Assembly: GCA_027946365.1 (NCBI GenBank)
Contig: JAPEUQ010000015.1
Location: forward strand, 434,001-498,000
Reading direction: 5' to 3'
DNA from: Kalmusia sp. IMI 367209
Taxonomy: Eukaryota; Ascomycota; Dothideomycetes; Pleosporales; Didymosphaeriaceae
DNA length: 64,000 bases
Shown: in pieces, positions 1 to 64,000 of the stretch
Numbering within the stretch: position 1 is the first letter of the stretch
Layout of the letters: each line of letters starts with the position of its first letter
Program-made: the position numbers and the translations under genes
Notes under the pieces: generated by a model
Seen by the model: the letters and a program-made list of their open reading frames with translations, nothing else
What the model was told of the DNA's origin: nothing
Databases searched by the model: none

Positions 1-962
1 ACGACAGACGTCCTCGGCGTAGTAATGTAGGCCGCGTGCTGCATCGCCCGCACCATCCGCTGCACCATGTCGTCGCCGATCCGGAAAAGGCCGTAGTCGA
101 TGTCCTCGAGGATGCACATCTTCGTCTTCCCCACCTCTTTCGCATCGAACCTGCCCATGCCTTCGACCTTGGCCCAATGCCCGTTGGAGCGACCCCGGTC
201 GTCGATGAAGCCGTGCGCAAGAGCCAGCGCCGCAAGCACAATCAGATCCGGGCTCACGCTGGGCTGTCGCCAGCAATCCGCGCCCAGATAGTAATCCAGC
301 CTGGTGGTGTTCATGGGAAGGAATGCATCACGCCATCTGCTGGCAAAGCCGTCGGATAGCGCGTCGAGCACGCAGGCCGCAAACGCAATCATCTCCACAG
401 GCAGGCATGCTCTTTCCAAGAACTCCTCAATGGCCGGCACCGATGACTTCTGCCCAGAGACATTCCTTGGAACCAGGCTGGCAAGATGCGACGCATAAAC
501 TATCGAACTTGGTCAGTGGGGCTCCTACGCTAAAGGTATATTGAGTGGCAAGATGAAAGAGGCTGGTGTGCGCCGGTCCCAGCAGCGATGTTCAGGGGAA
601 ATACCCTCTGACGCCGGCGCGTATGACGTCGGTAGTGCCCGCTCCACCCGACGCAGGGATCAACGATCACCACCCAGCCTTGGAATAGAAACAGGGTGCG
701 AGAAACATGGGAACTAACCTTCTAGTTCAGGGGACCGGCCGTGGCGCTGGACGTCGAGTTCAGCTGGCGGTGATGGTAGCGCTGAGGTTGCAAGTGGCTG
801 TTGTTGTTGATGTTGTTGTTGCTTCGCTGGCGGTGGAGTCGGCAGGCTGGAGAGCGGCACGCAGCTCGCCAGATACTGTTCCAACTCTTCATCGTCCATG
901 TCGGAGAAGTTGCTGCGGATGGACAGCGCAGGCGAAGCCGCCATGGTCCCGTATGCGTTCAT
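1..962 (-). CDS. cyclin-like protein, partial (C-terminus beyond window)
   Basis: Two exons are visible: 719-962 (ATG at 962) and 1-499, which runs off the window. The 219-nt intron has donor GTTAGT, a CACTGAC branch point and acceptor ATAG, and it restores the frame. The N-terminal ~80 residues are low complexity, with a Q-rich stretch (CAA/CAT repeats) and Pro runs. Exon 2 then reads like a cyclin N-terminal box: an alpha-helical segment FLERACLPVEMIAFAACVLD, then LIVLAALALAHGFIDDRG and later KTKMCILEDIDYGLF. Cyclins of this kind bind a CDK partner and set its activity or target; which CDK cannot be told. A TATA-like CTATATAG lies about 215 nt upstream. The family call rests on helix pattern and motif memory, not on an alignment. 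Confidence 0.72.
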
Positions 963-1176
963 GGCCGGTCGTGTACACAGCTCCAGGTCCCTTCCAAGCG
1001 TTGTTGTCGAAGGCTCATTCCAGATCAACACCAAGACTACTACTCTTTCTATGTAGCGTAGCGAACTTGCAGACAGAGAGACACACGAAAAGCAAAAAGT
1101 AGAGAAAAACCCCAGCAGGTGCCCGAACGAATATCCCAAGCGGAGAGAAGAGCAGAAAACGAGCGTCGACGCCGCA

Positions 1177-1186
1177 CTCTATATAG
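1177..1186 (-). promoter_or_regulatory. TATA-like element upstream of the cyclin-like gene
   Basis: CTATATAGAG read on the minus strand, roughly 215 nt upstream of the cyclin-like ATG at 962. The position fits a core promoter with a 5' UTR of about 180 nt. Function is inferred only. Confidence 0.3.
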
Positions 1187-1688
1187 TAAGTGCAGTCGGT
1201 CGCACGCGAGAAAGGTCGCCCTGGCCCAGCCGCTCGCCAAAATGGGGAGAACGGTGAAGCGGCTGACGTGCTTGCGCTAACCGCAACCCTGCGTAGCACC
1301 GCCCTTGGCCCACGTACCTGTCCTCATGCAATGCACGCCTGAGCGCCGCCAGGAAAAGAACGCACAAACACTGCTGCAGCTGCAGCACAAAGAAACAATG
1401 TCCGACGCTCACACCCCGTAGATAGCCACTGCAACTGGCGCCGTCGAGTCTCGAAAATGTCTAACTGTAATCCCCGGAACGTGAGATCTGCAATCCGATC
1501 CGGGCAGAAGGGGACCGCGCAAGCCTGCAATATGCTCTCCACGCAGAACAATCTATCCGCGCGAGGCCCTCCGCACATTCGTTTATGAAGCCTCATATGG
1601 CACTTATTCGCCGTGCAGCCTGGGCCCTTCTCCCCTACATTGTTGTGTAGAATCTTCTGCATGCACCTCGCGCATACGCAGTACGCAG

Positions 1689-1709
1689 CACACACACACA
1701 CACACACAC
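1689..1709. repeat. (CA)10 dinucleotide microsatellite
   Basis: Uninterrupted CA dinucleotides over 21 nt in non-coding DNA. Likely length-polymorphic between isolates. Confidence 0.9.
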
Positions 1710-3207
1710 CAGCCATAGGAAGACCCGAGGTCCATCCTCCCCCTACAAAACAATGCTCGTCTTGTCTCCGCTCCGTCCTGCAACTTCCGCTTCCGAGCGC
1801 GCGCGCCCAGGCGAATCCCGCACCCACTCTCCAATCCTTCCGCGCAATCCACCTTGTTTCGCATCCACAACCACCGACATCACATCCGGGCGGCGCCCAG
1901 GTGGCCTGACCCCCATCTCACCGCCATTGTCATGTTTCCTCCGCGCAGCGCGTGTGCGTGCGTGCGCGCGCCGACAGATATCCGTTCCCTCTCGCCAATC
2001 TGCGCGCTAGACAACCATCACCACCACATGTGGAGACCCTCTTATTAGGAGCCTACGTGTGCCGACAAGCCGCGTTAACCTCGTTCGAGAAGGCCTTCAA
2101 TATTCGCGTGTGCGGATTCGGCGGAAGCGAGCCAGACACGCAGAAAGGCCCAAGACGTATGCGCGAACGCGTGAATCCACAATGGGTGCTAGAAACGCAA
2201 AGTGCTGCCGAGTCAAGCAACACTCGTGCTTTCTGTGTTCTAGACACGTGCTTGTGCGCGCGCACTTGGTACAAAAAGCCATGTAAAAAAAAAAATATAC
2301 TTTTGCCAATACGTGGGTAATGCGCAAGCGCTATCGGAGAGAAGAGCGGGTCAACACCAAGACACTCGTACAAGAGGCGCCGGTCGGCATCCCTCGAGCA
2401 ACGTCGCTGCTCCGTGCCTTTCGCCCTGCATGAGGGGCGGTCAGGCCTGCGATGTTCGCCATGTTGTGGCTTGCCAGATGCGGCGTGCAAGTGACAGTCG
2501 CACGGCGCAACAGTAACGCCGTGATGACGGGGAGAAAGAGGGGAGGGGTTCGCTCGCCGTGGGCTATTCTTTGCGCTGGCTTGGTAAGAGGATTGCACAA
2601 GCTGTGGCGTGGCGTCGGGGGGCAGCTGAGCATTAGCTCGCAACCACGACTTTCGTGGCAAGGGGACATGGTTTGTCTAGACTCGAGCTTACTTTATGGC
2701 GTGGTTTCAATTGCAATTCGGCTTCCACGTGTGTTACAAGCCTGACCAAAATAGATCAAAGGAACAGCTTCGCGTCGATTCATAAGTGTAGATGGGTCGT
2801 AAATAACAAATATGCTACTCATGCAGAGTAGTGAATCCAAGCACCATCATGTGAAAAACAATATTTCCAAACTGCTACTGGGGCTACAACTATCCGCCCT
2901 AGCTCACCTCTCGCTTTTCAAAGAGCCCGCCCCATCCGTCGTCACCACATCCATCGTTAACACCCATCCTGCCAATCTATCCAGCTAAACGCTCAGACAT
3001 ACCAACGTTCAAATCATGCATGAGTGGGGCATCAAAGCCAGCGCCACCCACTGAAAACGGTTCATGCTCGCATCCGTCCTCCGTCATCCTTGCGGTCTAT
3101 ACCCCACACGTCAAACATACATTTTCGCTCTCCGGTCCGAGATCCCTGACCCATACTTTGTCACCTTTGGGTGCAGAGGCAGACCATTGTTCCTATTACC
3201 GAAACAT

Positions 3208-4102
3208 TTAATGCGTCTTCTTGGGTCCGGTAGCCTGCTGTCCACCGACATACTTGCGAATGTCCGTAGCGTCAGCTGCCTGTGCGATGATGCTCTTGAA
3301 GGTTCCCCAGCCCTGGCGAGCAACGGGAGGAGTGCTCTGGTTGGCGAGCTGGGCATCGATGCGGGCAGTGAGCTGGGTGATGGCACCTTGCACGAAGCTG
3401 CTCTGAGCATAGCGGGCGCGGAAGAAGACGGTGTACACGACGAGCAGAATCCATGAGCCCTTCTGGAAGAGGAGAGCCGAGCCGAAGACGCGAACCCAGA
3501 GGCCGATCTCGAGAATAGCAACGAGGGTCATGCTGCCATCGTAGTACTCCTTCACGAACTTGCCGATGACATCGGACAGGCCGCCAGCAGGCTTAGCGCC
3601 AGCTTGCGCTCCGGCGGGCGGGGGCTGGATGGTCGGCAGCAAGTTGGAGCGCACATAGGTGGCAACGTGGAACACGGAGTAGACTGCGAAAGGGAGCACT
3701 GCCATGGGAATCTGGCGGGAAAAGAGCCAGATGAGCGCCATGACTGGGGACGTGTTAGCTTGCTAAACTGCACAGCGATAGCTGCTTGTGAGGCTTACTC
3801 AGGTACTGCACATTCTCGTCTGTTGCTAGGGAGAGAATACTGCCCTGCTTCCCTTGTCGAACGCGGGCGCGGTATGCCTTGTATACGACGATACCATATG
3901 TGACGCACGCTGACAAAAAGGCTGTGCGGTACGAGACAGAAGCCCATCGCGAGGCCGAATTGAAAGTGATGTATGACAAGCTGTACCGGAAGGTAGCAAG
4001 CAGCAACGTAACATGGCCTGCAAACCATGCAAACTGCAGTGTCTGCGCGAGAGCGGCAAGGCGCTGGCCTAGAGGCAGCGAGGCGGGTGGTGGAGGGGCC
4101 AT
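3208..4102 (-). CDS. POM33: Pom33/Per33/TMEM33-family nuclear pore and ER membrane protein
   Basis: Two exons, 3799-4102 and 3743-3208, encode 279 residues. The 55-nt intron has donor GTAAGC, a GCTAAC branch point and acceptor CCCAG. The protein has several hydrophobic segments, around residues 20-45, 55-75, 100-125 and 165-195, and matches the TMEM33/Pom33 family in the N-terminal LQFAWFAGHVTLLLATFRY region, the YLIMALIWLFSRQIPMAVLP helix and the YSVFHVATY segment. Family members bend or stabilise ER and nuclear-envelope membrane and help pore complex distribution. The Lys-rich C-terminus (GPKKTH) is cytosolic-tail-like. The start follows the strongest ATG, in MAPPPPASL, and the length fits the family. 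Confidence 0.9.
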
Positions 4103-5174
4103 GGTTGGTGTTTGGTTCTGGCGATTTCGGTGGTGTGGTGGTGTCGTGTGGGGTCTGGAGCGAGCAGATTGTGCGTCAGCGGAGCTCTTTGTCTAGCAAG
4201 CAGGACCAGCAGGGGACCAATGCGCGGGGTTGATAGCGATAAAGCTGCGCAACGGCGACGACTGGTGCCTGGTGAGGGAGAGGGGGGAAGGTGAAAAACG
4301 TGCAATGTGTCCAAAGCCTCGCGCTGTTGCTGGTGGCTGGGCTGGTCGTTTGACACACGGCACTCGAATCCGCTTATGACGCGGGTGGTGCGTGACGGCG
4401 GGCAGCACTTACCAGCGGGGTATATGTTTCCAGGCGGCTGTGGACTGGACGACTGGACGGAACGGGACCTTCTGTTTTTGTAAGGGTCGGCGTGCGATGC
4501 GATGCGAAAGTAGAAGAGGAGGGGCAAGGCTATATGGGGCTCTACGTAGGCGCCGGCAAGGCAGGGAAACCAGAATTCGGCGTTTGCGTTGGTGACGAAA
4601 TGCTTCACGCCCGCTCGCTCGTCGCTAGCGAACGCACGGGCCACGCACCCTGGCGATCGCCCTCAGCCGCGCGGAGCATCCCATGTGCGCAGCTGGCTCA
4701 TGCCTGGCTCACGCGAACTATGTCATCCATCATCACTAGCACACACGTGAAGTCGACAAATGAAAACCGATTCGCTACTAGGATGATCTGTAGAATACAC
4801 GAAGAGAAGCACCGAACCCACGCCACACCACCCAAAACTACATCTGCCCATCTACTAAATAATAAAAAAAAGAGTACCGCAAGGAGAAAAGGGGGAAGCG
4901 GAAGGAGCGCAATGCTGCTGGTGGTATCAATCAACAACCGAAGCAACTAAACCAAAGAGATGACACCGCTCGGCCCTTCTGCCGTCCTCTAAGGACCACT
5001 CCGTCGTGTATTATCTGTCGCCGGCAGCACCCAGTGGTGTCGGCAACCGAGCAAATTACAAGGTCTGATAAATAGGATGAGAGAAGGGAGAAGAGGCTTT
5101 TCGGAGTTTGCTGCTGTAAGAGTCATGCGGAAAGCGGGGGGAGTATGCGTCCCGCGTCATGAGCATCCAGGCCC
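4103..5174. other. intergenic between POM33 promoter and septin 3' end
   Basis: No gene seen. The left half should contain the POM33 5' UTR and promoter (minus strand). The right half, with A-rich stretches near 4858-4885, is the 3' flank of the septin gene. Open frames here are short and without domain resemblance. Confidence 0.5.
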
Positions 5175-6864
5175 TTAACGGAGCGAGAAACCCTTCCTCT
5201 TGCCCTTCTCCTCGAGGGGCCGTCCTTGCTCGATGCGCGTCTTCTTCTCCTCTAGCTCCTGTCGTTGCCGCTCCAGCTGCTCCTTCATTTCCCGGTGTCG
5301 GGCGTACAGCTCTTCTTCGCTTTGGCGTAGCTTGCTCTCCTTCTCTGCCACCTTCTGCTGGAAGACCATCTTCATTTCCATCTCCATCTTGGCGAGCTTG
5401 GCCTCGTGTAGCGAACGCTCCTCCTCCTGCTTGACGGCCGGGTTGATCTCCTTGAACACGCTGGAGTCCTGCTGCACGCCCATGGAGGTGAGCTTGTCGG
5501 AACGGTAGTTCTCGTAGAGTACATTGTTGGTGTGCTCCTTGAGCTCTTCCATGTGTGTTCGGATGAGCATCTGGCGCAGCTTGACAAAGTCGCAGTGCTC
5601 CTCGTTGTCCACCTCAATGACACCCCAGGGGTACCGACGCCCGCGAACCTTGCGGCCATCGGCGGTGCTCACCTCGGCGTTGGCACCGACTACTGCAAAA
5701 GGCACCTTAGACATGATCTCGTTATTCTCGGCGATCGTCTCCTCATCGTCAAGCTCGTAGCGTGGGCCCTCGAAGATTTGGATCTTGTTGTGCTCAATAT
5801 CGGCCAGAACCTACATGTTGTTAGCTTCATCCCAGAGAAAAATTGGTGCAGCATACTCTGGCCTTGAACGCCGCGACTTCCTCATCGGTGAGGGTATCGG
5901 CTTTAGCGATGACTGGGATCAGGTTGACCTTGGTGTGCAGCTTCTTCATGACCTCCACATCCAGGGGCTTCAATGAGTGACCGGTGGGCTGGATGAAGAA
6001 TACAACGGCATGAATACGATTGTCCACGATGTTCATGCGATTTACCTTGTTCTCTTGCTCGAGGTAGGCGTCGAATCGTTGCTCAATGTTCTTAACAATG
6101 GGGTCCCAAGACTCATCGTTGTTGATATAGTCACCAAAACCTGGTGTATCAACAACAGTCAACCTTAGGCGCACACCATTCTCCTCGATGTCGGCGCTGA
6201 TAGACTGTATCGCCACAGTCTTGGAGATGTCGAGACTGGGTGCCTTGCGCTCTTTGGGCGGGTAAAGGGACGTGTTGAAAAGAGTGTTTACCAGCGTAGA
6301 CTTTCCGAGTCCAGATTCGCCTGAGAGAGTTGTTAGGGAAAATTTATCCATGTGCTATAGCTTGTTTTCACGCACCGACAACCATAACATTGAAGTTGAA
6401 CCCCTTGCGCACACTCTTGCGGTGCCATTGGTTGGGCAGGTTCGCAAAACCAACGTATCCGGTAAGTTTCCTGCGGACGATATTCATATCACTCGCAGCC
6501 GCCGCGGCGGCCTTGGGGTCCTTCGACGAGATTGTCGTCGGAGCCGGGGCCGAGGCCTGCTGGCTGTGCACCGCGTTCATCTGTTCGACGAGATTCGATC
6601 CAGCCGAGGTGGGCGGCGATGGGGATGCACGGGTAGGGGCGACGGGGGACGCGCCGTTGGTTGCTGTGCCCACGTTAGCGGTTGTGGACCTTTACTTTAA
6701 AAAGTATGTTTGCGGGGGCAACGGTGTCAACGCGGCCGCGGTCGCTTCGAGATGCCTGCATGCTGTAACAGCGGCAGCTCCGTGCGAAACGACGATCGGG
6801 TGCGGCGCTGCGTAGCACAATGGCTGGTACAAATGCTGAATCGGGGAGGGCGCTCCTTACCCAT
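5175..6864 (-). CDS. aspB: septin, CDC3/AspB type
   Basis: Four exons: 6861-6864, 6376-6663, 5857-6320 and 5175-5810, giving 463 residues. Septins are GTP-binding proteins that form filaments at septa and hyphal tips. The membrane-binding/N-terminal signature [17 protein letters not shown] is the CDC3-subgroup hallmark. The P-loop GESGLGKS (about 98-105) is split by intron 2; the switch II motif DTPGFGD and the guanine-specificity motif AKAD follow. After the septin unique element comes a Glu/Lys-rich coiled coil over the last ~110 residues. The first exon would be only ATGG, followed by GTAAGG and a 197-nt intron ending with a CGCTAAC branch point and CACAG. The first codons are then M-A-T-N-G. 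Without this exon no ATG is available, because the open frame begins with GTG. Confidence 0.93.
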
Positions 6865-7825
6865 GGTTGACGATGGACCGCGAAGGCAGAGAAAATGTCG
6901 TCAAGGAGAGACTCCTGCAGGGATCGAGTGTCAAGTCAGCACAGGGCTCAAAATGTTCGATGGGGCGGCTCGTTGACAATGTCAAACAATACGGGGTGCG
7001 ACGCGGCGCCAGGCCAAAACCTGGAGAAATTGTTGGAACGGAGGTGAGGGCGGCAGCGTACCAGTCAGAGGTAGGTATGCTTGCTGAGCGATGGATGCAC
7101 GCAAAGCAATGGAGAAGAGCGGTCGACGTCGGGTGCGGACGGCGATGGCGTGGGACGGTTGAGGCTGCTGTGTGCTGAAGAAGGCGTGGTGGTGCGCTCC
7201 TGGAGCTTGAGGAAAGGGGTCCGCGCAGGGATCGGGAGCAGCGTTGGAGCAATGGGCACTAGCCTAAAATTCCCCGCAAGCCGCACAGCAACAGTCGCAG
7301 TGTCAAGAGCAGGCTTGGAAGCAGCAAAACGAACGTCAAGAGAGCGAGATGGGCGCAAGCAATAGGTGACAGCTTTCTGTTGTGTGTGCGGTCGTCCTGT
7401 GCGTCGTTCCGCAGCTGCAGCACGAAGCTGTCGCGTAGCGTCCCTGCCAGATAAGGAAGTGTCACGTGCACAAGCGAGGCTGGCGAAATTTGGGTGAATT
7501 AATTGCCCGAGCTCTGGCGCTGCACCGGCTGAGCTTGGCTGCCAATACCCGCGTCGTGTACTACCACGAGGCTGTTGGTGTTGCACTGCAAAGCGTCACT
7601 TGCAAAACAACATCGAAGCTGCAGACTTCCAAGCTCACATGTCCACGAAGCATTCGTGGCACCACTAAATTGCTCAACGCCAAGCCAGAAAGCAGACGTC
7701 GCTGCCGCATCCAATGGCATGCGCGTGCTGCACCTGCTTTATCCTGTGCATTATCCAACCATCTGCCTGAAGACTGAAACCAAGGGTATTCTGCAAAAAC
7801 CAAGCCCAACGCCTCAAGCACCGCC
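6865..7825. other. septin promoter / EXO70 3' flank
   Basis: No gene supported. It holds the presumed 5' UTR and promoter of the septin gene (minus strand) and the 3' end of EXO70. A 173-codon minus-strand frame at 7065-7586 overlaps the septin leader, has no ATG-proximal domain and reads as low-complexity Ser/Pro/Arg. Confidence 0.5.
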
Positions 7826-9866
7826 TCACGACAGCCCAGACAGCGCCTGTCCCAGCTCGACCTTGCTGTACTTGACATACTTGCCTTTCCCCTTATCGAT
7901 CTCGTGGTACCTGTCCCAGAAGCGGCTGTATAAAGGCTCCATGATGTTCTGCACCTCCTTGCCCAGATGCATCCGGACCTCGCGTTCCATCTTGTACGAC
8001 TTGTGCCGCGCAGAGAGCTCCTCGAAGCTCGCGTTGAAACTCTTGAACTTTTCTTTGATCGCATCCTTGTCTTTAGATCCAAGAGCCTTGACAATGGCTA
8101 CCGAATCGGCGGAGCCTGCGCTGCTAGAGTGCGGTCGCTCTTTTCGATTCGTATACTGGACGTCAAGGAGGAAACCCGACGGTTCGCGCCATGCTTCCAG
8201 ATACCATGACGAGGCCTTCTTCTTCCAAGGTTCCAATTTCTTCTGCATATAATCTTCCATCAATGGTGCAAGTTCTGACGACCGTATCATGCGCTCTACA
8301 ATCGTCGCATTGTTGCTTAGGAAAACGCCTTGGAGGCTCTTATTCTTCATGAGCATTCGTGACTTGCCATCCAGGTTCTGCAGCAAGGTTTCAATCGTGT
8401 CGGACGCATAGTGCTCAAACAATCGTTGTCCATCCGGCCCAACGTCTAATGGCAGTGATGAGGACGATCCAGTGGAAGCACTTGACTTCCATCCTCCATC
8501 GCCAAGCGATGCTAGAATCGAGCCGATAGGGCCCAGGTAATTGGTCATTTCTTGTAACCGAGTCATCGTTGCTGCCGTCACGGGAACAGCTGCGCCATCC
8601 ATGGGGAGGGCGACGAGTGTTTGAATACGAGCCCTCGTGTCCTCAAGTAACTTGTTCATCGATGCTTTCGAGGTCTCACGGATAGGTTTTATGCTCTCTT
8701 GGATAGGACGCCTCAATGCGGACATTTTCTGCTCCAACCTCATCGACAGCTTGGATGCGATGTCGACGATTTCATAACCAAGAAAGCAGTCTGTCATCAA
8801 ATTCCTCTGAATATGACCATTCAACTCACGCAGCGTCTTGTTGAAGTCTGACAGCGGTGCATCGCAGGTAGCTACGCAGACTGTTGTCCACTCATCCCGC
8901 GGAAAGATATTGGTGATGTTGTCGTATTCGGCGACGAAAAGGCCCTCTATCCCCTGTGCGTATATTCCAATGCCGTTTGTACCCTTTCTGTATATGGCAT
9001 CCGCGGTGACCTTCTTGGCCGTATTGATCGAAGCTGCTGATAGGTCTTGTAATGACCTAGTCATGTATTCGCCTCTGATCTCCCCATATATCTTTTGTGT
9101 AGGTGTCTCGCGCACGTCCGACTGTGATATTTGCGCGAAGGAATTGGATATGTGAGTATTGATAAGTCGCAACGTCGATAGCTTGTCTTGAGGTATTGTA
9201 GGAAATGGATTATCTGCGCAGAAGTTAACAATGTAACTCAAGACGGAAAGGGGTGATGTTACTCTTCATTACATATTCCAACGGGACGACAGTCTGCCTG
9301 CAGCTTTCACGGAGAATCTCTCTGAACGCATCCTCTAGCTCCTTCATTCCACGCTTCAGCAGGGCGCTCATTTCGGCAACGGCTTGTTGGTTTGCGCGCA
9401 TGTTCGTTCGCCTGAGTTCAGCCAGAGACTGACTGGTACGGCTTAGAGAGGCTATGTAATCTTGGAGGTCGACATTTCGAAGGCTAGACATGTTAGTCAG
9501 CAGATTGTAAAGGTCGTCTCTGGCATGGCGTACCCCTTCTTAATGATTCGGTCCTCTCTGTTCGACTGGTCGAGTGGTGCCCGTAGCTTGTCGATCGCGT
9601 CCAGTATCCTGTCGATGTCTGTGGCCTACGTCAGCCTTCGCACAGCCATTGTTGAACATACACATACTGCGATTCGTTGTCTGTAGCCTCGCTGTGTTCC
9701 CGTAGATAGGCGCCATGGCTTCGTTCATCGCTTTACCGCTCGACTCCAGCCTATTCCGCGAGGCCTGGATCTTCTTGGTCAAGGTCATCATCTTCTCGAT
9801 GTTCGCTTCAAGCACCTCGACCTCTGCGGCCTCCTCGGCGAAGGCGCCTTTGCGCTGGCCGACCAT
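7826..9866 (-). CDS. EXO70: exocyst complex subunit Exo70
   Basis: Four exons: 9668-9866, 9534-9618, 9263-9483 and 7826-9213, coding 630 residues, close to the yeast length (~623). The N-terminus is coiled coil (ANIEKMMTLTKKIQASRNRL), followed by NIDRILDAIDKLRAPLD, a typical Exo70 pattern. The helical-rod body ends with the basic C-terminal region, rich in Lys (KGKGKYVKYSKVELG), which in this family contacts PI(4,5)P2 at the plasma membrane. Exo70 tethers secretory vesicles at growth sites with Rho3/Cdc42. All three introns keep frame: donors GTATGT, GTACGC and GTAACA, with GCTGAC and ACTAAC branch motifs. SEC5, a second exocyst subunit, lies 12 kb away. Confidence 0.93.
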
Positions 9867-10713
9867 GGTGCCTGCCTTAGGAAGCTCTCGGGAGCTCCTG
9901 ACGTCGCGGGAGAGAATGGAAGTAGGGTTTGAGGAAGGTTATTAATGTAGTAGGTAAGTGATGGAAAGGATTAGGAGCATATCGTGTGGATGTGCCGCAT
10001 AGCTGGCTATTCTTGGATGTTGGGAGCTAAAGATGCGTGGGGGAGCTTGCGGAGGGTTGCAATGCACGGGTGTGGAGACGGGGCTACGACGGAACAGGGG
10101 TGCGCTAATGACTGTCAAAGCCTCAAACTGTTCTTTCGTAGAGGCCCAACGCTGTTGCAATAGTATGAGTGAATGTTACCCCATGAAAGCCTCTTTGAAG
10201 TACGAAATGTTTCCTACCATAATCTTCTATTGATGTATCCAAGTGATGAGCCGGAAAATAGTTAGGCCGCTCCGGGCCACACCTTCCAAACTCATGGACT
10301 GGCACCGGGCACCTTCACAAGGCTAAGGCATTATATGAACTGCTTGTCTACGTCCAACAAAGATGTAGCGGAGCTATCGTGGTGTGATAAAATGCGTCAG
10401 AGTATGTAACGCAGCCATGCGGCATGATACGTTATGAATCAGCTAGGGTGGCCGGCCTCGAGCTTTACAAGTATACCAAGCAAGCGCTTGAAGTCATCCT
10501 TGCCGCTAGGGATTGCAGTGAATTGTACTGCTGAACCGCATTAGATCCCATTTTCTCCAAGGAAGCTTCAATGACTAAGCAAGATAATAAGCTCCGGAGG
10601 AATTGGCTGCTCGCTCCGTATCAGCGCGACCTCCGACGTGCCGACGCAATCTGGCCGCATAGCTCCAGCTTTAGCAAGCTCATCATATCGCGAATCAGCT
10701 CTGTATCTGCACC
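9867..10713. promoter_or_regulatory. divergent promoter region between EXO70 and the Yip1-family gene
   Basis: No coding feature. The 847-nt interval separates the ATGs of two divergently transcribed secretory-pathway genes, so it must contain both promoters. No specific motif is asserted. Confidence 0.5.
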
Positions 10714-11785
10714 ATGGCCAACAGAGGTTACGACGTCGTTGTCGACGTTGACCAGGAGGTGCGTGCAATGCTTACCTATATCTCCTCCATGCTCACAACC
10801 TCCAGGGTGACCTAGGTCACACCGACCTGCAAGAGGACCTCGAATTCCACAGTTCCAGTAAGCTCGACTGGTCTTTCTTTGATATCTAGAGCTAACACAT
10901 TCCATAGACTTCGAAAACACGACCAACTCGCGCAACAAGATCCAACCCGACTCAACCTCGTCCTTTCTGCCGGCGCCCGCCTCCAGCTCCTCCAACCGCA
11001 AACATTACCTTTGGACACTCTCCTTCTACGCCCAAGCCTTCGACGTCGATACCAACGAAGTACTCCGCCGCTGTACAGCCACCGTATACCCGCGCGCAAA
11101 CTTCCTGGATGTACTTGAAGGCAATCCCGACCTGTATGGCCCGGTATGGGTCGCTACCACCGTCGTTGTCATCCTCTTCCTCACAGGAACAATAAATCAA
11201 TACCTAGCGAGCCAGGGTGAGAAGCACTTCGCATACGACTTCAAACTGTTGAGTGGGGCTGCTGGCCTGGTGTATGGGTACACAGGCATTGTACCTGCTG
11301 GCTTGTGGGCGGTGCTGAAGTGGTACGGGAGTGAGAGTGCCAATCTTCTCGAGTGTATTTGTCTTTATGGATATGCAAATCTCGTCTGGATACCGGTGGC
11401 GATAGCTAGTATCAGCAACATCAACAGTAAGTGTCCCCTCAAACCCTCCCACTGCTTCATTAAGCGCGAATTGGAGAGCTGACGTTATTGCGATGAAGTT
11501 CTCAACTTCATTTTCGTTGCCCTTGGATTCGCTGCCTCCGTTTTCTTCCTCCTCCGTAATCTATACCCGATCTTGAGCTCCACTGAAGCGAAGACATCGA
11601 AAATTCTCCTCATCGTTGTTCTCGTTCTACATGCTGGCTTTGCGATCGCTATCAAAGTTGTCTTCTTCGCAGCAACGAGTCCCTTGGGCCCAAAAGACGG
11701 ACCTGGAGCTGGAGATACGGGAGGTGATGGTGGCGATGGTGGCGATAAGAAGGGGGATATGCTGAGGATGCTGCTGAGGATGTAA
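10714..11785 (+). CDS. Yip1-domain Golgi membrane protein (YIPF1/YIPF2/Yip5-like)
   Basis: Four exons: 10714-10758, 10806-10857, 10908-11426 and 11499-11785, giving 300 residues. A hydrophilic N-terminus (MANRGYDVVVDVDQEGDLGH) is followed by YLWTLSFYAQAFDVDT and the DLYGPVWVATTVVVILFLTG segment, which carry the DLYGP(V/F)W(I/V) Yip1-domain signature. Five hydrophobic segments follow, then a Gly/Asp-rich tail (about GPGAGDTGGDGGDGGDKKGD). Family members sit in the Golgi, bind Rab GTPases and act in ER-Golgi traffic. The last intron uses an AAG acceptor with GCTGAC 18 nt upstream. The other introns are standard. Confidence 0.87.
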
Positions 11786-13688
11786 GGGCGGTACAATGGC
11801 TTGAACGCATATATGATATGGCCTTTGATTCGCAAGACACTGTACGAGTATGTTATATTGAACGCATAGAGGATATGGATACCTAGTTTGATCATTGAAA
11901 ATGTTTTACATTGAACCAAATCATGCCATAAGTGCGCTGGATTTGAATCTCTGGTCTTGAAACAATCAGGTTCAGGGGTGACTTTATCACCAGTGCATCG
12001 CGAACAGAAAAGAAGCTGTTCCCGGAGATGCTCAAATGAGATGCCACAAAATTTCTGCTCCGTGCCTCCTGGGCCACATGCACCATCAGCCGGCGCGGCC
12101 CGAAGTCCAATCATCCCATGTTTCACTGCAATATCTAGCACAACGGAGTCGTTTGGGGCCAAGAATACCATGGCGTGTTGTCACTGCGAAATCCCAGCTG
12201 ACTAAATACCAAGTTGCAGTCGTCACTTGGCTGCAATACAACTCCCGACTCAACCAAACAGTAGACAAGGCTGAACGAGTAAATTATCTTTCAGGCATCT
12301 AGACAAACATGTCCAGTGGCTGAAGCTTTTGCACTACAATCTTGGTATATAACGTTGTTGTCTATGCTAAACAGGTAGACTTGAGCATTTTAGTTTGAGA
12401 AGTTGGATGAGGAGCGAGGCTGAGAGAAGACCTCGTGTGCGCTAAGAATTGCAGTGCAGCGCTGGCCAGGGTCAGGGGTCAGCGATCCTTCACGCAGCCA
12501 ATAGACATACCCCTGTCGCTGAGAGGATTCCCTCGTGTGCGCTAAAAATCGCAGTAACTTATCCTGATATTTTGTCATACTAGAAAGTAGGGAGCTATCT
12601 TGACGCCCTTCGAGTGGTGTCGAGGGGTTCTGGAAATATATATATAACAGCAAGAAACAAATCTCTGGTTTTTATGTAGTTCTGGGAGAGACTTAATTTT
12701 TGTTATAGCGTGTTGCCCAGATGCCTATTTGCATCGGAGAAGAATTTAAAATAGTAGAATAAGAGATAGGGTATATCAGTATAGAGGTAGCTATTCCTAA
12801 GCTATGTTGCTCAAAGGATAACCTTCGAATCAGTAATATGGACATCGGCGATTCCATGACCGCAGGCTGGGAGAAACACTTCATTGGGGCTAGAGGTTGC
12901 AGTGCATAAGCTAGCGTAGTTCCCGAACTTAGGAAAAGAAAAAAAATGCATGATTACGGTAAGCGAAGTAATGGTAGTGCTGTGTTTAAGTTTGTGCATT
13001 ATAGTATGTTATAAGGATATGCTAGGGAGGGTTAATATGCATCGAGAATGTAGCGAGGAGAATACTAGAGGGTCGCGGATCATTGGGATGAGCGCGGAGT
13101 TCGTCAAATATTGAATTGGTCCAGGTCTGTAGAAGCGGCCGTGCGATCATTCAGGATCACAGAGCTGCTGTACAGTGTGAAACACACGGGAGGCGTGAGT
13201 GATAAGAGAAGAGGGCCCTCGCCGAGGCGAATCATGGCAGTGAAAGCGTATTGGTCGGAGTCGTTGAGTGAAACTAACTAAGAAATATGGCAAGGTCTCG
13301 TTCGTGCAAATACTACAACGAAGACCTATTGACTCAATTTCCGTCTTCTGTGGACTATTGAGACCTCAATGAACGGCTTTATTTGTCGAATCTATTCTAG
13401 CGCTAGGGGTCACGATCGCAGTATCCATGTAAAAGGAAACGGGGGTAGTGTACCGGGACTGAGAATGGCCCGAGATGGTGTCTATCAATCTGTGGCAACT
13501 CCTCCATTGAAGGTCCTAGTGTGCTGTCAGACCTTTGCCTTTGAAATGCTTCTTGACCGAGTTTTCTACCGAACGTACCATTGCAATAATCGAAAAATCC
13601 GGTCTCGTGTCCCGATGCAAGGCATACAAAACAGTCCCCTCACCCAGCCATTCATCTTTCCCATGCGTCCATGACCCGCTTTGCATAT
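11786..13688. other. intergenic
   Basis: No gene supported. The stretch is AT-richer than its left neighbour and contains a degenerate direct repeat (about 12420-12455 and 12519-12555). Short frames on both strands show no domain resemblance. Confidence 0.5.
12420..12555. repeat. pair of imperfect direct repeats
   Basis: Two copies of about 36 nt lie roughly 100 nt apart. The cores at 12431-12454 and 12531-12554 match at 22 of 24 positions (shared CCTCGTGTGCGCTAA...GCAG), and both are preceded by CTGAGAG. Origin unknown. Confidence 0.75.
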
Positions 13689-14117
13689 CTATGCCCACGC
13701 ATAACACTGCACATACCGGAAGATCGGCAAGGTCTCAAGGCCCGGCCAATCCACTCTCCGAACCCAGTATTTTCTAAGGCAAGTCGGTCCATAGAACAAA
13801 TCGCAGTGTCCGTTCTTGTCAGGTCCTAGAGACTTGGGTCCCCACGTAGCGTCCGGGTTGCTGCTGTTGGCAAACAAAGGCCTGATGCAGTCCTTAGCAA
13901 CTTTGGGTTCGACCCAGTTGCAGGGCCCCCCAAAATTGGTCTCGGAGCAGTAGTAGAGGGCGCCGGGGAGGCCGGCGGGGGAGGCTTGAGCATCCAAGTC
14001 AGTGAAACGTGTGATACTTGTCGGTGTGTCCTCGAGGGGAACGGTAGCAGTCGGAGTAGCGGAGGCGATGAAGAGGAAGTAGGAGAAGAGGAAGGTAAGC
14101 AGAGCATGGACATGCAT
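13689..14117 (-). CDS. small secreted cysteine-rich protein (crystallin-like pattern)
   Basis: A single exon of 142 residues. It has a clear signal peptide (MHVHALLTFLFSYFLFIASA). The mature part holds six Cys, consistent with three disulfides: YYC, GGPC, KDC, GHC, PTC and VQC. The pattern YYCSETNFGGPC ... KDCI ... GPDKNGHCDLF ... TC resembles fungal secreted proteins with a beta/gamma-crystallin-like Greek key, but this is from memory. Such proteins act outside the cell, some as effectors; no function can be assigned here. The start was chosen at the ATG immediately before the hydrophobic run; the open frame extends further upstream but would bury the signal peptide. Confidence 0.68.
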   Translation of the reverse strand: MHVHALLTFLFSYFLFIASATPTATVPLEDTPTSITRFTDLDAQASPAGLPGALYYCSETNFGGPCNWVEPKVAKDCIRPLFANSSNPDATWGPKSLGPDKNGHCDLFYGPTCLRKYWVRRVDWPGLETLPIFRYVQCYAWA

Positions 14118-15665
14118 GGCGTCGATGAACGTTCGGTCGAGTATGTAGTAGTTGTGTTGATGCTGACCGAATTTGAAAACCCCCAATTAGTCTTTGATAT
14201 AAGAAGGTCTAGAAGTGCGCTCGATGGACGGCAGAAAGTGTGTGCGGAGATGGAGAAGGACGTGTTTGCAATTAAGATTAGGATGGTAGGGAAGTCATTA
14301 ACTTCATCCTGGTGCTGTTTATTGGACAAACCGCTCTTACCTATTTGGAGCAAGTAGAAACTTTCGCCACGTGTAATTAGATGAGCATAACTGCTTATGT
14401 GGAACTATTGGCAAGAAGTAGCCATTGAATAATTCGATAGAGGCCATTGTGCGATCTAAGCTTGGTGTTGTGCTGCCTGATTAACCACCTGAGCTGTGAT
14501 ACATTACTACATTAGCTCTTAGTTCTATTGGCGTGAAACAATGTGACAATATCGAGATAACCACAGAGTTTCGCGTGCGTGATTATCGGGGCACATGTGC
14601 TTCTGATATTTACGGCCCAATTTTCTTGTTGGGCAAGCCATGATGGTGACTCAATTTCTGTTAATTCACTTTTTGTAACGTATGCTTAGATACCTCTTTG
14701 CGTCAGAACTTGCTACTAGAATAGCCCATCGTTGAGCCCTTGTGTGAGGACTTGTGCGAGCAATGCTGGCGCATCCTGCAATCTCGACAAAAGAGTTCCC
14801 GTGGGTACAAAGCCGTCACAATCTATAATGTCCACACAATCATGACATGCTTTACTTAATGATTGTCGATATCAAACTTCGGATTTTCAGGTCTTTAAGA
14901 GAGTGATGAGCTTCGATACGCAGGGAAGATGTATGGTGGCGTTTGAAAGATCAGGAGCATATTCGGCGCGACGTGTTTCTGTGAGCACCTGTGTATCAAT
15001 CTTGACACTGACATGTCCTCCTAATATTTTGTAATCTCTTGTATGTCCTACGCGGTACTTATCATGCGACACTTTTGCATCATCCGGACAGCATGATGAT
15101 TTGATTGGCGTGCTTCGCGCGTGCAAGAACCGAAGCCAAATCTAGCTCCCGCTACAAGAAGAAAACATTGGAGTCATGTGAATGTCGTGAAACACATGGA
15201 TCCAAACTTCCAGTTTGAAACATCGATATTCCTAATCGGGTAGGCTTCGAAAGCCGTCGTTCACAGCATCGGGGATGCATGCCTAGATCGTGATTGCCGT
15301 AATGGGTTAGTGGGAAATGGGCTGATGACGAAATGTGATGAAACAGGCGACAGTGAACTCAAGCACCCAGCAAGGAGCACACAGCATAACAAGATCTCGA
15401 ACGAGTAAGTGACTTGTTCGACAAGGTGCTGGTATAGCTTATAGCGACGACGTTGGAATTAGAATGATGCGCGCCGTGTTGTTAGTCTTGGCAGGTGTGA
15501 TCTAGCCGATCGAGAAAACAGGCTCGTCCGGTGGGAAAGTTGCGAGCCCATCCGAATTTACGAGTTCCGTCATGCTGAGCGCACCTTGAGGCCAAACGGC
15601 CTTGCGCAGAATTATTTTGCTCCATACATTCACTCCAGTCGCTCTTTAATCTTGATCGCGCTACC
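14118..15665. other. intergenic
   Basis: No gene seen. It contains the upstream regions of the secreted Cys-rich protein (left) and of the cPLA2-like gene (right). Frames are short and interrupted. Confidence 0.5.
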
Positions 15666-18235
15666 ATGGTCCGTCCAAACAAGCAGCAAACGCTTGGGCA
15701 GCTCTGGTGGGGAGCTCGACGAGGGTAAGCTTCACGCCACCGAACATCAGTTGCACAGCAATTGACATGCTGTAGCTTGCATACCGGTCGTATACTGCCC
15801 ATGAGGGCGACTGCTATACGTCTGGGCTCGCGATATGGACCGCCTCTTTTCATTGCGACTGTGACCGCCGGTTTCTTGACCTCTTCTTCTTCGCCATGCG
15901 CATTCCTGCGCCCAACGCTGCTCGACGCGCCGCAAGCACCTTGGTCTCTCCTCGGACGCGATCAGCGACGTGAAGCTTCAACGAATACGAGAGATGCGGC
16001 GGACAATGTCGACGGGGCAGATGCTGGTGAAGCCAAGAGTGGAGAACAGGATCCTCCACCGCAGACACGCGTTGTCAGACAAGAAGGAGATGAAAGGACT
16101 AAAGTCGAAGATGACAAAGTATCAGCATGGCAGGCCATAACACGGAAGTTATCAGACGCCCCAAAGTCAGTCAGCTCGTTGGGGGACACGATTGTGGACT
16201 ACGTGGTGCCGGACTGGGCGAAGATGCTGCCAGGCTTCGTGAGGAAGCTGCAAAATGAGCTGTCCATGGCACCAGGTTCTTTGGCAGAAGAGATCTGGTA
16301 CGATGCGAACGATCCTGAAATACATCCCGAGATTATTTGGGATGCGTCAGTACGCGTCTCGAACGAGCTGTGTGCAGAAGAAAAGAGGTTCTTAGCAAAC
16401 AGGAGCAAGTTCACTAAAAGAGCTTTGGCACGGTATTTGGACATTCCTGAGGACAAGATACATCCCGATGATGTTCCAGTCATCGCCGTGTGCGGTTCTG
16501 GCGGTGGCCTACGCGCGCTCGTGGCAGGGACAGCATCCTATCTTTCGGCGCACGAAGAAGGGCTTTTCGACTGCGTTACCTACACCGCGGGAGTGAGCGG
16601 GAGCTGCTGGCTCCAGACGCTATATTATTCCAATATCACTCAACGAAATCATTCCCGGCTAATCCGTCATCTCAAGAATCGATTAGGCGTCCATATTGCG
16701 TACCCTCCGGACGCGCTCGATCTCGTTGCGAGCGCCCCAACAAACAAACACCTACTCAGTGGTCTAGTTGAGAAGGCGAAAGGAACCCCTAGTGCCGAAT
16801 TTGGTATTGTCGACGTCTACGGTGTACTGTTGGCTGCAAGATTGCTTGTCCCGAAGGGCGAGCTCTCAGTGGACGAGTACGACTTCAAAGTCTCTAACCA
16901 GCGCCGATACACGGACGATGGATCGCATCCGCTACCCATTTATACTGCAGTCCGACACGAGATACCCCTCGCCGAACAGGCGGACACCAAGGACCCGATA
17001 GCTGCTGAAGCGAAGGCGCGGAAGGAAGCCTGGTTTCAATGGTTTGAGTATGCTGCATTCTTGCCTTGTCCATGTAGAATCGACTGATGATTCCTAGGTT
17101 CACGCCTTACGAATTCTGGTGCGAAGAACTTGAGGCCGGGATACCAACTTGGGCCATCGGCCGCACTTTCGAGAATGGACGAACGGTGTGGCGAGACAAC
17201 GGCCTTGCCTTGCCTGAAGTTCGTGTACCGCTTTTGATGGGTATTTGGGGTAGCGCATTCTGCGCGACATTATCACACTACTATAAGGAAATTCGACCTG
17301 CACTGATGGGTGTTGCAGGCTTCACTGGTTTGGATGCGATGATCTCGGAGAGAGACAATGATCTGGTCAAGGTTCATCCTATCGATCCTGCAGCGATCCC
17401 AAACTATGCATTGGGAATGCGCGAATTCCTTCCCCCTACTTGCCCAGAAAGTATTCACGAAGCCAAGAACTTCCAGCTCATGGACGCAGGGATGAGCAAC
17501 AACCTGCCTATTTACCCATTGTTACGGCCTGGTAGAAATGTGGATGTTTTGATCGCGTTCGATGCGAGTTCGGACGTGCGTACAGATAATTGGCTGAAAG
17601 TGACCGAGGGCTACGCAAAACAACGCGGCATCAAAGGCTGGCCTGTCGGCGCAGGGTGGCCTCCAGACAACGAGACGGCCGAAGAACTGCAACGGGATCT
17701 GGAAAAGGCGCAGGCGCAAACGGAAGAGCAGGCCACGGAGAAGATCAAAGAAGCGAAAAAACAGGAAAAGCATAAACAGAACGATGGGAAGAGCAAAGAC
17801 CTCGGTTTCTGTAACGTTTGGGTTGGCACAACTGAAGAGCGCACAAGCGAACGCGACGCACCGCACTCGAAGCCCGTTGAAGAAGACTGGGAGGTTACGA
17901 GACCAGATGCCGGTATCACAGTCATCTACTTTCCCTTTCTCAACAATCCTAAGGTACCCGGCATCGATCCGAAGACATCGGATTTCATGAGTACGTGGAA
18001 CTTCATCTATACGCCTGAGCAGGTTGATTCTGTCGTGGATCTGGCGAGAGCAAACTTCCAGGAGGGTGCAGAGCGGACGAAAAGGACGGTACGCGCTGTG
18101 TATGAGCGCAAGAAGAAGACGCGAGAGAAGAGGGAGGAAGAAGAGCGGGAGAGACGGAGGAGCTGGAAGTTGAGACAGGGACGTTCAGGTGGAAGAAGAG
18201 TTGGCGAGAGTGACCATGGCGATCATTTCAGCTGA
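15666..18235 (+). CDS. cPLA2-like patatin/lysophospholipase, probably mitochondrial
   Basis: Three exons: 15666-15724, 15776-17047 and 17098-18235, giving 822 residues. It likely hydrolyses fatty-acyl ester bonds of phospholipids. Group IV PLA2 hallmarks are present: oxyanion-hole loop GSGGG (260-264), nucleophile elbow GVSGS (Ser294), and the catalytic Asp in LMDAGMSNNLP (Asp573). The first 43 residues hold eight basic and no acidic residues, followed by a hydrophobic segment (PPLFIATVTAGFL), as in a mitochondrial presequence with membrane anchor. A Glu/Lys/Gln-rich insertion (about 640-690) and a strongly basic/acidic C-terminal helix follow. The first exon (MVRPNKQQTLGQLWW) joins in frame through GTAAGC...CTGTAG. 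The alternative is a start at the ATG at 15801, which would drop part of the presequence. Confidence 0.85.
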
Positions 18236-18814
18236 AGTAGAGCTGAATGTTGCTGGGAAGGAGTTGGTCACGTCAAGCATTATACCCAATCTACATTTTA
18301 TTTTCACCTGGTCTAATGTGGACTATTGCTGAAGTATCATCTCTAAAATTCAGCGCAATGTCGATTCTCTCGTCGCGTCTATAGAGTCCGTTGGGTACCT
18401 CAGGCAGCCGAGACACGTGACGTCAGTCGCGTACCTTCCCGGTTAGGCGCGCCTTCTCTAAACTCCGCATGAAGGGTCGACCACCGCGTCTCTCTCCGTC
18501 GTTGATGCCTTCCCACCCACTATGAACAACTCACTCTGTACTTTCGTTTACCCGCTAACTCACTTTAGAGGTTTATCCGTGCTATTGCCCTGAACCTCTC
18601 TCCAGTACCAAGTTCGCTTTACCGTCACGCAAACGCCCCACCTTGTGCAACAGCCCTGCGACGAAGACTTCCTGCACGATTAAACCCAAACTGATTCTAT
18701 AGTCGCAGCCCTCAGCAACTACCTCGCATCATCTACAGTCTTCTACCTCGAAGAAACGGGCTCTCTCATCTTCCTGGTCCCTCCGTCGCCTGCTGACGCA
18801 GCTCCTCCACCGCC
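18236..18814. promoter_or_regulatory. promoter and leader of the STYX-like gene
   Basis: No coding feature. The right part is CT-rich, as typical of fungal leaders. It contains an overlapping E-box/CRE at 18414-18425. Confidence 0.5.
18414..18425. promoter_or_regulatory. overlapping E-box (CACGTG) and full CRE (TGACGTCA)
   Basis: CACGTG at 18414-18419 overlaps a palindromic TGACGTCA at 18418-18425, about 390 nt upstream of the STYX-like ATG. TGACGTCA is the ATF/CREB bZIP target and CACGTG the bHLH target. Whether either is bound is unknown. Confidence 0.45.
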
Positions 18815-19771
18815 ATGGCCGCTACACACGAAGACGTAGCCATGTCCGACTTCACGCATACACATAAGCCGCATCATGAATACACCTATCGTCTGCCAAC
18901 GCCTCCACGTATTGTGATCCCTCCGCCCACGCTCAGCACCGAGGTGCCTGAGCTACATGTTAACGGCAGCAACCCGGCCGAGGAAATCGATACCAGCTTC
19001 CTGAAGGAGCTGGATTTGGAAAGCATCGTACAGAAAAATACGCTGATGGACTGGGCGTATGAACGGAGGCGACAAGCGCAGATGATTCTGCCATGGTTGT
19101 ATTTGGGTCCGCTTACGGCGGCGAAGGATCGCGACTGGCTAAAGAGCACCGGCATCACCATGGTACTGGCCATTCGATCGCGGAGCAATAGCATGAAAGG
19201 TGCAATGCAGATTGCAAACGAGATCTGTCCTGATGTGGCATTTATTGAGGCTTCTAATTACTTCAAGTTGATTGGACAACTTTCGGAGACCACGAAGAGG
19301 ATAAATCAACACGTCGCCAAGATCAGAAGATATACAGAAGCCACGGGGAACCCACAACTCGGAAAAGTTCTCGTCTTTTGCGAGTCTGGAAATGAGAAAT
19401 CCGCCGCGGTCGTTGCAGCATACTTGATGGAGACGCTAGACGACTTCGACCACATTAAGAGTATGCAGATTTGCCAAACCCAGCGTTTCTGTGTCAACTT
19501 CGACGACAATATCAAGAACGTTCTTCGGTCACACTGGGATATCCTCCTCGCTAGGCGCTCGGTTGCAAATACAGAGCTTCTAGAATCGACGGCACTCAGC
19601 AACAGTCTACAGCAGGTCGTGCAGCACTTGCAGCCTCCCCAGACCTCGGCGCCCAAGGCCAAGAGATCAATCGACCAGATGGACGATGATGTGGATATGC
19701 GTGATGGTGCAGACCCGACAGACGTGCTCCGGTTCACCGGGCGCGATATTACACCCTTTGCCGACTCGTAA
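18815..19771 (+). CDS. STYX-like dual-specificity pseudophosphatase
   Basis: A single exon of 318 residues. The centre reads as a dual-specificity phosphatase fold: ILPWLYLGPLTAAKD (91-105), STGITMVLAI, then the P-loop strand KVLVFCESGNEKSAAVVAAY. The catalytic signature HCx5R(S/T) appears as F188-C189-ESGNE-K195-S196. The Cys remains, but the flanking His is Phe and the phosphate-binding Arg is Lys, so normal catalysis is not expected. This fits STYX-type proteins, which bind phospho-partners and block or scaffold them. The N-terminus is Pro-rich, and the C-terminus (SIDQMDDDVDMRDG) is acidic with a KRSID stretch. No introns are needed. Confidence 0.82.
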   Translation: MAATHEDVAMSDFTHTHKPHHEYTYRLPTPPRIVIPPPTLSTEVPELHVNGSNPAEEIDTSFLKELDLESIVQKNTLMDWAYERRRQAQMILPWLYLGPLTAAKDRDWLKSTGITMVLAIRSRSNSMKGAMQIANEICPDVAFIEASNYFKLIGQLSETTKRINQHVAKIRRYTEATGNPQLGKVLVFCESGNEKSAAVVAAYLMETLDDFDHIKSMQICQTQRFCVNFDDNIKNVLRSHWDILLARRSVANTELLESTALSNSLQQVVQHLQPPQTSAPKAKRSIDQMDDDVDMRDGADPTDVLRFTGRDITPFADS

Positions 19772-21277
19772 GAAGTCGAGGCTGTTCTTCGAGCTTCTTG
19801 ATTTTGGGCTCTCGGCGTTCAGGGACATACTTATTCATCATGATACCCTCTTCCTTTTTGACTCTGGCGCTCTCGAAGCTCTTATAGCTGTGGCGCAAAT
19901 GGTCAATGTTACTCTTCTCGATGCTTTTGCATTAGAACATGCGAAAACGATCGAAGGCGGTAGCCTGTTCTGATGTAACGGACAGGTATCTAGTGGAGAT
20001 ACAGATCCTGCTATGGCGGCATTTCGATTGCTGTAAGCTGACATGAAAATCTGTGTACATTTGCAGCGCGAGTCAAATTCCTATGCATTAAGCAATTGAG
20101 ACTTTTTCTCCCATGTGACCGCATCTCCGTTCATTCTTTATTAATCAGTGCATGCTGCAAGCTAAAACATGAACAGTGAACCAGCTATTACTGCTCACTA
20201 TTGCCTTTCGGTCTAGGAAGCTTCCCTTGGCTGACTTAGGTTTTTTCCATTTTGCTTATCCTCGTCGGATTGCATTCCTCGCTCTTACCTCTATAAGTGC
20301 TTTGTAACAGATGATGCTCGTCACGCTATGTACTACTTACAGTATGGTTCTCTCAGTTGTGATTGCGACCATAGACTATGAGGACGGATATGTTACAATG
20401 ATGGATCCAGCTTACCAACAATTGAAGAGCAGAGACATGCATCTATCCCCCGTCATCTCGTATTTCATACTGGTCTCTTCTATCTTACAATGGAAATTGT
20501 CTCTGCGCGACGGTTCCTCATCTCCATGACGACACGCCTTTAGAGGTTATGCCTAGGATGAGCATGTCGAGCCAGATTGTCGCTGCGAAAGCACGCGCTA
20601 ATTTCATGGTACATATATCTAGCGCTGAGGTTTCCCTCTAAATTATCTGCAATGAAGGCAAAGGGTAGCACAATTATGGCTTTGGCGACCATCTTTTTGT
20701 TACAACCACGAAGGAGTGGCAGTCTGGTCGCCCATTCCTCACTTTGCCTACCTTGCAGTGCACGGAAATGACGCATCGTGTTACCTCAACTAGATCCAGC
20801 GGCATGATCATAGAGTGAAGGTGTATAAGGGGAATTATGCAAAGCATCACAGTACGGGTGCAAGAGCAAAATGTGGGGATGGAATGAGTCTCTGGCATTG
20901 ACGAGGGTGACAATCGTGAAGGTCAGTTTGAATTTTGGGGATGAGGGTTGTTTCGAAGATGTCGGGTTTGCTGTGTGGAAGAGAGTGGGAATGCAGGCTA
21001 GACGCTGGAATGGTGAGGCGACTACGATCACTAAGGGGCGGAAGTGGGATGGGATATACTTTGTGGAGACTCTGGGAATTGGAGCTTGAATGCGGAGAGG
21101 CAACTCCCGCCCGTGTACTTGTGTATGACTTGAATATTGGAAGATGCGTATCGCCTAATGAGACCAAATAAAACAGCCAGCACCCAGAGCTCCTCCGCCA
21201 AGTAGTGAATGCATCTAATTGGCCAGCGCTCCCATGTCTCAGCCCTACGCTAAACGCAACGTCAACCCTCAATCGCA
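19772..21277. other. intergenic between STYX-like gene and SEC5
   Basis: No gene supported. The left half is the 3' flank of the STYX-like gene and the right end is the SEC5 promoter. Overlapping short frames at 20786-21320 (minus) have no start context or domain. Confidence 0.5.
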
Positions 21278-24200
21278 ATGACACGCGCCGTACCTCGACT
21301 AGAAACTTTCCACCCCCCAAAAATGGAGTCGATAGAAACGCAGCTCCTCAATAAATACAATATACCCACGCTCTTTCCCGCACAATGGCCTGAAGAAAAA
21401 GACGACAGCTCCGACTCGGAGGACGACACCCGCAACTCAGCGCCGCCCACCCTGCAACCCGTTCGCCGGAGTAAGAGCCGCTACAGCGTGCTGGAAACGA
21501 GTGGCAGCTTTCAGCGCAAGAGGGACGGTGTGGAGAAGACTAAGGATGGGTTGGAGAATTTGGTACAGAAGGATGAGCAGGATCCGCTAGGGACGTATCC
21601 GAGTGTTGTGCAGGTGCTGCGCCAGAGAGGACTTGCAGTTGAGGATGATGTCAAGATGAGTACGTATGCGCCAGCATTACTTGTTACGCAGACTTCTTTG
21701 AAGCAGCGGTACTAATGGTATGGCGTATAGGGAACCGCTTCCTCCTCAGCTCGACGACGTTCTCGCCCTCTCTATTCCTGTCGAACGTACATAGTTCTGC
21801 GTCAACGGACTCGCTATTGTCAGGCCTCGATTTCCTTTCGCGCAGCATCGAGAAGAAATCCGCGTCACTCAAAGTCCTCGTCGAAGCGAACTTCGAGCGC
21901 TTCGTGGGCGCAAAAGCAACGATCGACCGGGTATACAGTGAAATGCGAAATGATACGCAGGAAGCGTCGGAGTCACCACCGAGTCCGCAACGCAAGCCGG
22001 GACACTCGAGGGGAGCTAGCCGAAGTAGCTTCGCGGCAAGACCGAGGGGTGCGAGCGCAACGTTGACTCCTCAGGCGGTCGCGCTGGCGAATGGTGAGAG
22101 GAAGAAGAATGCATTGGTGAAGGAGAGCGAGTACGGTGTGTATGGAATCAAAGTGCCGCTTACCGAGGTGGCCGTGAAAGCAGAGGAAGTGTGGGGTCCA
22201 GCGCTAGGGGGCAAGGACAAAGAGGATACCTTGAAAGACATCCTTTCGTCGGTGGAGAAGAACCGCGGGCTGTTCGAGGTGGGATCTGCGATACAAGATG
22301 CGATTCGTCGTAAGGACCACGAGACGATTGTGGAAGAGTACACACGAGCGAGGAAATTTGCGGAGGATGCCCGATATATTGTTGAACAAGCGGACTATTC
22401 GAAATCGCCGTTGACGGATTCGCAAATTCATCAAATAATCGTTACAGCGAGAATGTGGGCAGATGTTGAGCATCAAATCGAGACGTTCAAGCGTGATGCA
22501 TGGAAACGACTCACATCGACGCATTTCTCGAAGCACGATGCTGGTACGGATCAGACAAAAGAACAGTACATGGAACTCATTTCAATCATGTTGGAATTGG
22601 GTGTTGAAGACAGTCCCATTTGGGTGTGGCTGCTCTCGAGATACGAGTACCTGAAAAAGCGACTCGTAGAAAGCTGCGACCGCGCAAGAGTGGAAATTGA
22701 GTTTTTGAGACGTCTGCTTGGAAACCAGCCAAAACCGGGGTTAAAGGTGCTGTTGAAGCATTTAAGGGCGGTTCCTACGAATAGCAAAGTTACAGTGGAG
22801 CCAGCAAAATTGGACGCCCCGAAGACTATCGAATTCTGGGAGTATGTGCATGCATCGAACACGGCGCTGTTGGCGGGGAGTGGCGGTCTCCTTGGCGACA
22901 TCGTTGAGTACTGGGATATTGCTCAGTCGTTCATTGAGGGAAAGGCGCAGAAGTCGCTGCCAATGGGCTTCAACAACCAGTCATCGGTGCATCACAAGCT
23001 TTCACCGAACAATGTGACTGAGCTCGAAAAGGGTGTAACGGAGCTTGTCAACATCATTCGAGAACATCTATTTTCATTCTTCGCTGAGCCGCCCATAGAG
23101 GACATTACATCCCTCTACTCGCCACTGCCAACGAGCCCAACGCCGACTACACCAAGGACACCGTTGAGTGCAGCGCTGAGTCCAACAATGGGCTCGAAAT
23201 TCAAGTTCGATCCAAATAGTGCCCCACCGCCTTCGCCTAAGAGGGGTGACGCGTGGGAAAAGTATGCGTTTTGGCCCCCACATTCGAATGCGTTGTCTGG
23301 GTCGCATTATCTGGCAAAGTCGCTGATCTTGATTGGGACGGCAGCGAATGAGCTCGCATCTTTGCGTCTGAAGGAGACTGGGTCAACAGTGCGCCTTGAT
23401 GAAGCACTTCGTGCCCTCGTTGGAGGCGTGCGCGAGCGCTGCGTGCAGGCTGTTTGTGCAGCATGGAACACCGATGCCGAGAGCCTGAAAGTGCTTGAGG
23501 ACTGGACCAGAGATGCTGATCGCAAAGACATTACTACGATGCCCACGCGCTTTCTAGCTGTGCAAAGCTTTCTGCTGAACAATTTGCAGAAGATCATGTA
23601 TGTCGAAGCATCGAGTAAGACCGCCGTGGATGTTCTGGTCCCGCCAAGTAGTAAACTACTTCAGCTGGTTAGGAGCCAGTTCGTCACAAGCCTGTATAGA
23701 ACATTAAGCGGGATGGTCGAGTGTGCAGAGAAAGGGAGAGCAGCTCTCGGGAAGGATTTCGAAATCAAAAGTGATGATTTGACAGTTGACGATGAAGAGG
23801 GCGATCTTGGAGGGTGGGGGAAAGTGGATGCGAATAAAAGGGTAAGTTCACACAACTGTGCCTCTCACTTCAAGCTTCAGGAACACCGCTAACACCATGC
23901 AGTCCATCCGTCTCCTTCTCACACTCTCCAACATGTCCGCCTTCCAAACCGAAATCACGCCTCAATTAATCACCACCTTCGAAACCCTTTTCTCCGTTTC
24001 CCTGGCCGACGAAACTAACAAAATCCGGGATGTCCTCTCCCAGCTCGACGCCCAGCTCTTCAAGTCCTACAACCAACCCCACGCCGCCCGCATTTCCGGT
24101 AACATCGAAATGGGCATCTTCAGCCCATCCTGGGCACCAGAGTCCGCCCCTGGAAAATCCGTTGCAGATCGCCAACCCTCTCCTTATGTCTTCACCATCC

Positions 24201-24598
24201 TGCTCTCCCTCGTCCTCGTGCACACTGAAGTCTCCACTACTTCTCCGCCTCTTACGCCACGCATTCTCCGAGCCTTATTCGAATCAACAACAAACTCTCT
24301 CATCAATACATTTAACTCCCCACGGCTACCAAACGTGAATTTGAGCGCGTTGATGCAGGCCACTCTCGATGTGGAATTCATGGCACAGACGCTGGCGTCA
24401 TATACGACGGATAAGGCGAGCCAGGTGCAGACGGATATTTATCAGGTGCTAGATAAGAAGACGGATAACGAGGCACGGGTCAGGTTGCAGGGAGAATTGG
24501 GGGCGCTGAGGGGGGTATTGAAGGGGTTGAGGAGGGGACCAGAGTTGAGTTTGCGTGTTTTAGGAGAGAGCGGAAGACAGGGGGAAGGTAGATCATAA
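21278..24598 (+). CDS. SEC5: exocyst complex subunit Sec5
   Basis: Three exons: 21278-21659, 21731-23841 and 23903-24598, giving 1062 residues. Sec5 is a rod-like subunit of the exocyst that tethers Golgi-derived vesicles to the plasma membrane at hyphal tips and septa. Family features are the N-terminal short motif QLLNKYNIPTLFPAQWPEE, the segment FLLSSTTFSPSLFLSNVHSS, SLLSGLDFLSRSIEKKSASL and the coiled region up to NFERFVGAKATIDRVY, followed by long alpha-helical bundles. Low-complexity inserts occur near residues 225-270 and 600-640 (Ser/Pro/Thr). Introns keep frame (GTACGT...TATAG; GTAAGT...ATGCAG with a GCTAAC branch). A second ATG at 21323 has the better Kozak context and would remove 15 residues; it may be the real start. 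Confidence 0.9.
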
Positions 24599-27500
24599 AG
24601 CCGTTTGTAGAAGAAGTTGGTTAGTTGAAGCACAAGTGAGGTCTTGAGTATGATTGTGAATGGCGGCGGGGAAGAGGCGTACATTTTGTGTTCTGCGTGC
24701 TTTATGCATCCCTGATGCGTGAATGGAAGCAAGTCCCCATGCTGTTCGGACGCACCATCGCGACTAGGCTTGAAAGTGACGTCTTGAGACCTGTTGTGCA
24801 GGACTGCGTAGGTGCAGCATACACAGGACCACGAGGCAGGTAGAACACTTAGCTCATAAAATGCCGTTTCGAGGCTTAGTGTTGTATTAACGCCGTTGCT
24901 ACAATACTACAATCCATCAGAACATGTCTGCAGGTGTATGCGCACACTCACTACCTCTTCAAAGAATATTGCTGTGATGACATCGATGGCTAGCGTGTGT
25001 GGTACGAACTCGGGCCCGAATTCGCGCATGGTTGATGTTGTGTTGTGGTTTCCGGGCATCCCCATTACTGGATTTCTCATGGAGCGAGAGATATCTTTAT
25101 ACCGGCTCAGTGCTTCCCGATATCAGGGAGCGGCTATCCCTCGTCCTGGTTCTTCAAATTCAAAGTAGAATTATAGGTCTACGGCATGATATACCAAGAT
25201 GCTGCCTCGGCTATGCACCATTGGGGCACCCTGTAGTCGACGCTCGTGCGAATTACTGTGTATATCTCAATTATGTCGCTAGTAATGAGCCAATACAGGT
25301 GCAAGATGCAGTCAGAGCTCTAGCTTGAGTATGATGCTTAGATAGTTAGGCTTTGTGCATCATCGAGGAACAGCAAATAATAGGACCACCTGGAAGGAAG
25401 TGTAGAGTGCGCTGACTTGTGTGCATATTTCATTGGGTCAAGCGATCCCGGCAGAACTCGCTGTGAGTCGCGAGTGGAGTCGTAGAACAGACAGCTAGGC
25501 TGTGCAAATGACGAGGTTCTTACACTCACTAAAAGCGCATGAAAAGTTCTATTAGGCTGCTTAGAGTATGCAAAGGGGTTCTAGCAGCGATCTTAAGTCA
25601 TAGGCGTGTACTCCAAAAGCGATCAATACATTCGTAGTATTCCGGTGCTTTGGCTCGGAATGAACCATGGTCAGCGCGGAATGCAGTCGTCGCTATAATC
25701 GGTGAATGATCGATCGTTAAGTTCGAGCTAAAATAGATATGGGGCAGGTGGTGCAAGGGTCTGTGTGCATTGTAGCACGGTAGGTGAAAAGAGGGGTGGT
25801 GCAATAAGAGAGCTCATACGGTGAGCAATCGCCGTTTTAGCGACCGCAGGCGTATTTACGAGGCTTCGCGATGGGTTCTTACCGTAATGTCGAGAAGCGC
25901 TAGGATAACGGTGGATGTTCAGATACGGACTTCATCTACATTCGCAGCCTATCGCCCTAGGCTGATGGGTGGTGATCGTAGAATCATGTAAGATATCATC
26001 AATAGAGGAGGTTATCCTGACATCCGATAGTGAATTAATGTGAATATATACCATGGCGCAGTGCTCAAATAGTCGAAGCACAGCAGACCATCCTTATAAC
26101 AAGGTGCTCCACTGTAGGATAGCCGCGGATGGACTCACACGCGAAGAAGGTGTATTTGTAAAGTTTATGGCACGGGTTTGCGAAGCCCACAGCACCAGCA
26201 GGGAGTGCGACGCATACATTTCGATGATGAGAGCATGTACATGAAAAGAGGGGTCACGGACTGTGATAACGCTGTTTATTGAAGCGGTATCATTGGTCGT
26301 GCTCTCTGCGAGAGATGCTCTGGTGCTTTGGGAACAGTCTTTCCAGGAAGTCGGTAGCGAGCTGCCGTAAATATGAGCTGTAGTGCAGGGAATCGCAGGG
26401 TATTTGAATGTGAAAGAGCCCTGAAAGCCTTGTGCTGGTCTGTCAATGAGATTGGCTAGGTCATAGTTTGCGTGGATGAACTCGCATATCGCGATATTCT
26501 GTCACTCGCTAATGGAGGATTTAGCGTGGCGTGACGTTGCCAGTATCTTCTAAAGTCATTTAGTAGGTGACAGCTTTTCAACATCGATGGAGCCCTTCAA
26601 GAACTAGACAGCTGAATTAATAGTGAACCGACTGCCATGGGCGACGCCGACTGACAATCCTAGTCTAAAGCGCCAACGTGATGCTACTACGACACTAAGA
26701 GGAAACGAAGATTTTTGGACGAGCGACGCAGCAGCTATCATAGAGCGACTGACGCATATTTTCTGCTTTCCCGCAGATCTTGGTAACCGAAAATGCTCGT
26801 ATAAAGAGTCAGCACTATGTTAGGTAGTATAGAATTGTAAGCGCATTCGGTAATTGGATCAAATTCAATATTATCCAGTCATACAATCTACGGCTCAGCT
26901 TACCGACTCTTAAGTAAATATGCAACGATCATGATTGTTGAGCTACGTCGTGAGCAAAATCACTGCGATCGAACTTCGTCAAGTTGCCTCCACAGATAAT
27001 CATGGGAAATGATACGATAGTCCAGGCGCGGATCTCGCGTTGCAAACCTGAAAGCATGAAGTACGAGCCCAGTGCAGATGATGCTATTAGTACAGGTACT
27101 ACCGGCATTATAGTGCCTTTTTATGAGTCAAAGGAGGTGCTACTACTACCTGAGTGCAAGCGAGGTGCTACGAGTGAATGAACCATAGCTTAATCAAGGT
27201 CAACCGTGCGGTCTGTGCGAGACGCCACGTTCTGATACGCAAAGACCGCACAGTACCGCCCAATGAACAATTGGCTATTGAATCATTGCTACCTTCTCTG
27301 AAACCCTTGTGGACATAGATTATCAAGCTTTTATCATTGTACCAGATTTACAGTGGAAGGTGTAGTAGCCGAAAAGAATAATAAACGATAGAATAGCAGC
27401 GGTTCCTCTCCTGCTTTGTGACTCAAGAAGGCGTGTAAGAGAGAGTAACATCAAGGGCTTGCGCTTCAGCAAACTTAAGGTTTTATTCGTTGATTGTAGA

Positions 27501-28142
27501 TGTCTATAAAAGGTTGCGAGTCATGCATGATCTCAATATTTTTTATCATGTGCATGTGCAGCGCCTTCGAAATTCGATTTCATCGCCGAGATTTTAGACA
27601 TGGATCTGCATAATCTTATGTATCATTGAGAATTATCAATTTTAGGATAATACATGAAATTAGCTTCATATTGAGTCATAAATGAAGGCTTCCCGTTTAC
27701 GATGCTCATATCACCGTACCTCACGTTCGCATAAGCACATATTTGTCATCTTAGTTTCTAATTCGATATATACAATTCTAGAGAGAAGTGTCAGTGCTAG
27801 CCAGGAGCGACATAGTCTGTGTCGACACCAACAACTAATCTCCATGCGTCCGCGTATAATCGGCGTGACACAGACAGTCACCTTATTGAGGAGACACTAG
27901 AATTGCTTTTTGGTGACTGCACCCTAGAGAACCTGGTGGATTCTACGCGATGCAGTCTTTGTGACTAAATGATCAGTACTAGGAAATGTGTAGTCATACC
28001 GCTTGCACGTAAGTATAAAAGGACGTGGCCGCAGACAATCCAGGATTTGACATGCAGAATCTGCTTTAAATTTTCCCCAATTCATTTCAATGGTACAATT
28101 CAAGTCTCAATAAATTGCGAATAAATCACGACCTCGATAAGA
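24599..28142. other. gene-poor accessory stretch
   Basis: About 3.5 kb without a supportable gene. AT content rises compared with the left neighbour, and frames are short and broken on both strands. No transposase, reverse transcriptase, terminal repeat or tRNA was recognised. Confidence 0.5.
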
Positions 28143-29240
28143 ATGTCGGAAACACCGTTCAAGTCGTCAGAACTGAGGAAAAATTTGGGAGTAACATCAC
28201 TCTTCACTATTGCCAACCTTTCCTCAGATGTGAATCGCTACGGGTACAGAAGCGACCAGGATCGTCAGAAATTGATCGATGCGCGAGTCTACCTCACCTC
28301 AAATCCTATATTGAAGTCTAAAGAACGATACGAAGATGATTTCGAACTGCATCATGGTCAGAAAGTACAAGAAAAGGAGGTCAAAGAACGTAGGACAGAG
28401 TGTAAAGAAGGGTGGGATAATTCAACCTTCCCGGAAGCTCACCTCGTGCGAAACCTCGAGAACATATTCCGCGAGATCCCGTATTGGAAAGTGAAGACAT
28501 GGCATCTTATGGTCCTTGGTCTTCCTTCCGTTCATTTAAGACCCTTTCAGCATGTCTCTCATCGACAGTATTGGTTAGCTATGGAAATTGTCGCCAACAT
28601 CCTCACGGCAATAGAGGTTTGCTTTGGTAGACGGAGCTACTCTGAGAACCATGTCGTTTCTATAGACACCACACACATGACAAAATACCCAACCCCAAGT
28701 CCAGGTGGTATCGACCAGAAATATTTCAACGAAATTCTCTTCGACCGTACGCATCACCTAAGAGAAGGGAGTCGACACCCTTTGCGACTGAAGACGAGAC
28801 TGCTATCTGGGATGCTGGGCAAGTTTTCAAGCAAAAATATCATCAACGATACGGTTTTGATCATGTTTAAGCCAATGAATCCTATCAGACAGCTAATTCA
28901 ACACTTGTTGGAGGATAGGAAACGAGAGGATCTCCCAAGCATGATAATTTGTTCACCTGGAGAAGTCGACAACAAGATGCCTCAAGGGGAAGGTTATTTC
29001 AATATGCTAAGCGACCTCTACTGCGGTGACAGGAATTCAGATCTCGTGGACAAGTTTCTTACAGAGAATTATGACAGAACAGATCTGTTGACCGATCAAA
29101 CTCTTGACACGCTGCCAGATGGTTTTACGGATGAAGAAAAGCAAACGGCAAAGGATATCTTCGGTACACTATGTCTTTTTGTGAATCTAAACCTATACCC
29201 CTGTAGCTCAACAGAGCCAGAAACGCCGCCAAAAAAGTAA
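28143..29240 (+). CDS. hypothetical protein, 365 residues
   Basis: A long uninterrupted single-exon frame in AT-rich surroundings, with ATG at 28143 (context AAGAATGTC). I do not recognise a family. Composition is that of a soluble protein: balanced charges, Trp and Cys scattered, no signal peptide or membrane helix. A hydrophobic helix YWLAMEIVANILTAIEVCF sits near residue 145, and a Lys/Pro-rich tail (SSTEPETPPKK) ends the chain. The length (1.1 kb open in AT-rich DNA) argues strongly for a real gene. It lies 0.9 kb left of the RiPP precursor, so it could belong to that cluster, but nothing in the sequence proves this. Confidence 0.6.
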   Translation: MSETPFKSSELRKNLGVTSLFTIANLSSDVNRYGYRSDQDRQKLIDARVYLTSNPILKSKERYEDDFELHHGQKVQEKEVKERRTECKEGWDNSTFPEAHLVRNLENIFREIPYWKVKTWHLMVLGLPSVHLRPFQHVSHRQYWLAMEIVANILTAIEVCFGRRSYSENHVVSIDTTHMTKYPTPSPGGIDQKYFNEILFDRTHHLREGSRHPLRLKTRLLSGMLGKFSSKNIINDTVLIMFKPMNPIRQLIQHLLEDRKREDLPSMIICSPGEVDNKMPQGEGYFNMLSDLYCGDRNSDLVDKFLTENYDRTDLLTDQTLDTLPDGFTDEEKQTAKDIFGTLCLFVNLNLYPCSSTEPETPPKK

Positions 29241-30099
29241 GCAGATATATAATATACCTCCAATCTACCAGCCTCGAGAATATCGGAGGTTGTACTAATA
29301 ATGGCAATGCAAACGGCAACAGATGTTCACACGTAAATTAGAGTGGCTAATCAATTTTACATGATGGAGCTGGTCAACACCCTTCGGTTCGAAGCAGGTT
29401 TTCTCGCAGAGGGTCCCTGAGAGTTTGGATGATGTGGTCTTTCCTCGGTGTCGGAGCAATGTGTCTGTGTCTCTCTTCTAAGCAGTCTCTTCTGCCCCCT
29501 TCCTACAATTTTCTTTCTATTTCTTTTTTCAATTTGTAACTTCTCATAATTTCTAGGATTACCTGTTATATATTTTACTCCTCCCTAAACTGTACTGTGC
29601 CGTGGCAACTAGGCTATGTATATTTACTGTGGGCGACTATTTTTCTGAGTCATCATGTAGACAACTGAGTTTTCTAGAGATGCTCGACTTGCGAGCTTAC
29701 ATTTTGATCATCTTTCTTAGTTATACTCATTTCACTCTTTGTATTAATTTTTATCTTTTCTCTACCTACCCATACAGAACAGTAACAATTTATGATTTAG
29801 TTTGGTAAACGAAGCCTATTTGAACTGGTTTCTTTCATCCCAAATACGCCCTAGACGGTGGAAAGGGCCTAGATCTCCTTGAACAATCCTTGCAAACACT
29901 CTTTTGATTACATGAGACGTATCACGTAGACTCTAGATAATCACCATTGAGGAAAGCACAATGAGGACGGTAACGACGATGAGCGCGTAGAAAGTGGCAG
30001 CCATAATGGTTTCAACTCTAGGTCGAAGCTTGATTATATCTCAAGGGGCAAAACCCTTAAACATGATATCGGTAACATATGCTAGTTGATGACTTCTTA
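29241..30099. other. intergenic with one possible micro-ORF
   Basis: 3' flanks of the hypothetical gene (left) and of the RiPP precursor (right). T-rich tracts occur near 29500-29590. The only item of note is the 23-codon hydrophobic frame at 29933-30004. Confidence 0.45.
29933..30004 (-). CDS. possible 23-residue single-pass membrane micropeptide
   Basis: An ATG with good context (A at -3, G at +4) opens a 23-codon frame that is almost wholly hydrophobic: MAATFYALIVVTVLIVLSSM and three more hydrophobic residues before TAG. It would form one transmembrane helix. It lies just downstream of the RiPP precursor on the same strand. Such frames arise by chance, so this is only a candidate. Confidence 0.25.
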   Translation of the reverse strand: MAATFYALIVVTVLIVLSSMVII

Positions 30100-30126
30100 T
30101 CACTGTTTACCATAATCCCAGTCTTC

Positions 30127-30498
30127 CTAAGCTTTACCACTGGATTCTGTGGTCTTTCCGTAATCCCAGTCTGGTTGGGCCTCCTCTCTTGATTTCTTGG
30201 TGCGACCGTAGTCCCAGTCAGGGTGAGCTTCTCCGGCCGATGCCTCGATCTTCTTCCAGTTGATCGAAGTGTAGGTGGCGTCGACGTCCGCGTTGTCTCT
30301 AGAAACTTTCCTCCAGTTGTTCGCAGTGTAAGTGGCATCTACATCCGCGTCGGAGACTTTCTTCCAATTTATAGAAGTATATGTGGCATCGACTGTTGTA
30401 TCGTCGGTTGCCGCTCTGGAGGCGATGTTACTGGATTGTGGTGTTGGAAGGCAAACGGTGACTGTCGAAAGCGCAGCGAGAGATAGAAAGAACCGCAT
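30127..30498 (-). CDS. candidate RiPP (dikaritin-type) precursor with tandem core repeats
   Basis: A single exon of 123 residues. A signal peptide (MRFFLSLAALSTVTVCLPTP) targets it to the secretory path. Then come three repeats VDATYTSINW-KK, VDATYTANNW-RK and VDATYTSINW-KK (Tyr at 40, 57, 76), followed by two repeats HPDWDYG-RTKK and QPDWDYG-KTT (Trp at 95 and 111, spacing 16). Basic pairs follow four of the five units, as in fungal precursors cut by a Kex2-type protease; KK/RK are weaker Kex2 sites than KR. Tyr-containing repeated cores behind a signal peptide, next to a UstYa gene, are the hallmark of ustiloxin/phomopsin-type pathways. A further DWDYG unit lies in frame directly behind the TAG stop (positions 30103-30126). 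The mature product is unknown. Confidence 0.75.
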   Translation of the reverse strand: MRFFLSLAALSTVTVCLPTPQSSNIASRAATDDTTVDATYTSINWKKVSDADVDATYTANNWRKVSRDNADVDATYTSINWKKIEASAGEAHPDWDYGRTKKSREEAQPDWDYGKTTESSGKA

Positions 30499-31248
30499 CT
30501 TCGGTGAGTTAGCTCAATCTTGAGCAGATAGCTTTGAAAGAGTGGAAAAGGTGTTGTAAAGTCGGTGGCCGTCTATCGCCGGATCGGAAGCCATGTTAAA
30601 TATCTTGCCTTTCGACGTTTGGGGGCCACATAGATGTGGCAACATCCAAGTGACGATAAGCCCCCAAGGAAGTGTCTTTAGGGGCGATTCGTACCGAATA
30701 CATATTGATACTAAGCCTCTATCATATCAATCGCGGCCTTTCAATTCTAGAAGATAACCTAATTTATCCCGAGTCTTTGCTAGTCTTCAGTTTGAGGTAG
30801 TACTTTGCGATGTAGGAACCAACTGTGGTGGGCTATGCCTAGATTCTCTAGTTCGCTATTTCTCCGATTCGCCCTTGAATGGTATAAAAATTGGCGAATG
30901 GTGTTATGATGGGTGGTCTGTTGCACCTTCCCAATGAGGCTAGTTGTGCTATGGGTCTACGGCCAGGGAACGTGGTTAGAACAAATGATTAGCGAGTAGC
31001 TGTTAAGGATGATAGGATTAGGCGTTCAACGGTATGACGTTGAATGCTTAATCATCTGCGCGATGTGAGGATTCCTGAGCTCGACACATGTATGTTCACA
31101 CATACACGTACGGAGGTACGCATTACAACTGTCGGGTTGGTACCTCAATCGCTCCTACCATCTCGCGTCATTAACAAGCTTTAGCCCCAGTCGAGCCTTA
31201 CAACGGTACATACCTGGACACCACTAGCCTCTATATATAGCGGCTACA
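30499..31248. promoter_or_regulatory. divergent promoter between RiPP precursor and UstYa-like gene
   Basis: 750 nt between the two ATGs, with no coding frame of note. It holds TATAAAAA near 30882 and CTATATATAG near 31231, only ~10 nt before the UstYa ATG, so that one is unlikely to be its working TATA box. Two inverted repeats lie at 31090-31120. Co-expression of the two genes from this region is likely but inferred. Confidence 0.55.
31090..31120. promoter_or_regulatory. two adjacent perfect inverted repeats, candidate regulator site
   Basis: GTATGT-TCAC-ACATAC (31090-31105) is followed one base later by CGTAC-GGAG-GTACG (31107-31120). Both are perfect palindromes with 4-nt spacers, about 130 nt upstream of the UstYa ATG. 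A dimeric regulator such as the Zn2Cys6 protein encoded at 32865 could bind here; the classic CGG/CCG half-sites are not arranged in the usual way. Confidence 0.4.
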
Positions 31249-32117
31249 ATGGGCACCAACGTGGGAGAGCACTCCGAGCCGCTGCTTCCGATCGATCTCA
31301 CACGTCCCTCATCGGATATCGAAGATGGCGCAATACGCGAAAAGTCTTACAATCCTACAAAATTCTATGAAAAGAAAGCCTTTTTGTATGCGTCAGCATT
31401 GTGGTTTGCGGGTGCGCTGCTACTGTTTGTGTCCGCGCTTCTGATTTATACACGGTCACGTGGAAGTGAACCGAACTCAATCATATACTGTGGGTTCGCC
31501 AAAACGTGGTTTGATCACTCATTAACCAAGCGCCCAGCGCCTGTTAATGGTCACGTGCGTTACAAAACTGTTGTGTTCGATGCTTCGCTGGGAAAGAAGA
31601 CTATCTACATGGAAGATCCTTCGCCAAGGGTAGATAAGGCATGGGAAGACTTATATGGTAAGTCTAATGTGAGAAAAAGGCGCTATCCTACTGCTAATCA
31701 TGTAAACAAGACTTCGGCATATCCTGGATTACTGCCTCCGAAGCAGCTCAGCTTCCCAACGCCACTTCTCGCCTGCCCGCTACTCCCTCCCACTACGTGA
31801 CAGGTCTCGATGTCTTTCACCAACTACATTGCCTCAATCTTATTCGCAAACGACTCAACCTTGATTACTACGTCAATGACACACATGTCCACGTCGAGCA
31901 TTGTTTAGACCAAATTCGACAGGCTCTAATGTGTAGTGCAGATACTGCAACAATCCCCTGGTCATGGAGCAAGAGCCAGCAGAGGACGATAGCTGATGCG
32001 AGGACGACGCATACATGTAGAGATTTTGACCAAATTAGAGACTGGGCAAGAAGCAGGCATGTGGAAGGAGAATTCGATAAGAATACTTACGTGGAGGGAA
32101 GTGCGCTTAGCGACTAG
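31249..32117 (+). CDS. UstYa/DUF3328-family oxidase of RiPP biosynthesis
   Basis: Two exons, 31249-31657 and 31711-32117, give 271 residues, a usual UstYa length. The 53-nt intron (GTAAGT...CTGCTAATC...ACAAG) restores the sequence LYDFGISWITASEAAQLPN, typical of the family. The N-terminus is cytosolic, one membrane helix spans about 45-66 (YASALWFAGALLLFVSALLI), and the lumenal part carries both family motifs: HQLHC (173-177) and HVEHC (197-201), thought to bind the metal. The ending HTCRDFDQIRDWA is also conserved. UstYa proteins cyclise or otherwise oxidise Tyr-containing core peptides, as in ustiloxin and asperipin pathways, or modify other secondary metabolites. Its divergent neighbour is a precursor with repeated Tyr/Trp cores, so the first role is inferred. 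Confidence 0.9.
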
Positions 32118-32864
32118 GTGAAATACCATAGATGATTTCGATCAGAGAATCTCTTAAGGTTCAAGAGAAAGAATTTACCGCATTATGGCATATTTTGTTC
32201 AAGGGGAAGCATCACATATTTTGGACCAGATAGCCGTTCGATTTGGGTTTCCGGCCGATTTCCACGATGCGAGATTCCTTCTCGTGACCTTCCTGATATT
32301 CAGCCATGGCCATCGGCATCCCCCAGATCTCCCGAAGTCAGAAGCCGAAGTAGTATGTCATCTACTTCGTTGTTCTTTAATCTCGTCGGGGAGACGGACT
32401 ATTTGCGATTCTATATCTAAAAGTGATGAGGTGTACAGAAAAGGCGATATTAACCCTCGTGATGCTTCATATATTCGTTTTCGAACCACTTATGATAGAA
32501 AAAATATTCGAGCATGGGGCTAGTCCGTGTAGCACTATGCACAGGGAAAGTGTGGGTTCAACGCATCCGACGATACAATGGCACAACCATATCGTAATTT
32601 GATGGAAACAAAATTGTTTGCGTGACGAAAGAAGACACCTGATCAAGTCGGAAATATTCCTAGAACGAGGTATTGTGAGTACTGTGTGGAGAGAACGGAT
32701 TTGAGCCCCGCCGCTGTCAGGCGCGTCACCCGAACGGGGCTTAGTCGCGGCGGAGGTCTAGCTGTAACATCAATCAAACCCACGCCCGTCCATCAGGCAA
32801 CGAACCTGTATCTTGGGTAATGGAACCTCCCAGCTACTATAGCTAGTTGGCGACGCTTTTTGGG
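32118..32864. other. intergenic between UstYa-like gene and Zn2Cys6 regulator
   Basis: Contains a 112-codon frame at 32185-32523 (listed separately as doubtful). The rest is the probable promoter of the Zn2Cys6 gene. Confidence 0.4.
32185..32523 (+). CDS. doubtful small ORF, 112 residues
   Basis: An ATG-started open frame 67 nt behind the UstYa stop. No signal peptide, no known domain, and two Cys (VVCHLLRC). It may be chance or a small cluster gene. Not recognised. Confidence 0.25.
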   Translation: MAYFVQGEASHILDQIAVRFGFPADFHDARFLLVTFLIFSHGHRHPPDLPKSEAEVVCHLLRCSLISSGRRTICDSISKSDEVYRKGDINPRDASYIRFRTTYDRKNIRAWG

Positions 32865-34479
32865 ATGATTACATCTATAGTACCAAAGAAGACCAGGTCC
32901 AGCACTCCAAGGGCGCGAACAGGCTGCCAGACCTGTCGGTAAGCTTACAATGTCGTACGGTAGGAACCACTTGACGGACCTCTAACAGGATAACAGGAAA
33001 AGGCGCGTAAAATGTGACGAAGCGAGACCATCATGTCGCAGATGCCTGCAAGCAGGCTGGAAGTGCGATGGCTATACAACGGACAAGGCAGACCTTACAT
33101 CTGTAGCGGTCAAGCAAGATAACTCCGCACCAATACTTGCAATAACGCGATACTCGCTGCCCTTTCGGATACCAGGGTCGCAAAAGGATCGCCAATTGCT
33201 GCATTACTTCTGTGTGCAAGGCTCCCACGACCTAGCCGGCTTCTTAAACTTCGATTTCTGGACTCGCACGGTGCTCGAGCAAAGCCACCAGGAGCCGACA
33301 GTACGCCAGGCACTAGTCTCACTTAGTTCATTACATCTTGACTGTACTACTGCATCAAGCGGCGCAGCAAGAAATGAGACCCTAATGCAGTACGGCAAAG
33401 CTCTTCGGATGCTACAAAAACGTCTGAGAACGCCTGGTACCGATGCTACTAGGACAGCGCTTGTATGTTCCATACTGTTCCACTGCTTTGAAGCTACGAT
33501 AGGGAACAGTCAGGCTGCTATGCATCATCTTCAGGGTGGGCTGAGCATGCTGTCGTCCTGTCATCAACAGAGTCTCGAACGGACTGAGGAACTTGACGTA
33601 TTGTCTCTCGAGCTCGAGAGGCTGGATCTTCAGGCCACACTTTTCTACGATCAGCCTTCAGCTCATGTGGTATCCGAGAAGGACGAAAACAGCAATGACG
33701 CGCCCAACGTAAACTCTTTCCGGCGCCTCAGTGATGCCCACCGCACACTCGTCAAACTGATCTACAGAGGCTTCCATTTGATCAGTGATAATATACCACA
33801 CAAATTTGCATCGAGGGAGTTCGTTCCTCCCCCAGTTCTCCAGCAGAAACTAGAGCTTTCCAAGAGCCTCCATCAGTGGAAGGCCATGTTCGACGCGTTC
33901 AAAGAGAAATTGGATCAAGAAGCCATCAAAGAATATGGCTGCCAAATCCTCCTCATTCACTGGCATTTGGCCACCATGCTCCTCGACGCCGTATATCCAG
34001 TCGACCGCACGGTGTTCTGCGCCTCTCCCAATCCCCGAGCAATGCACGTACTCGAACTAGTCGAAGGCGTGCTTGCACGCACCACGCAGCAAAACCCGGC
34101 CTCCCCGACCTCCAGACCTCCCCAGCGCGTCATCTCCTCCGAGATCGGCGTCGTCGCTCCGCTCTTCGCTTTAGCCTTGAAATGCGCCGACGACGAAGTG
34201 TGCGATCGAGCTCTCGAGCTGCTCAACACGACACAGAGAAGGGAGGGTCTGTGGGAAGCTTCACACATGGCGTCTATGATTCAGCAGCTCAGAGATGCGA
34301 GGGAGCGCCGGTTAGCGAATGCGGACGAAGAGTTTCTCGTGAAGGCGAGAAGTCAGTCGCTGGAGCAACTTTTCTGGTATGAGTTTAGTAGTCCGTACGA
34401 AGGGCTGAACATGATGACTACGTATGTGGAGCAGGCGATTCTGGGCATTTATGCTCCTCCCGAAATTCTCTCGGACTAA
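32865..34479 (+). CDS. Zn2Cys6 (fungal C6) transcription factor
   Basis: Two exons, 32865-32938 and 32997-34479, give 518 residues. The binuclear zinc cluster is complete with spacing CX2CX6CX6CX2CX6C (Cys 21, 24, 31, 38, 41, 48), and the 58-nt intron interrupts it right after the second Cys, a common position in this class. A basic stretch precedes it (PKKTRSSTPRART). The rest is the helical fungal-specific regulatory domain (LLHYFCVQGSHDLAGFLNFDFW ... QPTVRQALVSLSSLHL-like region), matching the DUF3468/Fungal_trans_2 type often found in secondary metabolite clusters. Its place 0.75 kb behind the UstYa gene suggests a pathway regulator; this is inference, and such factors are also abundant outside clusters. 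Confidence 0.87.
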
Positions 34480-35336
34480 GAGATTGAGATCTGATACTGG
34501 TGGCAACTTGGATTGGAACGATAATTTCGCGCTTCTTGGCAGTGGGAAGGTTGCTGTCATTTATATGCACTCTATTGATCTTTTGAGGTAGTCCTTGAGG
34601 ATGACTGTTGTTGGTTGATTTTACCTTTTGTATCATAATTAAACACAATCTGTATCATACTCCTCAGATACCTCGTTATGTTGAAGCCCCTCAGATTATA
34701 CACAATCTAAAGTGCCATTTTTCATCCACAATGACGCACAAGAACAGAATGTCATATTAGTCTTCTACTGTCACATTTAACCTTGGACCGAGTGCATACT
34801 TGTCCTTGAGTAGATCTACGAATATCAGGTAGCCTCCTCTTTCACTCATTGAAAATAATAATAATCCTTCCTACCGACGCCTTAGGCTGGAGTAGCATGT
34901 CTTCGAGACGAAGGTGTGACATATTTGATTTTCTGTCCATCCATCCATCCAGGTCACACAACGTCGAATCTGGTAGATATCGACTTGAACAAAAGGCTTG
35001 CAAAATTGTGTTTAGTATCTCGCTCTTAGACGAAGATTCGACCCGAAAACATGTGTCGAGAGCTTCACCCAAGAGGTCGACGAGCCATGGCACATAGGCT
35101 ATCTGATCGTTCGCGCTTGGCAGCGGGCCGCGAGCGGGTTTAGGCGCGCAACAACACGACTCCAGCAGACGATCCCAGCGTAATAAGTCGTTTCCCAACC
35201 CCAACTGATCTTAATGTCTTAGTTACCTTCTCACGCACGTATCTCCCTTCCAACATAGAAGAAAGAGCAGGTCTCTCGTGACATAAAGCAAGCGCGACGC
35301 ACAGCTAGACACTTCCCCCCATCCCATACATCCACC
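34480..35336. other. intergenic
   Basis: No gene supported. 3' flank of the Zn2Cys6 gene, then the promoter of the small membrane protein. A short CCAT tandem (34937-34950) is present. Confidence 0.5.
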
Positions 35337-35912
35337 ATGACGACCCCATCGGACGCCGCCCGCCAAAGACGCATCGCTCCAACGCATCCTTACGCACAAA
35401 ATACGCCGAACACACAGCTGGATGACCGGCCACACTCGCCCTTCCCCTCGCTGACATCGCGCTGGCGCCTCGCGCGCAGCAACGCCCACTTCGCCCAACG
35501 CACCGCAATGCGACTTCTCGAGCTCTGCCTCGCCGCCCTCGCGCTCGTCGTCGTCCCCAGCACGATCCAATTCTTCGTCCGCTCGCTCGACACGCTGTAC
35601 GAAGTCGTCGGACGACGCGCGCGCTCGACCTTCGACGAGCTCGCTTGGAGCAGCCTCGTAGTCGGAGGAGGCGCATTGGTAGCATGGCACGCGGTCTTGG
35701 TTGCGCTGAGCTACAAGGCAATCATAGAGAAGAGCGTAGAGAGGAAGAAGGGATACACGTGGGGCAAGATCTTGGGCCGCGTCCTCGTCCCCGCGTACCT
35801 CGTCGTCGCGCTCGTAGGCCTGTTTTCCACGCTCGCATCGCGCATTGCTACTCCAATCGTGCTCCCCCGCGCCGCAGACAGCGCGGCATCGACGCCGAGC
35901 GAAGCCCGATGA
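35337..35912 (+). CDS. hypothetical three-helix membrane protein, 191 residues
   Basis: Single exon, ATG at 35337 in a clean ACCATG context. The N-terminal ~55 residues are polar and Pro/Arg-rich. Three hydrophobic helices follow at about 57-80 (MRLLELCLAALALVVVPSTI), 105-127 (SSLVVGGGALVAWHAVLVAL) and 147-170 (LGRVLVPAYLVVALVGLFST), and a short polar tail ends the chain. I do not recognise the family. GC-rich codon use is consistent with coding sequence, and overlapping frames on other strands are shadows. Where it acts is unknown; ER or vacuolar membrane would be guesses. Confidence 0.62.
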   Translation: MTTPSDAARQRRIAPTHPYAQNTPNTQLDDRPHSPFPSLTSRWRLARSNAHFAQRTAMRLLELCLAALALVVVPSTIQFFVRSLDTLYEVVGRRARSTFDELAWSSLVVGGGALVAWHAVLVALSYKAIIEKSVERKKGYTWGKILGRVLVPAYLVVALVGLFSTLASRIATPIVLPRAADSAASTPSEAR

Positions 35913-38306
35913 ATGATAACCCCCTCCTGCATTCATACGATGTGCGTTTTCGAACAAAAAATCCACGGCCCTCGGAAATTCGGGGCTCGTTCGTCTTCTT
36001 CATCTCCTCCTCCTCCTCCCCCCAGGCATATACAGGGTGTCTCTCTTTCGCTGACAGCCCTTCGGCCCGACTCGAGGACACTGGCGTCGGCCTAGCCCGG
36101 CCGCGGAGGCTGGGCGGTGCCGATCGCTTTCGGGGAGTGGCACGCCACTGCACGCCACTTCCACGCGGAGATGAGCGGGGGGTGGTCCTCTGGCGATCGC
36201 GCGACAAGCGTCGATATCGCCTCTGACGTAATGCTGGATACGTGGGCTAGATTGAGTGCTCGTTTGCACCTTTCGCAAGTGAACCTAGAGCGCTCGTTGA
36301 ATAGGAATTGTGGTAATTGGAATCATACGATGCTCTGTGGCTGAGGACATAAGCGATGAGACTTTGACGCGTGGGTCAAATGCTGTAGCGGGTGTCTTGG
36401 GGAAGCTTGTATGGACGCATTAGAGGCTCATTGCTTGATTTGTCGACACTTTGTGAACAAGTCTTGGTAGAAAGGTGAACGGCCAGCGGCAAATTGTATA
36501 CCGCATAGTAGACTTCGTAGAGTTGTGATTCAATGTTCAATAGGCCTTTGAGATCGTCAATTTCAAGAGACTCTCACGCATCTCTCAACTATTTCTTGAT
36601 GTGTATCGCATACTATTTTGATTGCATAAATTTTCTCGGCGCCATGTTACCTCCACTTTCTTAGGAGAGGAAGCATCTTGGATGAACCTGTAGCAATGTT
36701 GACCAAGCTCTGCGTGACTCAGCGCATCCGAGAAACTCGGGAAATACTCGCTCCACGATCACGGCGCTCTCCCAGTGCCCGGTGTTAACGCCTGATCGGC
36801 TTCCAAAGGGTCCTCGAGCCCCTGACCGCGCCTCAGATACAACGCCATTTTCCCTTATACTGCAATCCCACCCCTCAGGTCATCTCGTGTTATCTCTACA
36901 GAAGAGGAGAAGATCAGATACGGTGAGTAACAAGCATGCGAACTACTGGGTTATGCAGTTCTACACTACGGGAGCTGCAAGGTACGTCCTGGACAGAAAC
37001 CGTAGCTGAGGCTGGAACGGAAGCTAGGAGTGCGGGGAAGTGTGGCTTTTCAGGGACGTTCGGAGTTCAAGACCAGGAACTGATAGTCGTTTTCGGAATA
37101 CACTGTCGTTCTCTATCAGCATCTAAGAAAGGGAATATGCCCAAGAGTTAATGTTCAGCCGATATCAAGGAGGCGTATTGCTTGGCCTATCTTAGCGCAA
37201 TGAAAGGATCGCGGCTGTGATGCGTGCGTAAAGGTGCATGTCATCATTAGCTGCACGAAAGCTGCGTTAGCCCGTCGTATCTGTTACCACGAATTGCAAT
37301 GCTCCGATAGCGTCGAGATCGTGCCTTCGCAGCGTGTGACCAACACACGGTGTGGCATGTCAGCATTGCAGCACGGCGCGCCTACTGTGGCGCGCAGAGA
37401 GCGAGAAAACCTCGAACTCGATTTCACACTCCCTCGGCTGCTTTGTGTGGCAGTCACCACCCTCATCATACCCGTCAGCGAAGTTTTCAACCACCCAATC
37501 GAGTGAATGTTCATTCCTCACTCTCACGTGTTTTTCTGGATGGCCTTTCCTAATTGGTAATCGCGTCCGGAAGCGCACGGCCGCGTGCGGGAATATGCGA
37601 CATGTCAGCCCAACGCGCTTTCGTCTGCGATCATCGTTATGCAGTTGTTCCTTGTTCGAAAGAAACGGATCAGGAACATGTGCCCCCTGGAAGCATCTAC
37701 GGAAACCAGCAACAGATTCTCCACAGATCGCATACGGACGCTCGCGGTGGCTTTGTTTCCGGAGTGCGCTTTCGAGCGTCGCAAGGCACGCGACATGCGA
37801 AGGTGGCACCTTGGCGCTCGGAAAAAGAAATGCCATGGTTGCATTGTGGCGTGTGCAAGTCTGTGCATTTGCAGGGAACTTGAAATCTTCTTACTTCGCT
37901 CTCGCCGGATTCCGAAGCTTTCAAGACCGAACCGCAATGTCAAACTACATCCATTGGTAGCGAAGATTAGGTCCGTTGGAGGTTCAAACACAGGTGCCTG
38001 TCGCGTTCGAAAATTTTTGTCGCATGGGAATGTGTCGCGTTGGAAGAAATGTTCGTCGCGTTGAATAGGCTCATGTCCTAAAATTAGTTGTGATAGCTAT
38101 ACGTCCATTCAAATGGTGTGGAGAGATAGAGTTGGTGCCATTTGGACGAGTGAAAGTGGGTATATTGTCATCGTCAAAATATCCTCCCCTTGAACGCCAA
38201 AGATGAGAGCTGTATTTCCATCTTGCCATGAATGATCAGCCGTCTAAAGCGTGTCAGCTATACAGTGTGTACATGTTTCCATCCCTTTAGTTCGTCATTT
38301 TGTTCT
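35913..38306. other. intergenic
   Basis: 2.4 kb without a supportable gene. It starts with TC-rich repeats near 35995-36020. Frames of 150-200 codons at 37352-37960 (+) and 37360-37991 (-) overlap each other, have Cys/Ser/Arg-rich chance composition and no domains. Confidence 0.45.
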
Positions 38307-40073
38307 TCAGACGCTGCGCTCATCCTTGACATGGCGCCGAAGGCCGATGAGCTGAATTATTTCAGTCCAGAAACCGACCGGAGGTGTAATGAACGAAGCC
38401 TCGTAGGCGTCTATAAGGGGAGCGTCCCAAACCAAATCAACCTCCTTGGAAGGAATGATGCGTGTCTTTTTGTAGAATTTCCAGAAGACAAAGAGCATTG
38501 GGGCGACTCCAACCATGGTATAGGTCGTGAAGAAAACGTCGTAGGTGAAATTACCGGGCAGGAAGACGCGATATCCACTGACAAAGACGACACAAATCTG
38601 GAAGGCCAAGGCAAAGTACGTCTGATAGGGCTGGAACCAGCCGCAGTACGGAAGTGTCTTGCGATCGAGTCCTTGTGCAACAGTGGCTTTGTAGAACGCA
38701 ATGTAGGTGATCATCATGATGATGAAGTCAATGAGACCGCTTGCGGTGAGCAACCCCACGAGCCATGTCAGCACCTCGTTACTGGCGCTTGAGACTGCCA
38801 GGAAAGACAGGAAGGGGAAGAACATGGTGATCGCAAAGCAGTAAATTGGCACACCGTTCCGGGTGCACTTGCGAAGGACCTTCGGGGCGCGGCCTGTGAT
38901 AGCCAGCGAGTACAAGCTTCGACTCGCGCAGTATGTGTAGGTATTACCGGCGGAGAAGATGCTAGTAACGAGCAAAGCGTTTGTCAGGTCTGGTAGAGCC
39001 GTGATGCCCAGATTCCTCATGGCAATGACATAGGGAGAAGCAGCAGCAGTACCGGCGCCCTCGCCACCGTTGTTGACCGCATCGAGCTGCGGGTCGTTGT
39101 AGGGAACGACGATGCCAGTGCAGAGAGCTCCTAGGATGAAAAAGATACCGTAGCGCCAGTAAACCGTCTTGAAGGCGTTCTTGATATAGGTTCGCGGGCG
39201 TTTAGCCTCTCCAGCAACCATGGAGATGTACTCCGGGCCGACAATACAGAAGGAAGCAGCCCACAAGGCTGCCAGGAATCCTTCGAACCTTCCCTTGTCG
39301 CCGTCCGCGAGATAGGCATGCATTGCTCCGGGTTTCTTCCAATACCGGAAGCCATAGGCATCGTGCTTAGGATTACCGCCAACCATAGTGATGAAGGTAA
39401 AGCAGTACAGCATGATGATCAAAATTACCTTGCCGCCCGACAACCAGAATTCGGCTTCACCATAGGCTTGCACGGCGAGGACATTACAAAGGCTACACGA
39501 AATTTAGCGCTGTCAACATCTTGGAGTCAAAGCGTCCTAGCTGTGCGTCCAGAAAATGGAGGGCTGTTCTTACCCGTAGAGAACGATCACGGCGATAGCC
39601 ACACCCCATATAGGTATATCATCCCTCCAAAAGCCGAGGACTGTGTGCAAGGCCGTAATCTCGAAGGGAATGAGTAAAGCTTCATAGAGGAAGAAGTTCC
39701 AACCAGCCGTGAAGCCTAGCGCCTCATCGACCCAATGACCGGCTAATCGCACAAAGCCACCGCTCACGGGCATGTATACGGCCATTTCGGCGATCGAGTT
39801 GTTCACCATACCCATGACGAGGGAGTACAATGTGTAAGCCATGAAGAGCGAGCCCGGGCCAGCTTTGTTGAGTGCACCACCGATACTAACGAATAAAGCA
39901 GTACCGATGGAACCTCCGATAGCGATCAACTGGATCTGGCGGTTGCCAAGATGGCGTTGCAGGTCGTCGGAGTTGTCGTGTGTCTCACCATGTTGTACGT
40001 CGTGGTCCTTCTCACCACTGTTGCCCGACTCCTGGACATAGGAGTCGTACTTTTTGGATTCGTCGATGTCCAT
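38307..40073 (-). CDS. amino acid permease, AAT family (DIP5-like)
   Basis: Two exons, 39574-40073 and 38307-39492, give 561 residues. Proton-coupled importer of amino acids at the plasma membrane. The cytosolic N-terminus is charged (SGEKDHDVQHGETHDNSDDL); then comes the family signature RQIQLIAIGGSIGTALFVSI in helix 1, and about 12 membrane helices follow. The consensus region around GFWRDDIPIWG and the substrate segment FCIVGPEYISMVAGEAKRPR (helix 6) are intact. The closest match by eye is DIP5/AgtA, carriers of acidic amino acids, but the substrate cannot be fixed. The 81-nt intron (GTAAGA...GTGTAG) keeps frame. The open frame continues upstream of 40073 without ATG. Confidence 0.88.
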
Positions 40074-42255
40074 TGTCGCAAGGGAAGTGTCGCGTAAGGG
40101 TCCGGTAGTTGCTGTGGGTATTGTCGCTCTCGAGTTGACGTCACTCTGGGGTTGTTGCTCTGGGGTTGGGTCGCGTGGGGTTAACTGCGAGGTCGCGCGA
40201 GCGGCAAGTCGCAATTATATGCAACGAGTCCGACTGTCAAAGCAGTGGACGTGAATGAATGGGCCGGGGGGTACAATCGAGGTGAAAGCCCTTGCCTGTT
40301 TTGTGAGAGAGGGAAACAAGCAGGCCTTTATACAGTGCAGGGCTCAACACCCCAGCTCGTGGACGCCGGGCGCCGTGAGCCTCGTGCTCCCGCTAAGCCA
40401 AGGCAGTCTGGCGGCTTGGTGGGCGGCCTAGCGCAGCTAACGCTTTTCCGCAAGCGACTGTCCCGCGATCCTGGGCATGAGATTGGGGCAGAGATTTCAC
40501 CGGACCCTGGTTCCTCCCTCCAAAGGCACCCCGCTCGTTGCGCCCCAATCAACCGGGGACATCACTGCCCTTTCGGGGCACACTACGGCCGTCATGAAGC
40601 CAAGATCACGCTGCCTGCTTCCAAGACGCCCGCTACCCAGCCGCGTTCCCGGACTAGATGCGCAGGCCGAGAGAAATACCAATTCACAGCGCGTAATCAA
40701 AAATGCGTCGTGTGGGAGTGTGACGTGCAGTTGGCCACAGACAATCCCATGGCTTGAGAACACCAATCCGACGCGTTCGACATGGATTTTAGCGTCGAGA
40801 AAGATCAGGTCCGCGGAATGCGTCCCACAGCAGGTATGAGGCAGGTGCCCTCACGGCCTTTTTGATATCCAGAACAGGTGAAACTGCCGCGCGGGTTTTT
40901 TTTTCCTCGACTTGTCTGTAGAGTGCGAATCGTAGAGACAAGCCAACGCCTACTCCTGACCGTTGGCAAAGTGGTGATCTCTTCACCTCGACGCAGAAGG
41001 CTCGTCACTCGGTACTGCTGCTGATACAGCTAATGGTATTGTTGAGCCAGCTCTGCGGGTCCGGAGTGGGTATGCCTCATTCAATCTTCGGCCATGTGCC
41101 GTCTGCTCGATCGCATGAGGCTTGGCGTTCCCTGCCTCACAACAGCTGGCGACCTTTTTTCCTTTTTCTGCAGCCTGTTGCGGTCGGCTGTGCCCCTCCG
41201 GTGGCGGATAAGGCGCGAATGGGATACGAGACGGTCGTGTCGATCGAGACGTGATGTTGACGGCGACGGCACGCTGCGCAACCTAGAAGGAAATTGAGGG
41301 TGGCTTTCGAGGGATATCTGCTGCTCAGGCGTCGTTATACCAAAGCTGCAGTGCTTGGTCGCGTTCAGCGTATAGCCTGCAAATAAGAACCTAGGAAACT
41401 ATTTCTTGTGGGTGCATACAAGCTGCAGTGCACCATGTTACTTGTCAATTGCGTTCGTTGCCAACGGCATCCGATCGTCGAATGTGAGGTCAAGTTGGGT
41501 TGGTAGGCGGAAGAGGAGGCATATGGAAGGAAAGGGGGTGGGTGCATGACAGATGTCATCGTGACATATGTCCCTTCCGGACCTGAGACCGAGGCGGGAG
41601 CGACTGGTCTTAACAACGCGCGAACACGTGGACACGCCCTTCGTGTCGAGCTTTGTAATACTCCAGACTCCCGACGATCCAATCCTCACCATTTATCCGA
41701 ATACTCCGAGTATCCAAATACCAGGACAGTGGTACATCCCGCCGGTTCCTTCCCTGCCATCCCCTCTCACGATCCTAATTATATATTCATACCATACCAG
41801 GCCTGCTAGAAACCGTAACTACATATGACGTGGAATAGAGGATATCAATGATTGAGATTGGTTCAGCGTGGCTACGCATGTGTTACACACGTTTGCTTTG
41901 TGCGCAGTTATCGATAGGGAACGTGCCCCTCCTACCCCGCCGTTGTGCCAGCTGAGGAGGAAGCCATCGGCGACCCACACTTGACATCTTCTCTTCACCG
42001 CACTCTACGTATCCTCACGCCCTCAAATTGCAGCATCCCAGCGTCTGTCATCCTTCCCTCACGATTCTCCGCAAGAAGACGTGTCTTACCACCTGTCTCA
42101 CATGTGAGCACTACTTGATATATTCTGGACATCTCCTCCTCCGTCGAACAGTCTTATAGCCTCTTGTTGGTCGTAACACGTCTAACCTGAAGCGTCCCTT
42201 GATAGTTGTATTCGCACACTTATCAAGACGTCCTACACCGATCATATCGAGCACG
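40074..42255. other. intergenic, permease promoter and DUG3 upstream region
   Basis: No gene supported in 2.2 kb. It contains the permease promoter (left) and the DUG3 promoter (right). A 170-codon frame (40245-40757, plus) lies across the permease promoter and shows no domain. Confidence 0.45.
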
Positions 42256-43475
42256 ATGTGTCGCTGGTTTGCATACATCAGCCCCATAGAGCCATGTTTG
42301 CTCTCTGACGTTTTGATCACGCCTTCAAACAGTATCAGGTCCGTGTCTGTACCCAAGAATCGTTACAGCTACTCACAATTTGAACTATAGTAAACAATGC
42401 TCAGGTATCTTCGCCCTTTCGCTTTGTCTGGTTCCATTAACGACAAAGTAGAGCACTACTTACCGGGGCTCCTTCCCCATGACAAAGAAAAGGAGCTCGA
42501 CCATAGTTCAGACGCCCTGCTTCGTATGCGTAATTCTCTCCTCAACATGGATGTAGGTGCGCTATCCATGCTATCTCGGGAATTGTATTGACATCGTACC
42601 TTCTTCTATGGTAGGGCCTCGGCGTCGCTTGGTACACCAAATCTGCCGGATCTTACGTCAAGAACATCGAAGGTTCAAGACCGGCGCTGTACAAATCACA
42701 GTCCCCTCCCATTAACGACTTCAACTTCCGATCGTTGTGTGAAAACACGGAAACGCACTGCGTCTTCGCGCATATCCGCGCAAGCAGCGGGAGCACAGTC
42801 ACACAAGTCAATTCCCACCCTTTCGTCTTTGGCCGCCACGTCTTCATGCACAATGGAGTCATCTCCAACTTCTCGGCGATCCGGCGCGATATGACCGATC
42901 TGATGTCCTTTGACGCATACTGCAACATCCTCGGCTCTACGGACAGCGAACATTCCGCCGCTCTATACATGACGAACCTTACGAACCATGGAACGAAAGA
43001 AACATGGCAGGAGACGTACCCACTTTCCGCAATGCTAGCGGCAATGCAAAAGACCCTGGTCCAGATCATGGAGCTCCAGAAGACCAAGTCTGGCCACGCA
43101 CGAACGCCCAATTCGCTGAATTTCTGCACAACCGACGGCCAGAAAATGGTAGCCATCCGCTTTCGCAATCACGCTACCCAACAGCCGCCGTCCCTCTACT
43201 GGTCCGAGTTTGCTGGGCGTACGCTTAACACGAAGTACCCTGGGCATCCCGACGCGAAAGAGTTGATCAATGAGCAAGCCATTTGGGGAGAGGATAAGAG
43301 AATCGGGAAGCACACAATCATCGCAAGCGAGCCTACTACGTACGACCAGAAAGAATGGAACTTGATCGGGAAGAACAGCGCATTGATGGTGGACGAATTG
43401 GGGACCGAGACAGAGGTACCACTCCAGTATGATGCTGTGCTGGATGCAGAAGATCCGAGCGCAGACGGCAAGTGA
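42256..43475 (+). CDS. DUG3: class II glutamine amidotransferase, Dug3-like
   Basis: Four exons: 42256-42338, 42391-42404, 42449-42552 and 42615-43475, giving 353 residues. In yeast Dug3 works with Dug2 to degrade glutathione in the cytosol by removing the gamma-glutamyl group. The start MCRWFAYIS exposes Cys2 as the N-terminal nucleophile after Met removal. The later motifs are DGLGVAWYT, FAHIRASSGS and HPFVFGRHVFMHNGVISN, the Gln-binding HNG segment. Exon 2 is only 14 nt (codons K-Q-C-S with split ends). Leaving it out, or reading through its flanking introns, brings stops. All junctions keep frame: donors GTCCGT, GTATCT and GTAGGT. The length matches Dug3 (about 350). Confidence 0.9.
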
Positions 43476-45592
43476 CGAGTTGTGAAGCCCTAATTATCTC
43501 CTACTTATCTCCCCCTTTCCATCTTGCTTTCCATCACACGCACAAAGATAGCATAGAACCGTGTATCCTTCCTCCCAACATGCCAAACAGAAAAGGTCTG
43601 TCTACAAATATCAATTACGCTAGGCTCAAATAAACTTACTCCCAATTTGGTTCTCTTTGACTATAGTAAGGCTCGAACTCAGGAACCATCGGAGAGCGTG
43701 ATGAGGATAAAAAGTGTGTCTGTGTACACTGATGCAATCCATCCATCCATTACTCGAGACCCCACATGTCCGACTCGATGAATAACTTCACCATTAACAG
43801 CTTAGAGGACTCTCTCGTCACCGTGTCTAGTCCCATTATATTCCTTCGAAAATTAAGGCTAACCAACCAGTGTCCAATCCCAATTTCGTTAAATACACAG
43901 AAAGTGATGGTCTCAGCGCTAATTCGACAGTCGCCCCTGTAGATAGTGTCTGTGGAATTCCGTAGAGCTTGGTGAGTGAGCATCCGACGGGACGTACGGA
44001 ATGGAGTCTTCTTCGAGGAGAAGGTGGCGCTTGCGGCGGTCTGCCTACTATGAGCATGCAGTGAGAGGCCCCTGTAGAAGTAGTATCGGCCGTGTGAGGA
44101 ACCCATGTCAGTCTCGTTAGTACTTATTGAGTATGCGGGCTGTCTGGCATTGCGCAGAATTATGATGGTAGAAGACTGCATAGTGGCAGAATTATTATTT
44201 TAACGAAGAACGGGCCTGCCTCTGATGAAGGGACACAATCATCGACTTGGGTTGATGTGCAAATGACGTACAATTCATTTTCATGGCTTTCAGCAGCAGA
44301 CCCAAACTATGCTTACAACGTTAGCTAGATCTGTGTGCATGATTAAGAGAATAGTGAAAGACTTAAGGGGTAAGATTTTGCGAGTGGTCAGGCCTTTCAT
44401 CTGCGTTTGATGATACCTATGTGTAAGATGGCTAACACTCGTACAGCTTTTCTTTAAAAGCTTCGGTTTCACTGTAGCACATTAAAAAAGACGTTGTCGG
44501 ACTTTTGACAGAGAAGCCAGCGCTACGGCGGAACTCCTTACAACGGACACATTCATACGTCGTACTACACACTCATCAGCCTTGCATCACCAAAGGGTTT
44601 TCTCGAAGACGCACGTGCAACATGCAGATTGTATCATATCATGTTGCATCACTATGTACCCTACTCATGGATCACCCAGGTCCGGAACCTAACCCCCGAT
44701 AGATCGATACACCACGTGCGCTGGGGCTGGACTATGATCGCCTTCCGTGGCCGCTGGCGTCGCCTATGTGCCCAGAATGAAGCCATGATTCTCATGAGCG
44801 AAGACTTGGCATGTAGCCGGCGCGCGCGAGCGAGGCGGGTAGCTATCAATCGTTCTCACCATTTGTTCAAGATCCGACAAGTTTTGTGTGTGGCGCTTTC
44901 AGGATGCCCTTGAGGACCGGCGAGAAACGGCTTCTGGAAGCAGAGACTCTTCGAGATACTGGATATTTGCGCCTAACGCTACTAGCATCAAGTCAAAAGG
45001 CGAAGTGGAAGCACATTGCCTCACTTTGTTGTTCTCCATGACAGACACTCAAGTGTGGAGAGTAGGTCTAGACTTCCATGCAGTAGGTGAAAGTCGAGCA
45101 GGAAGAAGGACCTATTCTACAATTTCTATTTTTGATTAAGACGACCACATGGAATCTCGTTACATGCTTTCCCGTGCAATGATACAATTTGCGTCATTCA
45201 TCTCAAGTATTGATTAATCCCATGTTTGAGATGATGTTCACTATGGCGTACAGATTGTGCGGGTCTGATGCTGATGGAGACTCGACACGAGGATCTGTTG
45301 GGTGTACCTGGTCGACTACTTACCCGCGTTCCGCGTCTATTCAGCCCGATAATCACACGCACTACCTACATCAGCAAAGCGCATCGTCTAGCCTGCCATG
45401 TCACAGTTCAATCCGGCAAGTATATATATCGAGGCCCTTCAAACTTTGGAAAAGATAACGCAACCAGCCACGCTGCTAGCCACGTGGTTCACAGCTTAGA
45501 ACATAGCTCTTAGCACATCGCATCAAAATTGCTATTCTCGTGTAATTTCATATATGCTATCGACGGGGTATTTGAGAATGAACCTGAGGCAA
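43476..45592. other. intergenic
   Basis: No gene supported in 2.1 kb. Frames at 43750-44181 and 44505-45513 are short, overlap on both strands and have no recognisable domain. No tRNA fold was found; a TTCGAG-like stretch near 43672 lacks paired arms. Confidence 0.45.
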
Positions 45593-46459
45593 CTAGAGCT
45601 TCTTGCAAGGCTCGAAATCATGACTGACTCCCAACAGTGGACCTTCCCACCCATAATCGTGGTCGATGATGCCGGTTCCGATCCTTGTTGGGAAAACGGT
45701 GCCGTTTGCTGCTGCATTGGTAGACTTCAACTCGAGGTCGACTCGCACTTTGATATATGCGATTCCGCACTGAGGAGCCACCCACTCCCGGGTCTTTTGC
45801 TCGCCTTGACTCCAGTCTAATTGCTTGATGGGCAGCGTCTTGTTGCGGAGCGGGCCGTCAACAACAATTTCATCAACGATCTATATCTGCATCAGTCCCG
45901 CACCTTTCAACGCTGAAGCCACTGAAAATATGATAGCTTAAGAAGAAAGTGTTGTCCGTACCTGAGAAGTCGGGTCATTCTCATCCATCCAATACGTGAC
46001 TCCCCACCGCGCCCTCACACCCCCATCAATCGCGTACCCGGCCTCCATCGTCGTCCCATTCCGGTGCATCTTCAGCTTCCATGCTGCTTGGTTCAGCGGC
46101 ACATCGATTGGATATGTATCGCCCTTCATTTCCCGCCACTTGAGACGCATCTCGCAGTACGTCTTCGACTCACGCACACCCGCACCCACATTGGCTTCTA
46201 CGTAGGGTAAAGTGAACCAGGCCCAGGGTGTGTGACATCCGGGCACAAAGTGCGAACCCCAACCTTGGTCCGTGTGCCCTTTCGTTGCATTGAAGCCGGG
46301 CGTGCTGTCGGGGCAGCCGGGGCCGGAGAAGGATGCGATGTTGAAGAGCCAGTTTTCGGGACACTCGGGAAAGGGTGCGGATTCTTGACGGGGTATAATG
46401 GATGGGAGAGCGTTGGCGGCTCCGACCAAAAGTGTTTGGAGGAGTGGAAGGGTTCTCAT
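45593..46459 (-). CDS. secreted DUF4360-like protein
   Basis: Two exons, 45962-46459 and 45593-45880, give 261 residues. A signal peptide (MRTLPLLQTLLVGAANALPS) is followed by a likely propeptide end at PRQ. The mature part shows the DUF4360 arrangement: IASFSGPGCPDS near the start, FVPGCHTPWAWFTLPY, a conserved TYCEMRLKW strand, then two-strand repeats rich in Trp/Thr and a C-terminal Cys (EPCKKL). The fold is thought to be a beta-sandwich; function is unknown, extracellular. The 81-nt intron (GTACGG...GATATAG) keeps frame. It is divergently transcribed from an alpha/beta hydrolase, 461 nt apart. Confidence 0.83.
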
Positions 46460-46920
46460 CTTGATGTGATGCAGTGGAAAATTTCTAGCCACGCACGACG
46501 AGGACGAAGCTGGCTTTAAACGGGTAGAAACATGTTTCGAGTAGTTTCCCCGTGGGTGTCGCGCGTGAGAGGTCGATATTGCGCTGCTTCCTGTGGGAAT
46601 GCATCTTGCTTTATCCAGGAACTCCGTCGGTACATATAGGCGCTTTCCGGGATTGGGGCGTAAGTCCATACAACATGGGAACGAAGGGATGCTGAAAGCA
46701 GAAATCAGTCTTCCTCGCGCGGCTTTCTTGCAAAGTAAGATAAACGAATCGGATTGACTCCAGTCTGGAGGCTTCCAGCGTGGCGAGTTGCGAGGTGTAC
46801 AAAAGGTGAGGAGGGCTTGGGGGCCAATTAATATAATCCTGTGCGGGGTACACAACCACGACTGTCTAGCGATCTTGACCTTCTCGCTTTGACCTTCGAG
46901 TAAAGCACCCCAGTCTTGAA
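46460..46920. promoter_or_regulatory. divergent promoter between DUF4360-like gene and alpha/beta hydrolase
   Basis: 461 nt between the two ATGs, no coding frame of note. It must supply both promoters if the gene starts are right. Confidence 0.5.
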
Positions 46921-47763
46921 ATGCCTTTCTTTAAACGCGATTCAGTCTCCCTGTTCTACACCACTCACGGTGCATCTGACCGACTACCGATCCTGCTCCT
47001 CCACGGTTGGGCCTGCGATGCGCATGACTGGAGCCACCAAATCCCCTTTCTCACCTCTCTGGGCTTCCACGTTATCGCACTTGACCACCGTGGCCATGGA
47101 CAATCCAGCGCTCCGTCTTCAATCTCTGACTACTCCCTGCGGGTGCTGGCGGATGATGCTGTTGCTTTACTACAGTATCTCCACATTGATTCCGCAATAG
47201 TGGTAGGACACTCAATGAGCACGATCATCGCATCAATCCTCGCGGTCGAGCATCCTGAAGTCGTAAAAGCATTGGTTCTTGCGCATCCCATCTATTGCGG
47301 TACACCGCCTGCTCTCGTAACAATGACGGAGGCTATGATCAAGGACCGAAGCGTTGCGCCAGATTTGGTCGCCAAGTTTTTTGAAGATTTCATGTACACA
47401 CCACAGACCCCTGAGTGGCTGAGGACGTGGCAAATTAGACGAGTACAGGGCACAGATGCTATTGCGCTTGCTGGTTGCGGTCAAGGGGTCGTCGATTTGT
47501 TTGGAAGCGTGATTGGGCAAACCGCAGAGACGAAGGCATTCATGAAGAAAAGAGCTGCTCCGAAGCTTGTGGTAGCTACCAACGCTTTGCCTGCTGCTGC
47601 AGCATGGGAAGAAGAATTAGGGCTGGGAATGTTGGATCAGATCTTTTATCTAAACGAAGGGACTTTCAGCCACTTCGTAGAAAATGAAAAGTTCAACCAG
47701 ATATTGCAAGATTGGTTAAAAAATGTGGAGTTGGGAGCGGCAAACTTTGGAAGGAAATCGTAA
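46921..47763 (+). CDS. alpha/beta hydrolase
   Basis: A single exon of 280 residues. Canonical fold elements appear in order: LPILLLHGWACDAHDW (oxyanion HGW), VIALDHRGHGQSS, the nucleophile elbow VVGHSMST (Ser near residue 98), ALVLAHPIY, and the catalytic His in GTFSHFVENEKFNQIL near the end. An acid residue in the LVVATNALPAAAAWEEELG region is less clear. No signal peptide or organelle signal; probably cytosolic. It resembles the esterase/epoxide hydrolase/haloperoxidase group, so a small ester, epoxide or lactone is the likely substrate class. A more precise call is not possible. Confidence 0.85.
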   Translation: MPFFKRDSVSLFYTTHGASDRLPILLLHGWACDAHDWSHQIPFLTSLGFHVIALDHRGHGQSSAPSSISDYSLRVLADDAVALLQYLHIDSAIVVGHSMSTIIASILAVEHPEVVKALVLAHPIYCGTPPALVTMTEAMIKDRSVAPDLVAKFFEDFMYTPQTPEWLRTWQIRRVQGTDAIALAGCGQGVVDLFGSVIGQTAETKAFMKKRAAPKLVVATNALPAAAAWEEELGLGMLDQIFYLNEGTFSHFVENEKFNQILQDWLKNVELGAANFGRKS

Positions 47764-48426
47764 TATGGCATTGTAATTGTTAATGCTAGGCCTGAGAAGT
47801 CGTTTCCAGAAAATATAGGTGCGTCGATATCCAATTCGTAGGAATGCTGGTCAGACGCTTTAGACCGTGCTCATGTTGAAAGGCGTGAATCAGCGTCCTT
47901 GGTGGGCATTCCCTTCACTAGTCATGCTAGGGTTGGTAATCATCTGACAGCCACTCTTCCCGCCAAGTTCTTGCGTCCATGGTTTCCTCAATCTTGTACG
48001 AATGATCTCTGGGTGGACCATCATATTTGCGCGGAATTGTGGTTGTGGTGGCGTCGGCTCACTTAGTAAGAATGATAAACCCCGCGTCGGTAAGCCGCCT
48101 AATTAGGGCATATAAAGTCAGTGTAAACCAAGAACTGGAGATTTGGTACATCAATCTTGTACTTAGGCCTTGCGTACACTGGTGTATCGTCGCGTTCAAG
48201 TACGCTATTGATCCGTATTAATCCGATGAGACGGATTTGAGGATTTGCCCAAGCCCTGCTCACTACATGTATATGTGGCGGGATGGTGTGGTCACGGCCA
48301 TTATTATACACCAAAGCTCGGACGGCTTGTTGAATAAATTTATACACGTGAGTTTCTACGCTGGAATGCTTGTAAGACGACTCTGTTGCCTGTGAACTTC
48401 AATCAGCGTAAAGCCAATCGGACTAG
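47764..48426. other. intergenic
   Basis: No gene seen. 3' flanks of the hydrolase and of the F-box-like gene (convergent). Confidence 0.5.
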
Positions 48427-48852
48427 TTAATAAGGGGCAGACTTATTGTCTATGTAAAGAACATCGAAAAGGCTAGGCATGTAGCCACACCCTTCATTAT
48501 AGCTCAAGCGATGCATCAAGTAGAGCCCACCAATGGCTTTGGCAATCCTGGAGGCATGGTGGTTCTTGAAAGGATGCCCTGCACGTACTAGCCGAGGCGG
48601 GTGTTTAAGGATGAAGTTTTCAATGACGCGCTGTAAGATAGGAGATGCCTCATTGTGAATGAATTTGGATGCACCGAGAATAGCTACGTCTACTGTTCTG
48701 GTGATGAGGACTAATTTGTCAGAGGGCAGGTAGCAAGGGCCTTCTGGAAAGGGGACGAAATGATGACGCAGCTTGCGCGGAAGTCGCTCATAGACCATCA
48801 GCCTAATGTCCCTAGGAAGTCTCATGAACGGAAAGGGCTCAGCTGATGCCAT
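48427..48852 (-). CDS. short F-box-like/2EXR-type protein
   Basis: A single-exon frame of 141 residues, ATG at 48852 (the open frame runs three codons further up without ATG). The N-terminus FPFMRLPRDIRLMVYERLPR is a typical fungal F-box-like (LP.EIR..IY) helix; then come VDVAILGASKFIHNEASPIL, which matches the conserved ALL..cr.i..EA motif of these proteins. Such families are very numerous in Pezizomycotina. Members are usually 250-400 residues, so this is short. Either it is truncated or the end is spliced to a further exon (an AAGTCTG donor-like site lies near the stop). F-box proteins recruit targets to SCF ubiquitin ligases. Confidence 0.55.
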   Translation of the reverse strand: MASAEPFPFMRLPRDIRLMVYERLPRKLRHHFVPFPEGPCYLPSDKLVLITRTVDVAILGASKFIHNEASPILQRVIENFILKHPPRLVRAGHPFKNHHASRIAKAIGGLYLMHRLSYNEGCGYMPSLFDVLYIDNKSAPY

Positions 48853-50920
48853 GGTGTACAAGTGCTTTGAATAAGAAGTGTTTTAGAAGGAAGTGGGGTT
48901 GCGTCGCGAGCGTGACTTAGCCCCTCATTCAGCTCACAGATGCTGTGTTACACCGCATCACTATGTCCATGCTAGCCGTATTGGGAGTAGCACAACAACA
49001 ATATTGTACATTGCCGTGTACTGCTCACTCATCATTCAAAGATCGTATATACTAGCATTTGATTAGTATAGCAAACATGTCTGGTGGCCCGAGATTTTGA
49101 GCGCTTGGCAACATGATGGCCAGCCATCATTTACGCTTTGACACCGAAACTAAGACCTGCTTCGTGAGCAAATTACATTGCACTTTAGCGTCACAATTAA
49201 CCTATACGCCATAGCATCTCTAGGAACAAGATAGTCCAACTACCTGACAATAACGAGAACGTTCTCAAGATACGGGCGCCCTGGGAATGCGATTCTCTCA
49301 CAATTAATGACCATCGCTTTCGTTCTGAAGAGCTATGCAGTAAAGATTATATTGACTTTGAAGAATGCCCCCGCAGGCTTGTAGAGTTCGTAGATTCCTA
49401 TGTCTTGTGGAATACCTCGTCAAGGCAAGGATGAAGGGGTCCTTCAGATGGAAGAAGAACGGCTGGATTACTGCTCGCGATATGTAGGTCAACAATTGGG
49501 TGCTTTTCGAGTTGCTAGAGTATGCCATCGAGGTACTGAATGGACCGGGGCATCAAGTCGTGTTCTAGCACCAACTAGAGGAGTGAAAATTGGAAGCGCA
49601 CAAGCTTGTTCAGTCTGCATCTAACGGGGATTCACGAGCGTCTATACGTCCTCGACGCGTAGAGTACTGGAGAGAGGACGATGGAGGCTGTTGGGGAACA
49701 TGCGGCTGGTCGTTACCGCACAACGGCGTTGAAACGACTAGTATGATTTCAATTGATGGGTAACGACTGGATAAGTGACATTTGCTCGAATGTTTTCACA
49801 ATTCGGGATTGATCTGCTTTAATGGGCGACTTGGCGTGTTTCGACTCAAAAAGGTCCGCGTCGGGACCTAATAGGAAATTATCTTGTGCGAAGAGAAGAG
49901 GTAGCTTCATAGACCCCTGTCAACAGGTTCGAGTTACGCTTTCTGTAATGGTACGTTACGAGAAGCGATGGAGGTGGTATAGGGACGCAAACGTGCTGAC
50001 TGAGCTCGGATTCACAACCTTCCCTCTGTGACGGGCCTAACCGAGCGCGGAAGCGATTATCCGTCTGTCACTTTTGCATCACATCTACTTCACACACTGC
50101 ACCGGCCACCTGCTTTGCCAGTGTCATCGCAGCTATCGCCTCGAAACACTTCGCGCATGCTCCGACGTGCGGTGGTACTGGGCTACCTGCTCGAACCTTG
50201 GTAGACGCTGGGTTTGAGCGCCGCAATGCCACGCATACGTCAGCAATGATGCCTGAGAACTAACTCCAGCGACGCACATATACAGCAGCGCCACAGCTAT
50301 TATATCATCGCATCAAAGCCGCCACGGCTGCTCTTCGCCCGCTTGAACATCTATGCGGCTACGTATCCCCTGCCGTCGCTGAAGCACGCCGCTCCTCACG
50401 CGCTGCACATCAAACCGCCAAGCCGTCTCATGCCCCGCGCGCCCACCACTCTCCCTCCAGCAGCGCGAAACGAAACAACGACGCACCTAGGGCATCCACC
50501 AATGTCGTTTACTATGGCACGCTTTGCGTCTTGAGCGTGTTGAGCCTTGATGTCGATCTCCGCTCGATGTGCCCGTCAAAGGTCTCGGCGTTTATCGTTA
50601 GACCCGCTTTTTGGAGACGGTAGATGAAGGAGAGATGCAGTGTGTGTGTGTGGAGCGCATGCGCCATGTAAAGGTTTGGCATCCCGTTTCTCGAGGCTTG
50701 GTTTTTCTCTTCTCCTCTCGCTCCTCTTTTTGTCGTTTGTGCCTGAGAGTTGTCACGCCATTTTCTTTTCCTTTCGTCTTACCGTTGACCGGACCTTCAC
50801 TTCTCGTCCTGGGGACACCTTTTTGTTTGCATTTGCGAGCTTGGGATCCTAATGCGTGGTTTGGAGTTTTTGTGCTGCATCTGATTCCTTTAATTCCGAT
50901 ATACCCCAAAATTGTTCAGA
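48853..50920. other. intergenic
   Basis: No gene supported in 2.1 kb. CT-rich sequence at 50690-50800 is probably the leader of the following gene. Confidence 0.45.
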
Positions 50921-52384
50921 ATGGGTCTCTATCAGCGTCGACGACCCTCGCCGATACATACTCTGCCAACACGTGTTCGAAGGCAGGAGCCGGAAAGCAG
51001 TAGTGATGTAGCAAGCAGCCCGGACAGCCCGGACACGCCAGGCCCAGACAGCCCAGACTCCCCAGAAATACCAGGAGCTCCGGAATCACCAGCATCCCCA
51101 ACGTCTACTGGTTTACCAGCGCCTACTCAATTGGAAGCCTCTAGCAGTCTACCGCCGCCCCCGCCACCTACAGAGACACCGGCACCTTCTCAAATTAGCT
51201 CTGCGGCCTCATCTACGGCGACGGCTCAAGCAAGTGCTTCTTCATCTGAACTGCCACCACCACCGCCACCACCACCGCCGCCATCGTCAACAGCACAAGA
51301 GGAATCGTCCAGTTCATCTTCTAGTGAGGCAACATCATTAGTTCCATCAGCACTGCCAGTCTTGTCCACGCCAGCGCAGAATATCTCCTCAGAGCCGACA
51401 AGAACCCCACAGACAACTATTCAGGGTACAGCAATTATCGTGACATCAACCCCTGAATCTTCCTCACCGGCATCGACATCGACATTGACATTCTCAACAC
51501 CTCGAAGGCCCGTCTCTGAACCAAAGGAAACGACTACGCCCTCACCATCCAGTGAAACCCAAATTTCTACCACAGGCACAGCATTCGTTCCCGCGCAATC
51601 CGAGCTTGATGGTGAAAGGTCCGGCATAGGGAGGGAACCTCACCGCAAGGGTGAACAGGAGAAGCCTATCATAAGCAAAGGCGCCGAAGCAGCTGCCATC
51701 ACCCTCTCTGTTATGGGTTTCATCGCCCTCCTAGTCGGCGCTTTCGTCTTCTTCAAGCGGCGCCGTAGACGCGTGAATGAATCGTCACTTCGCCATGCAG
51801 AAGATGCCTTCAGTCCCAATAACAATGGCTCTCTGCATGCGCCTGAAACTGCGCATATATATGACAGTTTCGGTAGCCAGCCTGGTCTTGCTCATATAAC
51901 AAAGTCGTCTACGAACAGTACTTCGCTGTTTGGCGGTTCGCACTACCAGCGACCTGAGACCGTATCCACGAACTCGAACCCGTCTCGTCTTGCTCCGCCA
52001 GCAATTGCACCACCCCAGCCCACGCCAAATCCTTTCGCTGACCCGCCTCGCAACAAAGCATACGATCAGCTACGTGGCCGCCCGCGATCTACAACGCTGA
52101 CGGACCGTGGCAGTTGGCTCGGAAACCCATTCAAAGACCCAGCTAGCGAGCGCTTCGACCCGTTCGGCGAGCTACATGAGAAAGCGAGAGAGGAGCGAAG
52201 GAAGTATATGGCTGAAGCGCGACGGGAAGCCGAGGACATGCGACAAAGAGAGGCGGAGCAAGAATACTTGGAGAAGGAGAGGATGGGGCTGGGAGTACCG
52301 GGACGCGACGACAGAAAGGGGAGCAATGCTACCGTTTCCGGCCTCGGGGTACTCGATCGGAGTGGCGATGGGCGGTTCCGTTGA
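50921..52384 (+). CDS. mucin-like single-pass membrane protein
   Basis: A single exon of 487 residues, ATG at 50921 (CAGAATGGG). The outer part (about 20-250) is extremely rich in Ser, Thr and Pro, with repeats such as SPDSPDTPGPDSPDSP and Pro runs of up to ten residues, so dense O-glycosylation is expected. A single membrane helix follows (EAAAITLSVMGFIALLVGAF, about 255-275), then a basic stop-transfer KRRRRR, a polar tail with an NPFADPP motif, and a charged helix (EKAREERRKYMAEARREAED). This plan recalls Wsc/Mid2-type wall sensors, but no Wsc domain or Cys cluster is present. No clear signal peptide precedes the Ser/Thr region, so an upstream exon may be missing or the helix acts as signal anchor. 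Confidence 0.72.
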   Translation: MGLYQRRRPSPIHTLPTRVRRQEPESSSDVASSPDSPDTPGPDSPDSPEIPGAPESPASPTSTGLPAPTQLEASSSLPPPPPPTETPAPSQISSAASSTATAQASASSSELPPPPPPPPPPSSTAQEESSSSSSSEATSLVPSALPVLSTPAQNISSEPTRTPQTTIQGTAIIVTSTPESSSPASTSTLTFSTPRRPVSEPKETTTPSPSSETQISTTGTAFVPAQSELDGERSGIGREPHRKGEQEKPIISKGAEAAAITLSVMGFIALLVGAFVFFKRRRRRVNESSLRHAEDAFSPNNNGSLHAPETAHIYDSFGSQPGLAHITKSSTNSTSLFGGSHYQRPETVSTNSNPSRLAPPAIAPPQPTPNPFADPPRNKAYDQLRGRPRSTTLTDRGSWLGNPFKDPASERFDPFGELHEKAREERRKYMAEARREAEDMRQREAEQEYLEKERMGLGVPGRDDRKGSNATVSGLGVLDRSGDGRFR

Positions 52385-53584
52385 GATAGGTAGTCTAGAA
52401 GTTAAGCCAGTCAACTAGATGAGATAATTGGAAGATCTATACAACATACTCTATCTTGCAAATCAAGCGTTGGGGGACAAGTTCCCAGCTGCCCGTCGCC
52501 AGTGGCAGTGCTCCCGCCGCATACTAGCAAGGACTGCTGTGTTCTCGATGAGCTCACTTGTAGAGTATGCCGTCTGCATGCGAGCTATCTACAAATAGGA
52601 TTCTCTATTTGCGCTTCCCACTGCTTGAAAAGCTTGCCGAGGGGGCACTCACGCGTGTTCCTGTCAGGAGTTGTGCCTCCTAGACCTTCTCCGAGAACTG
52701 CTCTACTTTGGGATCGGAGTTACAGCAGAGCCCAACTCCGTAGTACGTAGCAGCGACTATTATCTGTGATTGTTACAATAAGGAGATCCGCAAAGTTCTT
52801 AGTATACTGGCGATGATGGGTGATCTTTGTTTACGATGATTAGTTATAGCGATGTATCCTATCGCGGGTAATCAGTTATTGGCATTTACCCTACGCTAAA
52901 GTTGTATTACTTGTATATAGGGTAGTGAAATAGGGTATTTGAACACTGCACTGTACGTCGAGGTCTGGTCTATCCCTAGGGGCTTTGAACTTTGTAGCTA
53001 ATCCTTTACTTGTCTCCGGCCTTGGGTCAAATTCGAGCATCGTCCTTCCAGATGTAGAGCTGGACTTTATAGCGAAGTGAGCGACCATGTCGCGTCGAAT
53101 GGAAATCATTAATATCAATGTTCCGATCCCCGTGAATACGAGTACTCCGGTCCTTAGAGGCACCAACATCATTATAATTAACACATGGTATCGCTATAGA
53201 TATAATATATTATCGAACTGACTCCTACATTTCCGATCACGAGGCACCATGATCAAGATACCAAGGTCGCAGTGCCCTAATTCAGGCTATCCAAAATTGC
53301 AACTCGCCAAGGTTTTCCAATCTATCTTGCAGGCCCCGCACTACCACTTCTCTATCCTCCCCACATATAGTCTGCATTCGGAAAAACATTAAGAAATTGA
53401 CCGCGCTGTAGGTCTGACCTATTTATAATCTCATCGGGAATAGATGGTAGCTACTGAGGGTAGTATTGACAATTTATATCCTTGCTATACACGGAGACGG
53501 TTTTAAATCAGTGGTATAAGTATTCATATCCTCGTCGAATTTGTTGTATTAGACTCCATATCAGCACTTACTAGCTTTTTCAAA
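52385..53584. other. intergenic
   Basis: No gene seen. The stretch becomes AT-rich towards 53,200. The end is the promoter of the LPMO gene. Confidence 0.5.
53515..53522 (+). promoter_or_regulatory. TATA-like element of the LPMO gene
   Basis: TATAAGTA lies about 70 nt upstream of the ATG at 53585, a plausible core promoter distance for a short leader. Inferred. Confidence 0.33.
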
Positions 53585-54538
53585 ATGCGGTCTCTCTCAA
53601 AATATGTTGTGCTCCTCCAGTCAACCTTACACCTAGCAAGCGCCCACTGTAAGCACTTCACTACCGTGTCTAGAGCTACCCCCTAATTACCTCCCTTCCC
53701 ACCCCAGATTCCCTTTCCGTCGTCCGCATCAACAACACCCTCAGTGCCGACTGGCAATACGTCCGTAGAACAACCTACACTGCCTACCCCTGGCAGGACA
53801 TCCTCGACCCAGAGACGGTCCGCTGCGGCTGGGGCGCCAACACGCGCGGCAACGAAACACAGACGGCGACTATCCGCGCAGGCGGCACCGTGGGCCTACG
53901 TGTAGGGCCTTCATCAGAAGGCGCGTACGAGCAGGGTTTGTACCACGCAGGGCCGGCTTATGGCTACATGTCACGTGCACCGGCCGACCTAGAGTCGTAC
54001 GAGGGCGACGGCGAGTGGTTCAAGATCGGGCAGTACGGGGCTCTCAAAGACACGCGGTGGATTGTTGATGGGGATTATGGCCCATACATGGAGGTAACGA
54101 AGCAACTCGCCTTCCCCCGTGAAGGTCCGTCTGATTCCGACAGCTGACGTTCACCGTCCCGCCCACTACGCCGCCGGGAAAATACCTCCTGCGCGCCGAG
54201 CATCAATACCCGTTGTTTGCTGGTATCGAGAATATACCAAATAATCCCTTACCCTTCTTGCAGCAATTCATCAGCTGCGTGCACCTTGACGTCGTGGGCG
54301 AAGGAGGCGGCGTACCTCAGCCCTTGGTCAAGTTCCCGGGCGCGTACGCGATGACTGATCCAGGTATGTCGTACGGCTTTTGGAAGTGAAGGGAATGTAT
54401 GGCTGATGAGGTTGTCTAGGCATTGATGTGCCGGACAGGTGGACGTATGCTGCGAGGCGGAGCAGCGATCCTGCAGTACGGGCTACGTATAATATTTCGG
54501 ATTACGAGTTCCTTGGTCCGCCGGTGTGGACGGGTTGA
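53585..54538 (+). CDS. AA9-type lytic polysaccharide monooxygenase, divergent
   Basis: Four exons: 53585-53648, 53708-54093, 54144-54363 and 54420-54538, giving 262 residues. A 20-residue signal peptide ends at ASA, leaving His21 as the new N-terminus, the first copper ligand. The second His of the brace is His101 in LYHAGPAYGYMS. Family landmarks are WQYVRRT, VRCGWGA, the ATIRAGGTV strand, GEWFKIG, KYLLRAEH and the PGAYAMTDPGI end. Unusual: the axial Tyr (QxY in AA9) is Phe192 in QQFISC, and the conserved LH pair near the active site is LF (174-175). Secreted, acting on cellulose or related glucans; substrate unknown. All introns are in frame. A 41-nt GT-AG stretch before QQFISC would break the frame and was not used. 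Confidence 0.85.
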
Positions 54539-57500
54539 GGTGAGGGGTTGGGGTAGAAGGGTCGTGTTTTCGCTGTGATGAGTGATCCCAATTATTGCGA
54601 AAGATCAATTTAGAACATCTCATTATTCATCGTTCACTTTAACCGGATTGATCGCAATGCCGTTCACTTCCGAAGCATTCGATGAAGCCAAAAATGTGAT
54701 GCGGATTTGCATTCCTATGGAACATCTAGACTTCCTTGCGCCGGGGTTATAGCGCGCACACGCTATCATATCACGTGGACCCAATCATCTTGCATCGTGG
54801 GCTTTGCTACCCTACAGAGTTCCTTGGTTGCTGCGGAGAGGGGTTGCCTCTGGTTTGGGGTGGGCACTGCAAAAGTGCTTTCCACATCGTATATTTGGTG
54901 GCGAGCTCATACTCATCGCCTCTGTTTTGGTTCACTCAGTAACAGGGCCAAAGCCACACGCGAGCACTCAAAGTCGTGAGCAGTTGGAACACAGGAGTTG
55001 GTGCTGCCGTGGTTACGATAGTCCTAATTGCAAGCTTGTCCTTCATTGACGCGTGGAGTGCCGTCTCAGCGCAGCTTTCCGGGTCGAAATCAACGTAAGC
55101 GTGCATACAGGGTTCTCAATCGGCAGCAACATTATCACTACGGGGGCCTTATTGATTGGGCTAGTGGCCTTCTTGGATACTCAGAATGCCATAATTCAGC
55201 TACCGTGATGTACATATCCCAGATGTAGAAGCGGCTCCACTGAATGGGCTCATTAAATCTCATGGTCTCTCGTAGAATATACATCAACAGAATAAGGTAT
55301 GATAGTATTACACAAGTACTCTTCCCCCTCACATTTGTCCTTCGCAGCGGCAGAATACTAGATGAGGCCTAATGTGATATATGCATCATTTCATCTTTTT
55401 CTAGAGTCACATTTTTTGTGAACTCCTTACAAGCAAAGTCGGACAATGGAAGCTGAAGACCTAGATGATCGCCGCGGAAACTCTACCGCCAGCTACATCT
55501 TGCCTATGCCGCTAAGTCTGCGTAGTACATGATATTTTATCGTTCGCTGTCTCCTTGCTTAGGCAAGAGGGAATTATCAACCTGCGCTGTCTCTGGCAAT
55601 CAGTCCACAAACTTCCTTACTCTAGGAATGCCTTTAAGACTAAATTGCGTCATGTGTCGAGTCACTTCTTGGTTGAAATGTTGAAGGCAATGTATTATGG
55701 CAATGTTAGAGCCTCATAACCCTACGTCAGCACAACCATAAGCCTGAACAGCTACAAGATCGGACTTCTGAGTAGCGTAAGTAAATTACATGCTTACAAA
55801 TATTTAGCATGTGCAGGGCTGTTATGCCACTGTTATTAAGAGTTGCTTTGATTAGGAGTACCGACCGGGGTCGCAATCATTTCTGAACTGGTCTGTATAG
55901 CTGGCAGATCGGAGGCTTAAGCTGTGGAATTGCCTTCGTGCAGCATTGGTCACTTGGCACAGGGTGGGAAACACGACGGTGAAACTAGTTATGATCGCTA
56001 GATGAGACTTTGCGATAGATGCAACGTGGAGCCGAACTCATGAGATTAGGCTCTCTTTATCGAACGAGGCACCTTGCAGGCTGAAGTTGGGGAATGCTAC
56101 GCAGTTAATGCAGAACCCCACTACCTAAACCAAACTGCCGCCTAGACAGCGGCGTTGGCGAATTGTAAGTTGTTAATGACTCCGAGAGGTCACATCTCGC
56201 AAGGTAAACCCGCAATTCCGACCAATGGATGAGGGGCTAATTGCGGATTGTCGTGGTGGTATAGACCCCGCAAGCTACATTGCCTGGTAGTGTTACAAGG
56301 TTCGAGAATTTTGTCTGAGATGCTGTCCTCGGGAGTCAAATCCGGTCGATGTGTAATTGAAATTTACGTGGTAAGTCGTCTCGGTATTCACTCTTCTCGC
56401 CCACAACATCTGATTTAAGGGTAAGGAATTCGTTTCTGTGATCGCACAAAGATCTTCTTTTTAGGTGGATTTTGTTTTTCAATATTATCCGTATTCGCTT
56501 AGCATAATTGAGTCTATGAGCACTCTGCCTTTCGTGTGCGCTGAGACAAAGCGCTCCGCCAAAAGCAAAACATCGCACTTGGTGCCTAGCTGGAATCAAG
56601 GTCTGGGCTTCGAATGTCGGATAACGCTTGGCAAAGGCTATGACCAGAGCGGAAATTCACAAAAGCAAAAGTGCGTACAGTGAGTCGGTTGAGGGGTCGT
56701 TTCTGTGGCTGGCTTTGTTCGTGGTCTAGAACCCTGGTCCCCGGCAACGCTGATTGGTCACGGCTCAATGTGCCGGAAACAGCCTCTCAAACCAGCTTAA
56801 GATGGCTCGCAAACGCAAAACTAACTTTCTCCCAGGGGAAACAAGGTGTGATCCGAGAGGGGGCCGGCACTTGTTGGAGACGGACGGTAGACGACCAACA
56901 CCAGTCGAGAGGGAGAGCTGCCCTTTGTGTGGTAGATGGAAGGGTCTCATATTGCGTGTTCGGACAGGTGGTTGACGAACGCAGTGAGCACTAAATTCAC
57001 CTTAAAATTGTACCTTGGTATGAACGATAACTAGAGGCGGGTATGTAGCAGCGAACTTGCTGGTGCTGATGATCAGCTCGGCCATGCTGAGAGCAATGTT
57101 CCCATTTGTGGGCCGACATTTGGCACAGCGCTGCAAAGCCGACCGGCGATGGGTCTCTTGCTTGCTTGCAGGCTACCCGTTGAGCTGGATTGTTGGCCAT
57201 CTAGCTCAGGATACAGTTCGAAAACGCCACCAAGCGAATATGGAAAAGTGGGGTCGATCTCCACAATCTGAGAGCCTGCGAAGGTATGAGAGCAATATTG
57301 AGGGAATTAGAGATGCACACAGGTAAGAGATTCGACAACATAGGGACTCAGACGCTGGACGAACAGCTACAGATGTAGTTCCAGAACAATTACCACCAAA
57401 CGCCGTACCTTGAGACCCATAACGTAACACAGTAGTCTTGATTGCTCCTGGCAACGTGCGTTCGCTCCCGCTAGTCTTTGACCGCAATGATAAAGATCAA

Positions 57501-57927
57501 CTCTGGTATGCATGCGCTGTGCTAAAGTAACAGGGGTATCCACTCATTCATTGCTTCGGTGAGGGTCTTATTCGGCTGACCGATTGGCGCCGGATCAGAG
57601 GAGCAGCTGGGGAAACCGAGCTGCAGGTCGCCCCTGCTGTGCAACCACTTGGTATCTGGGGCGCCTGAGCGGAGGCGGGCATTAACCCGAAAGCTTTGCT
57701 GGCAGCGCAGCACAGCCGTCGTCATGATCGTCGCCCTAATATAGGTGCATTGTCATATCATACCCTAGCACATCGTCTGTCAATGAGTATAAGACAGTCA
57801 AGTTTGGAGATGGCGCTCCCTGCATTTCTTGGCCCTAGCTCAATTCCACCCCCGTACACCCCAGCTCTTAGCTAGGTGCTCTCGCGCAGTACCTAGCCTA
57901 TTCGAACACTGTCTTTCACAGGAGGCT
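54539..57927. other. long intergenic stretch
   Basis: About 3.4 kb without a supportable gene. Small frames at 56671-56994 and 57057-57326 have no domain. A 66-codon frame from 56801 contains CPLC but no second zinc pair. No transposon remnant was recognised. Confidence 0.45.
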
Positions 57928-58866
57928 ATGCAAACCCTCCGTCACCTACAGCATCATCACTTCGAGTTCGATATGGCCGTAGCATCCGAAGCCGCCAACA
58001 TGTTCCCCGACCGTGACGATTGGAGCTCCTGTCCAGGCAAGAGGGGGATTCCGCGATCGGAAAATCAGCTGGAATTTTCAATTCCTAACTTCTTCATACC
58101 GCCAGAGCAATATCTTCTTGTCTCGAATATAGATTGCCGAGAAACCTCACCTCCCGACGAAAAATCTACCCGATTTTCGGCAGACACCGCCACCTTTCGC
58201 GATTTCGAGCACCCCGTTAGCCCTTCCTCACCAAGGTCGTTCAGTGCTATGAATACGAATAGCGTGAAGATAGAAGATGATTCGTATTCTATATCACCGT
58301 TACAAACGCGCTTCATTGGCGATACTCTCTCTTATGATTCAAATACGACCTTCTGGAAGAATGACAGCGAACAATCGGAGAACTATTCGAATCCTAGTCA
58401 GCGGTCAAATACCGTGGAATGTAATGAACCAACCAAAAAACATCGACGACACGACAGCATTCATCATAACCTTAACTCGAAGTCATGCACGACTAGTTCG
58501 AGACGCAAATCTGATAGCGTTGAGCCTGGATCCGCACGAGCAATATATCTAGAAAAGAATCGGAAAGCTGCCAGCAAATGTCGAGTCAAGCAAAAGAAGC
58601 AACAAGAGGACCTCATCGAAACGGCTCGAGATGTGGAGCGCAGGAACAAAGTGCTGAAGTCTGAGGTCGAGTTTCTCAAGAGCGACTTGCGGGACCTGAT
58701 GGAATTGGTGGGGAAGCACCACGAATGTCCAGATGGCAGACTGCGGAGATATATTCAGTTAGAGGCAGACCGATTGGCGAACAAAGGCGGCGAGATCCCT
58801 GTCGTTGCTGGACTGCTCTCGTCGAAGGTTACCTCTAAAGGGAGTGTATCGCCAGAGGAGAGTTGA
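57928..58866 (+). CDS. bZIP transcription factor, ATF/CREB type
   Basis: A single exon from ATG 57928, 312 residues. The basic region EKNRKAASKCRVKQKKQQED (about 209-229) carries the NxxAAxxCR signature of the ATF/CREB (Atf1/Sko1-like) class, followed by a leucine zipper (VERRNKVLKSEVEFLKSDLR) with heptad hydrophobics. The N-terminal half is acidic and Ser/Thr-rich with SP sites (PVSPSSPRSF), fitting MAPK control, and VKIEDD is a possible SUMO site. Such factors bind TGACGTCA. The open frame extends about 33 codons further up without ATG (it starts TTG), so an upstream exon is possible. A second in-frame ATG is at 57973. Confidence 0.8.
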   Translation: MQTLRHLQHHHFEFDMAVASEAANMFPDRDDWSSCPGKRGIPRSENQLEFSIPNFFIPPEQYLLVSNIDCRETSPPDEKSTRFSADTATFRDFEHPVSPSSPRSFSAMNTNSVKIEDDSYSISPLQTRFIGDTLSYDSNTTFWKNDSEQSENYSNPSQRSNTVECNEPTKKHRRHDSIHHNLNSKSCTTSSRRKSDSVEPGSARAIYLEKNRKAASKCRVKQKKQQEDLIETARDVERRNKVLKSEVEFLKSDLRDLMELVGKHHECPDGRLRRYIQLEADRLANKGGEIPVVAGLLSSKVTSKGSVSPEES

Positions 58867-60048
58867 GGTGACATATCCTCTTGGTGGACGATATTCACGA
58901 GCATCTTCCAGAGAATGCTGATCGCGAATTTGCTCAAGCGCCGTTGCCGCACTGCAGGGAAATAACGTTATTATGAATGGTGAAGCATGGCTATCAATGC
59001 GACGACTACTCGGGTGATATTATCTTGTAGGGAGAGGTAATCATAATAAAAATTGGATACTAATGAATGGAGAAAAGAAACCACTGTATGCGAATACTCT
59101 GTCCTTTCGAGACTCGCAGCTGCTGATGCCGCTTCAGATTGGAATAGCGATGCCAACGTGCGCCCTGCCTCTCTTTCTTACCCGCGCCATGGCCCGCCAC
59201 TCGTCGCTCGCAACGACTTCAGCCTCGCGAATCTACATAGCCGCACTATATACATCCAGATTGTCTCTAAACACTGAGCTTTGGCGTACACCCTCGTTAC
59301 ACCTGTAGTAGTTACAGTGGCCTTCGCTAGGCTCGAGTGGCTGACCAAAAGCACCCAGTCGATCGCTTACGGCACACTCACACACATCATTCTTCACAAC
59401 TGAGCGAAGGTCGATCGATTATATTGAGATTTTCAGGTTCTCACGCTGAACATAAATGCCTACTATACGAGACGAGGCTTAACAGGTGCACAGGCATGGT
59501 GAGCAGCACTTTCATCGGAAAGGGCGCTGGCTTCCAGCCACTGAAGCCGATCCGTGCCGCGCCTCTGCACAAACTAAATTTCAACAACTGGACAATTTAC
59601 ACCATCGCATTTTCCAGACCTGTAAATGAACAGCGCTGCTAGGTATCTCACCAGTTCGAGAAGCGCAGCAACCCAACGGACAGGCTCACACACAAATCTG
59701 AGTCCGATAAGGCAACATTCTGGAACGTCGCATTTGGCTTATTCTTACGACTAGACACGGTCCGCTGCTATCCAGCCTATCTTGACTTGCTAGTCAAGTC
59801 AACGCTTAAGACTATGTGAACGACCTTTTGCAGTCCCTGGCTATGGCAATGCAAAAACCCCTCCCCCAAAAAAAGCTGGAGTTCCCAGTGAAATACCATA
59901 CCACGGAAGACTATTATGATATTTGGAAGGATATCCTATGTATGCTTGTATTATACATATGGAGACCTTTCCAGATGCGACGGACGAGTTGACTATTGAT
60001 TGAGACATTCCAGGTCCGTCTTCATCTGTCCAAGAACATGATTACTAT
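58867..60048. other. intergenic
   Basis: No gene seen. 3' flank of the bZIP gene and unassigned DNA. Confidence 0.5.
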
Positions 60049-60436
60049 ATGCTAACTCAATTCAGCTGGTTCGAGTCAAACGACGGTCAAGTTGATAGGT
60101 TCGATGCGAAAATTCATGTCCTCAGTATCTCGAATTTGGGATCCGAACGTTGCTTGACCGCAAATTCCACATGGAAAAACATGACCGTCGCAAACTCCAC
60201 GTTTGTGCGATGCTCCTTTCTTGATTGCTCCTTTGTAAACGTCCAGTTTCTGGACTGCCGTTTTGCAGGCGTGCATTTTAACAGGGACAATGACTCGCGA
60301 TAGCTTGATTTCAGACCTAGGGATCAAGAGGACGTCAGTGAGCAGCCGCACCTTCGAGGGCGTGTCGTGGAACACCAACACCATACGAAGTTGCATCCTG
60401 GATCATGCTCGGTCGACCAAGGATATCTGGACATAG
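60049..60436 (+). pseudogene. pentapeptide-repeat-like fragment with frame break
   Basis: The frame 60049-60303 contains a run of pentapeptides with central aromatic or aliphatic residues: STFVR-CSFLD-CSFVN-VQFLD-CRFAG-VHFNR. The pattern continues after 60290 in the +1 frame (RTFEG-VSWNT-NTIRS-CILDH), up to a stop at 60434. So a single-base frameshift, or an unusual splice, lies between. Pentapeptide repeats fold as a right-handed beta-helix. An acceptor-like CTAACTCAATTCAG at 60050-60063 suggests that the 5' part is an internal exon of a larger gene; no upstream exon was recognised. Function is unknown. Confidence 0.4.
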
Positions 60437-61540
60437 ATTCAGCTGGATAGGGTTGAAGTGAGTGATGACACGGCATCGGAGAGGACTGAGTGGATGTCGA
60501 GTGCTTCGCTCCGACGCAAACACAACATCGCCCAACAAACTTGACACTGCACTTATTTGAGCTCTATCGCATGCAGTGCTTTATGCCAGGATATCGTTCA
60601 CAAACCTCCAATCCTGGACGATCGTTAGTTGCGAAGGCGTCTAGTTCATGACTTTGACCACGGCAAATCGTTTCATCTATCTACCTCATTTCACAAGCAC
60701 ATATAAAATGCAGCTAATAGATAATTTCGAACCCATTCCTCGTAACTTTGCTTTACACAAGTAAAAACACCAGTCAACGTGCCACATTGTCTTCACATTC
60801 GCCTGCACACTTTCCGCCAACAATGACAACCCACCGCACATCGCGATCGTAGCAACGAAATTCAAGGCGCCCATCGCACTAATGCAAGGCTCACAAGCAA
60901 ACAAAGAACCCTGAGCGGGGTTGTGTGGAGATCTAGAGATAAGGTTCCATCTTATCGCCTCCCCGCGTTTCCCTTCAACCACGCTTTGCGGTTACGGTCG
61001 CAGTACTAGCCACTTAGCCCATGGTCGTTTACGACGTTGTTCGGATCAGCACGGCAGGGCCTCCGGCGCTCGAAACCTAAGATTTAGTGGGGGTTGGAGA
61101 CGGTGAGGGCTCCGACATACTATCTAGTCCTTGTCGATGACGATGATTTGTCGGTCGCTGAATGCTAATTGTCTATGCTGTGTGGTGTGTATTCATCGTA
61201 CACCGATGGCCATGTCTCCAAGTTCTAGCTAGGTTGACAAGTACAAATGCGGAGGCACGGTGTAATCAGATAATCTGAATTTATTCTAATTTATTCTATG
61301 CAGCCATGCACTACGGTCGAGGTATCAACGTGCGCTCTGTAAGCACACTGTAATCTACATGCAAGGGGAAAATACATAAGAAAAGGCCATGCTCCCCATG
61401 GGGTAACTAACATGCCACTAATACAAAACGAAACAAGTGATTACGAAAACATATCCCATCTAAATCCTGCACACAATGCTCGTCGATGACGCTCGCAAGA
61501 AATACACGACGCAAGCGCACCTTCCATGTATGTTCCACGC
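60437..61540. other. intergenic
   Basis: No gene supported. The right part is the 3' flank of the RTA1-like gene. Confidence 0.5.
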
Positions 61541-62526
61541 TCATGACCATGGCCCACCCCTGACCTCTCGTCCGTTCTTCGCCTGCAACTCAATATCGCT
61601 TTCAGTTCGCGAATGCGACTGCGGGTCCTTCTCGCCCTGGATCCTCTGGTGGTACAACTCTGTGATCTCGCTCGGGTGGATGTAGTTGAAGACCAGCATA
61701 ACGCCCAGCATTAGCACAGCATCAAACACATACAAAAATACCTCGTGCTTGAGCAGATATCCCGCATTGCCCATGAGGTACTCAATGACACGGAAGACGC
61801 TTCGCACGAGGATGAACCCGCTGGACGCGTAGAGCGCGACCAAGTGTCGTTTCCAGGGCAGCGCTTCGAGATTCACAGTCGCAGATGCCGGGCCATGTCG
61901 TTGAAGGCGTGTATGGAACAGCCCCGCCACCAGAACGAAGAAGCCGAAGAATGCCAGCTGGATGAACAATCCCACAATGATGAGTTTTTCTCCTACTTTC
62001 ATGGAGCTCTCAGTGCCCGAGGCTTGAATGCCTCCGCCGCCGCTTTGGACTAGGAACGAGATCACGTCGCCCGCGACGAAGATCTTGGTCAACCATTTCT
62101 GGCGGATCAGGCTGTGCTTTTCGCCATCGGTGAGGAGTATGATGCGCCCGAGAATGATGTAGATGGAGGCGGCGAAGAGAGCGGGGGCGACGAGGAGGAG
62201 GAGCGATTGCATGATGAAGGGGCCGAGTTTCCATTGATCGAAGTGGGACTGGACACGGCCGATGTAGCCTACGAACTCAACTGTGAAGCGAGATTGTCAG
62301 TGTCTGGAGGTGTGAGGGTAGAGCCAAGGAAGTTCTTACAGAGGCCGCCGATGACGAGTGGTATGAAGTACCATGTTCGTTTTCGGCCGATCTGGTAAAT
62401 GTGGTAGAAGGTTGTAAGGGCAAAGAGAACGACGAAGACAATAGCGGCGACGAGATTAGGGTTGTAGCGATAGAGGACGAAGACGGTGGGGTCGTTGACG
62501 TCTTTGTGTTGACTTTCGCGGGCCAT
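61541..62526 (-). CDS. RTA1-family seven-helix membrane protein
   Basis: Two exons, 62340-62526 and 61541-62280, give 308 residues. The short outer N-terminus reaches FVLYRYNPNLVAAIVFVVLF; then come the paired helices with RKRTWYFIPLVIGGL and EFVGYIGR, both family landmarks, and seven membrane helices in all, ending at HPSEITELYHQR and a charged tail. RTA1/RTM1/RSB1 proteins are proposed lipid translocators or sensors at the plasma membrane and are linked to resistance to 7-aminocholesterol and other toxic lipids. The loop FLVQSGGGGIQAS is highly typical. The 59-nt intron (GTAAGA...TTCACAG) keeps frame. Confidence 0.88.
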
Positions 62527-63210
62527 GGTGAGCGAGGCGCCAAGTGTGTCGTTGCCGGTTTGTAGGTGTAGGGGCTATCGTGACGGCGAATAGGGAAACG
62601 AAAGAAGGCGAGCAGCGGTGACACTGGTGGCGATGGCAGTCTCGAGCCGGGAAACTCGATCCTTTTAACAACAGCGAAGGTACGACGGACGCTTATCCGC
62701 GAACCCCAAATCCATCCTACCCTTTTGCGTAGACCGGAGCGTATAGGGACGTATTGAAACGTATAGCCACGCTTAACCCGTATCGCGTTCCTCTCCAACG
62801 TTGGTTGGTTCGTTATTCTCGCGATGCGATTGGCCACGTAAAGCAGCGCCTATGATTGGTTCGCACCTGAAGGGGCTGAGCACGGGCCCATTTCAGGCGG
62901 ATCTTGGAGGAATAAAAAATCTTGGGTGCCTGACTCTGCTCCGGAAAATCCACCGTGCATCATGCGTGGGGCTGTGCAACGCGTCGTCGCGTACAGAACC
63001 GTTTCCAAGACCTGAGTTCGTCCAATGTTACAATTCCCTATACGGATGGCCGCGTAAAGCGAGCCCAGCCTCAATGTGACGCAGGTGCGACTTGGGTGAA
63101 GACTGGCCCCATCAAGAAAGCGTGTTTGACAAATGTCTAATTTGCGGTACCATGGGCGAAAGCTGAGTGGAAAATTTGGAACGGGCATCTGACCTAGAGT
63201 GATATTTGCA
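62527..63210. other. intergenic
   Basis: RTA1-like promoter (minus strand, left part) and the 3' flank of the following gene. No gene seen. Confidence 0.5.
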
Positions 63211-64000
63211 TCACCTCTCCCGAGTATTTGCCTTCACAATTTCTAGAGGCCAGTCGAGGTAGCCAAGAAGCTCGGGTGTCGCCATCAAAGTCTTCTGTGC
63301 AGCGAGAACGATTCGCGAAGGCCATTCGGCAATCCACCAAGCCAGACGGCATTCCGTCAAAAGAACTGCAAAGTGAGCAAGTACTAGGACCGTAATGGGG
63401 TCGTGTGTCGATATCAAGTGTAGAAATTGCTCTGAAAGACGTGATGACCAGCCGAATGCGATTGCCTATGTCATCCAAATACCTATTAGTGGGCACAATT
63501 CCCATCAGCCAGGGGAAATCACATACCAAGCGGTCGTTCTCTGGAGGGCACTGGCGCGTTCTGAGAAAGTGTGCGTGCAAGTCGTCAATGGCAATCGTGT
63601 AGGAGTCGCCGATGGATGTCTTTTTAGTCTCAGCAAGTTTCTTCAGTCGAAGAATTTCAAAAACTTCGCCCTCGGAAGCGTTTTCTGGTCCTTGCTCCAC
63701 TATTGCATTCATCATTTTGCTATTCACAATTTGCTCCATGTGTGGTTGAATGACGAGCGAAACTCCTTGAGCGAGTCGAAAGCAATGGTGCAGTGCGCCG
63801 ATGGGATCCTCGGGCGCCTCCAACTGTGCCGAAGCAAGGTTGTAGGTGACAAGGACTATAGAGAGTAGGAACATGGCCATAGCCGTCTCGTCTCTTGGCT
63901 GTTCGAGATTCTTCCTGTAAGTTTCGAGAGCGCTGCTGATATGGGAGTCCGCTTGTAATAACAGAGTTTGCCGCTCAGCTTGTGGGTCAGTGGCTGCTTT
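63211..64000 (-). CDS. C6-type transcription factor, C-terminal half (5' end beyond window)
   Basis: Two exons are visible: 63497-64000, open at the window end, and 63211-63429. The text reads as the C-terminal regulatory domain of Zn2Cys6 proteins of the Upc2/sterol-control type: ETYRKNLEQPRDETAMAMFL, then LLSIVLVTYNLASAQ, PIGALHHCFRLAQGVSLVIQ, and after the intron QFLHLISTHDPITVLVLAHF with AVLLTECRLAWWIAEWP and LGYLDWPLEIVKA. The zinc cluster lies outside the window. Continuing straight across the intron loses the WW.AEWP motif. I placed the intron at 63430-63496 (GTGCCC...CAGAG); an alternative donor GTATGT 30 nt upstream also keeps frame. Confidence 0.72.

Follow-up and report, generated by a model that had tools for sequence, protein, structure and literature searches.

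The window, a stretch of 64,000 nucleotides from Kalmusia sp. IMI 367209, appears to contain a minimal dikaritin-type RiPP locus, in which a precursor with new core sequences would be modified by a single UstYa protein as in asperipin-2a biosynthesis. From the sequence we give this reading a probability of roughly 0.8. A gene for a repeat precursor and a gene for a UstYa/DUF3328 protein are adjacent and divergent, and the core residues of the precursor bear the marks of selection. The strain belongs to the Didymosphaeriaceae and is one of 15 endophytes that were sequenced together (PMC10027605). Its genome assembly comprises 42,784,582 bases in 30 contigs, and the window is part of contig C7 (1,204,277 bases).

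Repeat precursor and selection on its cores

The precursor gene occupies 30127..30498 on the minus strand and was read as one exon encoding 123 amino acids and a stop. Its N-terminus, approximately MRFFLSLAALSTVTVCLP (30445..30498, minus strand), resembles a signal peptide and passes a crude hydropathy screen, suggesting that the precursor is probably secreted. Behind this hydrophobic start the units follow in the order TVDATYTSINW-KK, DVDATYTANNW-RK, DVDATYTSINW-KK, HPDWDYG-RTKK and QPDWDYG-K. On the minus strand, unit 1 (DATYTSINW plus K) is at 30361..30390 with the second K at 30358-30360, unit 2 (DATYTANNW plus R) at 30310..30339 with K at 30307-30309, and unit 3 (DATYTSINW plus K) at 30253..30282 with the second K at 30250-30252. 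The two PDWDYG units are at 30205..30222 (unit 4) and 30157..30174 (unit 5). A preliminary description of this DNA had reported five tandem Tyr/Trp units in a 123-residue reading frame, four of them followed by basic pairs. Coordinates, strand and units were all recovered. The pairs stand directly after the three YTxxNW units and within RTKK after unit 4, and unit 5 is followed by a single K. No basic pair precedes unit 1, and KR is absent from all of the unit sites.

A 10-residue word occurs in three copies in the precursor at an identity of at least 7/10, and none of 2000 shuffles of its residues produced three copies. Over 12 codons, units 1 and 3 are separated by 7 synonymous changes (about 7.3 sites) and no nonsynonymous one (28.7 sites), giving pS 0.95 and pN 0. 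With changes treated as independent, the probability that 7/7 would be silent is about 1.5e-5. The corresponding values are pS 0.75 and pN 0.12 for units 1 and 2, and pS 0.55 and pN 0.10 for units 2 and 3. Between the two copies of PDWDYG there are 3 synonymous differences and none that alters an amino acid. Because seven synonymous changes between units 1 and 3 are accompanied by no amino acid change, this comparison indicates that the core residues are held by selection. It also indicates that the repeat copies are old and that recent duplication does not account for their likeness.

Relatives of the precursor were sought among 5.8 billion proteins (E<=0.001). The 2 matches were the window's own protein and P0002, from a 930-base contig of an ENA metagenome (E=6.4e-7). 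P0002 carries the signal-like start MRITLSLLTLSAIVTALPAPQ, together with DVDATYPTNNWRK and DVDATYTANNW. The YTANNW core is exact, the signal, DVDATY and NW are also kept, and GQSK, without a basic pair, comes after the second unit. The five long units known from the precursor and P0002 fit the pattern DATY[TP][SAT][IN]NW, in which Tyr, Asn and Trp are invariant. A profile built from both proteins recovered the same two at E<=10 and nothing further. No annotated precursor was found at E<=10 in four Didymosphaeriaceae that have an orthologue of the UstYa protein, in a protein search that misses unannotated small genes. As judged from these protein sequences, the result argues against readily assuming that the precursor is conserved across the family. 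Within the Kalmusia genome no clear paralogue of the precursor was found, the next best match having E=0.23; three further matches (E=0.23 to 4) were taken as noise. Pfam gave no family above cut-off, and its one sub-threshold match, to a viral glycoprotein (E=0.068; 13.2 bits where 25 are required), was put down to composition.

Structure and relatives of the UstYa gene

The UstYa gene (31249..32117, plus strand) runs away from the precursor gene across a gap of 750 bp, confirming the head-to-head arrangement described earlier. The shared upstream region (30499..31248, no strand) contains TATA-like words at 30883 and 31232. CGG(Nx)CCG words are present in both intergenic stretches of the locus, for example at 30563, and are not claimed as regulator sites.

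The gene most likely has three exons (31249-31489, 31538-31657 and 31711-32117) encoding 255 residues, and not the 271 of the preliminary, two-exon reading. The exons are separated by a likely 48-nt intron, GTGGGT...CAG (31490..31537, plus strand), and a 53-nt intron, GTAAGT...AAG (31658..31710, plus strand). The 48-nt intron is in frame, and it was probably missed, because relatives align without that stretch. Its excision turns IIYCGFAKTWFDHSLTKRPAPVNGHVRYKT into IIYSPVNGHVRYKT, which closely resembles IYSPVQDHVRYKT in P0003 and P0004 and IYSPVQDHIRYKT in P0006. The 255-residue protein aligns without an insert to all three, and identity to P0003 rises from 73% in the two-exon reading to 77.6% in the three-exon reading. 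Against the intron, the annotated protein of the same gene (P0007) and P0054, from a metagenome, keep an insert there. The length given in the preliminary description thus most likely falls, while its HQLHC and HVEHC motifs are present, both encoded in exon 3. The two-exon reading matches PF11807 with E=1.6e-50 (172.4 bits against a cut-off of 25). The public model, N0V90_011376 (P0007, 169 amino acids), keeps the 48-nt stretch and splices out the part with both HxxHC motifs; annotation-based surveys would therefore read this UstYa protein as truncated.

Orthologues of the three-exon protein are present in four Didymosphaeriaceae: Didymosphaeria variabile (77.6% identity), Karstenula rhodostoma (71.5%), Paraconiothyrium brasiliense (71.4%, in a model without the membrane stretch) and Paraphaeosphaeria sporulosa (69.5%). 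Identity to proteins of other named organisms is 49% or less among the 120 matches listed of 137; two unnamed pieces score higher over shorter stretches, P0054 with 56% across half of the protein and P0096 with 59% across a quarter. A tree was built from 37 rows, namely this protein and 36 hand-picked from the 120 listed relatives, a set that does not include RiPP reference enzymes. In it this UstYa falls into one clade with the four orthologues and P0054 (support 100/100). Of the 120 listed relatives, 72 were aligned; H153, H156, C157, H180 and C181 do not vary among them, and H177 is kept in at least 90% (numbering of P0003). In the Karstenula rhodostoma protein (P0004) the second motif reads PFAHC, with its first His replaced by Pro; this copy may have lost activity or have altered properties.

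In the structural model of the orthologue P0003 (mean pLDDT 78) there is one long N-terminal helix (38-68), and the motifs lie on helices 150-164 and 174-192. The layout of one membrane helix and two HxxHC motifs is taken from this orthologue model and not from the Kalmusia protein; it fits the single membrane helix of the preliminary description. Sequence searches of solved structures gave no match to the UstYa protein at E<=1. Of 27 fold matches to solved structures the best had E=2.6, and none was credible. The DUF3328 enzyme CctR, a cyclochlorotine hydroxylase, is described from AlphaFold models, mutants and metal analysis as a binuclear copper homodimer with two coppers per monomer and O2 as oxidant (PMC12435403). 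Its modelled membrane helix and HxxHC(x)nHxxHC motifs on paired helices resemble those predicted here, but its substrate is a non-ribosomal peptide, which it hydroxylates instead of forming a ring (PMC12435403). From its family, we infer that the Kalmusia UstYa protein would bind copper and make rings.

Genomic context and known systems

A Zn(2)Cys(6) transcription factor gene (32865..34479, plus strand) lies 3' of the UstYa gene and may be the pathway's own regulator. Its open reading frame at 32986-34476 matches PF00172 (E=5.9e-7) and PF11951 (E=5.2e-10); exon 1 (32865-32938) and the start of exon 2 (32997) were placed by eye. The Pfam scan of the neighbourhood covered the UstYa protein and 29 of the 97 window ORFs of at least 80 amino acids, and the remaining ORFs could hide short exons. 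This set yielded no tyrosinase, methyltransferase, P450 or MFS transporter, and none of the 29 ORFs has an NRPS or PKS domain or encodes a reductase or a multidrug transporter. UstYa profile matches in the window fall at this gene only, giving no second DUF3328 gene. The scanned ORFs include an amino-acid permease at a distance of 6 kb, which is the closest transporter among them, and an alpha/beta hydrolase at 15 kb; the other Pfam-matched neighbours have no clear link to the pathway. Because the scanned neighbours bring no tyrosinase, methyltransferase, P450, NRPS or PKS, the locus may be small, with a precursor, one UstYa and perhaps a regulator.

Downstream of the precursor gene, a stop-to-stop ORF of 371 amino acids (28125-29237) has no Pfam family at E<=0.1 and is a possible lineage-specific gene. 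Elsewhere in the window, an AA9-type lytic polysaccharide monooxygenase gene has an exon at 53674-54144 (E=1.3e-10).

The genome gives 102 UstYa profile matches, and the 100 above cut-off merge to about 71 loci; the enzyme alone therefore says little. Some of these loci lie in groups, for example at C4:1094-1105 kb, C25:97-103 kb, C9:415-423 kb and C26:2660-2670 kb. Precursors were screened for in 34 loci and the window (182 kb) as single ORFs of 50-350 amino acids with a hydrophobic start and at least three repeats. Three of the 8 resulting rows were without basic pairs (one UstYa protein and two ORFs elsewhere in the window). The other five were this precursor three times (L012, L031 and the window), a second precursor (L030) and the antisense strand of the latter. 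Of the 30 UstYa-centred loci (L001-L030, about 1.5 kb either side, some overlapping), 2 thus contain a precursor that has three or more repeats and basic pairs, both times head-to-head, and the screen found no further one in the 64-kb window. Five triplet-shuffled controls gave 1 repeat match in total and none with three basic-pair units. In the second divergent pair (L035, G000:C27:872500-876500) the UstYa ORF is at 701-1396 on the minus strand and the precursor at about 2354-3173 on the plus strand. The two overlapping ORFs of that precursor carry [TS]EFAPWYRATNILPASD seven times and a variant of it once, together with KR and KKR sites. The [TS]EFAPWYRATNILP repeat precursor on contig C27 resembles that of the window in forming a divergent KEP/UstYa pair, but has more copies, and KR and KKR in place of KK and RK; from its sequence the pair is independent of the window pair and unrelated to it in core.

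The core of asperipin-2a is FYYTGY, and the cores in the window are YTxxNW and DWDYG. The asperipin-2a system of Aspergillus flavus otherwise resembles this locus in its repeated Tyr-rich cores and small size, and its precursor has a signal peptide, to which the signal-like N-terminus here would correspond. Like this locus, it has a single UstYa homologue (PMC7329392). A reductase and a multidrug transporter distinguish it from the window ORFs scanned. The pair has a Zn2Cys6 gene beside it, whereas the published account of the asperipin precursor reports none around it (PMC10512285). Ustiloxin and phomopsin come from a KEP precursor and a UstYa family enzyme, a combination that the pair in the window would share, and the ustiloxin cluster has a regulator, ustR (PMC10512285), to which the candidate regulator may correspond. 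Their pathways have 2 and 5 UstYa proteins, respectively, and a tyrosinase (PMC7329392), whereas the window has one UstYa and no tyrosinase counterpart among the 29/97 ORFs scanned.

KEPs were defined by Umemura (2020) as having a signal peptide for the ER and at least three tandem repeats of at least 8 amino acids between KR, KK, RK or RR (PMC7329392). The survey, which used a repeat score of 0.6, found 7,878 KEPs in 1,461 fungal strains, and 1,758 of them (22%) had DUF3328 neighbours, most often as the next gene, with Tyr in 65.6% of those repeats (PMC7329392). KEP/DUF3328 pairs are therefore a known and common kind. Dikaritins are currently defined by genes for a KEP precursor and a UstYa homologue (PMC10512285); here the gene of a putative KEP precursor and a UstYa gene are neighbours, 750 bp apart. 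An older five-gene definition (Ding) listed a tyrosinase, a methyltransferase, several DUF3328 proteins and a transporter or peptidase, and was later dropped (PMC12048977); no tyrosinase, methyltransferase or second DUF3328 gene appeared among the 29/97 ORFs and the UstYa protein.

In line with the earlier remark that the cores match no known dikaritin, neither YTSINW nor YTANNW occurs in the main text of any of 5.39 million papers, although supplementary tables might list them. DWDYG does occur as a string in at least two unrelated papers among 20 of 130 matches listed. Passages of a Trichoderma RiPP-mining paper make no mention of DUF3328 (PMC7099791). Within the searches made, the cores, the presence of two core types in one precursor and the likely correct model for a publicly truncated enzyme are likely to be new.

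Proposed pathway and alternative readings

As read from its sequence, the precursor starts with a signal-like stretch, behind which come five units, each consisting of an acidic spacer and a Tyr/Trp core. It would enter the ER/Golgi and meet a membrane-anchored UstYa homodimer. Each monomer would bind two copper ions through the two HxxHC motifs, and the enzyme would oxidise the cores using O2. The ring would most likely be closed between the side chain of Tyr and a second residue within its core, either at the Asn/Trp end or Trp itself. A Kex2-type protease would then cut after KK or RK, a carboxypeptidase would trim the basic residues and a further protease the spacer. Small cyclic peptides of two families, YTxxNW and DWDYG, would be released from one precursor. 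KK and RK are weaker Kex2 sites than KR, and Kex2 processing is therefore less certain than the preliminary description implies. That one UstYa cyclises both unrelated core families by a Tyr-Trp side-chain crosslink is suggested because the Tyr/Trp pairing is invariant, and we regard it as doubtful; this ring type is not known from any dikaritin.

The proposal of a small RiPP pathway gains support from the dikaritin parts that can be read from DNA (a signal-like start, Tyr cores in tandem that are accompanied by basic pairs, and a neighbouring UstYa with HxxHC(x)nHxxHC), from the selection on the cores and from the second such pair in the genome. The same basic pairs and conserved linear motifs would be seen if the precursor yielded an unmodified, Kex2-processed linear signalling peptide, like a pheromone or hormone, and the UstYa neighbour were unrelated or acted elsewhere. 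Ascomycete pheromones have the form WC...CW, to which the units bear no resemblance; they are without Cys. The majority of published KEPs, 6120 of 7878, have no DUF3328 neighbour, but mating-factor KEPs are almost never found beside DUF3328 (PMC7329392). Given about 71 loci in 42.8 Mb, the chance that a KEP falls within 1.2 kb of some UstYa locus is about 0.4%, and this genome has two such divergent pairs. A linear peptide is thus improbable.

UstYa proteins also serve non-RiPP pathways (PMC12048977), which counts against the RiPP reading. DUF3328 enzymes hydroxylate and chlorinate in cyclochlorotine biosynthesis and are found in polyketide and astin clusters (PMC12435403, PMC12048977). The UstYa protein and regulator might accordingly act in a cyclochlorotine- or astin-like oxidation, beside a repeat protein that is secreted without processing and has a structural or effector-like role. 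The 29/97 ORFs scanned showed no NRPS or PKS domain, a basic pair directly follows each YTxxNW unit, and the copies are near-identical as protein but very different at silent sites. We consider this arrangement very improbable. Still less credence goes to the repeat ORF being a chance ORF and not a gene. The lack of a Pfam family above cut-off and the single homologue among 5.8 billion proteins would fit such an ORF, but three copies in 0/2000 shuffles, the strong silent-site bias among copies and the signal and motifs shared with P0002 stand against it.

A minimal dikaritin-type RiPP locus remains the preferred reading. A role of its product between endophyte and host or against competitors is a guess. 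The dikaritins reported up to a 2022 review numbered only five (PMC10512285), against 1,758 KEP genes with DUF3328 neighbours, and this gap gives the locus its interest. The public UstYa model without both catalytic motifs is an example of how automatic annotation can lose such a pathway. With two or three genes, a single enzyme and two types of compact core, the locus would be a convenient test system for how UstYa proteins choose residues.
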